Shown piece by piece: positions 1 through 64,000 of a stretch of 64,000 nucleotides of DNA (position 1 is its first letter; each line of letters opens with the position of its first letter). The position numbers were made by a program, and so were the translations under genes. Origin of the DNA: Flavobacteriales bacterium (GTDB lineage: Bacteria; Bacteroidota; Bacteroidia; Flavobacteriales_E; Vicingaceae); NCBI GenBank assembly GCA_020853105.1, contig JADYZM010000046.1, forward strand, positions 1-64,000. The letters run 5' to 3'. Under the pieces are notes generated by a model, which was not told where the DNA came from, made no database searches, and was given only the letters and a program-made list of their open reading frames with translations.

Positions 1-2513
1 AGCTTATTGTTAACCCAGTTTACAACCAAAATTTAGGTACTGTTTCTATTTGTCAAGGCGACAGTGCCCTGATTCTTGGAAACTACGAATCTGTTGCAGG
101 AACTTATTCTGATACTCTTACCAGCATTAACGGTTGCGACAGTATTGTTTCTCAAACACTTGCTATTTTGTCAAACTCAAGCGTGAACCTAGGTAACGAT
201 ACTTCAATTTGTGCAGGAAATACATTGTTACTCGATGCTGGAGCGGGTAATTCATACTTGTGGCAAGATGGTAGCACAACAACTCAAACCTATCTTGTTT
301 CAAATTCTGGTCAATACTTTGTAACTGTTAATGTAGGGGCTTGTTCAGCTTCTGACACTATTAATGTTGCTGTTATTTCTATCCCATCAACCTATTTATC
401 AACAATTTCGATATGTCAAGGCGATAGTGCACTAATTTTTGGAAATTATCAATATTCAACAGGTAATTACTCTGACACGTTAATTTCTTACACAAATTGT
501 GACAGTATAATTGTTCAGCCTTTGATAGTTAATCCAATATATAATTACAACTTAACACCAATATCTATTTGCCAAGGAGATAGTGCTTTAATATTCGGAA
601 ATTATTATACTGTTTCTGGAACTTACTACGATTCAACAACTACAATAAATGGTTGTGATAGTATTGTAGCCCAGCAATTAATCGTTAACCCGTATCATGT
701 GTTTAGTTTAGGAAACGATACTACTGTTTGCCAAAACACATCAGTTTTATTAGATGCAGGAGCAGGTGCTGATTCATATATTTGGCAAAGTACTCCACTA
801 CCTGGATACATGAACCAAACGCTATCAGTTTCAACTTCAGGAACCTATTATGTTGTGGCTACAATTGGCGTTTGTTCTACGTCAGATACAATAAATGTTA
901 ATGTAATTCCAACTGTTTACACCAACTTGAATGATGTTGAAATATGTCAAGGTGATAGTGCATTAATTTTTGGAAACTACGAATCCATCCAAGGCTCGTA
1001 TAATCAAGTACTTACAGGACAAACAGGTTGCGACAGTATTTTAGTTCAAAACTTAATTGTTCATCCAAACTATACAATACCACAATTGGCTTCAATTTGT
1101 CAAGGCGATAGTATTCTGTTGGGAGGAATTTATCAGTATTCTAATGGAATATTCTATGATACTTTACAAAGTGGTTTTGGTTGCGACAGTATTGTAGTAA
1201 CAACTCTTGCAGTTAATCCAATATATACAACAAACACAACAGCAACAATATGCTTAGGAGACAGTATTTATTTAGGCGGTTCTTATCAATATAGTGCAGG
1301 AATCTACACAGATAATTTCACTTCAATATATGGTTGCGATAGTACCGTTAACACAACTTTAAGTGTTGTTCCAACTTTTGTTACCAATCAAGCTATAGAT
1401 ATTTGTCAAGGAGACAGTATTTATTTGGGTGGTTCATACCAAACAACTGCCGGAGTATATACTGATATATTTATATCTTCACTAGGCTGCGATAGTACCG
1501 TTAACACTACTTTAGGAATAAAACCAATCGCTTCAAACACGTTGGCATCAATAACAATCTGTGATAACGATTCGGCATTAATATTTGGAAATTATCAAAC
1601 TTTACCAGGTACATATTCAGTTGTTATACCGAATGGAGCTTCTAACGGATGCGATAGTATTGTTTATCAGACATTGAATGTAAATCCAACGTATTCACAA
1701 AACACAACAGCAACAATATGCAGTGGGGATAGCATCTATTTGGGCGGAGCCTATCAATATACTTCAGGTATCTATACTGATGTTTATTCATCAAGTTTAG
1801 GTTGCGATAGCACAATTATAACTACATTAAGTGTTGTTAATAGCTTCTTAGTAAACATATCAGACACCATTTGTGCCGGCGATAGTATTTACTTATCTGG
1901 AGCATACCAAACCACTGCCGGTGTTTACACAGATAATTTTGTGTCATCAGGTGGATGTGATAGTATTGTAAATACGACACTGTTTGTAAATCCACAACCT
2001 GTTGTTACTTTAACTGCTGATCCTGAACAAATTTTGTTTGGACAATCCTCACAACTAACAGCTACTGGTGGAGGAACATATTCATGGACACCATCTACAT
2101 TCTTATCGTGCTCAACTTGTCCGAATCCAGTTGCTTCACCAGAAGAAACTACACTTTATACAGTTGAAGTTAACTTAAACGGTTGTATAGTTTCTGACAC
2201 CATAACTGTTACTATTAATTCAGAATTTAAAATTCCTGAAGGCTTCTCTCCAAATGGTGACGGAGTAAACGATGTATTTGAAATTGTTGGTATAAACCAA
2301 TTCCCTGAAAATAAAATTTTGATTGTAAACAGATGGGGCGATAAAGTATTTGAAGCATCACCTTACAAATCCGACTGGGACGGTACAAGTCAGTTTGGAT
2401 TGGTAATCGGAGAAAAATTACCTACAGGAACCTATTTTTATGTACTTGATTTAGGTAAAAAAGGACCAACAGGCTCACAAGAAATTAAAGGATATATTTA
2501 CATCAACAGATAA
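1..2513 (+). CDS. Repeat-rich T9SS cargo protein with type B C-terminal sorting domain, 5' end cut by window edge
   Basis: The reading frame is already open at base 3, so this is the C-terminal 836 residues of a longer secreted protein. It contains ten visible copies of a module of about 45 residues that opens with ICQGDS-like and closes with GCDSxxxxxL-like motifs, so each copy has two cysteines that could form a disulfide. Two longer modules (about 183-377 and 705-910) begin LGNDTxxC and contain a YxWQ-like core, resembling Ig/PKD-type domains. A third Ig-like stretch covers about 2000-2215. The last 95 residues (2223-2510) start FKIPEGFSPNGDGVNDVF and are a typical type B (gliding-motility-associated, CHU_C) sorting domain, which directs export through the type IX secretion system. 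A PorP/SprF gene follows after two bases, the usual partner of such cargo. Probably a surface adhesin; ligand unknown. Confidence 0.9.
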   Translation, partial: LIVNPVYNQNLGTVSICQGDSALILGNYESVAGTYSDTLTSINGCDSIVSQTLAILSNSSVNLGNDTSICAGNTLLLDAGAGNSYLWQDGSTTTQTYLVSNSGQYFVTVNVGACSASDTINVAVISIPSTYLSTISICQGDSALIFGNYQYSTGNYSDTLISYTNCDSIIVQPLIVNPIYNYNLTPISICQGDSALIFGNYYTVSGTYYDSTTTINGCDSIVAQQLIVNPYHVFSLGNDTTVCQNTSVLLDAGAGADSYIWQSTPLPGYMNQTLSVSTSGTYYVVATIGVCSTSDTINVNVIPTVYTNLNDVEICQGDSALIFGNYESIQGSYNQVLTGQTGCDSILVQNLIVHPNYTIPQLASICQGDSILLGGIYQYSNGIFYDTLQSGFGCDSIVVTTLAVNPIYTTNTTATICLGDSIYLGGSYQYSAGIYTDNFTSIYGCDSTVNTTLSVVPTFVTNQAIDICQGDSIYLGGSYQTTAGVYTDIFISSLGCDSTVNTTLGIKPIASNTLASITICDNDSALIFGNYQTLPGTYSVVIPNGASNGCDSIVYQTLNVNPTYSQNTTATICSGDSIYLGGAYQYTSGIYTDVYSSSLGCDSTIITTLSVVNSFLVNISDTICAGDSIYLSGAYQTTAGVYTDNFVSSGGCDSIVNTTLFVNPQPVVTLTADPEQILFGQSSQLTATGGGTYSWTPSTFLSCSTCPNPVASPEETTLYTVEVNLNGCIVSDTITVTINSEFKIPEGFSPNGDGVNDVFEIVGINQFPENKILIVNRWGDKVFEASPYKSDWDGTSQFGLVIGEKLPTGTYFYVLDLGKKGPTGSQEIKGYIYINR
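45..1990 (+). repeat. Ten in-frame protein-coding repeats of about 135 bp
   Basis: Direct repeats within the adhesin gene. Each unit encodes xxICQGDSxxxxGxYxxxxGxYxDxxxxxxGCDSxxxxxLxVxP. Units begin near bases 45, 402, 558, 930, 1086, 1236, 1389, 1542, 1695 and 1854. Two subfamilies are visible: one with DSALIFGNY and one with DSIYLGGxY. The first dominates the N-terminal side and the second the C-terminal side, with one DSALIFGNY copy (near 1542) among the latter. This pattern suggests local duplication of units. Confidence 0.85.
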
Positions 2514-2515
2514 CT

Positions 2516-3451
2516 ATGAGACATATACTTTCCTTCATATTAATTATTTCTTGTATAAGCACTAGTTTTGCACAACAAGACCCGACGTTTACACATTATA
2601 TGTTCAACAAGTCATCAATAAATCCTGGTTATTCCGGTACTATTGACGCAATTAGCATCACAGCAATAAATAGAGCACAATGGGTTTCGTTTAAAGGAGC
2701 TCCAACTACTCAAAATATAACTGCTCACATGCCAATTTCGAACAAAAACATTGGAATTGGCTTATCTGTAACCAATGAAAAAATAGGACCTACACAAAAC
2801 TTTGGAGTGTCGGGTGATTTTGCTTACAGAATAAAAGTCAACGACAAGGGAGATAAACTATCATTGGGGCTAAAAGCCAATTTAAATTATATGACAAACT
2901 ACTTAACAGAACTTTATATTATTGATAAAAGTGATGCTTCGTTCTCTCAAAACATTAGCACCAATGCTATTCCTAACTTTGGTTTTGGAGCTTATTATTA
3001 CACAAAAAAGTATTTTGCCGGTTTGTCAATTCCAAAACTTCTCCAAAATAGTTTTGACGCAAGTAGTCCGGCAGGAAATTCAATCGCTATTTTAACAGAG
3101 CAACGCCATTACTTTTTAATTGGAGGAACAATAATCAATCTTACTCCAGATAAAGTATTCAAATTAAAACCAACTTCGTTTGTTAAAATTACGAGTGGTG
3201 CTCCAATTCAAATGGACATAAGCTCTTCTGTTATTTATAAAGACAAACTCTCTGCAGGGCTATCTTGGAGAACAGGAGATGCATTGGGATTCCTAGTGGG
3301 TATTAACTTTACAGATTTCTTACAATTTGGTTATTCATTCGACTTTTCCTACACAAATACTACTTTCAAATACAATACAGGCAGCCACGAAATTATGTTG
3401 AGGTATGATATTGTAAAAAATAAAGAAAAATCAATGCCCAAGTATTTTTAG
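2516..3451 (+). CDS. PorP/SprF family type IX secretion system membrane protein
   Basis: 311 residues with a signal peptide (cleavage likely after SFAQ, near residue 19) followed by the family's opening QDPTFTHYMFNKSSINPGYSG, then a beta-rich sequence expected to form an outer-membrane barrel. PorP/SprF proteins help export and anchor T9SS cargo that carries a type B sorting domain; in Flavobacterium johnsoniae SprF does this for SprB. Here the gene starts two bases after the stop of such a cargo gene, so the two are almost certainly cotranscribed and function together. Length is normal for the family (about 300-330). I do not give a gene symbol because these genomes have several paralogues. 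Confidence 0.9.
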   Translation: MRHILSFILIISCISTSFAQQDPTFTHYMFNKSSINPGYSGTIDAISITAINRAQWVSFKGAPTTQNITAHMPISNKNIGIGLSVTNEKIGPTQNFGVSGDFAYRIKVNDKGDKLSLGLKANLNYMTNYLTELYIIDKSDASFSQNISTNAIPNFGFGAYYYTKKYFAGLSIPKLLQNSFDASSPAGNSIAILTEQRHYFLIGGTIINLTPDKVFKLKPTSFVKITSGAPIQMDISSSVIYKDKLSAGLSWRTGDALGFLVGINFTDFLQFGYSFDFSYTNTTFKYNTGSHEIMLRYDIVKNKEKSMPKYF

Positions 3452-3476
3452 TTGAACGGAAGTTCGATATAAAAAT

Positions 3477-4367
3477 TTAGTGATTAGTCAAAATCAATTT
3501 CTTAACCAAATTTCCTTTAACTGTATTTATTTTTAGAAAATAAATACCATTAGGCATGTGGTTAACATTTAGTTCGGTTTTTCTGCTGTTTAGAAAATGA
3601 TTCAAAACTTCTCTTCCCGAAACATCACTTAAAGAAACTGTTGTATTTGTTAAGCTGACATTATTTGGAATTGAAATAGTGATAATACCATGGGTTGGAT
3701 TGGGATAAACACTAAAGTTGTTCGTATTATTTATAGATTCGATTTCTGTCGTAATAAAATCACAAACAACTCCTGATGGATTATAAAGTCCAATAGAATC
3801 ATTCTGAAAACACCTTAACTCTCCACCATAAGGAGGATCAGCCCAAGAGTGCAAAGGAAACATGAATTCAGTCCAACCAATGTTTTCAATGATTGTTCCA
3901 GACATATAAAATTCTTGCATAAATGGTTGACTCACATACTGAACTCCTAAAACAGTTCCATTGATGTTAATTGTAGATACCGAATCAACAACAACGGTTG
4001 TAGTTGAATCTATAGCCCACGAACGGTTATAGATTTCGATAGTATCTCCGGTTAAAGCACTAAAATCATAAATTAGTTTAAAAGAATTTGAAGATGAAGA
4101 AAAAAGATACACTTTGTTATTGTCCGATTTCATAAAAATGGTATCGGTTATGGTATCACTCAACGTAAAAAGTTCTTCCAAAATTATTTTTGAGGTTTCA
4201 CCAAGAATAACAGTATCTCCGATGGTTGAAAATTTAATAAAATCATCGTTGAATGGGGGCTCAACATCAATTTGTTCATAGTGCCAGACGGAATTGTTTT
4301 CTCCCCAATTTTGTGCTAAACAATAATTGGAAACAAACAAAATTAAGGTAAGGATAACAGTTCTCAT
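3477..4367 (-). CDS. T9SS type A sorting domain-containing secreted protein
   Basis: 296 residues from the ATG at 4367, chosen because MRTVILTLILFVSNYCLAQ is a clean signal peptide; the frame stays open upstream to 4433 but that part has no signal-like sequence. The central region has no domain I recognise. The last 75 residues begin with FSVYPNPTHGIITI and end with GIYFLKI...KKLILTNH, the type A (Por_Secre_tail) sorting domain that targets the protein to type IX secretion and is removed at the cell surface. It converges on the PorP/SprF gene with 25 bases between the stops. The function of the exported part is unknown. Confidence 0.85.
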   Translation of the reverse strand: MRTVILTLILFVSNYCLAQNWGENNSVWHYEQIDVEPPFNDDFIKFSTIGDTVILGETSKIILEELFTLSDTITDTIFMKSDNNKVYLFSSSSNSFKLIYDFSALTGDTIEIYNRSWAIDSTTTVVVDSVSTININGTVLGVQYVSQPFMQEFYMSGTIIENIGWTEFMFPLHSWADPPYGGELRCFQNDSIGLYNPSGVVCDFITTEIESINNTNNFSVYPNPTHGIITISIPNNVSLTNTTVSLSDVSGREVLNHFLNSRKTELNVNHMPNGIYFLKINTVKGNLVKKLILTNH

Positions 4368-4569
4368 TTTATTTAAGGTTTTAGGAGATATTATTGAATA
4401 ATTTGTTTTCCTAAGATTTGATGTTCTTGACAAATGATTTGATAAAAATATACTCCTTTTCTGAATTGACTAACATCTAATTACATTAGAAGATTAAATG
4501 TTATTGTATGCTTCCTATGTTAAGTATACTTCAAAAGTAGATATTTTTTCTTAAAAAAATTCTTTAATT

Positions 4570-4587
4570 ATACGGCAAATGACGTAT
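4570..4587. promoter_or_regulatory. Near-perfect palindrome, candidate operator (copy 1)
   Basis: ATACGGCA-AA-TGACGTAT, an 18-base inverted repeat with 8-base arms and one mismatch. It is a twin of the perfect site at 8023-8040. Its last base is the first base of the -33 TTG of the promoter at 4587-4617. A protein bound here would sit centred about 42-45 bases before transcription start, a typical activator position. The regulator is not identified. Confidence 0.5.
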
Positions 4588-4617
4588 TGATTAATCAAAG
4601 TAAAGTAGTTATTTTTG
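4587..4617 (+). promoter_or_regulatory. Bacteroidota-type promoter for the secreted protein gene at 4647
   Basis: TTG at 4587-4589, a 20-base spacer and TATTTTTG at 4610-4617. This matches the Bacteroidota consensus TTG-N19/20-TAnnTTTG. The expected start of transcription is about 4623, leaving a short leader before the ATG at 4647. Confidence 0.55.
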
Positions 4618-4646
4618 TGTAAATCTTGCACATAAATATAAAATAT

Positions 4647-6419
4647 ATGAATAAAAAAATTACAACAGGTTTGTTGTGTTTAAGTTTGACTTTAGGAGCT
4701 TCTGCTCAAATAAGTCAAGAAAAAACAGTAGAACTAACCGGAAAATCAAAAAATAAAGGATATTTAGGAAATGTTGTGGTTGACGACGTTAAACAACAGT
4801 TCGATATGGTTTTTGTTACAAAAGACAAAGCCAAAAAAGTAGAATACGAAGTGTATCAATTCGACTACGATTTTAACTTGATAAACAATTTTAAAGAATC
4901 AGAGCGTAAATTAAAATCAAAACGCGACAAAACTAAAATATACAAAGGCGATTATTGGGAAGTTACTGGTGTTACTGCTTCTCCAAACATGATGGGGAAA
5001 TTGGTTTTGACAAAAACTCAATATGTATATGAGTGGAACTGGTGGAATGGTGGATATGAAATCACTAAAAATGTATTAGATAAAGAAAAACCAAAAGAAA
5101 TCAGTGGAGATGGAGACGGAAAAGACCGTAAACTTTTTTATACATCACATAAAGACCTAACAGAAAAAGGTGAACTATTGGTATTAGCCTTAGTCAATAA
5201 AGGGATAATGAATATGTATAAAGAAGGAAGCAGAGAATACTTGTTGATGCATATTGATAAAGATTTGAATATCATTAAAAAAACACCGGTAAAGTTTGAC
5301 CACCCTCAAGCACTTTTATATTCAAAAGAAGTTGAAGAAACAGGAGATTGGATTATGGTGTTCGCTTCTTATGGCGGACAGGGAATGGGAAAAATTCAAG
5401 ATCCGGACCCAACTAAGTTGACCTACATGAGAATTGATGAAGCGGGAAATGTTGTCGAACGGTTTAATTTCAATACAAAATGTAACGAATGGGCTATTTC
5501 GGATATCTATACTATTGGTAATGAAGTTTTCATTTATGGTGCAGGAAATATCAACAAACCCGAAAAAAATTACACCAAATTCCCATTCTGTATCTCTATG
5601 GACGCTATGGCTTCTCCAGCAGATGCCGCAGGTAGAGAAGCGCAGATTGAAGCGTTGAAATTTGGCTATTTACAAGTTGCCAAAATCAGTAACGGTAAAG
5701 CAGATTTTGTTTCTGCAGTTTCGATTGCTGATATAAATGCAAAAGGAATTAAACCTGCTTCTCAGAAAAAACTACGCGAATTTGATGGAAAAAAATTCAT
5801 ACTAAACGGTGTTAATTTAACTTCAAACGGTGATCTTTTTATTTCCGGTCAAGATTTTAAAATGGTTCCCAATGGAAAATATAGTGTAAGATCATACCAA
5901 GACTTAATGATGTTTCAATTTGATAAAACAGGTACTTTCAAACGTTATTATGGTGTTGAAAATACAGCAAAATCATCTGGAATATTTGGTGGTGGTGGTG
6001 GAAAATCATATCCTTCTGAATTTGCCTTATACGAATCTCCAGATGGAAAAAATTTATTCTGGAATGTATTTTTAGTTGGTGATGTTGATGTTGATTGTTC
6101 TTCAGAATCTTCAACAAATTATTTAGCCGGAACGAAAACCACGACAACAACTTGTGTATATACCCCATTATATCAAGGAAGAATTGGTAAAATAGAATTG
6201 GCATCAGGAACAATTTCCGACTTTACCACTTTTGGAGGAAAAGAATACTATTTGTATGTTGATTTAGAAGACAACGGAAAAGGAAAAGATAGCCCTTACT
6301 TCAGTATCAACGGAGGAAAACAGTTGGTTTACGTTGCACGTCAGCGCAAAGGAGGAATAAAAGGTAATGAGCGTTGGGGAAATAGCCTTTGGTTTGGAAA
6401 ATTTGACCCTACAAAATAA
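4647..6419 (+). CDS. Large secreted protein of unknown family
   Basis: 590 residues from the ATG at 4647; an in-frame codon at 4626 would add seven residues but is less likely because MNKKITTGLLCLSLTLGASAQ is a compact signal peptide. After cleavage comes a long soluble region rich in beta-strand-like, charged sequence with a glycine run (FGGGGGK) in its second half. There is no T9SS sorting domain, lipobox or membrane segment, so the product is likely periplasmic. I do not recognise the family. The gene has its own promoter with an adjoining palindrome and is followed by a strong terminator, so it looks monocistronic. Confidence 0.7.
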   Translation: MNKKITTGLLCLSLTLGASAQISQEKTVELTGKSKNKGYLGNVVVDDVKQQFDMVFVTKDKAKKVEYEVYQFDYDFNLINNFKESERKLKSKRDKTKIYKGDYWEVTGVTASPNMMGKLVLTKTQYVYEWNWWNGGYEITKNVLDKEKPKEISGDGDGKDRKLFYTSHKDLTEKGELLVLALVNKGIMNMYKEGSREYLLMHIDKDLNIIKKTPVKFDHPQALLYSKEVEETGDWIMVFASYGGQGMGKIQDPDPTKLTYMRIDEAGNVVERFNFNTKCNEWAISDIYTIGNEVFIYGAGNINKPEKNYTKFPFCISMDAMASPADAAGREAQIEALKFGYLQVAKISNGKADFVSAVSIADINAKGIKPASQKKLREFDGKKFILNGVNLTSNGDLFISGQDFKMVPNGKYSVRSYQDLMMFQFDKTGTFKRYYGVENTAKSSGIFGGGGGKSYPSEFALYESPDGKNLFWNVFLVGDVDVDCSSESSTNYLAGTKTTTTTCVYTPLYQGRIGKIELASGTISDFTTFGGKEYYLYVDLEDNGKGKDSPYFSINGGKQLVYVARQRKGGIKGNERWGNSLWFGKFDPTK

Positions 6420-6440
6420 ATAAATAGTTAGTTGTTTTAT

Positions 6441-6469
6441 AAAAATGCCTGTAGATAACAGGCATTTTT
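6441..6469 (+). terminator. Rho-independent terminator
   Basis: Perfect 12-bp stem AAAAATGCCTGT / ACAGGCATTTTT with loop AGATA. It sits 21 bases after the stop of the secreted protein gene and 15 bases before the OmpA-family gene, and could act in both directions. Confidence 0.85.
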
Positions 6470-6484
6470 ATTTAAGTCGATATT

Positions 6485-8020
6485 ATGAAAAAAGTTGTTT
6501 ATACTCTTATCGTATTCATTAGCACTTATTGTGCTGCCCAAGAACCTATAGTTTTTGATTCCAATCCGGAAAACTTGGGACCACTCGTTAATTCAGTATT
6601 TGATGAACTCTCTCCAAGAATTTCACCCGATGGTAAAACTTTATTTATCACTCGTTATCCCGACGATAATAATGGGGCAAATAATATCTGGTATTCCACA
6701 AAACAAGAAAATGGTGAATGGTCATTGTCAAAAAATATTGGTGCCCCACTTAATGTGGTCGGGTCATCAACTTCAGTTCAATCTATTTCACCCGATGGAA
6801 ACACAGTATTACTATCAAACCTATATCGTTATTTTGATGGTAGTATAACCGGGGGAGGATGTTCCATTGGTGCAAGAGCAAGAGGTGGGTGGAACTTCCC
6901 AAAACAACAATTCATTGATAAATATGAAAATCTTAGTAATTATGTAAGCTATTACCTTTCTAACAGTAGTCAATTCCTTCTAATGGCAATAGAAATGAAA
7001 AAAGGATTTGGAAAAAAAGATATTTACGTTTCATTTCGAAACCCAAAAGATCCAAACAGTTGGATAAAACCATTAAACTTAGGAGCATCTATAAATACCA
7101 ATGGCGATGAGTTTGCTCCATTTCTTGCCGCCGATGATAAAACACTTTATTTTGTTTCAGAAGGTATTCCGAATGGATTTGGTGGTGCAGATATTTGGAT
7201 GAGCAAACGCTTAGATGAAACTTGGACAAAATGGAGTACTCCTGTTAACTTGGGAAATAAAATAAACACACCCGGGTTTGATGCCTATTTCAGTATAGAT
7301 GCTGCCGGAGAGTATGCTTATTTCTCAACAGATAAAAACTCCTACGGGAAAAGTGATATAAACAGAATTAAAATGCCTCAAGCTGCTAAGCCTGATCCTG
7401 TAGTTTTAATCTATGGGAAAGTTTTTAACCAAAAAACAAACCAACCCATAAAAGCAAACATCAGCTATGAATTATTACCGGAAGGTAAAGAAGTAGGAAC
7501 AGCTTCTACAAGCCCGGAAGACATGATTTATAAAATTGTTTTGCCTTTCGGAAAAAATTATGGCTTTATGGCATCTGCAGACAACTTTTATTCTGTTACA
7601 CAGAGTTTAGACTTGAGTAAATTAGACGCTTATCAAGAAATGGAAGTAAATTTGTTTTTAGCACCTATTCAAAAAGATGAAACCATTAGGCTAAATAATA
7701 TTTTCTTTGAATTTGGAAAAAGCGATTTAAAGCAAGAATCATTTCCAGAGTTAGCCCGATTAGCAAAACTACTATCAGACAACCCCACAATAACCATAGA
7801 AATTAACGGACATACAGACGACGTAGGAAACGATACCGACAATTTAATACTTTCACAAAAAAGAGCTTCGGCAGTTGTAGATTACCTAGTATCATTAAAA
7901 ATTTCTAAAAATAGACTCTCCTCAAATGGATTTGGTGAAGCAAAACCAATTATCAGCAACTTAACTGATGAAGGCAGAGAGCTAAACAGAAGAGTGGAAT
8001 TTGTGGTGAAAACAAAATAA
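6485..8020 (+). CDS. OmpA family protein with PD40 (WD40-like) repeats
   Basis: 511 residues. A signal peptide (MKKVVYTLIVFISTYCAAQ) is followed by PD40-type beta-propeller blades with motifs such as SPRISPDGKTLFIT, VQSISPDGNTVLLS, FAPFLAADDKTLYFVS and DAYFSIDAAGEYAYFS (about residues 40-300). A carboxypeptidase-regulatory-like segment then covers about 305-395, and a C-terminal OmpA domain about 400-511 contains NGHTDDVGN and SQKRASAVVDYL. The OmpA domain binds peptidoglycan, so the protein probably bridges outer membrane or surface structures and the cell wall. The architecture is common in Bacteroidota and resembles T9SS-associated PorE-like proteins, but a specific role cannot be assigned. 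Confidence 0.88.
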   Translation: MKKVVYTLIVFISTYCAAQEPIVFDSNPENLGPLVNSVFDELSPRISPDGKTLFITRYPDDNNGANNIWYSTKQENGEWSLSKNIGAPLNVVGSSTSVQSISPDGNTVLLSNLYRYFDGSITGGGCSIGARARGGWNFPKQQFIDKYENLSNYVSYYLSNSSQFLLMAIEMKKGFGKKDIYVSFRNPKDPNSWIKPLNLGASINTNGDEFAPFLAADDKTLYFVSEGIPNGFGGADIWMSKRLDETWTKWSTPVNLGNKINTPGFDAYFSIDAAGEYAYFSTDKNSYGKSDINRIKMPQAAKPDPVVLIYGKVFNQKTNQPIKANISYELLPEGKEVGTASTSPEDMIYKIVLPFGKNYGFMASADNFYSVTQSLDLSKLDAYQEMEVNLFLAPIQKDETIRLNNIFFEFGKSDLKQESFPELARLAKLLSDNPTITIEINGHTDDVGNDTDNLILSQKRASAVVDYLVSLKISKNRLSSNGFGEAKPIISNLTDEGRELNRRVEFVVKTK

Positions 8021-8022
8021 TT

Positions 8023-8040
8023 ATACGTCATTTGACGTAT
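8023..8040. promoter_or_regulatory. Perfect palindrome, candidate operator (copy 2)
   Basis: ATACGTCA-TT-TGACGTAT: 8-base arms, perfectly symmetric, starting two bases after the OmpA-family stop codon. It ends exactly where the -33 TTTG box (8040-8043) begins. The same arrangement occurs at 4570-4587. Sequence and placement suggest a dimeric DNA-binding activator. Confidence 0.6.
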
Positions 8041-8070
8041 TTGAAAAAAAAATTAAACCGCTTACTTTTG
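8040..8070 (+). promoter_or_regulatory. Bacteroidota-type promoter for the lipoprotein gene at 8092
   Basis: TTG at 8041-8043 (TTTG from 8040), a 19-base spacer and TACTTTTG at 8063-8070, a full match to the Bacteroidota consensus. The ATG at 8092 lies 22 bases beyond the -7 box. Confidence 0.65.
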
Positions 8071-8091
8071 ACAAAATTTAAATTGAAAAAC

Positions 8092-8583
8092 ATGAAAAAG
8101 AATTTTAATAAAGCATTATTGGTTTTAGTTATTGGAATGGGTATTATTTCTTGTTCAAAGGAAGAAAGCACACCCGCACCAACTGCAGCAACACCCACAC
8201 CAACGACACCTCCAGCCTTAGATCCATGTAATGGTGATGACGGATTTTGTATGGATTATGGTACTGTTACAAAGAGTGGTCCTGGAAAATTGTTTGTAAT
8301 AAACGGAAACAGAACCAGAGTATATTGGGAAAAAGGAGCTTCATCTACCTATGAACAAGTAGAACTTGATATCTATTCATTAACTCCAGGAACTTATAGC
8401 ATAAATGGAACAGATGCTGATTTAGAATATTATTCAGCTTCCGGAGGTGCAGTGTCTGTAGCTTATGGCTCTGTTACTGTATCTGTACTTGACACAATTA
8501 ATGGGGTAACAGGAACATTTACTGCAACAATGTTGGATAGTACCAAAATCAATTCCGGAGTATTTAAAAATATTAAGAAGTAA
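8092..8583 (+). CDS. Small outer-surface or periplasmic lipoprotein of unknown function
   Basis: 163 residues from ATG 8092. The frame is open to 8032, but the upstream part is basic and overlaps the promoter, so it is not coding. MKKNFNKALLVLVIGMG-IISC ends in a lipobox with the lipidated Cys followed by SKEE. A Pro/Thr/Ala-rich linker (about residues 28-45) leads to a beta-rich domain of about 115 residues with many Tyr/Gly/Ser and a C-x(6)-C pair near its start. I do not recognise the domain. The gene has its own promoter with an adjoining palindrome and a terminator after it, so it is a monocistronic, probably regulated unit. Confidence 0.75.
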   Translation: MKKNFNKALLVLVIGMGIISCSKEESTPAPTAATPTPTTPPALDPCNGDDGFCMDYGTVTKSGPGKLFVINGNRTRVYWEKGASSTYEQVELDIYSLTPGTYSINGTDADLEYYSASGGAVSVAYGSVTVSVLDTINGVTGTFTATMLDSTKINSGVFKNIKK

Positions 8584-8596
8584 ATTAATTCTACGT

Positions 8597-8628
8597 AAAA
8601 AGGCGAGAAGAATTTCTCGCCTTTTTTT
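8597..8628. terminator. Bidirectional rho-independent terminator
   Basis: GGCGAGAA (8602-8609) and TTCTCGCC (8614-8621) form a perfect 8-bp stem flanked by A and T runs. It lies between the convergent lipoprotein and SpoIIE-phosphatase genes and can serve both. Confidence 0.88.
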
Positions 8629-9788
8629 TACAATTTAATTCCAACTACTAAAACATCATCAATTTGAGGCTCTTCTTGTCTCCAGTTTAATAAAACATAT
8701 TGCAAGTAAGATTCCTGCTCAATCATTTCCATATCTTGAATCATCACTAAAATATCTTTAAACTGTTTTCTGGTAAATTTTTTATTACGTTCACCACCAA
8801 ACTGGTCGCAATACCCATCAGTAAAAAAGTAGAACGTATCACCAATTTTAGTTTGAATTTTTTGCGTTTCAAATTTCTTTTCAACTCCCGCATAGAACCC
8901 AATAGGAAAACGACTCGCTTCAAACTCAATAACTTGATTATCGCGAACAAGGATTGCCGGCCTGAATGCTCCCGCAAATGAAAATGTTTCTTCAGCAAAA
9001 TCAAAAACTCCAATTGCCACATCCATTCCGTCATAATTAACTTCGCCTTGTTTTGTTTTATTCAGTGCTAAAAACAGCTCTTCATCTAATGCATACAGAA
9101 TCTCTGAAGGCTCTTCAACACCTCGTTTTGTTATCACCTCTTTTAAAGCCGCATTTGCAATAAAACTCATTAATGCACCGGGAACCCCATGACCAGTACA
9201 ATCAACAGCTGCAACAATTGCTTTATTCCCGCTTTCATAGTAAAAATAGTAGTCCCCACTAACCACATCTTTGGGTTGATACAACACAAAAGCATCGCGA
9301 AATGAATTCTTGATTTTTTGAACATCGGGTAAAATGGCTTCTTGAATTCTGCTGGCATACTGAATACTATCCAACATGTCTTTGTTATGCTGCAAAAGCT
9401 CTGTATTTTTTTCAACCAATTTTTGTTCGGCAGTTTTTCTTGAAGTTATATCGTGCCCTATTCCAACAAAAGTATTTAACGGACCTTTTGAAATATCCCA
9501 CAATATCCAACAATCACCACCCGAAGCTGTTTTCAATAAACGTTCTTGTGGAGCAATTTCTAAAGTTGACTCCAACTTCATTTGGTCTAAAATCATTTGC
9601 TTTACAAAAGAGGTCTGCGGATTTTTTCCTCGAGTTAAATCCCACCAGCCGTTTCCCATCAAATGTTCGGGTTCATACCCCAAAATTCGTTTTGCTGAAG
9701 GGCTAACGTATTCAACGCTTCCAGTTTGGTTAACAACAACAATTAAACTGTTTATTTTCTCTAGTATTGCATCTGTAACTAATGACAT
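8628..9788 (-). CDS. PAS domain plus SpoIIE-type PP2C serine phosphatase
   Basis: 386 residues, no signal peptide or membrane segment, so cytoplasmic. An N-terminal PAS domain (about 1-115, containing VEYVSPSAKRILGYEPEHL) is followed by a short coiled coil (about 115-150). A SpoIIE/RsbU-like phosphatase domain covers about 155-386, with the metal-binding motifs DVVSGDYY and DCTGHGVPGALMS and the late FFTDGYCDQFGG. Such enzymes dephosphorylate anti-sigma-antagonist-type (STAS) proteins or other phosphoserine targets in response to a signal sensed by PAS. No partner kinase or antagonist is adjacent. The catalytic domain is closely similar in motifs to the TPR-SpoIIE protein at 55172. Confidence 0.88.
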   Translation of the reverse strand: MSLVTDAILEKINSLIVVVNQTGSVEYVSPSAKRILGYEPEHLMGNGWWDLTRGKNPQTSFVKQMILDQMKLESTLEIAPQERLLKTASGGDCWILWDISKGPLNTFVGIGHDITSRKTAEQKLVEKNTELLQHNKDMLDSIQYASRIQEAILPDVQKIKNSFRDAFVLYQPKDVVSGDYYFYYESGNKAIVAAVDCTGHGVPGALMSFIANAALKEVITKRGVEEPSEILYALDEELFLALNKTKQGEVNYDGMDVAIGVFDFAEETFSFAGAFRPAILVRDNQVIEFEASRFPIGFYAGVEKKFETQKIQTKIGDTFYFFTDGYCDQFGGERNKKFTRKQFKDILVMIQDMEMIEQESYLQYVLLNWRQEEPQIDDVLVVGIKL

Positions 9789-10137
9789 AACATTATGTTT
9801 TTCAGGAGTTTTATCTCCTTGTTTTGTAAAATATTTAAACTTGATTTTGCTTCTAAAAGCGAACGACTATCTATTTATGAATACCCGTAGGGTAATTCCA
9901 GCAAATAGGCATGACCATATTCTTCATCCTCCATCTGGAGAAATGAATTGATGTTGAGAATATTTTATCTTGACTTGTTGTCATAAATGCGGTGCAAAGC
10001 TAACATAATTTTGAAATATTTAAAATAATCAAATAAAATTTTTTAATTCCCTTACAAAATAATTTAGCAAGATAGTTTACAAAAGGTTGCAAATTGTTTC
10101 TGCTAGTTAATTTTAATACTTTTGCAAGAAAATTAAA
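9789..10137. other. 349-base intergenic region between divergent genes
   Basis: Holds the purD promoter (10094-10124) on the plus strand. On the minus strand it has a TAGCTTTG -7-like box (9995-10002) for the PAS-SpoIIE gene, which would give that transcript a leader of about 200 bases. Within that leader are a 19-codon reading frame (9875-9934) and small inverted repeats (TACCC-GTA-GGGTA at 9882-9894; CTCCA-TC-TGGAG at 9929-9940). No other gene is visible. Confidence 0.5.
10094..10124 (+). promoter_or_regulatory. Promoter of purD
   Basis: TTG at 10094-10096, a 20-base spacer and TACTTTTG at 10117-10124, a full match to the Bacteroidota consensus. The purD ATG is at 10138, so the leader would be under about ten bases. 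Confidence 0.65.
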
Positions 10138-11427
10138 ATGAAAGTATTAATACTTGGCTCAGGAGGCAGAGAACACGCATTTGCTTGGAAACTTTCACAA
10201 AGTCCAAAGGTTACAAAACTATACATTGCACCCGGAAATGCTGGTACGGAAACCGTTGGAACTAATGTAAATATAAGTGCAACAGATTTTGAATCTATAA
10301 AAACTCTAGTGCTAGAGAAAAGTATTGATATGGTTGTGGTTGGACCCGAAGATCCTCTGGTAAAAGGAATTCACGACTACTTTTTGGCTGATTTACAATT
10401 AAAAAAAATTCCAGTTATTGGACCGCAAAAATCCGGTGCTCAATTGGAAGGCAGCAAAGAATTTTCAAAAAAATTCATGGAAAAACATAACATACCGACT
10501 GCCAAGTACAAAAGCTTCTCAAAAGAAAATATCACCGACGGATATCGCTTTTTGGAAAGTTTAAAACCACCATACGTATTAAAAGCCGACGGATTAGCTG
10601 CTGGTAAAGGTGTGTTAATACTTAACGATTTGAATGAGGCTAAAAATGAGCTATCGATGATGATAGAAAATCAAAAATTTGGAACAGCCTCATCAACAGT
10701 AGTTGTTGAAGAGTTTTTAACAGGTATAGAACTATCTGTTTTTGTGCTAACCGATGGAAAAAGCTATAAAATTTTACCTTCTGCAAAAGATTATAAACGA
10801 ATAGGTGAAGGTGATACAGGCTTAAATACAGGGGGAATGGGGGCAGTTTCACCAGTCCCATTTGCGACAGACGAATTCATCAAAAAAGTAGAGGATAGAA
10901 TTGTGGTTCCAACCATAAACGGGCTAATTAAAGATGGAATAGATTACAAAGGATTTATTTTTATTGGTTTAATGAACGATGGTGGAAACCCGTTTGTCAT
11001 TGAATACAACGTTAGAATGGGTGATCCTGAAACTGAAGTTGTCATTCCTAGAATAAAATCAGATTTGATGAACTTGTTTGAAGGGGTTGCCAATCAAAAT
11101 CTGCACGAAAAATCTTTTGAAGTTGATGCTCGAACTGCAACAACCGTTATGTTGGTATCTGGCGGATATCCTGAAGATTACGAAAAAGGAAAAAAAATTA
11201 CTCATTTAGATTTGGTAAAAGACAGTATTGTTTTTCATGCAGGTACAACAAAAAAAGACAATGAAATCATAACAAATGGCGGTAGAGTGATGGCAATTAC
11301 TTCACTTGGAGAAAATATTAAACAGGCTGTATCACAATCATTTTTAAATGCTGAATGTATAAAATATGACAAAAAATACTATCGAAAAGATATTGGAATT
11401 GATTTACTATCTTTTACAAAAAACTGA
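10138..11427 (+). CDS. purD: Phosphoribosylamine--glycine ligase (GAR synthetase)
   Basis: 429 residues, the normal length. It catalyses the second step of de novo purine synthesis: 5-phosphoribosylamine + glycine + ATP to glycinamide ribonucleotide. The N-terminal domain has GSGGREHA (7-14) and PGNAGT (32-37). The ATP-grasp domain contains VLKADGLAAGKGV and the metal-binding region FVIEYNVRMGDPETE. The C-terminal domain follows with GGYPEDYEKG. It is transcribed alone from a well-formed promoter; purN lies separately at 21795, so purine genes are scattered in this genome. Confidence 0.97.
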   Translation: MKVLILGSGGREHAFAWKLSQSPKVTKLYIAPGNAGTETVGTNVNISATDFESIKTLVLEKSIDMVVVGPEDPLVKGIHDYFLADLQLKKIPVIGPQKSGAQLEGSKEFSKKFMEKHNIPTAKYKSFSKENITDGYRFLESLKPPYVLKADGLAAGKGVLILNDLNEAKNELSMMIENQKFGTASSTVVVEEFLTGIELSVFVLTDGKSYKILPSAKDYKRIGEGDTGLNTGGMGAVSPVPFATDEFIKKVEDRIVVPTINGLIKDGIDYKGFIFIGLMNDGGNPFVIEYNVRMGDPETEVVIPRIKSDLMNLFEGVANQNLHEKSFEVDARTATTVMLVSGGYPEDYEKGKKITHLDLVKDSIVFHAGTTKKDNEIITNGGRVMAITSLGENIKQAVSQSFLNAECIKYDKKYYRKDIGIDLLSFTKN

Positions 11428-11447
11428 TAATCATATCAATAAAAAAT

Positions 11448-11521
11448 TACTATGCCTCGATTACAATCTTTAGCCTGCAAAAATGTCAGACAAAAATTGT
11501 TTTTCTCTTAATGGCATAGTA
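11448..11521. repeat. 9-bp inverted repeat with 56-base loop before groES
   Basis: TACTATGCC (11448-11456) and GGCATAGTA (11513-11521) are perfect reverse complements. They occupy the 140-base gap between purD and groES. No CIRCE element (TTAGCACTC-N9-GAGTGCTAA) or TAnnTTTG box is visible in this gap. It may be a structured leader or regulatory site for groESL, or chance. Confidence 0.35.
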
Positions 11522-11567
11522 TTTAGTTAGTTCATAAAAAAAGTTTAACCAAAATAAATTATAAACT

Positions 11568-11843
11568 ATGTCGATTAACATTAAACCACTTGCTGACAGG
11601 GTAATTATTGAACCAGCAGCAGCGGAAGAAAAAACTGCAGGAGGAATAATCATTCCTGACACAGCAAAAGAAAAACCACAACGCGGAAAAGTAATGGCTG
11701 TTGGCAACGGAAAACCAGAAGAACCAATGACAGTCAGAGTTGGTGATACGGTTTTATATGGTAAATATTCAGGAACTGAAATTACTATTGAAGGAAAAGA
11801 CTATTTAATCATGCGAGAAGCAGATATATTCGCAATAATCTAA
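11568..11843 (+). CDS. groES: Co-chaperonin GroES
   Basis: 91 residues, close to the usual 92-97. It forms the seven-membered lid of the GroEL chamber. The start ([19 protein letters not shown]) and the mobile loop with the GroEL-contacting GGIIIPD segment (about 20-38) are intact, as is the late [14 protein letters not shown]. groEL starts 18 bases downstream, so this is the standard groESL operon. I see no CIRCE operator upstream; a 9-bp inverted repeat sits in the leader region instead. Confidence 0.97.
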
Positions 11844-11849
11844 TATTAA

Positions 11850-13499
<1,650 letters not shown>

Positions 13500-13523
13500 A
13501 ACAGTAATATAAATTACTAAAAC

Positions 13524-13551
13524 AAAAAAAGGAGCTTAAAGCTCCTTTTTT
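13524..13551. terminator. Bidirectional rho-independent terminator
   Basis: A run of seven A, GGAGC, loop TTAAA, GCTCC and a run of seven T. It lies between groEL and the convergent cytochrome c gene. Confidence 0.88.
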
Positions 13552-13572
13552 TGTTTATGAAGTTGTCAAATT

Positions 13573-13977
13573 CTATTTATTTGACATGATATAACTTACA
13601 ATAACTTGTAAATCCTCAGCACTCATTTTTTTAGTAATTTCAACTTGAGGATCCATTACAGCCTCTTGAGCAGGATCAACAATAGCTTTTGATTCACCTT
13701 TTAAAAATGAAGTTAGAGCAGCCTCATCAGCATACGCTTTTGCAATTTCTTTTATTGCAGGTCCAACTGTTTTAGCATCCATCTGATGACATGCCACACA
13801 ACCACTTGTTTGGAAAAACTGTGCACCATCTTTTGCCGGAGCTGCTTCTACTGTTGTTTCAGTGGGTGTAGCAGCAGTTTCTTCAGCAGGAGCTTTATCT
13901 CCACCACCACATGAAATTAGCATTGCAGCCCCAAATATCACAGTAAATGCCATTACTTGTTTTGTTACTTTTTTCAT
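13573..13977 (-). CDS. Lipoprotein c-type cytochrome
   Basis: 134 residues. The N-terminus MKKVTKQVMAFTVIFGAAMLISC carries a lipobox with Cys23, followed by a Gly/Ala/Thr/Glu-rich linker to about residue 48 and a single-heme domain. The heme site is CVACH (Cys60, Cys63, His64); Met108 in AVMDP is a plausible sixth ligand. The size and spacing suit a cytochrome c-551/c-552-like electron carrier tethered to a membrane and facing the periplasm. It is transcribed alone; no oxidase genes are adjacent, so the redox partner is unknown. Confidence 0.9.
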   Translation of the reverse strand: MKKVTKQVMAFTVIFGAAMLISCGGGDKAPAEETAATPTETTVEAAPAKDGAQFFQTSGCVACHQMDAKTVGPAIKEIAKAYADEAALTSFLKGESKAIVDPAQEAVMDPQVEITKKMSAEDLQVIVSYIMSNK

Positions 13978-14221
13978 TTTAAATTAATTTAATTTGTTAA
14001 TGTTAATTATATGTTTTGAATTTCTTCTGCAAAGTTGATTATTATAAATAAACCAACAAAAACTTTAACCTATTTTTTTAGATAAAAATATATTAAATAA
14101 ACCCACTTCCCCAAAAATATTTAAACTCGAAAACTCTCTGTTAAGTGTTTTTAATTTTAAAAAGGCTTTTAAATATCGTACCAGCAATTATATTCACCCA
14201 AATGAAACACACCATATTTTA

Positions 14222-14251
14222 TTTGATTCAAGCACTTATTGTTTACTTTTG
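14222..14251 (+). promoter_or_regulatory. Promoter of rnpA-yidD
   Basis: TTTG at 14222-14225, an 18-base spacer and TACTTTTG at 14244-14251. The rnpA ATG (14261) is only 10 bases after the box, so the mRNA would have almost no leader. Confidence 0.5.
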
Positions 14252-14260
14252 ACATCAGTT

Positions 14261-14659
14261 ATGCAGCCCAATCAAAAATTTCCGAAAATTGAAAAACTTA
14301 AAAGCAATAAAGATATTGATGAGTTATTTGCTGAAGGAAAATCTATCCATGAAAATCCTATAAAAGCTATTTATAAGTTAAAAACCGACAAAACGAAGAT
14401 TACGATAAGTGCTACAGTTAGTGTTCCTAAAAAAATCCAAAAACTAGCGGTTGACCGAAATTTGCTAAAACGAAGAATGAGAGAAGCATATCGTTTAAAT
14501 AACACTCCATTAAAACAAACACTAAGAAGCAACAATGCCGCAATTAATTTGATATTTATCTACAACTCAAAACAAATATTTGATTACCATACAATCGAAG
14601 ATAAAATAAAAGTAATTTTAAGTCGTTTAAATTCAATGTTTAAAGTAGGTGCTGAGTAA
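14261..14659 (+). CDS. rnpA: Ribonuclease P protein component
   Basis: 132 residues from ATG 14261; a TTG at 14249 is in frame but overlaps the -7 box, so it is not the start. It is the protein subunit that helps RNase P RNA cut the 5' leader from pre-tRNA. The family signature [16 protein letters not shown] (about residues 64-79) is intact, preceded by the typical opening [17 protein letters not shown]. rpmH is not next to it, as is common in Bacteroidota. yidD overlaps its last 11 bases. Confidence 0.93.
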
Positions 14660-14861
14660 GATTTTGGTTTTATTTGTTCGATTTTATCAACTGTGTATTT
14701 CCCCCATTTTGGGGCAAAATTGTAGATACGACCCAACTTGCTCTCAATACACAATTGAAGCTCTAAAAAAACACGGAGTTTTAAAAGGAGGATGGCTTGG
14801 TTTAAAAAGAATATTATCTTGTCATCCATGGGGAGGACACGGACACGATCCGGTTCCATAA
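14649..14861 (+). CDS. yidD: Membrane protein insertion efficiency factor YidD
   Basis: 70 residues with a GTG start inside the rnpA end (11-base overlap), which keeps the usual rnpA-yidD coupling. The family hallmarks are clear: [24 protein letters not shown], with the conserved cysteines, and the ending [17 protein letters not shown]. YidD is a small membrane-associated protein that aids YidC-dependent membrane insertion. Because the start is not ATG, a slightly later TTG is possible, but the GTG gives the expected N-terminal length. Confidence 0.9.
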
Positions 14862-14898
14862 CTATAAATTAAAAATGAAGAATTTTATATAAAATAGA

Positions 14899-16134
14899 AT
14901 GAAGAAAAAAATCACTAAAATCACTCTCATTGTTGCTCTTGCTCTAAGCTCAGTCATTTCAGTTGGCTATGTAGATAATTATTTTGAGATTTCTAAAAAC
15001 CTCGACATTTTTGCAACCCTTTTCCGTGAACTAAACACCTATTACGTAGATGATTCAGACCCTGGCAAATTGATGAAAACCGGAATAGATGCTATGTTAG
15101 AGTCTTTAGACCCTTACACCAATTATATTCCTGAATCAAACATAGAAGATTATAAATTAATGACAACCGGTCAATATGGCGGAATTGGTGCTTTGATTCA
15201 AAAACAAGGAGATTTTGTTATTATTTCTGAACCTTACGAAGGATTTGGAGCCTTTAAAGCGGGACTAAGAGCTGGGGATAAATTAATTGAAATTGATGGA
15301 AAATCAGTTAAAGGGAAAAACACCGAAGAAATTAGAGAAGTACTATTGGGTCAACCCGGATCAGTTGTAAACTTAAAAATTGAACGTCCCGGCACAAAAG
15401 AGCCATTTGTTTCTAAAGTTACTCGTGAGGAAGTAAAAATTAAAGACGTACCCTATTTTTCAGTAATTCAAGATTCTGTTGGATATATAAAATTGACCGG
15501 TTTCACAGAATCTGCAAGTAAAGAGGTTAAAAATGCTTTGAATAGTTTGCTTGAACAAAAAGTTACATCATTAATTCTTGATTTGAGGGGCAATGGAGGT
15601 GGTTTATTAAGCGAAGCGGTTAATATTGTTAACTTTTTTGTTCCAAAAGGTTCTGATGTAGTTTCCACAAAAGGAAAAATTAAAGAATGGGACAAAACCT
15701 ACAAAGCATTAAATGACCCTATTGATATAAAAATTCCCCTCGTTGTTTTAATAGACGAAGGTTCAGCTTCAGCTTCGGAAATTGTTTCAGGCACATTACA
15801 AGATTACGATAGAGCGGTAATCCTAGGAAACCAATCTTTTGGGAAAGGACTTGTTCAATCTGTCCGCCCTCTCAGCTATAATTCAAAACTAAAAGTTACA
15901 GTTGCTAAATACTACACCCCTAGTGGAAGGTGTATCCAAAAGCTAGATTATTCTCACCGCGAAAAAGATGGTAAAGTGAATGTAGTTGCCGATTCCATGA
16001 TTAGAGAATTTAAAACCATCCACTCAAAACGTCCTGTTTTTGACGGAAAAGGTGTAACACCTGATGTTTCAGTAGAAAAAACTGAACTTAGTAACATTTC
16101 TGCCATTTTAATATCAAAAAATTTGATTTTTTAA
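14899..16134 (+). CDS. S41 family carboxy-terminal processing peptidase, shortened by an in-frame stop
   Basis: 411 residues. A signal or anchor segment (residues 1-25) is followed by a helical region, a PDZ domain (about 90-165, GQYGGIGALI...AGLRAGDKLIEIDGK) and the S41 catalytic domain with the Ser291-Lys316 dyad in EGSASASEI and SFGKGLVQ. Such enzymes cut C-termini of envelope proteins. Bacteroidota members are usually about 540-560 residues. Here TAA (16132-16134) ends the frame right after KNLIF, while the same frame continues without another stop to 16557 with the family's C-terminal sequence. The catalytic core is intact, so the short form could still be active. Confidence 0.85.
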   Translation: MKKKITKITLIVALALSSVISVGYVDNYFEISKNLDIFATLFRELNTYYVDDSDPGKLMKTGIDAMLESLDPYTNYIPESNIEDYKLMTTGQYGGIGALIQKQGDFVIISEPYEGFGAFKAGLRAGDKLIEIDGKSVKGKNTEEIREVLLGQPGSVVNLKIERPGTKEPFVSKVTREEVKIKDVPYFSVIQDSVGYIKLTGFTESASKEVKNALNSLLEQKVTSLILDLRGNGGGLLSEAVNIVNFFVPKGSDVVSTKGKIKEWDKTYKALNDPIDIKIPLVVLIDEGSASASEIVSGTLQDYDRAVILGNQSFGKGLVQSVRPLSYNSKLKVTVAKYYTPSGRCIQKLDYSHREKDGKVNVVADSMIREFKTIHSKRPVFDGKGVTPDVSVEKTELSNISAILISKNLIF

Positions 16135-16557
16135 TTTGCCACTCAATACCGCATCAAAACTGATTCAATACTCCCTATAACTAAATTTAAACTAACCGAT
16201 ACGGATTATTCTAATTTTACAACTTTTATTGCGGATAAAGACTATACATACACCACAGACAGTGAAGATTTAATGGCAAAGCTTGAAAAAATAACCAAAG
16301 AAGAAAAATATTTTGATGATGTGAAAACAGAATATGACCAATTAAAATCTAAACTGGATGCACACAAAAAAGATGACCTCAAAAAATTTAAAAATGAGAT
16401 TTTAATCCTATTGGAATCAGAAATTATTAGCAGATATTATTACCAAACAGGAGCAATAGCCTACTCAATAAAAAATGACCCACAAATTAATTCAGCAATT
16501 AAAACCATTAATGACATAGAACTGTATCGCTCTATTTTATCAGGAATCAAAAAATAA
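16135..16557 (+). pseudogene. C-terminal part of the S41 peptidase, separated by the in-frame TAA
   Basis: The 140 codons after the TAA at 16132-16134 are in the same frame and open to 16557. They read FATQYRIKTDSILPI and then a charged helical domain of the kind that closes full-length Bacteroidota S41 peptidases (YTYTTDSEDLMAKLEKITKEE at the boundary). With the upstream part the total would be 552 codons, the expected length. An ATG at 16273 could start an independent 94-residue product, but nothing supports its translation. The interruption may be a real nonsense mutation or a pair of compensating T-run errors. Confidence 0.7.
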
Positions 16558-16571
16558 CATCTCTTTACACG

Positions 16572-18128
16572 ATGTTGACACAAAAATTGCAACAATTCAA
16601 CACTGCCTCAATATATTTGTTGGGATTGTGTTTTGTTGCTGTAGGACTTTCACTTTCAAAGCCTTTAATTGGTATTGGGCAAGGAATACTTGGAGTGGCT
16701 TGGCTGATAGAAGGGCATCACCTTAAGAAGATAAAATCATTTTTTTCAGACAAAACATCATGGATACTGATAATCTATTTTGTAGTATCTGTGCTGGGAC
16801 TGGTGTATTCTAAAAACTTAAGTTATGGCATTGCAGATGTAAAACGAAAACTACCCCTTTTTATATTACCTTTTGTGTTATATGGAGTACCATTCTCTTC
16901 TAAGCAATTGAAAATTGTATTCTCATGTTTTGTGGGGGCAGTTTTGGTTTCTTCATTCTGGAGCATATTCGTTAAATTGGGAGGGCTTGGTATAACCATT
17001 GTTGATGAAAGAAACTATTCCAGATTTGACTCACACATTCGTTTTGGATTGGCAATCTGTCTTTCCATATTTGGTTTGGGTTACGGATTAATTAAAGAAA
17101 AAAAAACTATTGGTAAACTCATACTGATTGGAATAATTATTTGGTTGGTTTCATTTCTATTTATAGTAAATTTTTATACTGGAATTATTATACTTTGCTT
17201 GTCATCTGTATTTTTAATACTATTCAAACTATCTCGAACAAAAAGTTTAGGATATAAATTCCTTCTTCTTTTGTTTCCTATTTTACTCGTCGGCTTGTTT
17301 GTTTATTACATAAAAACAAACTATCAGCTATTTCATAAAACACATTATTTCATTGAAGAAAAAATTTACTCTCCATACGGGGAAAAGTATTGGCACGACT
17401 ATTCAAGCAATGAAACAGAAAATGGAAATTTTGTTTACAGAAATATTGCTGAAAAAGAACTGGAATATTCTTGGAATAAAGTTAGCACAATTAGATTCAA
17501 AGAAAAAGATTTAAAAGGGCAACCAATTTCCTCCACTTTAAAACGCTTCATAACCTCAAAGGGCGAATACAAAAATCAAAAAGCTGTGATGAACCTTACC
17601 TATGAAGAAGTTGAAGCAATTGAACATGGAGTTTGCAATGTCAACAACATGAACTTAAACATGTTTAATCGCAGACTACAAGATATCATTTGGGAAATTG
17701 AAAACTATCGAAAAGGTGGAAATTATAATGGGCACTCAATAGTAATGAGATTGGTTTTTTGGAAAACAGCATTTTCTATTTTCAAAGAAAATATTTTATT
17801 TGGAGTTGGAACCGGCGACATACAAGATGCTTTCAATATTCAATACGAAAAAGATAAATCCATTTTATCCCCAAAATACCGACTCAGAGCTCATAACCAA
17901 TTTATTACAGCTTTCACAACTTTTGGAATATTTGGTGGCATTTTATTTTTTGTGTTCATTTTTGCCCCCTTTTTTCAATTGGGTTTAAAAGACAATTTTT
18001 TCTATATCGCCTTTTTTATAGTAATGTGCATTTCTATGTTGACCGAAGATACACTTGACACTCAAGTTGGTATTACCTTGTATGTATTTTTCAATACTCT
18101 CTTGATTTATAACAAAAAAAACATTTGA
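16572..18128 (+). CDS. O-antigen ligase-like (Wzy_C family) polytopic membrane protein
   Basis: 518 residues with about ten or more hydrophobic segments: several between residues 10 and 245, a large soluble loop (about 255-400) and a final group from about 430. The conserved Wzy_C block is FWKTAFSIFKENILFGVGTGD followed by RAHNQFITAFTTFGIFGG, with the RAHNQF His typical of ligases and polymerases. Members transfer polysaccharide onto lipid A-core or polymerise O-units. The substrate cannot be predicted. It starts 14 bases after the S41 region and its TGA overlaps the ATG of the next gene by one base, so the two are likely cotranscribed. Confidence 0.8.
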   Translation: MLTQKLQQFNTASIYLLGLCFVAVGLSLSKPLIGIGQGILGVAWLIEGHHLKKIKSFFSDKTSWILIIYFVVSVLGLVYSKNLSYGIADVKRKLPLFILPFVLYGVPFSSKQLKIVFSCFVGAVLVSSFWSIFVKLGGLGITIVDERNYSRFDSHIRFGLAICLSIFGLGYGLIKEKKTIGKLILIGIIIWLVSFLFIVNFYTGIIILCLSSVFLILFKLSRTKSLGYKFLLLLFPILLVGLFVYYIKTNYQLFHKTHYFIEEKIYSPYGEKYWHDYSSNETENGNFVYRNIAEKELEYSWNKVSTIRFKEKDLKGQPISSTLKRFITSKGEYKNQKAVMNLTYEEVEAIEHGVCNVNNMNLNMFNRRLQDIIWEIENYRKGGNYNGHSIVMRLVFWKTAFSIFKENILFGVGTGDIQDAFNIQYEKDKSILSPKYRLRAHNQFITAFTTFGIFGGILFFVFIFAPFFQLGLKDNFFYIAFFIVMCISMLTEDTLDTQVGITLYVFFNTLLIYNKKNI

Positions 18129-19306
18129 TGCACTATTTTTCGGCAGATTATATTTTTACAGGAAATGGACCTCTCCTTAAAGCGGGAATTGTTGCAACAA
18201 ACAACGATGGATTGGTATTGGAAGTTTTTAAATCGAAACCAAAAAACCTTAAAAGAGAAGAAATTAGGCATTACCGTGGAATAATTTGTCCTGGTTTTAT
18301 AAATACACACTGCCACCTGGAATTATCATACTTAAAAGGAAAAATAAAAGCCAACACTCAATTGCACGGTTTTATTAATGATTTAATGTCTGTCCGTGAA
18401 AATTTCACCCAAATAGAGAGAGAGTCAGCTATGATTCAAGCAGAAAACGAAATGATAAAAAATGGAATTGTTGCTGTTGGTGATATTTCTAACGGTAGTT
18501 CTACATTTTCAATAAAAGAAAAAAGCAGCCTTTATTACCACACATTTATTGAAGTTTTTGGCTCTGACCCAAATCTTGCAAAAGATGCTTTTAGTCATTC
18601 AGAAAATCTATTCAATACCTATTTTAATTCATCAGCAGTTTCAATAACTCCACATGCAACTTACTCTGTTTCTGCTGAACTTTCAAGGTTGATTCATCAA
18701 CACAATGTGAAACGCAACAGCATATTGAGTATTCATAATCAGGAAACTCAAAGCGAAAACGAATTTCACAAAAACGGTAGCGGAAAATTATTTGAATTTC
18801 TGAAAATTGCAGAAAAGACTAAGGGAAAGTTTATCCCGAGCGGCTTAAATGCTTTGCCTTCATTTTTACAAAAATATTCAAATGAATCAAAAATTACATT
18901 AATTCATAATACATTCACAGATTATCAAGATATTCAGTGGGCTAAAAATTTCTCATCATCAATATATTGGACATTTTGCCCAAATGCCAATATGTATATA
19001 GAAAATACACTACCGGATTTCACGTTATTTCTAAACGAAAAATGTTGTATTGGAACTGATAGTCTTGCAAGTAATAACGGGCTTTCTGTTTTGGAAGAAC
19101 TCAAAACAATCAGTAAACATTTTCCTGACATTCCGTTGGAAACTCTTTTGAAATGGGCTACTGTTAATGGTGCAGAACTTTTATCAATTCATCAGAAGTT
19201 TGGAACTATTGAAGTTGGGAAGAAACCCGGTATAAACCTAATTGAAAACTTAGACTTAGAAAATTTTAAGTTAACTCCCCATTCAAAAGTGGTTGTGTTA
19301 CTCTAA
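18128..19306 (+). CDS. Amidohydrolase family protein (deaminase/chlorohydrolase-like)
   Basis: 392 residues from ATG 18128, chosen over the TTG three bases earlier. Subtype III amidohydrolase fold features are present: PGFINTHCHLELSYL with the HxH metal ligands, PHATYSVSAEL, SIHNQET with another His, and the late Asp in GTDSLASNNGL. The C-terminal EVGKKPGINLIE is typical of the barrel's beta-sandwich. Relatives deaminate adenosine-like compounds, including aminofutalosine in some menaquinone pathways, but the exact substrate cannot be chosen from sequence. The gene overlaps the preceding ligase-like gene by one base and converges on rnc with a 3-base gap. Confidence 0.8.
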   Translation: MHYFSADYIFTGNGPLLKAGIVATNNDGLVLEVFKSKPKNLKREEIRHYRGIICPGFINTHCHLELSYLKGKIKANTQLHGFINDLMSVRENFTQIERESAMIQAENEMIKNGIVAVGDISNGSSTFSIKEKSSLYYHTFIEVFGSDPNLAKDAFSHSENLFNTYFNSSAVSITPHATYSVSAELSRLIHQHNVKRNSILSIHNQETQSENEFHKNGSGKLFEFLKIAEKTKGKFIPSGLNALPSFLQKYSNESKITLIHNTFTDYQDIQWAKNFSSSIYWTFCPNANMYIENTLPDFTLFLNEKCCIGTDSLASNNGLSVLEELKTISKHFPDIPLETLLKWATVNGAELLSIHQKFGTIEVGKKPGINLIENLDLENFKLTPHSKVVVLL

Positions 19307-19309
19307 AAA

Positions 19310-20008
19310 TCATTCTTTTTTAAAATTTTCTCGAATAAATTGCTCACATGCTAAGTTGGCAGCTAATTTTTTGTTAGGTGCTTCACCAATTCCAACCAAT
19401 TGATTATCAATAAACAGTTTTGTTTGATAATATTTTTTGTTTGACGCCTCAAATTCTTCGGTTTCAAACTCCATTTTGTGCTTTCCTTTCTGCACATAAT
19501 GAATAGTTTGGGATTTAAAATCAGTTTCCATTTCCAAAACATCATCAATAGAAACCGATTCTAACATTTTTGTAATAATAAATTTTTCTGCTTTTTTAAA
19601 GCCTTTATCTAAATATATCGCACCAATCAATGCTTCTAGCGCATCTCCAAGAATCATTTTAGAATCATTAACTTGATAAGAATCAACCAATTCATTTACT
19701 CCTAATTTTAGCGATAATTCATTCAAAAAATTTCGATTCACCAACTTTGACCGGGTTTGTGTTAAAAATCCTTCATCTTTGTATGGAAATTTTTTAAATA
19801 CATAAGAAGAAATTACAGTGCTTATTACTGAATCACCTAAAAACTCAAGTCTTTCATTACTTTCGTATCTGGGTTTATTAGAAACAGCCATAATGGATTT
19901 ATGAGTGAGAGCTTGCCGGTATAAAGTAATATGCTTTGGATAAAAACCCAAAATGCGTTCAAGTTTGAACGCAAATTCAGATTTTTTTTTTAGAAATCGG
20001 AGAGCCAT
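19310..20008 (-). CDS. rnc: Ribonuclease III
   Basis: 232 residues. It cleaves double-stranded RNA, for example rRNA precursors. The catalytic signature NERLEFLGD is at residues 51-59, a second acidic cluster follows in ILGDALEALIGAIYLD, and a dsRNA-binding domain covers the last 70 residues, ending NKKLAANLACEQFIREN. It is the last gene of the minus-strand run acpP-fabF-rnc, with 28 bases after fabF, an order conserved in Bacteroidota. Confidence 0.95.
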   Translation of the reverse strand: MALRFLKKKSEFAFKLERILGFYPKHITLYRQALTHKSIMAVSNKPRYESNERLEFLGDSVISTVISSYVFKKFPYKDEGFLTQTRSKLVNRNFLNELSLKLGVNELVDSYQVNDSKMILGDALEALIGAIYLDKGFKKAEKFIITKMLESVSIDDVLEMETDFKSQTIHYVQKGKHKMEFETEEFEASNKKYYQTKLFIDNQLVGIGEAPNKKLAANLACEQFIRENFKKE

Positions 20009-20036
20009 TAAATTTCAACCCGATGTTAAGGGTTAT

Positions 20037-21290
20037 TTATGATTTATATTTGGTAAAAACAACTGAAGCATTGTGTCCACCGAAACCAAATGTATTGCTT
20101 AGAGCTGCTCGTACTTCTCGTTTTTGAGCTTTATTAAAAGTAAAGTTTAATCTAGGGTCAAAAGACTCATCATCGGTAAAATGGTTGATTGTTGGTGGAA
20201 CAATATCTTCTTTAACTGCCATTAAAGTTGCCATTGCTTCAAGTGCCCCTGCGGCACCTAATAAATGACCAGTCATAGATTTTGTTGAGCTTATATTTAA
20301 TTTGAATGCATGATCACCAAAAACTGATGTAATTGCTTGACATTCTGCAATATCTCCAAGAGGAGTTGATGTTCCATGAACATTAATATAATCAATATCT
20401 TCCGGTTTAAGTCCGGCGTCTTTTAAAGCAGCAATCATAACATTTTTTGCCCCCAGACCTTCCGGATGCGGTGCTGTTAAGTGGTGAGCATCGGCAGACA
20501 TACCGCCACCGATTACTTCGGCATAAATTTTTGCACCTCTTTTAACAGCATGTTCCAATTCTTCCAAAACAATAGAAACACCACCTTCCCCCATCACAAA
20601 CCCATCTCTTTCTTTATCAAATGGTCTTGATGCAGTTTCTGGAGAATCGTTTCTGGTTGACAAGGCGTGCATGGCATTAAAACCACCCATTCCAGCTTCA
20701 GCAATTGAAGCTTCTGAACCACCGGAAACAAAAACATCAGCTTTTCCTAATCGAATATAGTTAAAAGCATCAATTAACGCATTGGTAGAAGAAGCACATG
20801 CCGCTACACATGTAAAATTCGGACCTCTGAATCCATATTGCATAGAAATCATCCCTGATGCAATATCAGCAATCATTTTTGGGATAAAAAACGGGTTAAA
20901 ACGAGGAGTTCCGTCTCCTGTTGCAAATCCTGTTACTTCGTCTTGAAAAGTTTTTAATCCGCCAATACCTGAGCCCCATATTACACCAACTCTATCGAGA
21001 TTTATTTTTTCTAAATCGAGTTTAGAATCTCCAACAGCTTCTTTAGCAGCAATTAATGCAAACTGGGTGTATGGGTCAATTTTACGGGCTTCTTTTCTGT
21101 CAAAATGTTCTTCAGGATTAAAGTTTTTTACTTCACAAGCAAACTGAGTTTTGAACTTTGAAGCGTCAAAGCGAGTAATTTTTGCACAACCGCTGATTCC
21201 ATTTTTTAGATTGTTCCATGTTTCCGGAAAGTTATTTCCTAAAGGAGTAATGGCTCCAATTCCTGTAACTACAACTCTTTTTAATTCCAT
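20037..21290 (-). CDS. fabF: 3-oxoacyl-[acyl-carrier-protein] synthase II
   Basis: 417 residues, normal length. It extends fatty acids by condensing acyl chains with malonyl-ACP. The nucleophile is Cys165 in CVAACASSTNAL; the two catalytic histidines are in NVHGTSTPLGD and TKSMTGHLLGAAGALEA; the glycine-rich end NTFGFGGHNASVVF is present. It lies between acpP (its substrate carrier) and rnc. A hairpin followed by a T run between acpP and fabF (21323-21348) may reduce its expression relative to acpP. Confidence 0.97.
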   Translation of the reverse strand: MELKRVVVTGIGAITPLGNNFPETWNNLKNGISGCAKITRFDASKFKTQFACEVKNFNPEEHFDRKEARKIDPYTQFALIAAKEAVGDSKLDLEKINLDRVGVIWGSGIGGLKTFQDEVTGFATGDGTPRFNPFFIPKMIADIASGMISMQYGFRGPNFTCVAACASSTNALIDAFNYIRLGKADVFVSGGSEASIAEAGMGGFNAMHALSTRNDSPETASRPFDKERDGFVMGEGGVSIVLEELEHAVKRGAKIYAEVIGGGMSADAHHLTAPHPEGLGAKNVMIAALKDAGLKPEDIDYINVHGTSTPLGDIAECQAITSVFGDHAFKLNISSTKSMTGHLLGAAGALEAMATLMAVKEDIVPPTINHFTDDESFDPRLNFTFNKAQKREVRAALSNTFGFGGHNASVVFTKYKS

Positions 21291-21322
21291 TTAGATAGGA
21301 TTCACGTGATTAATATAAACAG

Positions 21323-21348
21323 AAAAAGCTTTGAATGTTATCCAAAGC
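21323..21348 (-). terminator. Probable attenuator between acpP and fabF
   Basis: On the minus strand GCTTTG, a 9-base loop and CAAAGC are followed by TTTTTC. The short 6-bp stem plus T run lies within the acpP-fabF operon, so it is more likely a partial terminator or processing site than a full stop. Confidence 0.45.
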
Positions 21349-21373
21349 AATTTCTATTAAACTGTTAAGTTTC

Positions 21374-21610
21374 TTACTTTGCGTTGTTTTCAATGTATTT
21401 AATTGCATCTCCGACAGTAGCAATTTTTTCTGCTTGGTCATCTGGAATAGCAATATTAAATTCTTTTTCAAATTCCATGATTAACTCAACAGTATCAAGA
21501 GAATCTGCCCCTAAATCATTTGTAAAGCTTGCTTCTGCTGTAACTTCTTTTTCGTCAACTCCTAATTTGTCAACAATAATTGATACTACTCTTCCTTTAA
21601 TATCTGACAT
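21374..21610 (-). CDS. acpP: Acyl carrier protein
   Basis: 78 residues from the ATG at 21610 (MSDIKGRV). The frame is open further upstream but that part is basic and unrelated. ACP carries the growing fatty acyl chain on a phosphopantetheine arm attached to Ser37 in [15 protein letters not shown]. The protein is strongly acidic, as expected. Upstream on the minus strand there is a promoter-like TTG-N20-TTTCTTTG (one mismatch in the TA), lying within a palindrome CAAAGAAA-AATA-TTTCTTTG (21654-21673). It is first in the acpP-fabF-rnc operon. Confidence 0.96.
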
Positions 21611-21653
21611 GTTTTTTTGTTTTAAATGGGTTTTTAAATTATTTTTCAGTCTG

Positions 21654-21673
21654 CAAAGAAAAATATTTCTTTG
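21654..21673. repeat. Palindrome upstream of acpP
   Basis: CAAAGAAA and TTTCTTTG separated by AATA form a perfect inverted repeat with 8-base arms, 44 bases before the acpP start. It overlaps the likely -7 region of acpP. Low complexity makes chance possible; a fatty-acid regulator site is an alternative. Confidence 0.3.
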
Positions 21674-21794
21674 AACATAATCAAGTATTTTATTTAGAAT
21701 TAACAATCTGTTGAGAGAATTTATTTTTTGATTCTAATCAGAAGCCAAAATCTCTTGTGTTATTTTTATCTTTGAACCCAATTTTATTAGAAAA

Positions 21795-22361
21795 ATGAGC
21801 AAACGAATTGCCATATTTGCCTCTGGAAGTGGTTCAAATGCCGAAAATATTTATCATTTTTTTAAACGCAACCCACAGGTTGAGGTTGTTTTGATTATTA
21901 CTAACAATTCAACAGCTAAAGTAATTGAACGAGCCAACAGATTAAAAATTCCTTGTAAGGTAATTGATAAGGAAATATTTTATAATTCCAACCAAGTTGT
22001 AGAATGGATAAAAGCAGATGCGGTTGATTTAATTGTTTTAGCTGGATTTCTGTGGTTGATACCTTCTTATTTAATTGCTGCCTTTCCGAATAAAATTATA
22101 AATATCCACCCTGCATTGTTGCCAAAATATGGTGGAAAAGGCATGTATGGCAATAAAGTTCATGAAGCTGTTATTGTCAATCGTGAAAAAGAATCAGGGA
22201 TTACTATTCACTATGTGAATGAAAAGTACGATGAAGGAAATATTATTTTTCAAGCAAAATGTGAAATTACATTGAATGATAATTCAGAAACATTAGCAAA
22301 TAAAATACATGAATTGGAATACAAACATTTCCCTCAGGTAATTGAGTCCCTTTTGCTTTAA
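21795..22361 (+). CDS. purN: Phosphoribosylglycinamide formyltransferase
   Basis: 188 residues. Third step of purine synthesis: it formylates glycinamide ribonucleotide using 10-formyltetrahydrofolate. The N-terminal phosphate-binding loop is ASGSGSNAENI (about 9-19). The catalytic block NIHPALLPKYGGKGMYG contains the Asn and His of the active site, and YDEGNIIFQ holds the catalytic Asp. It is divergent from acpP; a -7 box TATCTTTG lies at 21767-21774 without a clear -33 box. This neighbour order (purN divergent from acpP-fabF-rnc) is common in Bacteroidota. Confidence 0.95.
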   Translation: MSKRIAIFASGSGSNAENIYHFFKRNPQVEVVLIITNNSTAKVIERANRLKIPCKVIDKEIFYNSNQVVEWIKADAVDLIVLAGFLWLIPSYLIAAFPNKIINIHPALLPKYGGKGMYGNKVHEAVIVNREKESGITIHYVNEKYDEGNIIFQAKCEITLNDNSETLANKIHELEYKHFPQVIESLLL

Positions 22362-22370
22362 TCTTAAGTC

Positions 22371-22985
22371 TTATAGTTCAATAGCTTTAAATTGAAATCC
22401 TTGTTGGGTAAAATGTTCCAACACTTTTGGTAGTGTATAAATTAAATTTTTTTCTGCCTTTATGCTGTCGTGAAATACTATAATAGAACCTCTCTTTGAG
22501 TGTGTCAAAACATTATGCAAACAGTTTTCAGGGGTACAGTTCTCATCAAAATCAGAACTGAGCACGTCCCACATAATAATTTCAAAAGTATTCATTAAGG
22601 CTTTTGCCTGAAATCGGGTAATTTTACCATAAGCTGGACGAAAAAGCTTTGATTCAAAAATTGCCTTGCACTTTGCCACATCTTTTAGGTAGGTATAAGT
22701 TTTAACCGACCAACCATTTATATGGCTATAGGTATGATTTCCAACTGCATGTCCTTCGTCAATAATCCGTTGAAAAAGTTCAGGAAATTGTTCAACATTT
22801 TTTCCGATACAAAAAAAAGTAGCCTTAGCATTGTATTTTTTTAGCTCATCTAAAACCCAATCAGTAACTCCGGGTGTTGGACCATCATCAAAAGTGAGGT
22901 GCAAAGTAGTAGTTAAGGAGTGAAAATCCCAAATGTATTTTGGATAGGTTTTTTTTAAAATCTTCGGTGTTTTAGCTAAATACAT
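22371..22985 (-). CDS. Polysaccharide deacetylase (NodB) family protein
   Basis: 204 residues. Carbohydrate esterase family 4 motifs are intact: TFDDGPTP (residues 31-38, catalytic base and metal Asp), NHTYSH (83-88, metal His residues), RPAYG and a final IIVFHDS block. Members remove N- or O-acetyl groups from peptidoglycan or other polysaccharides. There is no signal peptide, so it may act in the cytoplasm or be exported by other means. It follows the secreted protein gene at 22991 after five bases, hence likely cotranscribed. Confidence 0.9.
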   Translation of the reverse strand: MYLAKTPKILKKTYPKYIWDFHSLTTTLHLTFDDGPTPGVTDWVLDELKKYNAKATFFCIGKNVEQFPELFQRIIDEGHAVGNHTYSHINGWSVKTYTYLKDVAKCKAIFESKLFRPAYGKITRFQAKALMNTFEIIMWDVLSSDFDENCTPENCLHNVLTHSKRGSIIVFHDSIKAEKNLIYTLPKVLEHFTQQGFQFKAIEL

Positions 22986-22990
22986 GAAGG

Positions 22991-23779
22991 CTAAGGGATT
23001 TTTTGAATAAGTTTTTCTGACACTTGAGTAAAATACGTTTTTATTATGGTATTGATGTCGTTTTCTGAGGAGGGAAGTATTGTAGAAACAAGCCCTGAAG
23101 ATATTTCTTTTTGTTGATTATCGAAAATTGTATAGTGAACTGATATTTTTCTTTCTGTTTTTTGATGGCTAGCAGCATATTGGTTCTCTGTTCCTCTTTT
23201 AATATCCAATTGATTGATGAAAAGATAATACTTTGCTTTTCTTGTGGTATTCAATTCATCAATTAACGATTTGTCAGAAAGAACTGTTTTCATATATTTT
23301 TCACGATTATCCACTTCGCTAACAACCTCGCCGTTAGAAATAGTTGCTTTTGTGTACTCTTTTTTTGTTTCGTTCTTTTTAAATTTATTTATGAATTTTT
23401 TTTCTTCTTCTTTATTTTCTTGGGGGATAAGTTCATAGTTGTATCCGATTGAGCTATAGATTTTTGAAAGCTCAGTTCTGGATTCATTTTCGTCTATGGT
23501 GTAATATGAGAAAGGATTTAATTTTGGTTTTAGGGCAAGATATACACTCTGGTCAAGTCCGGCTCTGAATTTGGCTTTTATTTCAGAATTTGTTAGCCCT
23601 TGACTTTGCTCAATTTGAAAATCAATATCAGAAATATACAGGTTAGGTCCAAAAGGAATTATTACAATGTCATTGCTTCCTGCGGAGGCAGTCGATTTTG
23701 CATCACCAATTGTAGTTTCTTGTGAGAAAGCAGGTATAGAAAGAATCGCTAAAATTAAAACGGAGAGAATTCGTATCAC
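22991..23779 (-). CDS. Secreted protein of unknown function
   Basis: 262 residues with a GTG start and a clear signal peptide (cleavage after PAFSQ near residue 20). The mature part is mixed alpha/beta with a lysine- and glutamate-rich middle (about 120-160). It contains NDIVIIPFGPNLYISDID near the start and ends in a region that reads like the periplasmic nucleotide/stress-type beta proteins of Bacteroidota, but I do not recognise a named domain. It lies upstream of the deacetylase and downstream of rseP, with 108 bases separating it from rseP. Confidence 0.65.
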   Translation of the reverse strand: MIRILSVLILAILSIPAFSQETTIGDAKSTASAGSNDIVIIPFGPNLYISDIDFQIEQSQGLTNSEIKAKFRAGLDQSVYLALKPKLNPFSYYTIDENESRTELSKIYSSIGYNYELIPQENKEEEKKFINKFKKNETKKEYTKATISNGEVVSEVDNREKYMKTVLSDKSLIDELNTTRKAKYYLFINQLDIKRGTENQYAASHQKTERKISVHYTIFDNQQKEISSGLVSTILPSSENDINTIIKTYFTQVSEKLIQKIP

Positions 23780-23887
23780 AAATAAATTAATTTAATTGTG
23801 TTAAAATTAGGAAATAGAACTACTCTCTACGAAAGCCTAAAAAGTGTTTTTTTAACAAAAAGACGTTAACTCTAGTCGATGATGTTT

Positions 23888-25222
23888 TTAAAACCTTAGA
23901 AAATCAGTATTTGCATAAAGCATAAAAGCTAATAACAGAATCATTCCTGCCATTTGGGCGTATTCCATAGCTTTTTCATTAGGCTTTCTTCTAGTTATCA
24001 TTTCATATAATAAAAACATAACGTGCCCTCCATCAAGTGCAGGAATTGGCAATAAGTTCATAAAAGCAAGTACCAGTGATATCCAAGCAGTTTTTTCCCA
24101 AAAATTTTGCCATACCCATTCGGTACCAAATAGTTTACTGATGGTTGCAAAACCTCCCATGCCTTTATACGCTCCGGTTTCAGGATTGAGCATGAGTTTG
24201 AATTGCTTATAATAGTTTACGAGTTTTTCGGTAGCAATTTCTATTCCTCTAGGGAATGCAGAAAAGAATGAATAATCTACTGTTTTTGTTTTATAAATTC
24301 CGGCTTGTTCGAGTTCAAGAATTGAATATGCATAAGGAGCAACACCCAAAATTGCTGAGTCTGGAATTGTAACAGGAATATTCATTTTTTTTCCATCGCG
24401 AAGAACTTTAAGTTCAACCTGCTGGTTTGCAAAACCAGTAAGAACCGGCTTTAATTGGTCATAATAGGTAATTTCTTGGTTGTTGATACCAATTATTTGG
24501 TCTTTCAAAATCAAACCGGATTTTTCTGCAACATATCCTTCCTTTAAACCTCCCACAGTAAATGGGATTCGAGGCAAAAACATTGGTCCTCGTTCAGATG
24601 AAATGAGTTTATCAATTAAATTGGTTGGTATAGTTAATGTAATGTTTTCGCCATTTCGACTCACTTCCAATGTTGTGGCGTAGAAAATTTGTTCTTGCAT
24701 AGCCTCAAAAGTCTCAGGAGCTACACCATTTATTGTATTGATTACATCGCCTGTTTTTAATCCAATTTCATTGGTTACTTCTTCATTTACACACCAGATT
24801 CCATTTTTCAGTTCACTTGCCGGCAAATATTTTTCACCGTAACCCATTAGAACAAAACTGTAAATCAAAAACCCTACAATTACATTAACTATTATACCTC
24901 CAAGCATTATTATTAATCTTTGCCAAGTGGGTTTTGAACGAAATTCCCATGGTTGAGGCGGTTGTTTCATTTGTTCTTTGTCCATACTTTCATCAATCAT
25001 TCCGGCTATTTTAACGTAGCCGCCCAGAGGGAGCCACCCAATTCCATATTCAGTTTCACCAATTTTCTTTTTGTATAAAGAAAACCAAGGGTTAAAAAAT
25101 AAATAAAAGCTTTCTACTTTGGTTTTAAACAACTTTGCAGCAAAAAAGTGTCCACCTTCGTGCAAAACCACTAAAATTGAAATGCTTAACAATAACTGAC
25201 CGGCTTGAATGAGTATGTCCAT
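23888..25222 (-). CDS. rseP: RIP metalloprotease RseP (site-2 protease)
   Basis: 444 residues from ATG 25222. An inner-membrane zinc protease that cuts transmembrane segments, for example of anti-sigma factors. The zinc site HEGGH is His21-Glu22-x-x-His25 in the first membrane helix, and the third ligand is in NLLPIPALDGGH near the C-terminus. Two PDZ-like regions lie between, with KSGLILKDQIIGINNQEI in the second. At least four hydrophobic segments are visible. No sigma/anti-sigma pair is adjacent. Confidence 0.93.
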   Translation of the reverse strand: MDILIQAGQLLLSISILVVLHEGGHFFAAKLFKTKVESFYLFFNPWFSLYKKKIGETEYGIGWLPLGGYVKIAGMIDESMDKEQMKQPPQPWEFRSKPTWQRLIIMLGGIIVNVIVGFLIYSFVLMGYGEKYLPASELKNGIWCVNEEVTNEIGLKTGDVINTINGVAPETFEAMQEQIFYATTLEVSRNGENITLTIPTNLIDKLISSERGPMFLPRIPFTVGGLKEGYVAEKSGLILKDQIIGINNQEITYYDQLKPVLTGFANQQVELKVLRDGKKMNIPVTIPDSAILGVAPYAYSILELEQAGIYKTKTVDYSFFSAFPRGIEIATEKLVNYYKQFKLMLNPETGAYKGMGGFATISKLFGTEWVWQNFWEKTAWISLVLAFMNLLPIPALDGGHVMFLLYEMITRRKPNEKAMEYAQMAGMILLLAFMLYANTDFLRF

Positions 25223-25343
25223 CAAAAAAATTTTGACAAAATTACTGAATTTATGTTAACGATTAAAGCCATGTGGAAAATAGAATCCATGCTGTTCTCG
25301 ATATATGTTTTGTGAAAAAATCCTTTGAAAGAAGAGTAAAATA

Positions 25344-26219
25344 TTAATCGATTGCCTGATTTTGAACTATTTCTTTTATTTTTCTTGACATATTTACTGA
25401 CCCCTTAACGGAAACATGGTCGCCATCTGGTGCATAGCAATTTTCAGTTAGCTCTAAGTTTGATAAATCTATAAAAACCAATTTGTTTTGATTAACTATT
25501 TCGTTTAACTTTTCAATATATTCTTTTGGAACTTTTTTATAGTAATCTCGGTGTAGCGGAGTATTTAAAACAAATAAATTAACATTGTTTTTTTTGCATA
25601 GAGTTGCTATTTTACTAAGATATTGAATATTTATTTCGGAAAATAAATCCGGGTTTTTGTTTTCATAAAATTGGGTTTGAAGCCTTTTATTCATTGAGGA
25701 ATCAACCGCAACAGTTTCATTAAAAATATTATCATAGCCGCCTATAAAGTTTAACTTTTTATTATCGTTTTTTATTAATTCTTTGATGAAAACACTCAGA
25801 TTTAATCGATTCCAATAAATCAATCTAACCTGTTCTGTTAAAGGCAATATAAAAAAATATTTAGGTGTTATTGAGGGAGAATACTCACCCATAATTACAC
25901 TGTTGTAGTAAAATGACAAATTATGAAAACTTAATCCTAAATACACGTTTTTTATTGAAGGATTATCCTTTAACAACGATTTTAGTTTATAAAATGTGAA
26001 ATAATATGATTCTGAACTAATACCAACGTTCTTGCTGTATGGAACTATACTGTCGATAATTGAAGCTTGTATGTGGGAGTCGCCAATAAAAATAGTTCTG
26101 ACATTCGTATTGAAAGTATGATTTGTTTTTACTAATTGATTGGATATCAGTAAAATTAGTAATCCAAAAAACATCGGGATTATTATAAAGGTTATTATTT
26201 TCTTAAAAAAATGGTTCAT
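25344..26219 (-). CDS. SGNH-hydrolase-like membrane-anchored protein, partner of MBOAT
   Basis: 291 residues from ATG 26219 (MNHFFKK); the frame is open upstream but that part overlaps the MBOAT gene. One N-terminal membrane anchor (about residues 8-30) precedes an extracytoplasmic domain. Block I is IFIGDSHIQASI with the nucleophile Ser, and the late APDGDHVSVKGS supplies the Asp and His of the usual triad. This is the arrangement of AlgJ/AlgX- or DltD-like proteins, which move acyl groups delivered by an MBOAT partner onto a polysaccharide. It begins 11 bases after the MBOAT stop. Substrate unknown. Confidence 0.75.
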   Translation of the reverse strand: MNHFFKKIITFIIIPMFFGLLILLISNQLVKTNHTFNTNVRTIFIGDSHIQASIIDSIVPYSKNVGISSESYYFTFYKLKSLLKDNPSIKNVYLGLSFHNLSFYYNSVIMGEYSPSITPKYFFILPLTEQVRLIYWNRLNLSVFIKELIKNDNKKLNFIGGYDNIFNETVAVDSSMNKRLQTQFYENKNPDLFSEINIQYLSKIATLCKKNNVNLFVLNTPLHRDYYKKVPKEYIEKLNEIVNQNKLVFIDLSNLELTENCYAPDGDHVSVKGSVNMSRKIKEIVQNQAID

Positions 26220-26230
26220 GGTCGTTTTTG

Positions 26231-27667
26231 TTAAAACTGAAAATATATAAATTGTTGTTCTTTGCCCACAAACCAAAATATGGTAATTAAAATTGTATAA
26301 TATAAGGTATATCGTAATGGTCTTTTCCAATTGAGTCCCAATTTTGCCAAAGCATACTGTTGTTCTCTGCCTTGCCATTCAATTAATATAAACAGCAAAA
26401 TCAAGACAAAAAGATGAAAAGGAAAAATTGATGGAAAAGAAAACAAAGATTTAGAAAAAATACCTGAAATATACTCAAAGGCATGGTGAATATTTTCTGC
26501 TCTAAAAAATATCCATGCAAAAACAGCCAAAGCAAAAGTAACAGCCATTTGAAAAAGTTCTTTAGCTGTTGGAATTAATTTTCCTTGAGCAACAGTTTCT
26601 AAATTATTTCGATTTGTTTTCATTACAATGGAGGGCATAATAAAAAGAGCGTTTAAAGCACCCCACGCAAGAAATGTCCAATTTGCACCGTGCCAAAAGC
26701 CGCTTACAATAAAAATAATAAACGTATTGCGGATACGCATCCAATTTCCACCTTTACTTCCGCCAAGGGGAATATATAAATAATCTTTAAACCATGATGA
26801 AAGTGAGATGTGCCAACGTCTCCAAAATTCAGCAATATCTCTTGAAAAATATGGGAACGCAAAATTTCGCAACAACTCTATTCCAAAAAGTCTGGCTGTA
26901 CCCAATGCGATATCCGAATACCCAGAAAAATCCCCATAGATTTGAAGTGTAAAAAATAGAGCTCCTAAAACCAATGTACTGCCTGTGTGGTCGGCAGAAT
27001 TGTTAAAAATTTGATTTGCATATTCTGCACAATTATCTGCAATTACAATTTTTTTGAATAGCCCCCAAAGTATTTGGCGTAAGCCATCAACAGCTTTAGA
27101 ATAATCAAAAGTTCTTTCTCTTTTTATTTGTGGTAATAAATGTGTTGCTCTTTCAATGGGACCGGCAACAAGTAAGGGAAAAAAACTAACAAAAACAGCA
27201 TAATCCACAAAATTTCTTTCGGCTTTTATTCGACTTTTATAAATGTCTATTACATAGGACAAGCCATGAAAAGTATAAAAAGAAATACCAACAGGAAGGA
27301 TAATATCCAACATTCTTGGGCTTACTTTTAAACCAAAATTGGAAATTGCTTCAGCAAAAGATTCTGCAAAGAAGTTGTAATATTTAAAGACTCCAAGGAA
27401 TCCTAAATTTATAATTACACTCAACCAAAACCAAAAACGTTTTCCTTTTTGATTACTTGCATCTTGCATTTTCAACCCTGTGAAATAATCCAATAGTGTT
27501 GAAAACATTAACAAAAACATAAATCGCCAATCCCAGCATGCATAAAAAAAATAACTTGCTAAGAGCAATAATGTGTTTTGAAGAGTAAGATTTTTATTTG
27601 TAACCAACCAATACAACACAAATACGATTGGTAAAAAGATTGCAAAGTCTAATGAGTTAAATAACAT
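26231..27667 (-). CDS. MBOAT family O-acyltransferase (AlgI-like)
   Basis: 478 residues from ATG 27667, where MLFNSLDFAIFLPIVFVLYW is the usual family start. About ten membrane segments. The conserved WRRWHISLSSWFKDYLYIPLGG block and the active-site His in FWHGANWTFLAWG are intact. AlgI-like proteins pass acetyl (or other acyl) groups across the inner membrane for O-acylation of exopolysaccharide or cell wall. The SGNH-like gene follows directly, forming a transfer pair. Its start is 14 bases past the terminator of the upstream tRNA gene, and I see no separate promoter. Confidence 0.92.
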   Translation of the reverse strand: MLFNSLDFAIFLPIVFVLYWLVTNKNLTLQNTLLLLASYFFYACWDWRFMFLLMFSTLLDYFTGLKMQDASNQKGKRFWFWLSVIINLGFLGVFKYYNFFAESFAEAISNFGLKVSPRMLDIILPVGISFYTFHGLSYVIDIYKSRIKAERNFVDYAVFVSFFPLLVAGPIERATHLLPQIKRERTFDYSKAVDGLRQILWGLFKKIVIADNCAEYANQIFNNSADHTGSTLVLGALFFTLQIYGDFSGYSDIALGTARLFGIELLRNFAFPYFSRDIAEFWRRWHISLSSWFKDYLYIPLGGSKGGNWMRIRNTFIIFIVSGFWHGANWTFLAWGALNALFIMPSIVMKTNRNNLETVAQGKLIPTAKELFQMAVTFALAVFAWIFFRAENIHHAFEYISGIFSKSLFSFPSIFPFHLFVLILLFILIEWQGREQQYALAKLGLNWKRPLRYTLYYTILITIFWFVGKEQQFIYFQF

Positions 27668-27680
27668 TTTTTTAATAGTC

Positions 27681-27716
27681 AAAAAAAAACGCATCAGAAA
27701 ATAATATCTAATGCGT
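27681..27716 (-). terminator. Rho-independent terminator of the initiator tRNA gene
   Basis: Minus strand ACGCATTAGA, an 8-base loop and TCTGATGCGT form a 10-bp stem with one G-U pair, followed by a run of about nine T. It lies 10 bases after the tRNA and 14 bases before the MBOAT ATG. Confidence 0.85.
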
Positions 27717-27725
27717 CTTGTCAAG

Positions 27726-27798
27726 TAGCGGGGACAGGACTCGAACCTGTGGCCTTTGGGTTATGAGCCCAACGAGCTACCAACTGCTCCACCCCGCG
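27726..27798 (-). tRNA. Initiator tRNA-Met (anticodon CAT)
   Basis: 73 bases fold into a standard cloverleaf: acceptor CGCGGGG, D arm GAGC/GCTC, anticodon stem TTGGG/CCCAA around CTCATAA, T arm ACAGG-TTCGAGT-CCTGT, discriminator A. Three consecutive G-C pairs in the anticodon stem (GGG/CCC) and an unpaired first position (C1 opposite T72) mark it as the initiator rather than an elongator or Ile-CAT tRNA. CCA is not encoded. It has its own promoter (27841-27871) and terminator. Confidence 0.95.
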
Positions 27799-27840
27799 AT
27801 ATATTTTTAAGTACAATAATAACTTTCAATAAACGGGTTG

Positions 27841-27871
27841 CAAATATAATATTTAGTTTCTTTGTAATCAA
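27841..27871 (-). promoter_or_regulatory. Promoter of the initiator tRNA
   Basis: Read on the minus strand: TTG (27869-27871), a 20-base spacer and TATATTTG (27841-27848), a full consensus match. The tRNA begins 43 bases past the -7 box. Confidence 0.6.
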
Positions 27872-27887
27872 ATTTTTATCAGAAATA

Positions 27888-28766
27888 ATGCACAAATCGG
27901 GTTTTGTTAATATAATAGGCAATCCAAATGTTGGAAAATCAACGCTTATGAATGCGTTAGTAGGTGAACGACTATCAATAATAACCTCCAAAGCACAAAC
28001 CACTCGACACCGCATACTGGGCATTGTGAATGAAGAAAATTATCAAATTATTTTCTCAGACACTCCCGGTGTAATTGAACCCGCCTATAAGATGCAGCAA
28101 AGCATGATGAATTTTGTTAAATCTGCTCTAACAGATGCCGATATCATTTTGTTTATGGTTGAAGTAAATGAAACTAAATTCAAAGATGAAGAAATTCTCC
28201 AAAAACTAAAAAAAACAACCACACCAATTCTTTTGTTAATCAATAAAATTGATGAGGTAAACCAAACAATATTAGAAGAAAAAGTAGCCTTTTGGAAAAA
28301 AGAAATCCCACATGCTGAAATTTATCCGCTATCAGCACTGCATAAGTTTAATGTAGATGTAATTCTTGACCGAATTAAAAAGTTGTTGCCCATTGGGGAA
28401 CCGTATTACGATAAAGATGCACTGACCGATAAGCCTGAACGCTTTTTTGTTTCAGAAATTATACGAGAAAAAATATTGCTGAATTATCAAAAGGAAATTC
28501 CTTACTCTTGCGAAGTAGAAGTAGAATCATACAAGGAATTTGATGATATTATAAAAATTCGTGCTAACATTATCGTTTCGAGAGACTCACAAAAGGGTAT
28601 TATAATTGGTCACCAAGGAAAGAGTTTGAAAAAAGTAGGGACAGAAGCCCGAAAAGACATAGAAACTTTTGTTCAGAAAAAAGTTTTTCTGGAATTGTAT
28701 GTTAAAGTTAATAAAGATTGGAGAGACAGCGACATACAGCTTAAACGATTCGGATATAATCAGTAA
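27888..28766 (+). CDS. era: GTPase Era
   Basis: 292 residues from ATG 27888; the frame stays open upstream but runs through the tRNA gene. Era binds 16S rRNA and helps assemble the 30S subunit. GTPase motifs are present: G1 GNPNVGKS (11-18), G3 DTPG and G4 NKID. A C-terminal KH domain contains VSRDSQKGIIIGHQGKSLKK. Length is normal. der follows after 27 bases, so both ribosome-assembly GTPases are probably cotranscribed. Confidence 0.96.
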   Translation: MHKSGFVNIIGNPNVGKSTLMNALVGERLSIITSKAQTTRHRILGIVNEENYQIIFSDTPGVIEPAYKMQQSMMNFVKSALTDADIILFMVEVNETKFKDEEILQKLKKTTTPILLLINKIDEVNQTILEEKVAFWKKEIPHAEIYPLSALHKFNVDVILDRIKKLLPIGEPYYDKDALTDKPERFFVSEIIREKILLNYQKEIPYSCEVEVESYKEFDDIIKIRANIIVSRDSQKGIIIGHQGKSLKKVGTEARKDIETFVQKKVFLELYVKVNKDWRDSDIQLKRFGYNQ

Positions 28767-28793
28767 CTTTGTCCCTTAATTTATTTTTTTACC

Positions 28794-30107
28794 ATGAGTA
28801 ATATAGTAGCAATTGTTGGACGCCCAAATGTCGGAAAATCAACGTTATTTAACAGGCTTACTGAAAGCAGGCAGGCAATTGTCGATGAAGCAAGTGGTGT
28901 AACTCGTGATAGACACTATGGAAAGGTGGATTGGAGTGGAAAAGAATTTACTCTCATTGATACCGGTGGATATATAAAAGGTTCTGACGATATTTTTGAA
29001 GAAGAAATCAGAAAACAAGTACTAATAGCAATAGATGAAGCTGATGTTATTCTATTTGTGGTAGATGTAACTGTGGGGCTAACCGACTTGGACAAGCAAG
29101 TAGCGAACGTATTGAGACGTTCAAAGAAAAAAATAATATTAGTTTCCAACAAAGTGGACAACAGCTCACGAATTGCAGATTCAAGTGTTTTTTATGGATT
29201 GGGAATAGGCGACGAAATCTTTAATGTTTCAGCAATAAGCGGAAGCGGAACCGGTGAATTGCTTGATGAAATAATCATCGGGTTGGACGATAAACCAATA
29301 TCTGACGAAGATGAAGATGGACTAATGAGACTTGCAATTGTGGGGCGACCTAATGTCGGAAAATCTTCTTTTATCAATGCCCTGATTGGTGAAGACAGAA
29401 ATATTGTTACCGATATAGCAGGAACCACTCGAGATTCAGTATCTACAAGATTTACTTCATTTGGTTTTGACCTCAAAATTATTGATACAGCGGGTCTAAG
29501 AAAAAAAAGCAAGGTAGATGAAGACATTGAGTTTTATTCTGTAATGAGGTCAATCAGAACTATAGAAAATGCAGATGTTTGTTTATTGATGATTGAAGCC
29601 AACGAAGGTATTCTTTCGCAAGATATGAATGTGTTGAGCCTTATCGTTAAAAACAAAAAAGGTGCTGTGATTGTGGTTAACAAATGGGATTTGATTGAAA
29701 AAGAAAACAATACGGCAAAAGCTTATGAAGAAGTTATTAAAAAACGAATAGCTCCGTTTTCAGATATTCCTATCATTTTTACTTCGGTAATTAATAAACA
29801 AAGGGTATTGAAAGCTCTTGAAGAAGCTGTAAAAGTATTCGAAAACCGAACCCGAAAAATTCCAACCCGAAAATTAAACGACATAATGCTTGAGGTAATT
29901 GGAAAGTTTCCTCCACCGGCAATTAAAGGAAAGTATATAAAAATTAAATTTGTAAACCAACTTCCTACCCTTGCTCCAACTTTTGTGTTTTATTGCAACT
30001 TGCCACAATATGTAAAAGAGCCATACAAGCGCTTTTTGGAAAATAAAATTCGAGAAAATTTTAACTACGCAGGAGTACCGATTCAAATTTTAATCAGAAA
30101 AAAATAA
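28794..30107 (+). CDS. der: Ribosome biogenesis GTPase Der (EngA)
   Basis: 437 residues. It acts in 50S subunit assembly. Two tandem GTPase domains are the hallmark: the first with GRPNVGKS near residue 8, DTGG and NKVD, the second with GRPNVGKS near residue 183, DTAG and NKWD. A KH-like C-terminal domain follows and ends [15 protein letters not shown]. It lies 27 bases after era and 9 bases before the DUF486 gene. Confidence 0.97.
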
Positions 30108-30116
30108 ATTTATTTG

Positions 30117-30467
30117 ATGAAAGCACTTGCAACAATTTCTATGCTCATAATGTCAAACATATTTATGACAATTGCATGGTATGGACATTTAAAGTGGTTT
30201 AACAAATGGAATTTGATATGGGTTATTTTAATCAGTTGGGGATTTGCAAGTATTGAATATGTGTTTCAGGTTCCTGCAAATAAATTAGGATTTGAAGGTA
30301 ATGGCGGTCCGTTTAGCTTGGTTCAACTAAAAGTAATTCAAGAAGTAATTACATTGATAGTTTTTTCATTTTTTTCAGTTCTGATTTTTCATGCAAAGCT
30401 TACCTATAATCACTTGATTGGATTTTGTTTGCTTATTTTAGCCGTATATTTTATTTTTAAAAAATAA
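30117..30467 (+). CDS. DUF486 (DMT-like) small membrane protein
   Basis: 116 residues from ATG 30117. Four hydrophobic helices cover nearly the whole length. Sequence such as SNIFMTIAWYGHLKWFNK, SWGFASIEYVFQVPANKLG and FSLVQLKVIQEVITL is characteristic of DUF486, a widespread family related to half-size drug/metabolite transporters. Function is unknown. It starts 9 bases after der and is probably translated from the same mRNA. Confidence 0.88.
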   Translation: MKALATISMLIMSNIFMTIAWYGHLKWFNKWNLIWVILISWGFASIEYVFQVPANKLGFEGNGGPFSLVQLKVIQEVITLIVFSFFSVLIFHAKLTYNHLIGFCLLILAVYFIFKK

Positions 30468-30563
30468 CATACGTTTAACTAATTTAACCACAGTCTTAAA
30501 TAAGTACAACATTGATGCTTGTGCAATGAAATTGATTTAAAAAAGCTCCACAAAAAATTCCAG

Positions 30564-32072
30564 ATGACAAAAAAACTTACCAATCAACTCTTTTTTCTTG
30601 CCTTTATTGAAGGTGGAGCAGTAATGTGCGTGGAGTTGTGTAGTGCAAAAATTTTATCACCTTATTTTGGTACTTCTGTTTATGTGTGGGCAGCAGTTTT
30701 GGGGATTACACTCACTGCACTAATGCTGGGTTATTATTTAGGCGGATATCTTTCTTCAAAAAATAACAACAGCCTCAACTTTATCTTTTTAATGATGGTA
30801 ATTGGTGGTTGTTTACTAGCATTAACCCCGGTAATCAGTAAAATAGTTTTACCCATAACCATACAATTTAATTTGTTACTAGGGAGCGTTGTTTCATTGT
30901 TAAGCTTTTTATTTTTTCCATTGATAATGTTTGGAGCCACTTCTCCGTTGTTGATTAACTATTTAACCAAGAGTGCAAATGAATCCGGGAAAAGTAGCGG
31001 AACAGTATATTCCATATCAACTCTTGGTGGAATAATAACCACTTTTACGGTGGGTTTTTACTCTTTGCCGGTATTCGGTATTCAAAAAACACTTTATTTT
31101 TATGGTTTGTTGGTGATTATAGTGTCGTTAGTAGTTGCTTGGAGAACGAAAAAAGAAACAAAAGAAACAAACTTTAATGTACTGTTGATTTTACTATTCA
31201 TTGCTTTTTTAAGCTATAATTTTAAACCCAAAAACAATCAAGCGATAATTTATAAATCCGATGGAATTTTGGGTGAGCTAAAAGTAGTTGACAGGCAATT
31301 TCAAGGTGGAAAAGTATATCGCGAAATGATGGTCAACAATATTTCACAAACCATAATGGATAAAGAAAACCCAAACATCAGTTTTTGGAGCTATGTTGAT
31401 GTGTTAACCTATAATTTGGAAAGCTATACACAAGGTAAAAAAGCTCTTCTGTTGGGATTGGGCGGCGGTACTCTTTATAAAGACTTGAAGCAAAAAGGAT
31501 TTGATGTTGATCTAGTTGAAATTGATGAAAGGATTGAGGAAGTTGCTAAAAAATATTTTTATATCGAAAAAGAGTTAAAAGTAGTGGTTGATGATGCCCG
31601 TCATTATATCAAAACAACACATAAAAAATACGATGTGGTAATTTATGATTTGTATCACAGCGAAACCCCACCAATTCATTTAATGACCAATGAAGCCTTT
31701 TCAGAAATCAAACAAATATTAACCCCAGAAGGTGTTTTGGTGGTAAATTTCTACGGTTTTTTGTCAGGAAAAAGAGGCAAAGGAGCCCGCTCTATTTATA
31801 AAACTCTTCTCGAACAACAATTTGATGTTCGATTATATGCAACAGAAGGGGCTGAAAACAGCAGAAATCTGTTGTTTTTGTGTGGAAATTCTGAGATGAA
31901 GTCAACTAAACCAATAATACACAAACTTATAAAAGAGTCAGAAGTAAATCTTAACGATGCATTAATATTAACTGATGACAAGCCCATTTTGGAACACATT
32001 TATTTAGACGCTGCTCTTCAATGGAGAATGGATTATAATGAACACAATGCCAAGTATTTTTTAAGAAATTAG
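30564..32072 (+). CDS. Membrane-anchored spermidine-synthase-like protein
   Basis: 502 residues from ATG 30564 (MTKKLTNQLFF); an upstream in-frame codon at 30519 is less likely. The N-terminal half has about seven hydrophobic helices with EGGAVMCVELCSAKILSPYFG, typical of the fused membrane/spermidine-synthase family. The C-terminal half (about 235-480) has a Rossmann methyltransferase-like fold with ALLLGLGGGTLYKDL and VDLVEIDERIEEVA, followed by an acidic DD in VVDDARHYI. Aminopropyl transfer is possible, but most membrane-fused members are uncharacterised and no polyamine gene is adjacent. Confidence 0.82.
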   Translation: MTKKLTNQLFFLAFIEGGAVMCVELCSAKILSPYFGTSVYVWAAVLGITLTALMLGYYLGGYLSSKNNNSLNFIFLMMVIGGCLLALTPVISKIVLPITIQFNLLLGSVVSLLSFLFFPLIMFGATSPLLINYLTKSANESGKSSGTVYSISTLGGIITTFTVGFYSLPVFGIQKTLYFYGLLVIIVSLVVAWRTKKETKETNFNVLLILLFIAFLSYNFKPKNNQAIIYKSDGILGELKVVDRQFQGGKVYREMMVNNISQTIMDKENPNISFWSYVDVLTYNLESYTQGKKALLLGLGGGTLYKDLKQKGFDVDLVEIDERIEEVAKKYFYIEKELKVVVDDARHYIKTTHKKYDVVIYDLYHSETPPIHLMTNEAFSEIKQILTPEGVLVVNFYGFLSGKRGKGARSIYKTLLEQQFDVRLYATEGAENSRNLLFLCGNSEMKSTKPIIHKLIKESEVNLNDALILTDDKPILEHIYLDAALQWRMDYNEHNAKYFLRN

Positions 32073-32271
32073 CTTTGGAGATACACATATTCTGAACAGA
32101 TTTACATCATCGTACAAAAAACACAAATAAAAAAGTGTTCTCTTTTTAAATTGCCACCTAAAAGTAAATTCTTTTTCAATATTTATTACAAAATGCTGAA
32201 TATCTGATGGTTATATGCCTCATTAGAATATTTAATTTTTCATACATTTGCAGCCAAAATTTACAAATAAA

Positions 32272-33966
32272 ATGAGTGTTCAATTATCAGAACAAGAAAT
32301 TGTTAGAAGAGAATCATTGGCAAAATTAAGAGCATTAGGAATTAATCCCTATCCCGCAAATTTATTTCCGGTTACTGCCTTAACAAATGAAGTTTTTCAA
32401 AATTTTGAAGAAGGCAAAGAAGTTGTTATGGCAGGAAGAATGATGAGCCAACGAATTATGGGAAAAGCCTCATTTGCCGAACTCAAAGATGCCGGAGGGC
32501 GAATACAGGTATATATAAACAGAGATGAAATTTGCCTTGGAGATGATAAAACTTTATACAACGAAGTTTTTAAAAAATTGCTTGACATTGGCGATTTTAT
32601 AGGAGTAAAAGGAACTTTGTTTACAACTCAAGTAGGTGAAAAATCAATAAAAGCAAAAGAACTAACCGTGTTGAGCAAGTCGCTCCGCCCCCTACCAATA
32701 GTAAAAATTGACGATTCCGGAAAAATACACGATGCTTTTGCAGACCCGGAACAGCGGTATCGCCAACGATATGTAGATTTGGTTGTTAACGATAACGTTA
32801 AGAAGGTTTTTTTGACTCGTTCCAAAGTGATTAGTACCATGCGAGAATTTTTCAATTCAAAAGGATATTTGGAAGTTGAAACTCCTATTTTACAACCCAT
32901 TCCGGGAGGTGCTGCTGCACGTCCTTTTATTACACACCACAATGCATTAGATATTCCATTGTATTTAAGAATTGCAAACGAATTGTATTTAAAAAGACTC
33001 ATTGTTGGTGGTTTTGACGGGGTTTATGAATTTGCCAAAGACTTTAGAAACGAAGGAATGGATAGAACTCATAACCCTGAATTTACTGTTATGGAGATTT
33101 ATGTAGCCTATAAAGACTACAATTGGATGATGGATTTTACAGAAGAAATGATTGAGCGTGTTGCCATTGCAATCCACGGAAAACCTGAATGTAGAGTGGG
33201 TGAGAACACAATTAGTTTTGCAAGACCTTTCAAACGTATTTCCATGACTGATGCAATTAAAGAACATACCGGATTTGATATTTCAGGGAAAACAGAATCC
33301 GAATTGTTTGAGTGGTGCAAAAACAATGAAATTGAAGTGGAAGAATCAATGGGAAAAGGAAAATTGATTGATGAGATTTTTGGCGAAAAATGTGAAAAAA
33401 AATACATCCAACCTACTTTTATTACAGATTACCCAAAAGAAATGTCGCCATTGTGCAAAGAACACCGTACAAATCCGGAACTAACTGAGCGATTTGAGCT
33501 TATGATTAACGGAAAAGAAATTGCAAATGCCTACTCAGAATTAAACGACCCGATTGACCAAAGAGAGCGTTTTGAAGAACAATTGCGGTTGTCAGAAAAA
33601 GGAGACGACGAAGCTATGTTTATTGACCAAGATTTTTTACGAGCATTAGAATACGGAATGCCTCCAACATCTGGAATGGGCATTGGAATAGACCGATTGG
33701 TTATGCTCATGACCAACCAAAGCTCTATTCAAGAGGTATTGTTTTTCCCTCAAATGAAACCAGAAAAAAAACAAGTTGAACTTAGTGATGCAGAAAAAAT
33801 AATACTGTCAACATTACAAGCAAACAATCCTTTGGAACTGAATACACTAAAAACTATGGTTGGACTAAGCGGTAAACAATGGGATTCCGGCATGAAAGGA
33901 TTAAGCAAGCACGGTTTAGTAAAGGTTGAAGTAAATGGAGACACAAAAATGTGTGTATTGAAATAA
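32272..33966 (+). CDS. lysS: Lysine--tRNA ligase (class II)
   Basis: 564 residues from ATG 32272, just after a -7 box TACATTTG (32243-32250); an in-frame TTG at 32248 lies within that box and is not the start. An N-terminal OB fold binds the anticodon (about 55-150). Class II motif 1 is in the FNSKGYLEVETPILQPIPGGAAARPF region, motif 2 is FAKDFRNEGMDRTHNPEFT and motif 3 is PPTSGMGIGIDRLVML. It is about 60 residues longer than E. coli LysS because of a C-terminal winged-helix-like extension seen in Bacteroidota. gpsA follows after 12 bases. Confidence 0.96.
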   Translation: MSVQLSEQEIVRRESLAKLRALGINPYPANLFPVTALTNEVFQNFEEGKEVVMAGRMMSQRIMGKASFAELKDAGGRIQVYINRDEICLGDDKTLYNEVFKKLLDIGDFIGVKGTLFTTQVGEKSIKAKELTVLSKSLRPLPIVKIDDSGKIHDAFADPEQRYRQRYVDLVVNDNVKKVFLTRSKVISTMREFFNSKGYLEVETPILQPIPGGAAARPFITHHNALDIPLYLRIANELYLKRLIVGGFDGVYEFAKDFRNEGMDRTHNPEFTVMEIYVAYKDYNWMMDFTEEMIERVAIAIHGKPECRVGENTISFARPFKRISMTDAIKEHTGFDISGKTESELFEWCKNNEIEVEESMGKGKLIDEIFGEKCEKKYIQPTFITDYPKEMSPLCKEHRTNPELTERFELMINGKEIANAYSELNDPIDQRERFEEQLRLSEKGDDEAMFIDQDFLRALEYGMPPTSGMGIGIDRLVMLMTNQSSIQEVLFFPQMKPEKKQVELSDAEKIILSTLQANNPLELNTLKTMVGLSGKQWDSGMKGLSKHGLVKVEVNGDTKMCVLK

Positions 33967-33978
33967 ACACAAAAAACT

Positions 33979-34974
33979 ATGGAAAACAAACAAATAGCCG
34001 TGTTGGGAGGTGGTAGCTGGGCCACAGCAATTGTAAAAATACTTACAGAAACCGTTGATAAAGTAAATTGGTGGATGAGAGACGAAGAATGTATTAATCA
34101 CATCAAAGAATTTCATCACAATCCAAAATACATACAAGCCATTCATTTTGACATTACTCGATTGAATATAACATCAAATTTACAACAAACCATTGCTGAA
34201 TCTGACGTGATTATTGTTGCAGTACCATCAGCTTTTTTGGCAAAAGCCTTTGACAATATAATTTTACCGGAAATAGAAAATAAAATAATTATTTCTGCAG
34301 TGAAAGGTGTTGTACCTGAATACGATCAAATTCCTGCTGAATATTTCCACGAAAAATTTAAGGTTCCATACAACAGAATCGGAATGATTGCTGGTCCTTG
34401 TCATGCTGAAGAAGTAGCTATGGAACGATTGTCATACCTTACTATTGCTTGTCAAGACCAAGCCATCGCACAGTTTTTGGCAAACGCCATGTCGTGTCGT
34501 TATATCAACACATCTACTTCCGATGATTTGTTTGGTACAGAACTTTCGGCAATCCTAAAAAATGTTTATGCAGTAGCTAGTGGTATTTGCAATGGGTTGG
34601 GCTATGGAGATAACTTCCAAGCTGTGTTAATAGCTTGCTCAATACGAGAAACTGAACGATTTATTAGTGCCATTCATGAAATCCATAGAGATGTTAAATC
34701 ATCTGCATACTTGGGAGACTTGCTGGTTACTGCTTATTCGCAATTTTCTCGAAACAGAAACTTTGGAAGTATGGTTGGTAGAGGTTATTCTGTTAAATCG
34801 GCTCAAATTGAAATGAACATGGTAGCTGAAGGCTATTACGCATCACGAGGAATACACGAAATCAATAAAAAATACAAAGTAAATATGCCAATTGCTGATG
34901 CTGTATATCATATTTTGTACGAAAAAATTTCACCGATGATGGAAATGAAAATTTTATCCGGAAAATTATCGTAA
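33979..34974 (+). CDS. gpsA: NAD(P)H-dependent glycerol-3-phosphate dehydrogenase
   Basis: 331 residues. It reduces dihydroxyacetone phosphate to sn-glycerol-3-phosphate for phospholipid synthesis. The Rossmann motif GGGSWATA (9-16), VPSAFL, the substrate block IISAVKGVV, GPCHAEEVAMER and the catalytic Lys in LSAILKNVYAVASG are all present. The usual G-x-GDN motif appears as GLGYGDNFQAV. It lies 12 bases after lysS, so cotranscription is likely. Confidence 0.94.
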   Translation: MENKQIAVLGGGSWATAIVKILTETVDKVNWWMRDEECINHIKEFHHNPKYIQAIHFDITRLNITSNLQQTIAESDVIIVAVPSAFLAKAFDNIILPEIENKIIISAVKGVVPEYDQIPAEYFHEKFKVPYNRIGMIAGPCHAEEVAMERLSYLTIACQDQAIAQFLANAMSCRYINTSTSDDLFGTELSAILKNVYAVASGICNGLGYGDNFQAVLIACSIRETERFISAIHEIHRDVKSSAYLGDLLVTAYSQFSRNRNFGSMVGRGYSVKSAQIEMNMVAEGYYASRGIHEINKKYKVNMPIADAVYHILYEKISPMMEMKILSGKLS

Positions 34975-35063
34975 ATAATTTTTGCGTTTTATCAAGATTT
35001 GTATTGATTCTCCTCATGTTTTTATTGATTTTTACCCGTTAATTTTGTTAAAAAACAAGAATT

Positions 35064-35867
35064 ATGAAAAATATTTTGGTTCCTACTGACTTTTCTATCT
35101 ATGCTGAATCGGCGTTGGAATATGCAGAATTGATTGCAAAAATCAGAAACAGTACCATACACTTAGTTTCTGTAGTTACTTCATCTGAACCAAAAGACTT
35201 CGATGAGACAGAAAAAAACCTGATTGAAATGAAAAATAAGCTCGTTTCAAAAGGATTTATAGTTGAATCGCATGTAAAGCTTGGGCATTCAATTGTAGAA
35301 CAAATCATTAATTGTGCAGAATCTATCAATGCCGACTTAATTTTGATGGGCTCTCACGGTTCATCTTCAATTAGTGAGATTTTGATAGGAAGCAATACTG
35401 AAAATGTGGTCAGTCAATCTCATCTTCCGGTTTTAACAATTAAACACAGCTTGCTAAAATCAAACATCCAAAAAATTGCATTTGCATCTGACTTTTCATC
35501 AGAATCCAACAGAATATTTTCTACTGCCAAAGAATTTGCAGAAAAATTTAAAGCTCAAATTCATTTGCTTAAAATAAATACACCAAGTCAGTTTGAACCG
35601 ACAAGGGTGTCTATGGAAAAAATAAATAAGTTTATAAACAACGAAAAACTGTCGCAACTCAGTGGAAATAAATTTAAAATTGCCTTGTATTCTGATAGTA
35701 CTGAAGAATTGGGAATCTTAAATTATTGCATTGAACAAGAAATAGACATCATTGTTCTTGGAACACACAGTAAATCGGGATTTTGGAAGCTGTTGCAAGA
35801 AAGCACATCACAAAACTTAGTTAGCCATTCGTTTCGACCGGTGTTGACTATCCCAATACCGGAATAA
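35064..35867 (+). CDS. Tandem-domain universal stress protein (UspA family)
   Basis: 267 residues, two Usp domains (about 1-140 and 148-267). Domain 1 opens MKNILVPTDFSIYAESALEYA and has the nucleotide-binding GSHGSSSISEILIGSNTE. Domain 2 opens with KIAFASDFSSESNRI and ends in GTHSKSGFWKLLQEST. Usp proteins bind ATP or AMP and are induced by stress; the target is unknown. A -7 box TAATTTTG (35040-35047) lies 17 bases before the start. It converges on the lipoprotein gene at 35869 with only one base between stops. Confidence 0.92.
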   Translation: MKNILVPTDFSIYAESALEYAELIAKIRNSTIHLVSVVTSSEPKDFDETEKNLIEMKNKLVSKGFIVESHVKLGHSIVEQIINCAESINADLILMGSHGSSSISEILIGSNTENVVSQSHLPVLTIKHSLLKSNIQKIAFASDFSSESNRIFSTAKEFAEKFKAQIHLLKINTPSQFEPTRVSMEKINKFINNEKLSQLSGNKFKIALYSDSTEELGILNYCIEQEIDIIVLGTHSKSGFWKLLQESTSQNLVSHSFRPVLTIPIPE

Positions 35868-35868
35868 A

Positions 35869-36342
35869 TTATTTTTGCACCATCACAACGTTTCCCTTTT
35901 GTTTGTGAAAATAACAGTCAAAGGTCTCTGGAATAATTTCAATAGTTTCTTCAATAGTTTTAACAGTCATATTCTCTAAATTATATTTCACTCCGCTTTC
36001 CATTTGTTGTTTGTAAGTAGTGTAATTACTGTTGTATAAATTACCTATAATTAATGCTGTATTTACAGGTATTATCATTCTAATTGTTTCTGGAGTGCTG
36101 TCTAAATCTGCAAAATATAATATTGTATCCCAATTTAATTGCCCATGTTTCTTTAGCTGATAAGCTTTAGGGGTTTGTAGAAAAACAGGAATTGAAAAAT
36201 CAGTAGATTTCAAACTATAGGTAACTTCTATAGGCTGTTCAGATTCATTAACAACCATAAAATATTGAACCCAAGAACAACTCCAGGTTGAACCCAAAAA
36301 TAATATACACACAACTATTTTTAATACTCTCATTTTATTCAT
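35869..36342 (-). CDS. Small lipoprotein of unknown function
   Basis: 157 residues. The N-terminus MNKMRVLKIVVCILFLGSTWSC ends in a lipobox-like sequence with Cys22 as the lipidated residue; a second Met (Met4) is an equally good start. The rest is a beta-rich domain of about 130 residues, starting VQYFMVVNESEQPIEVTYSL. I recognise no family. It is transcribed alone and diverges from the HU-SPOR gene at 36428. Confidence 0.65.
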   Translation of the reverse strand: MNKMRVLKIVVCILFLGSTWSCSWVQYFMVVNESEQPIEVTYSLKSTDFSIPVFLQTPKAYQLKKHGQLNWDTILYFADLDSTPETIRMIIPVNTALIIGNLYNSNYTTYKQQMESGVKYNLENMTVKTIEETIEIIPETFDCYFHKQKGNVVMVQK

Positions 36343-36427
36343 TTTACTCTAAAATTAAAAATTTATAAAAGATAACACCATCAATTTTTATTAATTTTAT
36401 AAATTCGCAACCCTTTCACAGGATTTG

Positions 36428-37426
36428 ATGAAATTAGATACATACATAACTCAACTTCTTTATCAGTACGACTGTGTTATTGTTCCGAATTTGGGCGGAT
36501 TTGTTACCAACTACAAGCCAGCATCTGCAAACTCAATAAAACACTCATTTTATCCTCCATCAAAAGGCATATCATTTAATAAAAATCTTTCGCACAACGA
36601 TGGGCTTCTGGCTAATTTTATCAGTAGAGAAACTGATGTGAGCTATGAAATTGTCATAAAAAAAATAGAAGCCGAAGTAAATACTATATTGAGCCGACTC
36701 AAAAAATATGAAAAGGTATCATTTGAAGGGATTGGAATTTTATTTATTGACCAAGAAAATCGGCTACAATTTGAACCTAATAATACAGTAAATTATCTAT
36801 TGGATAGTTATGGATTGAGTACATTTCAAAAATTTCCTATTAATCAAAATGAAAATAAAGAAAAGGAAACTCCTGTTATCACTATCCAACACTCAACAAA
36901 ATCCAAAAAATGGATTGCTGCAGCTGCTGTTGTCCTTCCACTCGCATTTTTGACCTATTGGATACCTGCTAAATACGATTTAGGCTCAACTTTAAACTAT
37001 GCACAATTAAATCCTTTTAAAACCATAGTACCGGAATACAAAGAACGTTTATCGCAACTACAGATACAAACCATTCAAAACAGTACACAAATTGACTCTG
37101 TAAACAGAACTATTACATTCTTGAAAAACGAAAAACCTATTACCCTTTTCAACTCAACCCATGAAATTGAAAAAGATTCAACTCGCGTTGAGATTCAAAC
37201 TCAACCCCTGAATTTTTTTATAGTTGGCGGATGTTTTGCAGAAAAAAGAAATGCAGATAAATTTGTAAAAGAATTAATTAATTCAGGATTTTCAGCATCT
37301 ATCATTGGTAAAAGAAATGGGCTTTTTACAGTTACTTACGGTGGCTATTCATCAAAAAATGAAGCTCTTGAAAATCTTACTAAAGCAAAAAATCACAACT
37401 TAAAAGCCTGGATTTTATCTATTTGA
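36428..37426 (+). CDS. HU/CCDC81-like domain plus SPOR domain membrane protein
   Basis: 332 residues from ATG 36428. The N-terminal part (about 1-130) is a Bacteroidota HU-related (CCDC81-like) domain: ITQLLYQYDCVIVPNLGGFV and a second lobe with KYEKVSFEGIGILF. A single membrane segment lies near 158-175 (WIAAAAVVLPLAFLTYW). The C-terminal SPOR domain (about 255-332: FFIVGGCFAEKRNADKFV and YGGYSSKNEALENL) binds denuded peptidoglycan at division sites. This predicts a cytoplasmic HU-like domain tethered to a periplasmic septum-binding domain, perhaps linking division with a cytoplasmic partner. Whether the HU-like domain binds DNA is not known. Confidence 0.85.
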   Translation: MKLDTYITQLLYQYDCVIVPNLGGFVTNYKPASANSIKHSFYPPSKGISFNKNLSHNDGLLANFISRETDVSYEIVIKKIEAEVNTILSRLKKYEKVSFEGIGILFIDQENRLQFEPNNTVNYLLDSYGLSTFQKFPINQNENKEKETPVITIQHSTKSKKWIAAAAVVLPLAFLTYWIPAKYDLGSTLNYAQLNPFKTIVPEYKERLSQLQIQTIQNSTQIDSVNRTITFLKNEKPITLFNSTHEIEKDSTRVEIQTQPLNFFIVGGCFAEKRNADKFVKELINSGFSASIIGKRNGLFTVTYGGYSSKNEALENLTKAKNHNLKAWILSI

Positions 37427-37447
37427 TACATTTTACATTTATACCCC

Positions 37448-38221
37448 ATGGATAAGATAATTTTTATTACAGGTGCAACTTCTGGATTCGGAAAAGCCGC
37501 TGCAAAGCTATTTGCTCAAAATGGAAATCATTTGATTCTTACCGGCAGAAGAAAAGACCGTTTAGACCGATTGGCAAATAAACTAATTGATAAATATTCT
37601 GTTCGAGTGATGCCACTTTGTTTTGATGTTCAGGATTATAAAGCCACAACCGATACAATTCAATCTCTTCCGGAAAATTGGAAAAAAATTGATGTACTGA
37701 TTAACAATGCAGGTTTAGCAAGCGGGCTAAATAAAATCCAAGATGGCGACATAGATGACTGGAATAAAATGATTGATACAAATATCAAAGGATTGCTACA
37801 CGTTTCAAAGGCTGTAATTCCATTTTTGATAAAACGAAAAAAAGGACATATCATCAATATCGGGTCAACAGCAGGAAAAGAAGCGTATTTAAATGGAAAT
37901 GTTTATTGCGCGACAAAACATGCGGTTGATGCAATTAGTAAAAGTATGCGTATTGATTTACTCGAACATGGAATAAAAGTTACACAAATTTGTCCGGGTG
38001 CAGCTGAAACCGAGTTTTCATTGGTTAGGCTTCATGGCGATAAAGAAAAAGCAAAAACGGTATATCAAGGCTATCAGCCCATGAGTGCTGAAGATGTTGC
38101 TCAAGTAATTTATTATACCACTACTCTTCCTTCACATTTGTGTATCAATGATTTGGTAATGACTTCACTGGCTCAGGCAAACAGTTTTTATTACCATAAA
38201 AAGCCGATAAAAAAAAGATAG
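37448..38221 (+). CDS. Short-chain dehydrogenase/reductase (YdfG-like)
   Basis: 257 residues. Classical SDR: NADP-binding TGATSGFGKAAAKLF (about 7-21) with a basic TGRRKDRLD following, NNAGLASG, catalytic Ser in IINIGSTAGK, and the Tyr-x-x-x-Lys motif in VYCATKHAVD. The ending AEDVAQVIYYTTTLPSHLCINDLVMT matches the YdfG group, which oxidises L-allo-threonine, serine or related 3-hydroxy acids with NADP. The exact substrate is inferred only. Its stop abuts the convergent YitT gene without any gap. Confidence 0.88.
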   Translation: MDKIIFITGATSGFGKAAAKLFAQNGNHLILTGRRKDRLDRLANKLIDKYSVRVMPLCFDVQDYKATTDTIQSLPENWKKIDVLINNAGLASGLNKIQDGDIDDWNKMIDTNIKGLLHVSKAVIPFLIKRKKGHIINIGSTAGKEAYLNGNVYCATKHAVDAISKSMRIDLLEHGIKVTQICPGAAETEFSLVRLHGDKEKAKTVYQGYQPMSAEDVAQVIYYTTTLPSHLCINDLVMTSLAQANSFYYHKKPIKKR

Positions 38222-39082
38222 TTATCGAATTTTGTTTTTTGTAGGAGCTAAAAGTTCAGAAGCTTCCATCACCACCATAAATGCTTTTGGATCAAACTCT
38301 TGTACCAAATTTCGGAGTGCACTTAATCTTCCCATATCAACTACCACAAAAATTATGTTTCTTTCGTGAGAAAAGTTCAAGTCTTTTCCTTTTAAAATTG
38401 TACCTGTAAAACCAAGCTCTTCTTCCATAATTTGGCTGAGCTTTTCTAAGTTGTCAGAAGCAATATGTACAATTTTTTCGTTGCGTTTTCCAGTTAATAT
38501 AATATCAATTAGTTTAGAGGTAACATAGATACTAATCAAACTCCACAAAGCCAATTCAACATCTTTAAAGACAACACCTGCCAAAACAACCACAATAGCA
38601 TCTATCACTAAAATTACATCACCTGTTTTAGTTCCCCATTTATCGTTTAAAATTTTTGCCAAAATAGTTCCAGCACCTGCCGATGCATCACCTTTAAAGA
38701 TAAGCCCCAACCCTATTCCAATTGAAACTCCACCGTATAAGGTTGCTAATAAAGTATTAGTGCTAAGAACCGGAAAATTAAACCCTTCCGCAAGTAAGTC
38801 AATAAAGAAAGAAGCCAATGCGATGACCACAACCGTTCGGAGTGCAAATTTTTTACCTAAATATTTAACGCTGACAAGCAACAATGGAATATTCACCAAA
38901 GCCAATACTGTACCCGCAGGTAAACCAAACAAATGATGAAAAATTATAGATAATCCGGCTATTCCACCGGTTGCTATTTTGTTTGGAATCAAAAAAGCAA
39001 CCATTCCAAACGACAGAAACAAACAACCAAAAAATATAAAAATATAGTTTTTGATCTCGGTTTTTCTATAGAATTGATTCAT
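38222..39082 (-). CDS. YitT family membrane protein (DUF161 + DUF2179)
   Basis: 286 residues. Five or six membrane segments in the first 200 residues include the family's IPNKIATGGIAGLSIIFHHL and ATLYGGVSIGIGLGLIFKGDASAGAGT. The C-terminal 85 residues form a cytoplasmic DUF2179 domain with TGTILKGKDLNFSHERNII. Members are common in Firmicutes and Bacteroidota; function is unknown, perhaps transport or sensing. It converges on the SDR gene with no bases between stops. Confidence 0.9.
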   Translation of the reverse strand: MNQFYRKTEIKNYIFIFFGCLFLSFGMVAFLIPNKIATGGIAGLSIIFHHLFGLPAGTVLALVNIPLLLVSVKYLGKKFALRTVVVIALASFFIDLLAEGFNFPVLSTNTLLATLYGGVSIGIGLGLIFKGDASAGAGTILAKILNDKWGTKTGDVILVIDAIVVVLAGVVFKDVELALWSLISIYVTSKLIDIILTGKRNEKIVHIASDNLEKLSQIMEEELGFTGTILKGKDLNFSHERNIIFVVVDMGRLSALRNLVQEFDPKAFMVVMEASELLAPTKNKIR

Positions 39083-39250
39083 AAAGCATTTATTTTCAAC
39101 AAAATTAACTTTAATGAAAGGTTAAATTCCTGAAAAATGTCATGTAAAATAAACTAAGATTGACTTAAAAAAATAAGGATTTTTCCGTAACCTTGTGTTA
39201 GAAATTACTGTAAAAACAGCACTTTTACACTCAAACGCAACATTAAAAGC

Positions 39251-39634
39251 TTGGAAGTTACAAAATCAATAGACCTTGGTTATGCAACCATGCACATGAG
39301 AAGCGACGGTATTCTGGTTTTTACACCCAAACCAGACCTCGACAAACTTAAAATGGAGCAGTTGAATGAAATATTTAAAACGGCTATGCAGTTAACTGAA
39401 AAAAAACCTTCGCTACTGTATGTAGATACTATCAAACAAGTGAACTTAACCGATGAAGAAAAAAATATGGTTAACAACAGCTTAAAAACACTAATCAGAG
39501 CTTGTGCCATTAAAGTTGAAAATCCGATGGTTCGGTTTTTAATTCACTCATTCAACTATTTATTTCAACCACCTACCCCCATTAAAGTATTCAGCAATCA
39601 GGAAGAGGCTATCGAATGGCTAAAAACTTTTTGA
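39251..39634 (+). CDS. Small STAS/SpoIIAA-like protein
   Basis: 127 residues from a TTG start; the first in-frame ATG (39290) would remove the opening strand EVTKSIDLGYATMHM, so I keep TTG. The pattern DGILVFTPKP-helix-LLYVDTIKQVNLTDEE-helix-MVRFLIHSFNYLF-PPTPIKVFSNQEEAIEWLKTF resembles small STAS-like (DUF7793-type) proteins common in Bacteroidota. No phosphorylatable Ser is obvious at the usual STAS position. Function is unknown; a role as a partner of the SpoIIE phosphatases encoded elsewhere in the window is conceivable but unsupported. Confidence 0.6.
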   Translation: MEVTKSIDLGYATMHMRSDGILVFTPKPDLDKLKMEQLNEIFKTAMQLTEKKPSLLYVDTIKQVNLTDEEKNMVNNSLKTLIRACAIKVENPMVRFLIHSFNYLFQPPTPIKVFSNQEEAIEWLKTF

Positions 39635-39706
39635 TGGAAATTAAAGTGTGTAGCATTTGAGCCTATCAAAAAAAGTTAATTTTGTTTTGTAATTAAACCC
39701 ATTATC

Positions 39707-40294
39707 ATTTTAGATTCAATTGTACATATTGATAACCAAGTGTTTCTATTTTTAAACGGATTACATTCTCCTTTTTTTGACCCTATTTTTTATTGGATTA
39801 GCGACAGATTTATTTGGATTCCATTTTATTTGATTCTTTTGATAATGTCATTTATTAAGTTAAAAAAAAAGTTTTTAATTGTTGTTCCATTTATCGCTCT
39901 AACCGTTTTGCTTGCCGACCAAATTTCGGTTCAGCTGTTTAAGGAAATTTTTCTAAGGTTGCGTCCGTGTCATTCCCCTACAATTGCTGAATTTGTTCAT
40001 ACTGTAAACAACGAATGCGGCGGTTTATATGGATTTATTTCTTCACATGCCGCAAACACATTTTCAGTGGCTTTTTTTATTGGATTGTTACTCAAAAAAC
40101 ACTATCCTTGGTTATTAATTTTACTGCTGGTGTGGGCTTCTATAGTTTCATACAGTAGAATTTACTTGGGAGTTCACTTCCCTGGTGATATTTTAGGAGG
40201 AATTCTTGTAGGCTCTTTGATAGGAATAGGTGTTTTTAAAGTATTGATGATAATCAACAAAAAATTTCATTTACAGATAGATTTGAGAGATTAG
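39707..40294 (+). CDS. PAP2 superfamily phosphatase, probably ATT start
   Basis: 195 residues if started at the ATT at 39707, or 184 from the GTG at 39740. I prefer the ATT because ILDSIVHIDNQVFLFLNGLHSPFFDP matches the usual family opening of the MLExIxxLDxxLFLFLN type, and the -7 box TAATTTTG (39677-39684) leaves room for it. Five or six membrane segments. Phosphatase motifs are KEIFLRLRP, SSHAANTFS and SRIYLGVHFPGDILGG with the catalytic His. Members dephosphorylate lipid phosphates such as undecaprenyl pyrophosphate or phosphatidylglycerol phosphate. Substrate not determined. Confidence 0.82.
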   Translation: MLDSIVHIDNQVFLFLNGLHSPFFDPIFYWISDRFIWIPFYLILLIMSFIKLKKKFLIVVPFIALTVLLADQISVQLFKEIFLRLRPCHSPTIAEFVHTVNNECGGLYGFISSHAANTFSVAFFIGLLLKKHYPWLLILLLVWASIVSYSRIYLGVHFPGDILGGILVGSLIGIGVFKVLMIINKKFHLQIDLRD

Positions 40295-40350
40295 AATAAA
40301 AACAGATTGTTCTATTTTATATCTTTGAGTATTAAGAAAAAACTTCAACA

Positions 40351-41991
40351 ATGATGATTCGTTTCTACAAAAATGTTATTTGTTTCAGTGGCATAATACT
40401 GATTTCACTAAGTGGGCTTGCACAAAGCAAAAAACCTAAATTAGTTGTAGGAATTGTTGTTGACCAAATGCGGTATGATTATCTCGACCGATTTTGGAAT
40501 AAATACAGCGAAAATGGTTTCAAAAAGATTATAAATAACGGATTCAACTGTAAAAATAATCACTACAATTATATGCCGACCTATACAGCACCTGGTCATG
40601 CATCAATTTTTACAGGAACAACACCTGAACACCACGGAATAATCTCAAACGAGTGGTACGACAAAAAAAACAAAAGAACAATATATTGCACAGAAGACTC
40701 TACCGTGAAAACTGTTGGAAGTTCATCAGAAGAAGGAATGATGTCACCAAAAAACATGATTACAACCACCATTACCGACCAACTGAAACTCAACACCAAT
40801 TTTAGAGGAAAAGTAATTGGTGTTTCCCTCAAAGACCGTGGAGCCATTTTACCTGCCGGACATAAAGCAAATGCTGCATACTGGTTTGAAGGTGGAAATA
40901 CTGGAAAATGGATATCGAGTACCTATTATATGAAAGAACTCCCAAAATGGGTTCAAGAAGTGAACGCTAAAAAATCTGCAGACAAGTACCTCAACAACGA
41001 TTGGAACACCATGTTCCCTATAAACTCCTACACAGAAAGTATATCCGACGATAATACTTACGAAGGAGTTTTTGAAGGTGAAACAAGTCCTACTTTTCCA
41101 CATCAATTGAAAAAATTACGAGAAAAAAACAAAAATTTCAGCCTTATAAAAAGCACCCCTTTTGGCAATTCAATAACCACCGAAATGGCATTGGCAGCAA
41201 TTGTTGGAGAAGAGTTAGGAAAAGATTCTATTACTGATTTTTTAACTGTTAGCTATTCTTCACCCGATTATATTGGTCATCAATTTGGACCTATGTCCGT
41301 TGAAGTTCAAGACAACTATTTACGTTTAGACATTGAAATAGCTCAATTGCTTGATTTCTTAGAATCAAAAATCGGGAAAAATGAAGTGTTGATATTTTTA
41401 ACTGCCGACCACGGAGCTGTTGATGTTCCTCAATATTTAATAGATAACCATATCCCATCCGGGTATTTTGAAAAGAAAAAAATGAGCGAAGAACTCAAAA
41501 ATTTTTGTTTAACCAAATGGAATGTTGATTTAATTGAAAACATAAGTAACGGAAACGTGTTTCTCAACCATCAAAATCTTGTGAAAACAAATGTAAGCAC
41601 CACTCAAATAGAACAAGAAATAGCCAATTTTTTACTGACTATCGATGGAATTTCCAAAACATTTACTGCAACGTCACTTAAAGCCTCAAACTTCACTGAA
41701 AATATTGATGGAAATATCCGCAGAGGATTTAACTCTACTCGATCAGGTGATGTAGTATTCGTTTTAGCTTCAGGTTGGATTAACGCTGGATACAGCACAG
41801 GAACAACCCATGGATCTCCATACAACTATGACACTCATGTGCCATTGCTGTGGTATGGCTACCAAATTCCTCATGGAGAAACAACAAAAAAAACAGTAAT
41901 CCCGGATATTTCAGCAACCTTAGCAGTTATACTTAACATTAATGCTCCAAGCGCCTGCACGGGTGTACCAATACAAAACTTATTAAAATGA
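40351..41991 (+). CDS. PafA-type alkaline phosphatase (alkaline phosphatase superfamily)
   Basis: 546 residues with a signal peptide ending near GLAQ (residue 25). Features of the PafA group are intact: first metal Asp in VVDQMRYDY, the nucleophile Thr79 in TYTAPGHAS (instead of Ser), then SSPDYIGHQFGP, TADHGAVDVP and a final His in GTTHGSPYNYDTHVPLLWYG. PafA enzymes are calcium-stimulated, phosphate-insensitive periplasmic monoesterases widespread in Bacteroidota. A -7 box TATCTTTG lies at 40320-40327. The following lipoprotein gene overlaps by four bases (ATGA), so the two form an operon. Confidence 0.92.
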   Translation: MMIRFYKNVICFSGIILISLSGLAQSKKPKLVVGIVVDQMRYDYLDRFWNKYSENGFKKIINNGFNCKNNHYNYMPTYTAPGHASIFTGTTPEHHGIISNEWYDKKNKRTIYCTEDSTVKTVGSSSEEGMMSPKNMITTTITDQLKLNTNFRGKVIGVSLKDRGAILPAGHKANAAYWFEGGNTGKWISSTYYMKELPKWVQEVNAKKSADKYLNNDWNTMFPINSYTESISDDNTYEGVFEGETSPTFPHQLKKLREKNKNFSLIKSTPFGNSITTEMALAAIVGEELGKDSITDFLTVSYSSPDYIGHQFGPMSVEVQDNYLRLDIEIAQLLDFLESKIGKNEVLIFLTADHGAVDVPQYLIDNHIPSGYFEKKKMSEELKNFCLTKWNVDLIENISNGNVFLNHQNLVKTNVSTTQIEQEIANFLLTIDGISKTFTATSLKASNFTENIDGNIRRGFNSTRSGDVVFVLASGWINAGYSTGTTHGSPYNYDTHVPLLWYGYQIPHGETTKKTVIPDISATLAVILNINAPSACTGVPIQNLLK

Positions 41992-42626
41992 AAAAACTTT
42001 TCGCTCTACTGATAATTCTAGAGGTGTATGCTTGCAACTCTTCAACAGACGAACAAACACCCGAAGACACTCAACAGATAATTGACACAACTGTTTCAAC
42101 AGAAACTCAAAAAGAGACAGTAAAGTTACCTCTTGCTGAAGCGAATTTTTTAACCTTTTATCAAAAATTTATCACTGCCATAGACTCAAAAAATCAAACT
42201 GAAATCAATGAATTTATTGATGAAACTTTTGGTTTATATTTTATAGAAAGCAATGGGGCAATGCCCATGTTTAAACGAGTAAACGACATAGCAAAATTCA
42301 AGTCGGTTAGAGGAAAACTGTTTTTTGAACTCCCACTAAATGAACTTGGTAAACTTCCAACTTTTGAAGAGCTGCCAAAAATTATTTGTGATACCGCAGC
42401 GTATGACAAACTCGGATGTTTTGCTCAAAAGACTAATCCTTTTGCTAATGATGAATTTTGGTATTTTTCCGATTTGAATGAAAAGGAAAAACAAGCTATT
42501 TCAGCTTTTGCAGAAAAAATTGATTTCACAGTAATAAACACTTCTGTCGGGAAATTCTATTTTACCAAAAGCGAAGATGTATGGAAATTGGGTTTTATCG
42601 ACCTTAGAGTGCCTTGCGAATCTTAA
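41988..42626 (+). CDS. Lipoprotein of unknown function, coupled to the PafA-type phosphatase
   Basis: 212 residues. MKKLFALLIILEVYAC ends in a lipobox-like site (Cys16) followed by NSSTDEQ and an acidic, Thr-rich linker to about residue 45. The globular part (about 48-212) has no domain I recognise. Its ATG overlaps the phosphatase stop (ATGA), which implies translational coupling. Fifteen bases further on, the TPR histidine kinase gene starts, so a three-to-four-gene transcript is possible. Confidence 0.7.
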   Translation: MKKLFALLIILEVYACNSSTDEQTPEDTQQIIDTTVSTETQKETVKLPLAEANFLTFYQKFITAIDSKNQTEINEFIDETFGLYFIESNGAMPMFKRVNDIAKFKSVRGKLFFELPLNELGKLPTFEELPKIICDTAAYDKLGCFAQKTNPFANDEFWYFSDLNEKEKQAISAFAEKIDFTVINTSVGKFYFTKSEDVWKLGFIDLRVPCES

Positions 42627-42640
42627 TTCTCCGATAATTG

Positions 42641-44518
42641 ATGAAAGCTACATTCACATTCATTTTATTGTATCTTGTAAAATGTAGTTTGGCAATCAGT
42701 CCACAAGACGACCAAAATGGCGCTGACAGTATATTTAATTATACAAAATCGGTGATATTTAAAAACCCTGAACTTTCTAAGAAGTCAGGATTAGAACTTA
42801 TTCAATTAGCTAAATCGATACATTCGGCTACTCATGAAATCAATGGATATAATCTGGTTGGTTTATCCTATTATTACCTCAACCAACCTAAAATTGGCAT
42901 CAGTTATTTAGATACAATGCTCAATTTATCAACAACACAAAACGATACTTTATTAATGGGTAAATCCTATTCAAATTTAGGAATGCTTTATGAAAACTTG
43001 GGAGAATATGATGTAGCGTATGATTACGGTATTCGCGCTCTTCAACTCGCAGAGAAGGTTGGAAAAAAAATTGGTATTGCCAATTCTTTAGGAAATCTTG
43101 GAAATATTTTAATACGATTCGGCAAACAGCAAGATGCCATTGATTATTTAAAGCGAGCGGTTTTGCTATTTGAAGAATTAAACAACAAGAAAGCCGCTGC
43201 AAATCAATACAATTCGTTGGGTGTTGCTTTTGGCAATCTTAACAAACCGGATTCACAACTCACCTATTTAATAAAAGCCAAAAATTACTACAAAGAATTG
43301 AACGACCCCCAATACAACACAGTATTGATTAATCTTGCAAGCTATTACTCAAACAGAAAAGAGTATCATAATGCAATTAATATTAATAAACAAATAATTG
43401 AAGATTTAAAAAAACAAAATCAACAAGACAAATTAGCAACAGTATATATGAATATAGCTGTTTATTATACTGAGCTTGTTGAACTTGATTCGGCATATCA
43501 TTTTATAAATCTGGCTGAACCCATATTCAAAAAACTAAATAATACGTATTGGTTATCACAAGTAAAAAAAAATAAAGCAAAAATCAGTGAAGAACAGGGG
43601 AAACTAAAACAAGCCATTCAGGAACTAAAAGAGCATCAATATTTAACCGATTCATCAGTTGGTTTTCAAAGTCAATTAGCTGTTGCTGAGCTACAAGAAA
43701 AATACGAATCCCAAAAAAAGGAACTTCAACTAAAAGCACAAGAATATACTATTCGAGAGCAGAAACAAAAAAGCAAATATTCATTACTACTTTTTGGAAG
43801 TATTGTTTTTGCTCTTTTAGTATTAGGTGCCGTTTTTTTTATTTTTCAAAAAAGCAAACAAAAAACACAACTGCTGTTCGAAAAAATTAAAGCAGAGAAT
43901 CAAAAAAAGCAAGCCGAACATGAAGCAAAAGAGAATGAACGTAATCGTTTGGCTGCCGAGTTGCATGACAATGTAGGATCATCGGTTAGTTTTATGAGTT
44001 TAAAACTTGATAAATTAATTGAACAAAACCAAGCAAATCCAGAGATTACTCAACTCAAAGAAACAACAAAAGAAATTTTAAATGGGCTAAGAGAAACATT
44101 ATGGACACTAAATGCCAAAAGCATCAGTAATATAGATTTGTGTGATAAACTTAAAGTGTATATAAAAAACCATTTGTTTTGTTCTCTAAAAATTGTAAAC
44201 CAATTGAATTTTGAATTTATAATACCAAATGAAGATGTACTGATTCTCTATCGTTGTGCCCAAGAAATTATTAATAATATTAACAAACACAGCAATGCAA
44301 CAACGGTTGAGGTTAGTTTTATTTCAAACAAGGAAAATGAGCTTGAAATGGCTTTTTCTGACAATGGAATTGGATTTAAACACGAAGATAAAAGTGAGTC
44401 ATACGGACTAAGAAATATAAAAGCTAGAATAGAAAAAATTAAAGGCGAAATTATTATCAACTCTGCTTTAGAAAAAGGAACTGAAATTATATTAAAATAT
44501 AAAAAAATTAGTGCATAA
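42641..44518 (+). CDS. TPR-repeat sensor histidine kinase (NarL-type, HisKA_3)
   Basis: 625 residues from ATG 42641. A signal peptide (about 1-20) precedes a periplasmic array of TPR repeats (about 30-335; e.g. SYSNLGMLYENLGEYDVAYDYGI). One membrane segment (about 381-403) is followed by a coiled coil and a HisKA_3 domain with phospho-acceptor His442 in AAELHDNVGSSVS. The HATPase domain ends with NINKHSNA, FSDNGIGF and SYGLRNIKARIE. Such kinases phosphorylate LuxR-type response regulators, and one follows after 41 bases. The signal sensed is unknown. Confidence 0.93.
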   Translation: MKATFTFILLYLVKCSLAISPQDDQNGADSIFNYTKSVIFKNPELSKKSGLELIQLAKSIHSATHEINGYNLVGLSYYYLNQPKIGISYLDTMLNLSTTQNDTLLMGKSYSNLGMLYENLGEYDVAYDYGIRALQLAEKVGKKIGIANSLGNLGNILIRFGKQQDAIDYLKRAVLLFEELNNKKAAANQYNSLGVAFGNLNKPDSQLTYLIKAKNYYKELNDPQYNTVLINLASYYSNRKEYHNAININKQIIEDLKKQNQQDKLATVYMNIAVYYTELVELDSAYHFINLAEPIFKKLNNTYWLSQVKKNKAKISEEQGKLKQAIQELKEHQYLTDSSVGFQSQLAVAELQEKYESQKKELQLKAQEYTIREQKQKSKYSLLLFGSIVFALLVLGAVFFIFQKSKQKTQLLFEKIKAENQKKQAEHEAKENERNRLAAELHDNVGSSVSFMSLKLDKLIEQNQANPEITQLKETTKEILNGLRETLWTLNAKSISNIDLCDKLKVYIKNHLFCSLKIVNQLNFEFIIPNEDVLILYRCAQEIINNINKHSNATTVEVSFISNKENELEMAFSDNGIGFKHEDKSESYGLRNIKARIEKIKGEIIINSALEKGTEIILKYKKISA

Positions 44519-44559
44519 GTACTATTTTGGGTAACAAATAACAACTTTTACTTTGTGAT

Positions 44560-45222
44560 ATGATTAGAATCGCAATAGTTGATGACAAAAGAATCATGAG
44601 AGTGGAACGTTCTCGTGAAATCGGAGCTAACAGCAATATTAAAGTTCTGTTTACTGCCCAAAACGGACAGGAATTTATGGAAAAAATGAAAGAACTTCCT
44701 ACAAACGAACATCCTGAAATTGTATTAATGGATATTGATATGCCCGAAAAAAATGGAATTGAAACCGTTAGAGATGCAAAAATCATTTATCCTTACGTTG
44801 AATTTTTAATGCTTACTGTTTTTGATGAAGATGATAAAATTTTTGAGGCTATAAAAGCTGGTGCTTCCGGATATTTACTAAAAGAGGAAAGCTCATCAAC
44901 CATTTGTGAATTTATTCAACAAGTAAAGGAATTTCGTAGTGTACCAATGAGTCCGGCAATAGCACGTAAAGCTCTTCGATTACTCTCCTCCCAATCTCAA
45001 ACAGAAAGTAAAAACCAAGAATCCAAACATTCATTAACAACACGAGAGCTTGTGGTGTTAAAAGAGTTGGTTAATGGTTTAGATTACAAAGAAATTGCAG
45101 AGCAACTTTGTGTTAGTCCAAACACAGTAAGGAATCAGATTTCAAGTATCTACCAAAAACTTCAAGTAAATTGTAAGGTAGATGCTGTGAAGATTGCCAT
45201 AAAAACAGGTATTATCAATTAA
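44560..45222 (+). CDS. LuxR/FixJ-type response regulator
   Basis: 220 residues. Receiver domain (1-125): acidic pair Asp8/Asp9 in VDDK, phospho-acceptor Asp58 in LMDIDMPEKNG, Thr in LMLTVFDE and Lys in GYLLKEES. A C-terminal LuxR helix-turn-helix (about 155-215) contains LTTRELVVLKELVNGLDYKEIA and SPNTVRNQISSIYQKL. It is the cognate partner of the kinase encoded 41 bases upstream. A palindrome next to the promoter of the following T9SS gene is a candidate binding site. Confidence 0.95.
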   Translation: MIRIAIVDDKRIMRVERSREIGANSNIKVLFTAQNGQEFMEKMKELPTNEHPEIVLMDIDMPEKNGIETVRDAKIIYPYVEFLMLTVFDEDDKIFEAIKAGASGYLLKEESSSTICEFIQQVKEFRSVPMSPAIARKALRLLSSQSQTESKNQESKHSLTTRELVVLKELVNGLDYKEIAEQLCVSPNTVRNQISSIYQKLQVNCKVDAVKIAIKTGIIN

Positions 45223-45233
45223 TTTTTGAGATT

Positions 45234-45249
45234 TAGTGCAAATGCACTA
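45234..45249. promoter_or_regulatory. Perfect palindrome, candidate operator
   Basis: TAGTGCA-AA-TGCACTA, 7-base arms, ending one base before the -33 TTTG of the next promoter. A further TGCACT half-site-like sequence follows at 45253-45258. The position suits an activator, possibly the response regulator encoded just upstream. It could also fold as a small hairpin at the end of that gene's mRNA. Confidence 0.5.
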
Positions 45250-45250
45250 T

Positions 45251-45280
45251 TTTGCACTTTTTTATTAACATATACTTTTG
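45251..45280 (+). promoter_or_regulatory. Promoter of the T9SS-ankyrin gene pair
   Basis: TTTG at 45251-45254, an 18-base spacer and TACTTTTG at 45273-45280. The ATG at 45304 lies 24 bases beyond the box. Confidence 0.55.
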
Positions 45281-45303
45281 ATTAAACTTTAAAAAAAACG
45301 AAT

Positions 45304-46242
45304 ATGAAAAAATTTTTACTATTTACATTAATTGGTGTTTCAGGAATACTTTCTGCTCAACCGGTAACCAGTAATCAACTACCCGGAATTGGAACCGATT
45401 ATACTTTTTATCAGATTTCAGGCAATATCACACATGGAACTACTGGAGCCAATCAAACATGGAATTACAATCCGGTTGCCAATAGTGAACTTTTGGTGTA
45501 TGAAGTAATTGGGTCAAACGGTGTAACTCAAACCGACTTAGACACATTTCCTTTAGCAAATTATTTTACTCAGTTCTATTATGGCGGTAACCCTTTAGGA
45601 AATGATTTTTATGAAATTACCTCTACCAGATTGGCTAACCACGGGAGCAAAGGTAGTGGTGGTAATTACAACAAAAACCAAATGCCTATTTATGAATATG
45701 AGTTTAATATGAACTTTAACGATGAATTTACCTTTGCTTTTTTTCAAGGAAACACATTCAGAACCGTTAAGTACGATTCTTATGGAACTTTAACAACTCC
45801 TTATGGAACATTTACTGATGTTATCAGACTTAAAACTACTGAAACAGGTGTTGGTTCAACAACCGATGTATTGTACAAATATTATGCAACACAACCAGTC
45901 ATGCACCCCCTTTTCCAATATGTAGTTGAAACAGGTGGAACTGTAAAAAATAAATTTTTCTACAACTTTACCAATTTGGTAACCGGAATTCAAACCACCC
46001 AGAACAATACAAACTTTACAATTTATCCAAATCCTGTTCAAAATGATTTGAACATTAACTTCGGAAAAAATAAATACAAACAAGTTGAAATCTATACACT
46101 TTTGGGAGAAAAAGTTATTACTGAAGTTGTTGGTACAACAACGACTGTTATAAATACCAAAAATTTATCTAGCGGTATATATATCATTAAGGCAATTGAC
46201 GAAAATAATTCCGTAACGACATGTAAATTCAGTAAAAATTAA
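45304..46242 (+). CDS. T9SS type A sorting domain-containing secreted protein
   Basis: 312 residues. Signal peptide MKKFLLFTLIGVSGILSAQ, then a beta-rich domain of about 200 residues with many Asn/Thr/Tyr (GTDYTFYQISGNITHGTTG...). The type A sorting domain begins near residue 238 with FTIYPNPVQNDLNINFG and ends SGIYIIKAIDENNSVTTCKFSKN. The domain directs export through the type IX system and surface attachment. The function of the exported part is unknown. It is the first gene after the kinase/regulator pair, with its own promoter and adjoining palindrome. Confidence 0.88.
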   Translation: MKKFLLFTLIGVSGILSAQPVTSNQLPGIGTDYTFYQISGNITHGTTGANQTWNYNPVANSELLVYEVIGSNGVTQTDLDTFPLANYFTQFYYGGNPLGNDFYEITSTRLANHGSKGSGGNYNKNQMPIYEYEFNMNFNDEFTFAFFQGNTFRTVKYDSYGTLTTPYGTFTDVIRLKTTETGVGSTTDVLYKYYATQPVMHPLFQYVVETGGTVKNKFFYNFTNLVTGIQTTQNNTNFTIYPNPVQNDLNINFGKNKYKQVEIYTLLGEKVITEVVGTTTTVINTKNLSSGIYIIKAIDENNSVTTCKFSKN

Positions 46243-46264
46243 TAACTAAATAATAAATAAAACG

Positions 46265-46915
46265 ATGAAAAAAATACTAGTAGCAAGTGCATTATTATTC
46301 CATTTGAATTCAATAGCACAAGAAACAACACTCACTCTTGAACAAAGAATTGAAGCAGTACCGGCAAAAGAAAAAAATGCTGAAGCTATTATTAAGCATG
46401 GTATTTCTACCAATGATTTGGAATTATTCAAACACGGAGTTGGACTTGCTGGAAAAGATTTAAAAAAAGTAAAATATACTTTTAGTAATATTCATATCAA
46501 TAAAGGTTCGATGTTTATTGGGGCAACTCCATTAATTCATGCAGCTTCAATGGGGCAATTAGAAATGGTAAAAATATTGATTGAAAACAAAGTAAACGTA
46601 AACGCTGACTGTAACTCCCCTATTTACACTGATGATATAGAAGGCGTTAACCACAGCGGAAAAATGAAAGGATTAACAGCTATGCACATGGCTGCTCAAA
46701 GAGGACACAAAGAAATAGTTCAAGCATTGGTAGATGCCGGCTCTGATTTTATGACTTTGTTTGTTGAGATAGAACCCGGGCCTGGAGCAAGAGGAATATC
46801 AGCTACAGCACGTCAGTGGGCAAAAGTTCACGGACAAACAGAGGTTGAAGAACTTTTAAAGAGTGCAAAAGGCTCCTCAATGAAACAAATGTGGAATTCG
46901 GGAGGAATGAAATAA
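46265..46915 (+). CDS. Secreted ankyrin-repeat protein
   Basis: 216 residues with a signal peptide (MKKILVASALLFHLNSIAQ). Two or three ankyrin repeats are clear: GATPLIHAASMGQLEMVKILIENKV and GLTAMHMAAQRGHKEIVQALVDAG, with a weaker ending repeat TARQWAKVHGQTEVEELL. Periplasmic ankyrin proteins in bacteria often protect the cell from a secreted enzyme or oxidant, but nothing specific can be said here. It lies 22 bases after the T9SS gene and is followed by a terminator, so the two likely share a transcript. Confidence 0.85.
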   Translation: MKKILVASALLFHLNSIAQETTLTLEQRIEAVPAKEKNAEAIIKHGISTNDLELFKHGVGLAGKDLKKVKYTFSNIHINKGSMFIGATPLIHAASMGQLEMVKILIENKVNVNADCNSPIYTDDIEGVNHSGKMKGLTAMHMAAQRGHKEIVQALVDAGSDFMTLFVEIEPGPGARGISATARQWAKVHGQTEVEELLKSAKGSSMKQMWNSGGMK

Positions 46916-46939
46916 CAGATTCACATTTTCTAAAAAAAC

Positions 46940-46972
46940 AAAAAGGGGGCGATAAAAATCTGCCCCCTTTTT
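46940..46972. terminator. Bidirectional rho-independent terminator
   Basis: AAAAAGGGGGC (46940-46950) and GCCCCCTTTTT (46962-46972) form an 11-bp stem with an 11-base loop, between the convergent ankyrin and CoA-binding genes. Confidence 0.9.
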
Positions 46973-46974
46973 GT

Positions 46975-47337
46975 TTAGTATTCGTTTAATGATAACAGCA
47001 CCAATGTGCAGGCTACTTCAGTTTCAATACCCTTCTGCTTTGCCAGTTGTTCCAATTCCGGGTTTTTTGTGCCGGGATTAAAAACAATACGTTTTGGGTG
47101 TATTTTATTTACTATGTAATCGTAATATGTCGGTTGATTTTGAGGTCCTATGTAAAGTGTAATGGTGTGTATCCCATCAACAATAGGCATATTTGTATAA
47201 ATTTCTTTATCTTCAATCAACCCACTTTTTAATCCTACAGGAATAACTTCATGACCGTGATTTGATAATTTAACAACAGCTTTGAAGGAATATCTTTCCG
47301 GATTAGGACTGGCTCCAAGTACAAGCGTTTTTTTCAT
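46975..47337 (-). CDS. CoA-binding domain protein (YccU-like)
   Basis: 120 residues consisting of a single CoA_binding_2 Rossmann domain: KKTLVLGASPNPERYSFKAV, then HEVIPVGLK, a central ITLYIG and the late RIVFNPGTKNPEL with a Cys near the end (VACTLVLL). It is a cytoplasmic protein of unknown role; relatives bind CoA and may sense or store it. It lies downstream of sdhB but is separated from it by its own leader and has a terminator at each side. Confidence 0.88.
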   Translation of the reverse strand: MKKTLVLGASPNPERYSFKAVVKLSNHGHEVIPVGLKSGLIEDKEIYTNMPIVDGIHTITLYIGPQNQPTYYDYIVNKIHPKRIVFNPGTKNPELEQLAKQKGIETEVACTLVLLSLNEY

Positions 47338-47346
47338 TTGAATAAG

Positions 47347-47370
47347 AAAAAAAGCCCAAAATAAATGGGC
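47347..47370 (-). terminator. Rho-independent terminator of the sdhCAB operon
   Basis: Minus strand GCCCA, a 7-base loop, TGGGC and then seven T. It starts 8 bases after the sdhB stop. Confidence 0.8.
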
Positions 47371-47377
47371 AGGTTAA

Positions 47378-48148
47378 TTATTTGTCAGATGTTGCTGAAG
47401 CTGACAAGTATTCTCTATTCATTCGAGCAATATTTTCAATAGATATGCCTTTTGGACATTCAACCTCACAAGCACCTGTATTGGTACAATTACCAAAACC
47501 TTCTTCATCCATTTGTCGAACCATATTTAAAACACGGTCTGTAGCCTCCACTTTCCCTTGAGGCAATAATGCAAATTGAGAAACTTTTGCAGAAACAAAA
47601 AGCATTGCAGAACCATTTTTACATGTTGCTACACATGCACCGCAACCGATACAAGCTGCAGCTTCAAATGCTTTGTCAGCATCTGCTTTTGGAACTGGTA
47701 TTGCGTTTGCATCCATTGTTCTTCCGGATGTATTTACCGAAACAAAGCCTCCTGCTTGTTGTATTCTGTCAAATGAACTTCTGTCAACTACTAAATCTTT
47801 AATAACAGGAAATGCAGTAGAACGCCACGGCTCAACATATATAGTATCGCCATCGTTGAACATACGCATGTGCAACTGACATGTGGTTATTCCTGTATCC
47901 GGACCATGTGCTCTTCCATTAATATACAACGAACACATTCCACAAATACCTTCTCTACAATCGTGGTCAAACGCTACGGGTTCTTTTCTTTCATTTACCA
48001 ACTGTTCGTTAAGTTGGTCTAGCATTTCTAAAAATGAACTCGAAGTAGATACGTTGTTTAATTGGTAAGTTTCCAGATTTCCTTTGCTTTGAGCGTTTTT
48101 TTGTCGCCAAATTTTTAAGGTTATATTGATATTTTTTGTTGTACTCAT
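47378..48148 (-). CDS. sdhB: Succinate dehydrogenase/fumarate reductase iron-sulfur subunit
   Basis: 256 residues. It carries electrons between the flavoprotein and the quinone site. The [2Fe-2S] ligands are in [12 protein letters not shown] and the later TTC; the [4Fe-4S] and [3Fe-4S] clusters are held by [14 protein letters not shown] and [14 protein letters not shown]. The length and motifs match the B-type enzymes of Bacteroidota and epsilonproteobacterial fumarate reductases. Last gene of the sdhC-sdhA-sdhB operon, 55 bases after sdhA. Confidence 0.96.
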
Positions 48149-48203
48149 CGTCTTTTAGTTATCAGTGTTTGCTATTTGATAGTAATATTCAGTTGAACGA
48201 ATT

Positions 48204-50216
48204 TTATTTGTAATTTCTTGCTGCAATTTTGATTTCTTCGTAAACCAACTCTTCTTTATGAAGCACTTCAGTAGAGATGTCGCTTCCATTATATTCCCAC
48301 GCACCAACAAACTTAAAGTTTGTATCATCTCTTAGTGTTTCTCCTTCAGCATCTTGATATTCTTCTCTAAAGTGCCCTCCACAAGATTCTTTTCGTTGTA
48401 ATGCATCTTGTGCCATAAGTTGTCCCAGCTCCATAAAATCGGCTACTCGTAACACTTTTTCAAGCTCAGGGTTAAGTTCGTTAGCTTCTCCCGGAACATA
48501 TACATCTTTTTGAAATTCTTCTCGTAGTTTTGCAATCTCTTGAATCGCTTCTTTTAATCCTTGTTCTTTTCTTGCCATTCCGACTTTATTCCACATGATA
48601 TGACCTAATTTTTTATGAAAATAGTCAACTGATTTTGTTCCGTTGTTTTTCAAAAATTTATCGATAGCAGATTTTACTTTGTTCTCTGCTTCAGCAAATT
48701 CAGGTGAATCTGTTGAAATTTTACCGGTTCGAATATCGTCTGCCAAATAGTTTGAAATGGTGTATGGAAGTACAAAATATCCATCTGCCAACCCTTGCAT
48801 TAATGCAGAAGCTCCTAATCTGTTTGCTCCGTGGTCAGAGAAATTTGCTTCACCTGCCACAAAACAACCGGGGATTGTTGACTGAAGATTATAATCAACC
48901 CAAACACCTCCCATGGTATAGTGAACAGCAGGATAAATTTTCATCGGTGTTTCATAAGGATTTTCGTCGGTAATTTTTTGATACATGGTAAAAAGATTAC
49001 CATATTTTTCTTCTAACCATTTTTTACCTAATGCTGTAATTTCTTCTGCTGTAGGGTTGTGATTTCCTTTTGCATAAGCCGTTTGTTTTCCTTTGGTTTG
49101 AATTTCAGTCGAAAAATCGAGATAAACACCTTCGTTTGTATCGTTTGCTTCAATACCAAATCCTGCGTCACATCTTTCTTTTGCTGCTCTTGAAGCCACA
49201 TCACGCGGAACAAGGTTTCCGAAAGCAGGATAACGACGTTCCAAGTAATAATCTCTATCTTCTTCTTTTATTTGTGTCGGTTTTAATTTTCCGGCTCGAA
49301 TTGCTTCTGCATCTTCTTTCTTTTTAGGCACCCATATTCTACCGGAGTTTCTTAACGACTCTGACATTAGTGTTAGTTTAGATTGGTTGGTTCCGTGTAC
49401 AGGAATACAAGTAGGGTGAATTTGAACGTAACAAGGATTTGCAAAATATGCACCTTGCTTGTGTACTTTCCATGCTGCAGTTACATTACTTCCCATTGCA
49501 TTTGTTGACAAGAAAAACACATTACCGTACCCGCCGGAAGCTATAACTACAGCGTGAGCAGAGTGTCTTTCTATTGCCCCGGTTACTAAGTTTCTTGCAA
49601 TTATCCCTCTGGCTTTTCCATCAACTTTAACCAATTCGAGCATTTCATGTCTGTTATACATTTTTACTCGTCCAAGTCCAATTTGTCGTGAAAGTGCAGA
49701 ATATGCTCCTAAAAGCAATTGTTGGCCGGTTTGTCCGGCTGCATAAAATGTTCGTTGAACTTGAGTTCCACCAAACGAACGATTGTCTAATAAACCACCG
49801 TATTCTCTAGCAAACGGAACACCTTGGGCAACACATTGGTCAATAATATTTCCTGAAACTTCAGCTAATCTATGCACATTCGCCTCTCGTGAACGGTAAT
49901 CACCACCTTTGATGGTATCGTAAAACAAGCGATAAACACTATCCCCATCATTTTGATAATTTTTAGCAGCATTAATTCCTCCTTGTGCTGCAATAGAGTG
50001 AGCTCTTCTGGGGGAATCTTGGAAACAAAATGCTTTTACATTATATCCCATCTCACCGAGTGAAGCAGCAGCAGAAGCACCTGCCAATCCTGTTCCAACA
50101 ACAATCACATCAATTTTTGGACGGTTGTTTGGTGCAACAAGCTTTAAATGATCTTTGTATCTTGTCCATTTTTGTGCTAATGGTCCTTCTGGTATTTTTG
50201 AATCTAATTTTGTCAT
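48204..50216 (-). CDS. sdhA: Succinate dehydrogenase/fumarate reductase flavoprotein subunit
   Basis: 670 residues, longer than the approximately 590 of proteobacterial SdhA and typical of B-type complexes. The FAD-binding [18 protein letters not shown] lies near residues 41-58, the covalent FAD His is in [15 protein letters not shown], and the substrate site includes HPTCIPVHG and the late [25 protein letters not shown]. It oxidises succinate to fumarate in the TCA cycle or the reverse. Twelve bases separate it from sdhC. Confidence 0.97.
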
Positions 50217-50228
50217 GTTAAAATAGAT

Positions 50229-50915
50229 TTAGTGTGCGTTAATTAAAAAATGATAAAGAGCAATGAATATAAATCCTGCAGGTATTGCTACAGCATAGAG
50301 TGTTCCTAATTTTTTGATGATTGGAGTATATTTTCTATGATTTAATCCAACCGATTGGAATGCCGACTGAAAACCATGCATAAGATGCAACGACAAGAAA
50401 ACAAAAGCTAAACAATATATTCCCACTCGTATTGGGTTTGTAAATTTATGTAGTAATTCTTCATAAAAACGAAATTCCCCATTTGCATTTAATTCGGTCA
50501 TATCACCATCAATAAATTTTGTTTTGATTTCCGGAAACCAAAAGTCATAAAAATGTAACGCTAAAAACAAGAAAATTGTTAATCCAGTTATTGCCATATT
50601 TCTACTCATCCATGATGAATTGAATGATGGATTGTTTACAGCGTATTGTATGGGTCGTGCCGCTTTATTTTGTCTTTCCAATGTGATCCCCATAATAAAG
50701 TGAAAAAGCACGCCAAACAACAATACCGGCTGCATCAAATATTGAATCAATGGATTGGTTCCCATAAAAAATGAAACATCATTGAATGCGTCAGCGCTAA
50801 TCACTGAAAGCATATTGATTACAAAATGTTGGAGCAAAAAAATCAATAAAAAGAAGCCCGATAGTGCCATCAAAATTTTTCTTCCAACTGAAGATTTTGA
50901 AAATCCTTGACTCAT
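50229..50915 (-). CDS. sdhC: Succinate dehydrogenase cytochrome b subunit (B-type, SdhC)
   Basis: 228 residues from ATG 50915 (MSQGFSKSSVGRKILMALSG); upstream in-frame codons overlap the promoter. Five membrane helices hold two hemes and the quinone site; His residues in LLQHFVINML, LFHFIMGI, LHFYDFW and LHLMHGFQ are the likely heme ligands. A single membrane subunit of this size is characteristic of B-type succinate:quinone oxidoreductases. First gene of sdhCAB, with a consensus promoter at 50957-50986. Confidence 0.93.
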   Translation of the reverse strand: MSQGFSKSSVGRKILMALSGFFLLIFLLQHFVINMLSVISADAFNDVSFFMGTNPLIQYLMQPVLLFGVLFHFIMGITLERQNKAARPIQYAVNNPSFNSSWMSRNMAITGLTIFLFLALHFYDFWFPEIKTKFIDGDMTELNANGEFRFYEELLHKFTNPIRVGIYCLAFVFLSLHLMHGFQSAFQSVGLNHRKYTPIIKKLGTLYAVAIPAGFIFIALYHFLINAH

Positions 50916-50956
50916 AAAATAAAATTTAGATTTATAGTATATAAAAATTGAGAGAA

Positions 50957-50986
50957 CAAATTTAGTCAATGCAATAAAAAATACAA
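50957..50986 (-). promoter_or_regulatory. Promoter of sdhCAB
   Basis: Minus strand TTG (50984-50986), a 19-base spacer and TAAATTTG (50957-50964). The sdhC ATG is 42 bases past the box. The promoter begins four bases after the terminator of the upstream gene. Confidence 0.6.
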
Positions 50987-50989
50987 CCT

Positions 50990-51037
50990 AAAAAAATTAA
51001 CTTTTACTATTTAGAATGTTTCTAAATAGTAAAAGTT
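50990..51037 (-). terminator. Terminator with an 18-bp perfect AT-rich stem
   Basis: Arms 50999-51016 and 51020-51037 are perfect 18-base reverse complements around a 3-base loop. On the minus strand the stem is followed by AATTTTTTT. The stem contains the first two bases of the vWA gene's stop codon, so it most likely ends that transcript just before the sdhC promoter. Confidence 0.7.
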
Positions 51038-52292
51038 ATTTGTTGTAAAAATGAAAGCGTTCGTTATCAAATATATAAACCTCTCCGTCAATGGTTATTT
51101 TTTGTTTGGGTTTTATTAGGTCTAAATTTGATATATCAGAAGTTTTTGTGTGTACCGACCCTTTTGTTTTTCTAGCCATATCCAAATATTGAATATTGAC
51201 TTTCTTCTTAACTCCGCAGACAATTATTCTGACAGGTTTTGTAATCTTATCAATAAAGCTGTAATCTCTCATGCTTTCAAAATTATCAGCTATCAGAACA
51301 ATTTCATCAACTGATGGAGCTTCTTCTAGTGCAAACAATATTGCTTCCACATCATTTTCTAGACCTTCCCCTCCACCTGAGCCATTTTGCATACATTTAG
51401 CTAGAGATTTCATTACTTCATCTATACCTAAATTGGGGGTTCCATAGATACCGCCCGTTTTTAAAGGTTTTTTTTCGTTAGATTCTTTTCTGTTTCCATC
51501 GTTGAAAAATGCAAAATAGTTGGCTGTTTTTGACTCTGATTTTTGTTTTAACCATTCCAAAACTTGTGCGGTAAATGGCGACATGCTACCGGTTACGTCC
51601 GTCACTACAGCAATATTTTTCCATACATTTCTTTCCAAAACTGATAAAACAGTTGTGTCTTTAAATAGCATCGGGTCATAAAAAAATGCAGGTGGATCAA
51701 CTTGGATTATATTGTCAATTTTCCAAATGGTGTCGTGAACATACCCAATTTTGGTATCCCATCGTGTTTTTAATTCATAAGACTTTGCTTCTTGAAGTGA
51801 ATCGGAATTATTAACAAGTTTGTTTAAATATTCCAGTTCATTTGCCAAAGTTTTGGTTGTTGAATTTGGTCTAAAACTAATTATAAACCCATGAAACAGA
51901 GTTTTGCACTCATCTTGTGAAGTTCCTTTGGTTTGACCAATTAGTTCAAATTCCCAAAGCGGATTTTCAAATACTTTTGGAAGAAGTTTTTGTAGCTCAA
52001 CAAGTCGTTTTAGGTTAAGTTCTGCTTGATTAAATGTTGGCGATAATTTGAATTTAGTATAAACCAGTTCAATTTTAAGAATTACTTTTTCGTCAATTTG
52101 TTTTTTTTTTTCAGGGTTTATTATGAGTTCACTTGCAAAAGGCATTGAAATGAACATTTTATTTGAATTGAGTGTGTTAGCATCTATAAAATCAACCTCT
52201 TTAACAGGATAACTGGTAAACTCACGCAGTGTGTTTGCAACCAATAAAAATGGCAACAAAAAGAAATTCATCAAAGCAAAAATTCTATACAT
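51036..52292 (-). CDS. Secreted von Willebrand factor A domain protein
   Basis: 418 residues. An N-terminal hydrophobic signal (about 1-20) is followed by an alpha/beta region of unknown type (about 30-220) with two cysteine-bearing motifs. A vWA domain (about 225-375) has MIDAS residues Asp232, Thr234 and Ser236 in TDVTGSMSPF, and later VDEIVLIADNFESMRDY. The last part reads KTSDISNLDLIKPKQKITIDG. vWA domains bind proteins through a metal ion. No moxR-type ATPase is adjacent, and the role is unknown. The gene is divergent from ksgA. Confidence 0.8.
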   Translation of the reverse strand: MYRIFALMNFFLLPFLLVANTLREFTSYPVKEVDFIDANTLNSNKMFISMPFASELIINPEKKKQIDEKVILKIELVYTKFKLSPTFNQAELNLKRLVELQKLLPKVFENPLWEFELIGQTKGTSQDECKTLFHGFIISFRPNSTTKTLANELEYLNKLVNNSDSLQEAKSYELKTRWDTKIGYVHDTIWKIDNIIQVDPPAFFYDPMLFKDTTVLSVLERNVWKNIAVVTDVTGSMSPFTAQVLEWLKQKSESKTANYFAFFNDGNRKESNEKKPLKTGGIYGTPNLGIDEVMKSLAKCMQNGSGGGEGLENDVEAILFALEEAPSVDEIVLIADNFESMRDYSFIDKITKPVRIIVCGVKKKVNIQYLDMARKTKGSVHTKTSDISNLDLIKPKQKITIDGEVYIFDNERFHFYNK

Positions 52293-52357
52293 ACTTCAAT
52301 TGTTACCTTTGCAAAGAATACGAAAGTATAAATTATTTTTATTCAGTATTATTTTAA

Positions 52358-53212
52358 ATGAAATTCAAGAAAAATAAATCCGGATTTACAAAAAAAAATC
52401 AAGGAAGTGAATTTAAAAAAACAGGAAAAACTTCTGAAAAGGTTTCTGCTAAAAAACATTTAGGGCAACACTTTTTGGAAAATCTATCCATAGCTCAACA
52501 AATTGTTGAATCACTTACTGGATATGATAATTATACCCAAGCGATTGAAATTGGACCGGGAATGGGTGTTTTGACTCAATTTTTAATTCAAAATAAAAAA
52601 TTCAAAACCTATGCAATTGACGTTGATGTCGAATCTGTTGCCTACCTGAAAACACACTTTCCAAATTTTGAAAAACAAATGATTTTTGGTGATTTTTTGA
52701 GAACAGATATTCCAAAACTGGTTAACAATACATCTTTTGCCGTTATAGGAAACTTTCCGTACAATATCTCCACAGAAATACTCTTTAAAATATTGGACTA
52801 CAAAGACCTAGTGCCAGAAGTTGTAGGAATGTATCAAAAAGAAGTAGCTGAACGAATTTCAGCAAAACCCGGTAATAAATCCTATGGAATAACCAGTGTT
52901 TTGTTGCAAGCATATTATTCGATAGAATATTTATTTACTGTTCATGAAAACGAATTTAATCCACCACCAAAAGTAAAATCAGGTGTTATTCGAATGAAAC
53001 GAAATACCACAAAAAAATTGAATTGTAACGAGCAATTTTTTAAAACAGTGGTAAAAACGGCATTTAATCAGCGTCGAAAAATGCTGAGCAATTCGCTCAA
53101 AGCATATATTTCAGACAATCAGAAAGAGTTGGATATTTTCAAGCTGCGCCCGGAAAACTTGTCAGTCGATCAGTTTGTTGAATTAACCAATATGCTGGAA
53201 ACAAAAGCATAA
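52358..53212 (+). CDS. rsmA: 16S rRNA dimethyladenosine transferase (KsgA/RsmA)
   Basis: 284 residues. It dimethylates two adenines near the 3' end of 16S rRNA during 30S maturation. The conserved start VSAKKHLGQHFL is at residues 29-40, the SAM-binding motif is EIGPGMGVLT, and the catalytic NFPYNIS follows. The first 28 residues form an unusual Lys/Ser/Gly-rich extension before the conserved core. A -7 box TACCTTTG (52304-52311) lies upstream. mgtE follows but has its own -7 box (53257-53264). Confidence 0.95.
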   Translation: MKFKKNKSGFTKKNQGSEFKKTGKTSEKVSAKKHLGQHFLENLSIAQQIVESLTGYDNYTQAIEIGPGMGVLTQFLIQNKKFKTYAIDVDVESVAYLKTHFPNFEKQMIFGDFLRTDIPKLVNNTSFAVIGNFPYNISTEILFKILDYKDLVPEVVGMYQKEVAERISAKPGNKSYGITSVLLQAYYSIEYLFTVHENEFNPPPKVKSGVIRMKRNTTKKLNCNEQFFKTVVKTAFNQRRKMLSNSLKAYISDNQKELDIFKLRPENLSVDQFVELTNMLETKA

Positions 53213-53293
53213 CAACAAAAACTACGATAAAAAGTTAGATTTTTTTTAGCAAGTATTACCTTTGTAAGGTTTTCATCTAAAAACAAAATATTC

Positions 53294-54664
53294 ATGCAAT
53301 TTGAACTAACAAAAGAGTTTATCGACAAGCTCAACTTGGCAGTTTCTTCTAAAAATGAAGTTGCTGTTTTAGAATTGATAGCCGAATTGCGTCCGGTTGA
53401 TATTGCTGAAATTATCAACGAACAGAATTTGGAAGAAGCCATTTTGTTTTATGCTTTTCTTTCGGAAGAACAAGCAGCCGATGTTTTGATTGAATTAGAT
53501 GAAGACGTTCGAGAAAAGTTCTTAAAATCATTGTCGTCTGAACAAATCGCCAAGCAGTTCATTGACAACATGGACTCTGACGACGCTGCCGACTTACTTT
53601 CGGAACTCCCCGTAGAGAAAAAAATTGAAGTTATTTCTCACATTGAGAATATTGAGCAAGCAAGCGATATTATCGACTTGTTGAATTATCCAAAAGATAC
53701 AGCAGGTGGTTTAATGGCGAAGGAGTTGGTAAAAGTAAATGTCAATTGGGATATCAAAACTTGTATCAATGAACTTCGCCGCCAGTCGTTGGAAATAGAC
53801 AATGTTTATACGGTTTATGTAATTGATGACAACAGTATGCTTCAAGGAATAATTTCATTGAAAAGACTGTTTTTAACCCCGGATAACAACAAAGTAAGAG
53901 ACATATACAACGATAAAGTTATTTCGGTTAAAGTAAGCATGAATGATGAAGATGTTGGGCAAATTATGGAGAAATACGACTTGGTTGTGGTTCCAGTAGT
54001 AGATGAAATCGGAAGACTCGTTGGTCGGATTACAATTGACGATATAGTTGATGTAATCAAAGAAGAAGCAGAAAAAGATTACCAATTGGCTTCCGGTATC
54101 TCAGAAAATGTAGAACATTCGGACAACATTTGGCTTCAAACGAGAGCCCGATTACCATGGCTTTTGGTGGGATTGATGGGAGGAATAATCAGTTCCAAAA
54201 TTATTGGAACGTATGAAGAGCAAATCCAAATACATCCCGAAACCGCTTTTTTTATTCCACTTATTGCTGCTATGGGAGGCAATGTTGGGGTTCAATCTTC
54301 TGCTTTGGTAGTTAAAGGTCTTGCAAACAAATCACTCGGATTAAACGGAAGTTGGAATAAAGTAGTTAAGGAAATATTGACAGGACTCACTAACGGATTG
54401 GTTTGCTCGAGTTTAATTTTCATGTATAATATCTTTTTTCCACACGGAGACACTATTAATTGGAGTATCTCCATCACGGTAAGTATCGCTTTAATCTCTG
54501 TTATCTTTTTTGCGGGTATTTTTGGAACAATCATTCCATTGGTTTTGCACAAATACAAAATCGATCCAGCCCTGGCAACCGGACCTTTTATAACAACAAC
54601 AAATGACATTTTTGGAACTTTTCTTTATTTTGTTATTGGGCACATGTTATATTCTATCGTGTAA
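53294..54664 (+). CDS. mgtE: Magnesium transporter MgtE
   Basis: 456 residues. N-terminal MgtE_N helical domain (about 1-130, with DSDDAADLLSELP), two CBS domains (about 135-255) that sense Mg2+, and five membrane helices (about 285-456) with the pore-forming ATGPFITTTNDIFGTF and MGGNVGVQSSALVVKGLA. It imports Mg2+ across the inner membrane and is gated by cytoplasmic Mg2+. A -7 box TACCTTTG at 53257-53264 lies 30 bases before the start. Confidence 0.95.
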   Translation: MQFELTKEFIDKLNLAVSSKNEVAVLELIAELRPVDIAEIINEQNLEEAILFYAFLSEEQAADVLIELDEDVREKFLKSLSSEQIAKQFIDNMDSDDAADLLSELPVEKKIEVISHIENIEQASDIIDLLNYPKDTAGGLMAKELVKVNVNWDIKTCINELRRQSLEIDNVYTVYVIDDNSMLQGIISLKRLFLTPDNNKVRDIYNDKVISVKVSMNDEDVGQIMEKYDLVVVPVVDEIGRLVGRITIDDIVDVIKEEAEKDYQLASGISENVEHSDNIWLQTRARLPWLLVGLMGGIISSKIIGTYEEQIQIHPETAFFIPLIAAMGGNVGVQSSALVVKGLANKSLGLNGSWNKVVKEILTGLTNGLVCSSLIFMYNIFFPHGDTINWSISITVSIALISVIFFAGIFGTIIPLVLHKYKIDPALATGPFITTTNDIFGTFLYFVIGHMLYSIV

Positions 54665-54718
54665 ACTGTTCATTATCTTTTGTTTATTTTTACCAACAAA
54701 TCAAATTCAGTTAATAAA

Positions 54719-55141
54719 ATGTCAAAAAAATTATTTTTTATTGGGATGATGCTATTTTTTACCATTGCTTGTGGTAATGAAACAATTGAAAAAGTAGAAG
54801 AAAAATTTCAAGACGAAACACCGAAAGTTATTGGAGTTTATGAATCCGTTGAAGGCAAAGAAATAAAAGTTAAAGAAAAAATATTTTATAAAAACGGAAA
54901 ACTGATGATGGAAGGAGGAATAAAGAATGATATGAAAGAGGGTGAATGGAAAGCCTATCACGAAAATGGAAAAATTTGGAGCGAAGGTTTTTTTAAAGGT
55001 GGAGAACGCAACGGCTACGGTAAAAATTACTATGAAAACGGCAAACTAAGAGAAGAAGGGAACTATACCAATGGTAAACAAACAGGCAATTGGAAATATT
55101 ATAATGAACAAGGGGTTTTGATTGAGGAAAGAAATAAATAA
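54719..55141 (+). CDS. MORN-repeat lipoprotein
   Basis: 140 residues from ATG 54719 (MSKKLFFIGMMLFFTIAC); the open frame upstream to 54680 lacks a signal. Cys18 is the lipobox cysteine. Four MORN-like repeats of about 23 residues follow (KNGKLMMEGGIKNDMKEGEW, ENGKIWSEGFFKGGERNGYG, ENGKLREEGNYTNGKQTGNW). Similar proteins are often labelled YwqK-family antitoxin, but there is no toxin gene beside it. It probably binds protein or lipid at the envelope. Confidence 0.85.
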   Translation: MSKKLFFIGMMLFFTIACGNETIEKVEEKFQDETPKVIGVYESVEGKEIKVKEKIFYKNGKLMMEGGIKNDMKEGEWKAYHENGKIWSEGFFKGGERNGYGKNYYENGKLREEGNYTNGKQTGNWKYYNEQGVLIEERNK

Positions 55142-55171
55142 AATACCTTTTCAATAAACCTTTAAACACAA

Positions 55172-57379
55172 ATGAGGTTAAATAAAATATTGTTCTTTTT
55201 AAGTTTCATTATGGGAAGCACACATATTTTCTGTCAAAACCTTTCGATTGATTCTTTATACAATCAACTCAATAAATCAAACCAGGACAGTTCTCGATAT
55301 TCCATTTTAATGAAAATTGGAAGTTATTACCAAGACAATAATCCTGATACTTCAATTGTTATTTTTCATCAAGCGATAAATGTTGCAAAAAAAATTCCTG
55401 CACCTGAAGGTGAATTAAACCAAGGGGAAGCTATCCGAAACATAGGATGGAGTTACGCTATAAAAGGAGAAATTAACCAATCCAAAGATTTTTTTAATAA
55501 AAGTTACAAGATTGCTGAAAAGTATATTTTACATAAAGACCCATATATACGTAAGATGGCAAATAAAAACTTAGCGGCTTGCATAGGCAGTTTAGGAAGT
55601 CTTCATTTCAACCTTAGCGATTATCCAAAATCACTAGAATATCATTTTCGAGCTTTAAAAATTAATGAAAAAATAGGGAATAAAAATTTAATTGCATCTA
55701 ATTATAACAATATTGGGCTTGTTTATGCAACCTTGGAAGATCTTGATAAAGCACTTGATTACTTTTTAAGATCAATGAAAATAAATGAGGAACTTAATAA
55801 CACAAAAAGTAAAGTTACTAACCTAGGAAATATTGGACTAATCTATATGTATCAAGAAAAATTTGATTCGTCTTTAAAATATTTATTCGAAGCGTTGGAA
55901 ATTAGTGAAGAAATTGGAAAAAAAACAAGCCAGTCCGATAATTTGACAAATATCGGGATAGTTTACATGAAAAAAAAAGAATATAACAATGCATTAAAAT
56001 ATTGCTTTAAAGCATTTGAAATAAGTAAAGAACTTGGAAGTAAACAAAACCAAGCAATTATTCTGGTGAATATTGGGAGAACATACATTTATCTAAAACA
56101 ATATTCAAAAGCTGAAAAGTATCTCAAACAAGCTGAATTAATCAATAACGAGTTAAACTCTCTCTTCAATTTAGAAGGAAACTACTTTTGTTTATATACT
56201 ATATATGAAGAAAATAAAAATTTTCAAAACGCTTTAAGTTATTATAAAAAGTACAATATCATACAAGATTCCATTGAGAATGATGAAAATACCAAGGCAG
56301 GAGTTCAACAAGAGATGAAATATGAATTTGAAAAACAAGCAGCTGTTGACAGCATTTCTAATTTTAAAGAAATAGAAATTAAAGAAGTTGAAATTGCTAA
56401 ACAACAAGCAGAGATAAAAGCAAAAAACAACCAACAATACGCTCTTTTGGGCGGATTGGCTCTGTTTGTAATTTTTGGAGGGTTTATGGTTAATCGTTAT
56501 CTTGTAACCAAAAAACAAAGAAATACTATTGAAGAACAAAGAAAAGAGGTTATCATTCAAAAAACCGAAGCAGAACACCAGCGAGATGAAGTAAGTAAAC
56601 AAAAAGAAATTATTGAAATAGCTCATAAAGAAATTACAGATAGTATCAATTACGCCAAACGTATTCAAAACGCAATTTTGCCTCCACTTCGATTAGTAAA
56701 AGAAAAATTACCTCAGTCGTTCATTTTATATCAACCTAAAGATGTGGTTGCGGGTGATTTTTATTGGATGGAACAGAAAAACAACACCCTTTTGATTGCT
56801 GCTGCAGATTGTACAGGTCACGGAGTTCCTGGAGCAATGGTTAGTGTGGTTTGCGTAAACGGGCTTAACAGAAGCGTTCGAGAGTATAATCTCACAGATC
56901 CCGGTAAAATATTGGATAAAACTCGAGAAATTGTAGTAGAAGAATTTGAAAAAAGCGACGAAGATGTTAAAGACGGTATGGATATTTCTATTTGTAGTTT
57001 TGATTTTAAAACAAACATTCTAAAATGGGCTGGTGCCAATAATCCACTCTGGATAATCCGAAAAGGAAACACAGAAATTGAAGAAATAAAAGCCAACAAA
57101 CAACCCATCGGAAAAACTGAAAATCCAATACTATTTACTAACCACAGCATAGAATTCAACAAAGGAGACACTCTATATATTTTTACCGATGGCTACCAAG
57201 ACCAGTTTGGTGGAGAAAAAGGTAAAAAGTTCAAAGCAGCTCAACTTAAAGAATTATTACTTTCCATACAACATGAAAATATGGAAAAACAACACGATAT
57301 CATCGCCAATGTTTTTGAAAAATGGAAAGGAAATTTGGAACAGGTAGATGATGTTTGTGTTATTGGAGTGAGAGGCTAG
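55172..57379 (+). CDS. TPR-repeat membrane protein with SpoIIE-type phosphatase domain
   Basis: 735 residues. Signal peptide (about 1-22), periplasmic TPR repeats (about 30-390; e.g. ASNYNNIGLVYATLEDLDKALDYFL), one membrane helix (about 424-444), a coiled coil (about 450-500) and a cytoplasmic SpoIIE/PP2C phosphatase (about 505-735). The phosphatase has DVVAGDFYWM, DCTGHGVPGAMVS and FTDGYQDQFGGEKG. It shares these motifs with the PAS-SpoIIE protein at 8628. The architecture parallels TPR histidine kinases, with a phosphatase output in place of a kinase. It starts 30 bases after the MORN lipoprotein, so both may be expressed together. Confidence 0.9.
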   Translation: MRLNKILFFLSFIMGSTHIFCQNLSIDSLYNQLNKSNQDSSRYSILMKIGSYYQDNNPDTSIVIFHQAINVAKKIPAPEGELNQGEAIRNIGWSYAIKGEINQSKDFFNKSYKIAEKYILHKDPYIRKMANKNLAACIGSLGSLHFNLSDYPKSLEYHFRALKINEKIGNKNLIASNYNNIGLVYATLEDLDKALDYFLRSMKINEELNNTKSKVTNLGNIGLIYMYQEKFDSSLKYLFEALEISEEIGKKTSQSDNLTNIGIVYMKKKEYNNALKYCFKAFEISKELGSKQNQAIILVNIGRTYIYLKQYSKAEKYLKQAELINNELNSLFNLEGNYFCLYTIYEENKNFQNALSYYKKYNIIQDSIENDENTKAGVQQEMKYEFEKQAAVDSISNFKEIEIKEVEIAKQQAEIKAKNNQQYALLGGLALFVIFGGFMVNRYLVTKKQRNTIEEQRKEVIIQKTEAEHQRDEVSKQKEIIEIAHKEITDSINYAKRIQNAILPPLRLVKEKLPQSFILYQPKDVVAGDFYWMEQKNNTLLIAAADCTGHGVPGAMVSVVCVNGLNRSVREYNLTDPGKILDKTREIVVEEFEKSDEDVKDGMDISICSFDFKTNILKWAGANNPLWIIRKGNTEIEEIKANKQPIGKTENPILFTNHSIEFNKGDTLYIFTDGYQDQFGGEKGKKFKAAQLKELLLSIQHENMEKQHDIIANVFEKWKGNLEQVDDVCVIGVRG

Positions 57380-57491
57380 CTTTTTGTCCGTTTTTACACG
57401 TTTCGGTATAAACATTTTTAATGAAACAAATAATTAATATTAATTTTATAGCAAGTATTCCTGAAAATCAAATTCAGTCTAAACACACCCT

Positions 57492-59435
57492 GTGATACCA
57501 AAACACACTATAGACCAAATTTTTGATGCTACATTGTTAGAAGATGTAGTTGGAGATTTTGTAGTGCTCAAAAAAAGAGGTGCTAATCTGCTTGGCAATT
57601 GCCCTTTTCATAATGAAAAAACTCCCTCATTTACAGTATCTCCGGCAAAAGGAATTTACAAATGTTTTGGGTGCGGAAAAGCGGGTAATGCTGTAAATTT
57701 TATAATGGAACACGAGCATTATACCTATCCGGAAGCACTGAAATACCTTGCTAAAAAATACAACATTGAGGTTGAAGAGACTCAAGAATCTGAAGAACAA
57801 AAGCAAGCTGAAAACGAAAAAGAAAGTCTTTTTTTAATTACAACATTTGCCGCAAACTATTATAAACAACAACTTCATGAAACTCAACTGGGGAGAAGCA
57901 TCGGATTGAGCTATTTTTACGAGAGAGGATTTACCGACGAATCAATTAAAAAATTTGAATTGGGTTATAACCCTGATAGTTGGGATGCTTTCACTGCTGT
58001 TGCACTAGAAAAGGGATATCAGTTAGAATTGCTTGAAAAATCAGGACTAACCATAGTAAAAGACCAAAAACATTTCGACCGATTTAAGGGAAGAGTAATG
58101 TTTCCTATACATAATCTTTCAGGGAGAGTGTTAGGTTTTGGTGGCAGAATAATGAAAGCTGACCCAAAATCTGCTAAATACGTCAATTCGCCCGAATCCG
58201 AAATTTACCACAAAAGCAACGTTCTCTACGGAATTTTTTTCGGAAAAAAATCAATTATTGAAAAAGACAATTGTTTTCTAGTTGAAGGATATACCGATGT
58301 GATTTCATTACACCAAGCAGGAGTAGAAAATGTTGTGGCTTCATCAGGAACATCGCTTACTGAAGGGCAAATCCGACTCATAAGTCGTTACACAAAAAAC
58401 ATTACCATATTATATGATGGAGATAGTGCCGGAATAAAAGCTTCATTTCGGGGAATTGACATGATATTGAAAGAAGGACTAAATGTTAGAGTTGTACTTT
58501 TTCCTGATGGCGACGACCCCGATTCATTTGCTCGAAAAAACAATAAAGAGTCAATTATCGAATATATTTCTACAAATGCAAAAGATTTTATTCGTTTTAA
58601 AACCGATGTTTTAATAAAAGAAGTGGGTAACGACCCTATAAAAAGAGCTGAATTGATAAAAGATATTGTTGTTAGTATTGCAGGGATTCCTGACCATATT
58701 AAACGCTCAATTTATATTAAAGAATGCAGCAATTTACTTGAAGTGCCTGAAAATGCACTTATCAATGAAACCAATAAAATTCTAAGAAAAAATTTCTCCC
58801 AATCCACAAATCAAGATATTCCAAAGGTTGAAGAAGCATATACTCCTTTAGATAGTGAAGAAAAATTGATTGAGCATAATACCATTGAACATTGGGAATC
58901 AGAAATTATTCGATACTTAATGCTTTATGGAAATAATTCAATTAAATTAGATGCTGAAGATGAAGAAGGGAAACCCTATATTTATGAACAAGAAATTAGC
59001 GAATACATTATTTCAGAATTATCAAATGATCAAATAAAGTTTGACGACTCACTGTTTCAGTTGGTGTATGATGAGTTTCAAGAAGCAAAACAAAACGGTC
59101 GAATACTCTCTGAACAATACTTTATTAACCATACTAATGATAAAATTAAAAATTTAGCTATAACATACTCTACCAATAAATATCAGGTTAGTGAAAACTG
59201 GCATAAATTCAGTATTATTTACCAGAGTGAGGTTGAATTAATAAAAATGGCTGTTATTAATGCTGTATATGTCATTAAATTGAATAAAATTAACGAGTTA
59301 ATAAATTCATTAAGAAAAGAACTAAAAGATATTCCAAACGATGACGATACACTAATTATTCTATCTCAACTCGATAAGTATCAAAAAGTGCGTGAAGTTC
59401 TCACTAAACGACTCAGTTGGGTGGTTATGAGATAA
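57492..59435 (+). CDS. dnaG: DNA primase
   Basis: 647 residues from a GTG start; the opening IPKHTIDQIFDATLLEDVVGDFVVLKKRG fits the family, so GTG is preferred. It synthesises RNA primers for replication. The CHC2 zinc finger uses Cys37, His40, Cys58 and Cys61. The TOPRIM core contains LVEGYTDVISLH and LYDGDSAGIKAS, plus FPDGDDPDSFAR. The C-terminal 200 residues would bind DnaB helicase. It is transcribed alone; the stop converges on the phosphorylase gene with 9 bases between. Confidence 0.97.
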   Translation: MIPKHTIDQIFDATLLEDVVGDFVVLKKRGANLLGNCPFHNEKTPSFTVSPAKGIYKCFGCGKAGNAVNFIMEHEHYTYPEALKYLAKKYNIEVEETQESEEQKQAENEKESLFLITTFAANYYKQQLHETQLGRSIGLSYFYERGFTDESIKKFELGYNPDSWDAFTAVALEKGYQLELLEKSGLTIVKDQKHFDRFKGRVMFPIHNLSGRVLGFGGRIMKADPKSAKYVNSPESEIYHKSNVLYGIFFGKKSIIEKDNCFLVEGYTDVISLHQAGVENVVASSGTSLTEGQIRLISRYTKNITILYDGDSAGIKASFRGIDMILKEGLNVRVVLFPDGDDPDSFARKNNKESIIEYISTNAKDFIRFKTDVLIKEVGNDPIKRAELIKDIVVSIAGIPDHIKRSIYIKECSNLLEVPENALINETNKILRKNFSQSTNQDIPKVEEAYTPLDSEEKLIEHNTIEHWESEIIRYLMLYGNNSIKLDAEDEEGKPYIYEQEISEYIISELSNDQIKFDDSLFQLVYDEFQEAKQNGRILSEQYFINHTNDKIKNLAITYSTNKYQVSENWHKFSIIYQSEVELIKMAVINAVYVIKLNKINELINSLRKELKDIPNDDDTLIILSQLDKYQKVREVLTKRLSWVVMR

Positions 59436-59444
59436 TCAAAAAAC

Positions 59445-60257
59445 TTAAAGTCTTCCTATTAATTCTGTATAAAGCAATGTGAGATTAGGTTCTGCAACAG
59501 CTGCTGCCGCTAAAATTTCTTCAAGAGAAACAGGAGCTAAATTATCCGGATCGCACTCGTCTGTTAAAACAGAAATGGCACAACAAGGCAATCCCATGTG
59601 ATTGGCAACAATAACTTCGGGAACTGTACTCATTCCTGCTGCATCTCCACCTAGTTTTCCAATCATTCTATATTCTGCTCTGGTTTCAAGGTTAGGACCC
59701 GTTACCGGCACATAAACTCCTTCGTTAAGCAAAATTCCTTTTTCTTTTGCAATAGTTCTTAGCTCGTTGTTCAATCGTTTTGAATACGGTTCACTCATGT
59801 CAGGAAATCTAGGTCCTAGTTCCGGATAGTTTTTTCCAATAAGCGGATTAGCTGGGAAAAGATTGATATGATCTGTAATCAACATCAGTGAACTTTTCTT
59901 AAAATTTAAGTTAACTGCTCCAGCAGCATTTGAAATGAGCAGGTTTTTTATGCCAATTAGTTTCATAACACGTACTGGGAAAGTAATTTGTTGCATGGTA
60001 TATCCCTCGTAATAATGGAAACGTCCCTGCATAGCTAATACTTTTTTTCCTTTAACAGTCCCGTATATTAGTTTTCCGTGGTGAGACTCAACAGTAGAAA
60101 TCGGGAAATGGGGTATTTTATCGTAGTCAATAGCTTTGATAATTTCAATTTCCTTAACCAGTCCGCCCAATCCTGTCCCGAGTACAATTCCTACTTCGGG
60201 TGATTCGATTCCTTGTGATTTCAGAAATTCAACCGTTTCATTAATTTTATTCAACAT
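59445..60257 (-). CDS. Purine nucleoside phosphorylase (class I, trimeric type)
   Basis: 270 residues. It cleaves inosine and guanosine with phosphate. Motifs of the trimeric family are intact: VLGTGLGGL (about 25-33), FPISTVESHHGKLIYG, RFHYYEG, SNAAGAVN, PGPNLETRAEYRM-like GPNLETRAEYRMI, the substrate Asn in ISVLTDECDP (Asn-to-Asp region noted in inosine/guanosine types) and the end EEILAAAAVAEPNL. It is one gene in a minus-strand group and is not in an operon with dnaG. Confidence 0.93.
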   Translation of the reverse strand: MLNKINETVEFLKSQGIESPEVGIVLGTGLGGLVKEIEIIKAIDYDKIPHFPISTVESHHGKLIYGTVKGKKVLAMQGRFHYYEGYTMQQITFPVRVMKLIGIKNLLISNAAGAVNLNFKKSSLMLITDHINLFPANPLIGKNYPELGPRFPDMSEPYSKRLNNELRTIAKEKGILLNEGVYVPVTGPNLETRAEYRMIGKLGGDAAGMSTVPEVIVANHMGLPCCAISVLTDECDPDNLAPVSLEEILAAAAVAEPNLTLLYTELIGRL

Positions 60258-60280
60258 ATATAAAGTATATCTTTAAGATA

Positions 60281-60832
60281 TTAATTCACTCTTCTGCCAC
60301 CCGCTTTGGTGCTTGATTCTTTGTAATTTTTTACATTTTTCATTTGAAACTTTAGATAAGCTCCAGCTCCTCCAGGCATAACGTAGAACACTTTATCACC
60401 ATAATTTATTTTTCCTTTGCCATTTTCCCACTCGGCACCCATTAAATTGTATCTGCCACGGTTATTTGGGTCGCCAAAAACCAAGTATTTATTATCGTCT
60501 TTTGAGTCAAAGCTAACGGCAATTTTGCTGTCGTCAATTACTTTCACACAAACTCCAGGAGTTTCAGCAGTTATCAAAATATTGTCTATGCTTGCAGAAC
60601 TTGAAACTACCAGTTTACCATCTTTGTCAAACTCCTGCTGTGCATTGCTTCGCTCGCCGCGTTGAAGGGTAACTTCGTTTGAAATATAAAATTGAAGTTT
60701 TTTAATTCGAGTTTCGTCCAAATTGTATTTTATTCGGTCTTCGTTTGTAAATGGTTGATAACTAGCACAAGAACTAAAAAAACCAGAAACGATAAAGGTT
60801 GTAATGATAATTAAAACTATATTTTTTTTCAT
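60281..60832 (-). CDS. Lipoprotein of unknown function
   Basis: 183 residues from ATG 60832 (MKKNIVLIIITTFIVSGFFSSC); an in-frame ATG at 60856 is less likely because the signal would then be preceded by a basic tail. The lipobox ends at Cys22. The mature part is beta-rich with YQPFTNEDRIKYNLDETRIKKLQFYIS, a pattern of Bacteroidota envelope lipoproteins I cannot name. It lies 23 bases upstream of the phosphorylase gene and may be cotranscribed with it. Confidence 0.7.
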   Translation of the reverse strand: MKKNIVLIIITTFIVSGFFSSCASYQPFTNEDRIKYNLDETRIKKLQFYISNEVTLQRGERSNAQQEFDKDGKLVVSSSASIDNILITAETPGVCVKVIDDSKIAVSFDSKDDNKYLVFGDPNNRGRYNLMGAEWENGKGKINYGDKVFYVMPGGAGAYLKFQMKNVKNYKESSTKAGGRRVN

Positions 60833-60897
60833 GATTAAGAATTTTTGAGTTTTCATATCTGTCTATCAAAGATAAAGCCAAACAAAATTAATTTTTT

Positions 60898-61878
60898 TTA
60901 TTGAATTAATAGATTACATCCTCTCACATCGCTATTATCAAACCTACCAATAATCTCAAAGGTATTGTTGTTATATGTTTTCCCTAAGTCTTGAGTAGCA
61001 ATAAACGAGCATGAATTGTAATTTGCAAGGTCTATTGCGTTTATTCCACCGGTTGTGTTATTGCCTACAAGCACCAATGGATCATTTATGTCTCTTACAA
61101 GAAATCTTAACCATTTTGGGGATTCAAAAATTCCATTACCTTTTGAATAGGCTTGTGATAAAAATTCAGTCATGCCGTATTCTGAGTGTATGGTGTTTAG
61201 TTTACACTTTTGTTTCAGTTGGCTGTGTAGTTCTTCTTTTGTAAGTTCTTTTCTTTTTCCTTTCATGCCACCGGTTTCCATTACAGTTATGTCAGATAAA
61301 TCCGGATTATATTTTTCTGCCAAATCAAGTAAAGCGTATGAAACTCCTAACAGCAATGTTTTTTGCTTTTCTTTTTTTAACTGAGAAATTGTTGCGAGTA
61401 ACTCTTCGTAATTATTAAGATAAAATCCGCTTTTCGGATTATTTGATTTTTTTATCAAATAATCAGACATATATACCAATGAAGACCCTTTTCTTTCCAA
61501 GTATGAAGGCAAAAGTGCCAAAATACAGTACTCTGAAATATTTCCGTAAAACAGTTCAAATGACTTAATAAAACTTGTTTCATAAACAGAAATATCACTA
61601 ACAAAGTGCTTGCTTTGAGTTTGTCCGGTTGTGCCACTGCTAAAGAAAGTAATTTCAGCCGGTTTGTTTCCACAAGCAACTCGGTGTGTTTTAAAAAATT
61701 CAATCGGTAGAAATGGTATTTGTTCAATTTCATCAACTTTTTCAGGAACTACTTTCAGCAAATCACAAAACTCTTTATATACATAGTTATTTTGGTATTG
61801 ATATTTAAATACTGCAAGGGCTACAGATTTAAAATCATATTCGGACTTTATATTAAAAACTAGGTTTGAAAAGTTCAT
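60898..61878 (-). CDS. LuxE/acyl-protein synthetase-like adenylate-forming enzyme
   Basis: 326 residues. The core motif FFSSGTTGQTQSKHFVS (about 79-95) is the AMP-binding P-loop of the ANL superfamily, and SEYGMTEFLSQ and GRFDNSDVRG match the LuxE branch. The protein is shorter than full adenylate-forming ligases, as LuxE proteins are. LuxE activates a fatty acid and passes it as acyl-enzyme to a reductase; here no luxC or luxD gene is nearby, so the natural acceptor is unknown. A role in activating an acid for cell-envelope or pigment synthesis is possible. Confidence 0.8.
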   Translation of the reverse strand: MNFSNLVFNIKSEYDFKSVALAVFKYQYQNNYVYKEFCDLLKVVPEKVDEIEQIPFLPIEFFKTHRVACGNKPAEITFFSSGTTGQTQSKHFVSDISVYETSFIKSFELFYGNISEYCILALLPSYLERKGSSLVYMSDYLIKKSNNPKSGFYLNNYEELLATISQLKKEKQKTLLLGVSYALLDLAEKYNPDLSDITVMETGGMKGKRKELTKEELHSQLKQKCKLNTIHSEYGMTEFLSQAYSKGNGIFESPKWLRFLVRDINDPLVLVGNNTTGGINAIDLANYNSCSFIATQDLGKTYNNNTFEIIGRFDNSDVRGCNLLIQ

Positions 61879-61904
61879 TTCAAAAATGTTGGTAATTTTA
61901 TGCT

Positions 61905-62399
61905 ATGAAAAGGTTCACAAACTTACTCATTTTAGCAGCCGGTCTTTTAATTTTTGGTTGTCAAAAAGAAGATCCTACGCCAATGCCTCCCGTAATTAAA
62001 TTTATGGAAGCCGGATTGTCACAAGATGGAACTTACGCAATTGTTAAGTTTGAATTTTTTGACAACGACGGTGATTTGGGGCTTAAACAAAACGAAAATT
62101 TAGGTGAGCAGCAATACAATTTGTTTGTAGATTATTTTGAAAAACAAAATGGCGTTTGGCAAAAGAAATCACCGGTTGTTACCTATAATAGTGGTACCAA
62201 TCAATATGACACAACATTTTTTCACCTCAGAGTTCCTTTTATACAGAACAAAGAAAAGAAATCCTTGAAAGGCGAAACGTATGTAAAATTACTTTACAAT
62301 AATTTTTCTGTTGCCGACACGTTTAAATATGAAATGATACTGAAAGACAGAGCTTTAACTTCAAGTAATAAAATCGAATCAAGCGAATTGTTCAAATAA
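61905..62399 (+). CDS. Lipoprotein of unknown function
   Basis: 164 residues. MKRFTNLLILAAGLLIFGC ends in a lipobox (Cys19) followed by QKEDPTPMPP. The mature part is a beta-sandwich-like domain of about 140 residues containing KFEFFDNDGDLGLKQNENLGE, a calcium-binding-like acidic loop. The family is common in Bacteroidota but has no assigned function. It is divergent from the LuxE-like gene and ends at a terminator. Confidence 0.75.
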   Translation: MKRFTNLLILAAGLLIFGCQKEDPTPMPPVIKFMEAGLSQDGTYAIVKFEFFDNDGDLGLKQNENLGEQQYNLFVDYFEKQNGVWQKKSPVVTYNSGTNQYDTTFFHLRVPFIQNKEKKSLKGETYVKLLYNNFSVADTFKYEMILKDRALTSSNKIESSELFK

Positions 62400-62419
62400 T
62401 TAGAATTTAATAAAAAAAG

Positions 62420-62449
62420 AAGACTCACTCCGGAAAGAGCGAGTCTTTT
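62420..62449. terminator. Bidirectional rho-independent terminator
   Basis: AAGACTC-A-CTC and GAG-C-GAGTCTT form an 11-bp stem with one mismatch around CGGAAA, flanked by an A-rich run and TTTT. It lies between the convergent lipoprotein and GIN-domain genes. Confidence 0.8.
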
Positions 62450-62491
62450 GCACGTACTAATACAGGATTGTATTAGTTAGAGGTTGGCATT

Positions 62492-64000
62492 CTAAAACCC
62501 TAGCAGTGTAATACCCACACTAAAAGGATACAACTCAGGTCCTTTACCGCTCTCAAACAAAGGAGTTACAGAATATGTTGCAAAAACATTGAACCATCCT
62601 ACACCCGTTCTTGCTGTTAAGCTAATTTTAAAAGGGTTGGTATTAAAGTCACTGTCGTCTTTTACTATTTGCTCATTGCCATTAACTTCATATATATATT
62701 TCATTCGGGTAGTAAATTTGTACGCCACAATTGCTCCTGCAGAAAAATGAAAAGATTTGTTTTTGTCATTTCCGGTATTGATTTCAAACAACAAAGGTGC
62801 GGTTACATAAAAAGTTTTGAACCTGTTTTTTGAAAAATGTGTCGCTGAATCTATTATTCCCCATGTATAATTTTCGTTGTAATTATTTAATGTGTTTGCA
62901 GTATAAGAACCTCCTTTTTCTATCAGCCTCACATTGTGTTTAAGTTCATAGTTATTGTATTCCAGCCCTAACCCAGTTACAAACCCTACATGATGTTCAT
63001 AGATTTTAAAGAAATACTCCATAAAATTCAAATTGAAAACCCATGATTTTGCATAGTCTAATTCCATAAACTGAGTAACTTTTTTGGGACTGGTTTGAGC
63101 TAAGTTTATATCATGATTTAGATTAAAACTGCCTTGGTTATTCATAAAGCCATTAATTCCCAAATCAATCCCCGCCCAATGATTCCTTCGTTTTTTTGGT
63201 TTCCGATTAATTTTAATTGTATCGTTGGTAATTAATAGATTTGTTCGTCCAAATCGAATACTGGTTGTATCGCCTCCAAATCGATTTTTTATAGGCTCAT
63301 TAATTGAATCGGTAAAATTTATTTCACCCAAATATTGGGCAGAAGTTGAGCTTCCTGATGACGTAATCTGGTTAATTTCAGGTTGTCCAACTATTTTTAT
63401 ATCAGAAGCCCCTGAAACACTTCCTGTAATTTCATTTTTTACCCACACAATTACGTCTGAGGCACCTGACTCTGAAATTGTTACATTTTCTGAAAAAAAT
63501 TCTTTTGCATCTATATCACTAGCTCCCGATGCAATCAGTGAAAAGTTTATTGTTTTTCCACGTAAGTTAACATCACTGGCTCCTGATGCTTCTAATCGCA
63601 TATCTTTTGTATTAATCAACAAGTTTGCCTGTGATGCCCCTGATGTTTTTAATTGGAGTTGATCCATATCTAAAGTTTCTAAATTTGTTAGAGTTGAGGC
63701 TCCATTGATTTCTATGTATTTTAAATTTTTAAAAGTTATCCGAATATTCATGTTTTTATCTGCTTTGATTTTATTTTTTGCATAAATATGCAAAAGCTCA
63801 TCTTCAACTTCAGTAATAAGACTTGATAAATATTCGCTAGAAACTCCTGAAATTTCAACTTGGTTTGATGTGCCTTGTTTTATCTCTACATTAAATGCTG
63901 AAGATATTTTGAGTGAATTAAAATCGGCTAAATTTCTAACCTCATTTTGTGCATTAGTTTGCTGAAGAATACCCGCTAAGAATAAAGTTAAAATATATTT
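62492..64000 (-). CDS. Head GIN domain protein fused to an outer-membrane barrel, 5' end cut by window edge
   Basis: The frame is open to base 64000, giving 502 residues; the true ATG must lie just outside, because the visible N-terminus KYILTLFLAGILQQTNAQ is a signal peptide lacking only its first residues. The mature N-terminal part (about residues 18-235) is a DUF2807 head GIN domain. It is a right-handed beta-helix-like array in which SGAS or NGAS recurs at the turns (SGASQANL, SGASDVNL, SGASDIDA, SGASDVIV, SGASDIKI). The C-terminal part (about 265-502) is beta-rich, rich in aromatic and Asn residues, ending FSVGITLLGF, as expected for an outer-membrane porin-like barrel. Role unknown; possibly a surface adhesin with its own anchor. 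Confidence 0.82.
   Translation of the reverse strand, partial: KYILTLFLAGILQQTNAQNEVRNLADFNSLKISSAFNVEIKQGTSNQVEISGVSSEYLSSLITEVEDELLHIYAKNKIKADKNMNIRITFKNLKYIEINGASTLTNLETLDMDQLQLKTSGASQANLLINTKDMRLEASGASDVNLRGKTINFSLIASGASDIDAKEFFSENVTISESGASDVIVWVKNEITGSVSGASDIKIVGQPEINQITSSGSSTSAQYLGEINFTDSINEPIKNRFGGDTTSIRFGRTNLLITNDTIKINRKPKKRRNHWAGIDLGINGFMNNQGSFNLNHDINLAQTSPKKVTQFMELDYAKSWVFNLNFMEYFFKIYEHHVGFVTGLGLEYNNYELKHNVRLIEKGGSYTANTLNNYNENYTWGIIDSATHFSKNRFKTFYVTAPLLFEINTGNDKNKSFHFSAGAIVAYKFTTRMKYIYEVNGNEQIVKDDSDFNTNPFKISLTARTGVGWFNVFATYSVTPLFESGKGPELYPFSVGITLLGF

Follow-up and report, generated by a model that had tools for sequence, protein, structure and literature searches.

Genes and palindromes at the locus

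The window, by which we mean the whole stretch of 64,000 nucleotides analysed here, comprises positions 1-64000 of contig C46 in genome G000 (2.87 Mb in 88 contigs). It opens with a group of surface-protein genes and two palindromes, all read on the plus strand:

1..3451, plus strand: a repetitive adhesin gene, of which the 3' part is present as a frame already open where the window begins, together with a PorP/SprF gene, in the same surface-protein locus
4570..4587, plus strand: candidate operator 1, inverted repeat ATACGGCA-AA-TGACGTAT, core TACGGCA-2-TGACGTA, kept before orthologues
4587..4589, plus strand: TTG at the -33 position
4610..4617, plus strand: -7 box TATTTTTG, 22 nt 3' of operator 1
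4647..6419, plus strand: gene of a 590-residue secreted protein, ATG at 4647, with a beta-rich, propeller-like predicted fold
6485..8020, plus strand: PD40/OmpA-family outer-membrane protein gene, between both operators and lacking one of its own
8023..8040, plus strand: candidate operator 2, perfect inverted repeat ATACGTCA-TT-TGACGTAT, 2 nt past the OmpA-gene stop codon, a position kept in L116
8063..8070, plus strand: -7 box TACTTTTG, 22 nt 3' of operator 2
8092..8583, plus strand: gene of a 163-residue lipoprotein, ATG at 8092, with a sub-threshold match to DUF6252 and a 57% identical protein in L116

Both palindromes are present exactly as the initial annotation had described them, and so are the -7 element at 4610-4617 and the -33 TTG, which shares a single base (4587) with the first palindrome. 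Operator 2 is followed by TTTG at 8040-8043. When up to three mismatches were allowed, the two palindromes were the only matches in the window (4 matches, each site being counted on both strands), while 0.57 matches are expected by chance and 4 were reached in 3 of 100 shuffles. The palindrome is real and far beyond chance.

The gene behind operator 1 had been assigned to a secreted protein of unrecognised family. This description holds, with a 590-codon frame from 4647, a signal peptide recognised by reading and no Pfam family; the NCBIfam search returned only a match far below the cut-off. The predicted model (pLDDT 76, pTM 0.78) loosely resembles beta-propellers in Foldseek (TM about 0.25), and the best VIA match (Z 10.4, rmsd 7.5 over 282 residues) is tied among many unrelated propellers. 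Because this resemblance is loose, we do not assign the protein to a family.

Genome-wide set of sites

Using the strict degenerate site TANGNNANATGNCGTAT without mismatch, we found exactly seven places in the genome; the 8023 site fits this form in its reverse reading. The genes behind them are as follows:

C46, two sites: the 590-residue protein and the 8092 lipoprotein
C10 and C61: two further lipoproteins
C16: a T9SS-tail protein, just past a TPR-kinase operon
C39 (C39:105518): a secreted protein, FGE-like by reading, beside a long adhesin
C56: a response regulator (RR)

Six of the seven sites precede secreted or lipoprotein genes and the seventh precedes the RR gene. Read towards its gene, every site is followed 21-23 nt downstream by a -7-like box (5 or 6 of 6 bases) of the Bacteroidetes type, TAnnTTTG-like, and 46-81 nt downstream by an ATG start codon. 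No place beyond these seven, among 30 loci read, combines a box at 21-23 nt with a start codon within 100 nt. A search for the site together with the -7 box, with gaps of 15-29 allowed, gave 5 matches genome-wide, all spanning 46-48 bases, and none for the reversed pattern. The sites, their promoter spacing and the genome-wide gene set are in this respect established by sequence.

The palindrome itself with up to three mismatches occurs genome-wide at 13 places per strand against 12 for the control, and the degenerate form with up to two mismatches at 194 against 312, in neither case an excess. Since such relaxed searches fail to separate signal from chance, only the strict form with its box is informative, and our regulon ends at seven sites, weaker members being unclaimable. 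The two palindromes in the window had been proposed to define a two-member envelope regulon. The idea of shared regulation was of the right kind, but the number of members was too small.

Conservation before the 590-residue and lipoprotein genes

Conservation of the half-sites before orthologous genes had been named as a check on this idea, and in relatives from Vicingaceae and Flavobacteriales it turned out in its favour for both genes. Ten distinct orthologues of the 590-residue protein with at least 67% identity were compared (G000, G001, G002, G018, G031, G032, G035, L112, L114 and L116), leaving out six further named loci that are the same sequences as loci listed under genome handles. 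The canonical palindrome is found in nine of the ten, in eight of them directly before the 590-residue gene; the ninth, L114, has a stand-alone HTH gene behind the palindrome and the 590-residue gene immediately after that. The G018 promoter carries a diverged palindrome, ATACGCAA-CA-CTGCGTAT (TACG-N8-CGTA), at the same 22-nt spacing, with the recognition-helix core of the G018 RR unchanged. In more distant homologues (L118, 55%; G043, 40%; G038 and the G000 paralogue, about 25%) no palindrome was found.

For the lipoprotein gene, the site is kept in one genome: L116 has the 590-residue gene, the OmpA gene, the site, the lipoprotein gene (product 57% identical) and purD in this succession. The window follows this order save for one minus-strand gene between the lipoprotein gene and purD. 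Four further lipoprotein relatives were found, of which those in G001 and G036 have only about 20 nt of upstream DNA before the contig ends. Those in G021 and G007, which are without a close RR orthologue, are preceded by the imperfect dyads ATACGTTG-TT-TCCCTTAT and ATACGTTA-TT-TACCCTAT (reverse-complemented loci L152:1331 and L153:1426), each with a -7-like box 22-23 nt downstream. Either these dyads predate the C56-type RR or they belong to another regulator; they may represent an earlier or a different version of the same control.

A scoring matrix trained only on the RR-promoter sites of genomes other than G000 gave the two window promoters scores of 25.6 and 25.0, neither of which was reached by any of 400 shuffles. 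The OmpA, PorP, purD and groEL promoters of the window score 4.1 or less, and the 590-residue promoters of G018 and L118 score poorly as well (7.5 and 2.3).

Two further observations concern this group of genes. On L118, a contig labelled Chlorobiota, a similar site TTAAGGCAAATGCCCTAT at 623-640, with TAAAATTG 22 nt downstream, precedes the gene of a 540-residue secreted protein. In L115 and L116 the leader of the 590-residue gene (9900-9991 in both) folds into a strong hairpin, with -20.3 kcal/mol (z -2.4) in the former and -27.1 kcal/mol (z -4.1) in the latter. Pseudoknot-like pairing of its loop, GGTTTGGT, with ACCAAACC just before the ATG would be possible; the hairpin has no Rfam match and was not seen before the 590-residue gene of the window.

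The response regulator on C56 and its own promoter

The response regulator gene among the seven lies on C56 next to a kinase gene:

G000:C56:1207-1857, minus strand: NarL/FixJ-family RR gene, directly downstream of the kinase gene
C56:1904-3730: TPR/HisKA_3 histidine kinase gene, adjoining the RR gene

The RR consists of a Response_reg domain (Pfam, 1.5e-21) followed by GerE (3.3e-17), which places it in the NarL/FixJ (LuxR-type) family; among solved structures VraR is its best match, and NarL is also among its best relatives. The kinase carries TPR_12, HisKA_3 and HATPase_c, and HisKA_3 is the partner type of NarL/FixJ RRs. A signal peptide and one later membrane segment were recognised by eye, which would place the TPR part in the periplasm.

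Orthologues of the RR with 71-87% identity are present in nine others among the 60 genomes searched (own included), and G034 adds a partial orthologue at the edge of a contig; three more were found in G064-G066 among 46 genomes of the family. All 15 RR genes with at least 70% identity, a set that includes G000 itself, L112 and G064-G066, are preceded by the downstream half-site, ATGnCGTA, and a box at the same spacing. The left half-site is weak in most of these promoters, with TAAG or TAGG in place of TACG. The site follows the kinase stop codon in the g4 genomes and lies within the coding end of the kinase gene in G000, G001 and L112, where coding constraint therefore contributes to its conservation. 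Diverged RRs (G018, 50% identity; G028, 48%) have no canonical site at their RR gene.

Co-occurrence of sites and candidate regulator

The half-site with its box was searched in 60 genomes against a reversed-pattern control, and all 38 hits were read individually. Every one of the 11 genomes with a close RR orthologue has a match, 27 hits in total against 6 for the control; the 49 genomes without a close orthologue gave 11 hits (in nine genomes) against 17. The two groups of hits also differ in quality. A second half-site is present in 25 of the 27 hits in RR-bearing genomes, 24 of which list a frame starting 40-62 nt downstream, and the twenty-fifth (G001, L033) leads to a stand-alone HTH gene; the other two look like chance. 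Among the 11 hits in genomes without a close RR orthologue none has a second half-site or a frame start within 62 nt, and apart from one with a frame 231 nt downstream they list no frame at all. The sites in this way co-occur with the RR gene.

A second pair of the same type deserves consideration as the regulator, namely the TPR kinase and NarL-type RR on C16 (L020:2815-5166). In G000 its operon stands immediately upstream of a site and the T9SS gene, and G001 has a similar kinase with TPR repeats ahead of a site. However, orthologues of the C16 RR occur in just two of the 60 genomes (G000 and G001), while sites are found in nine further genomes, and its recognition helix RTVETHKTAIMQKF differs from those of the C56 RR and the stand-alone HTH proteins. 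We consider this assignment very improbable, and the narrow distribution of the orthologues led us to reject the C16 RR as a general regulator.

Gene linkage and stand-alone HTH genes

In several genomes the RR gene, the sites and the 590-residue gene are linked. The cluster in L112 reads kinase, site, RR, site and 590-residue gene; in L114 the order is RR, site, HTH, 590-residue gene and OmpA, and in L115 it is RR, site, T9SS-like gene, site, 590-residue gene and OmpA. L112 and L114 have the RR and 590-residue genes side by side, L115/G031 has one gene between them, and in G018 the two are divergent. At G000:C6:25106-28321 (L105) a paralogue with 26% identity to the 590-residue protein is found close to a further NarL-type RR gene, and a similar pair occurs in G038.

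Stand-alone GerE HTH genes stand behind a site in L111, L114 and L117 (G001/L117), the GerE score in L117 being 3.7e-18. Their products have the segment TVRKHxENIYxKLxVHNK in common with the C56 RR; it does not occur in the C16 RR. The same locus L117 also contains an above-threshold match to the SAM-II riboswitch aptamer at 2331-2415.

L111 has four sites, which lie before the genes of the HTH protein, of a secreted protein, of the FGE-like protein and of the 590-residue protein; a 1723-residue adhesin and PorP are encoded between the FGE-like and the 590-residue gene. Window positions 1-168 and the right end of L021 (G000:C39) both end their contigs in near-identical adhesin repeats, with no exact overlap between C39 and C46. 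Based on the shared repeats and the synteny in L111, we propose that the two contigs are neighbours, which suggests that the assembly broke a single adhesin gene in two and that this is where C39 and C46 join. The C39-site gene is probably a neighbour of the adhesin of the window. Near this site, L021:1-6138 holds two NarK-like transporter genes, a MoeA-like gene and two Crp/Fnr-type genes (by reading).

The latter genes, about 5 kb or less from the C39 site, raise the question whether a regulator of another family binds the palindromes, the RR gene being merely a target. The length of the palindrome is compatible with several regulator families. Crp/Fnr half-sites, in contrast, are of the TTGAT and TGTGA types and do not fit the sites. 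A regulator of another family would also leave the stand-alone GerE genes behind sites and the RR co-occurrence unexplained, and the 7-2-7 layout is that of NarL (PMC4549865). We therefore judge binding by another family to be improbable.

Geometry of the candidate operators and proposed mechanism

To describe the operator we aligned 41 sites, which were picked because they match and so provide no independent test of the pattern. Within this picked set TA at positions 2-3, A8, T11, G12, C14 and TA at 16-17 are invariant, and in all 41 positions 2-3 are complementary to 16-17 and position 8 to 11, giving the NarL-type 7-2-7 layout of two inverted heptamers with a 2-bp spacer. The distance from operator to box in these picked sites is 22 nt in 36, 21 nt in three and 23 nt in two. 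TTG at the -33 place is present in 12 of 24 envelope-gene sites and 3 of 3 HTH-gene sites, and in none of 14 RR-gene sites.

Inverted repeats may also act as RNA hairpins or terminators, or represent copies of a small dispersed repeat. The palindrome at 8023-8040 comes after the OmpA-gene stop codon and folds at -7.5 kcal/mol, as such a reading would have it. Against this, T-runs are absent after the palindromes, the sites have -7 boxes at a constant distance on their downstream side, no gene end precedes 4570-4587 on its strand, and the core positions are kept while the flanks differ. We give this explanation practically no chance and have rejected the hairpin or terminator reading.

The Bacteroidetes -7 box has been placed at -12 to -5 (PMC9723704), and when this position is adopted the centre of the operator falls at about -43.5. 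NarL activates napF and yeaR from sites at -40/-49 and -38/-47 (PMC4549865). From this NarL-like position and from the RR promoters without TTG we infer class-II activation and positive autoregulation. Both palindromes are very probably operators of one NarL-type RR with a small envelope/T9SS regulon, and in the reading that we prefer they serve for class-II activation by a TPR-kinase/RR system that also controls itself.

In the mechanism that we propose, a stimulus would reach the kinase through its TPR part, which is placed after the signal peptide and hence probably periplasmic. The phosphorylated RR would dimerise on TAnGnCA-2-TGnCGTA, centred about 43.5 bp before the transcription start, where it would overlap the -33 element and recruit RNA polymerase to the TAnnTTTG promoter. 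The RR may in this way activate its own expression along with at least six genes for surface proteins, namely the 590-residue protein, the 8092 lipoprotein, the FGE-like protein, the T9SS-tail protein and two further lipoproteins. The identity of the regulator, its binding, its control by phosphorylation, the direction of its effect and the signal are all deduced, while the sequence itself shows the sites, their distance to the promoter, their conservation and gene set, their co-occurrence with the RR and the linkage of the RR and 590-residue genes.

The same RR on the same operators could instead repress, by blocking RNA polymerase across the -33 region, a place that repressors use too. The fixed spacing of the box in the picked sites (21-23 nt in all) and the use of this position by NarL at napF and yeaR (PMC4549865) speak for activation, as does the lack of TTG at the RR promoters, which fits an activator taking over the -33 contact. 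Repression appears rather unlikely to us.

Extending the activator model, the TPR kinase, the autoregulated RR, the propeller-like 590-residue partner and OmpA could form a self-contained Vicingaceae module. In it the stand-alone HTH proteins of some species, whose genes themselves lie behind the operator, might serve as a phosphorylation-free memory or damper on the same sites, and the 590-residue protein might stand in the signal path, as source or feedback, and not just be an output. That distant members of its family adjoin other NarL-type RRs (G000:C6, G038) points in this direction, although we regard the module as a whole as doubtful.

Comparison with known systems

To our knowledge, RR operators of Bacteroidetes have seldom been identified except in a few models. 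None of six operator motif strings had a match in the literature searched, and the titles and opening parts of abstracts listed there mention no operator of this kind for this family. Here sequence alone has yielded an operator with its promoter geometry, a regulon of seven sites and a candidate regulator, in a family that is mostly uncultured. It thereby becomes possible to test directly how TPR kinases take part in sensing and whether a NarL-type RR controls T9SS-linked surface proteins.

The closest parallel in the operator is found in the NarL/NarP 7-2-7 sites of Escherichia coli, where heptamers that start with TAC are inverted 2 bp apart near -43 and are bound by a receiver-GerE RR (PMC4549865, PMC2718512). 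NarL binds such inverted heptamers with a 2-bp spacer, as in the engineered 7-2-7 site TACCCCT-AA-AGGGGTA (PMC4549865). The C56 RR is homologous to NarL and VraR. In contrast to the NarL system, the heptamer here is TAnGnCA, the sensor has TPR repeats, the promoter is of the Bacteroidetes type, and the targets are surface proteins instead of nitrate respiration.

With respect to the sensor, FimS of Porphyromonas gingivalis has been described to contain TPR repeats in its periplasmic sensor domain, and FimR activates fimbrial genes (PMC11053733, PMC1974823, PMC5706477). By this description FimS/FimR is similar in that a TPR kinase has a partner controlling surface-structure genes, as predicted here. 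Its targets, however, are fimbriae, and the passages on it in these papers give no operator sequence.

VraR, the best structural match of the C56 RR, acts in an envelope-stress response, and its targets concern the envelope, as they do here. Its sensor and targets are nevertheless different from those of the C56 system. PorXY-SigP resembles our system as a two-component control of T9SS genes in Bacteroidetes, but PorX is reported to act via the sigma factor SigP. PorX is a receiver that is not known to carry GerE or another HTH output domain, while the C56 RR carries GerE. Overall, the kind of system is already known, and the C56 RR with its predicted operators is a new instance of it.
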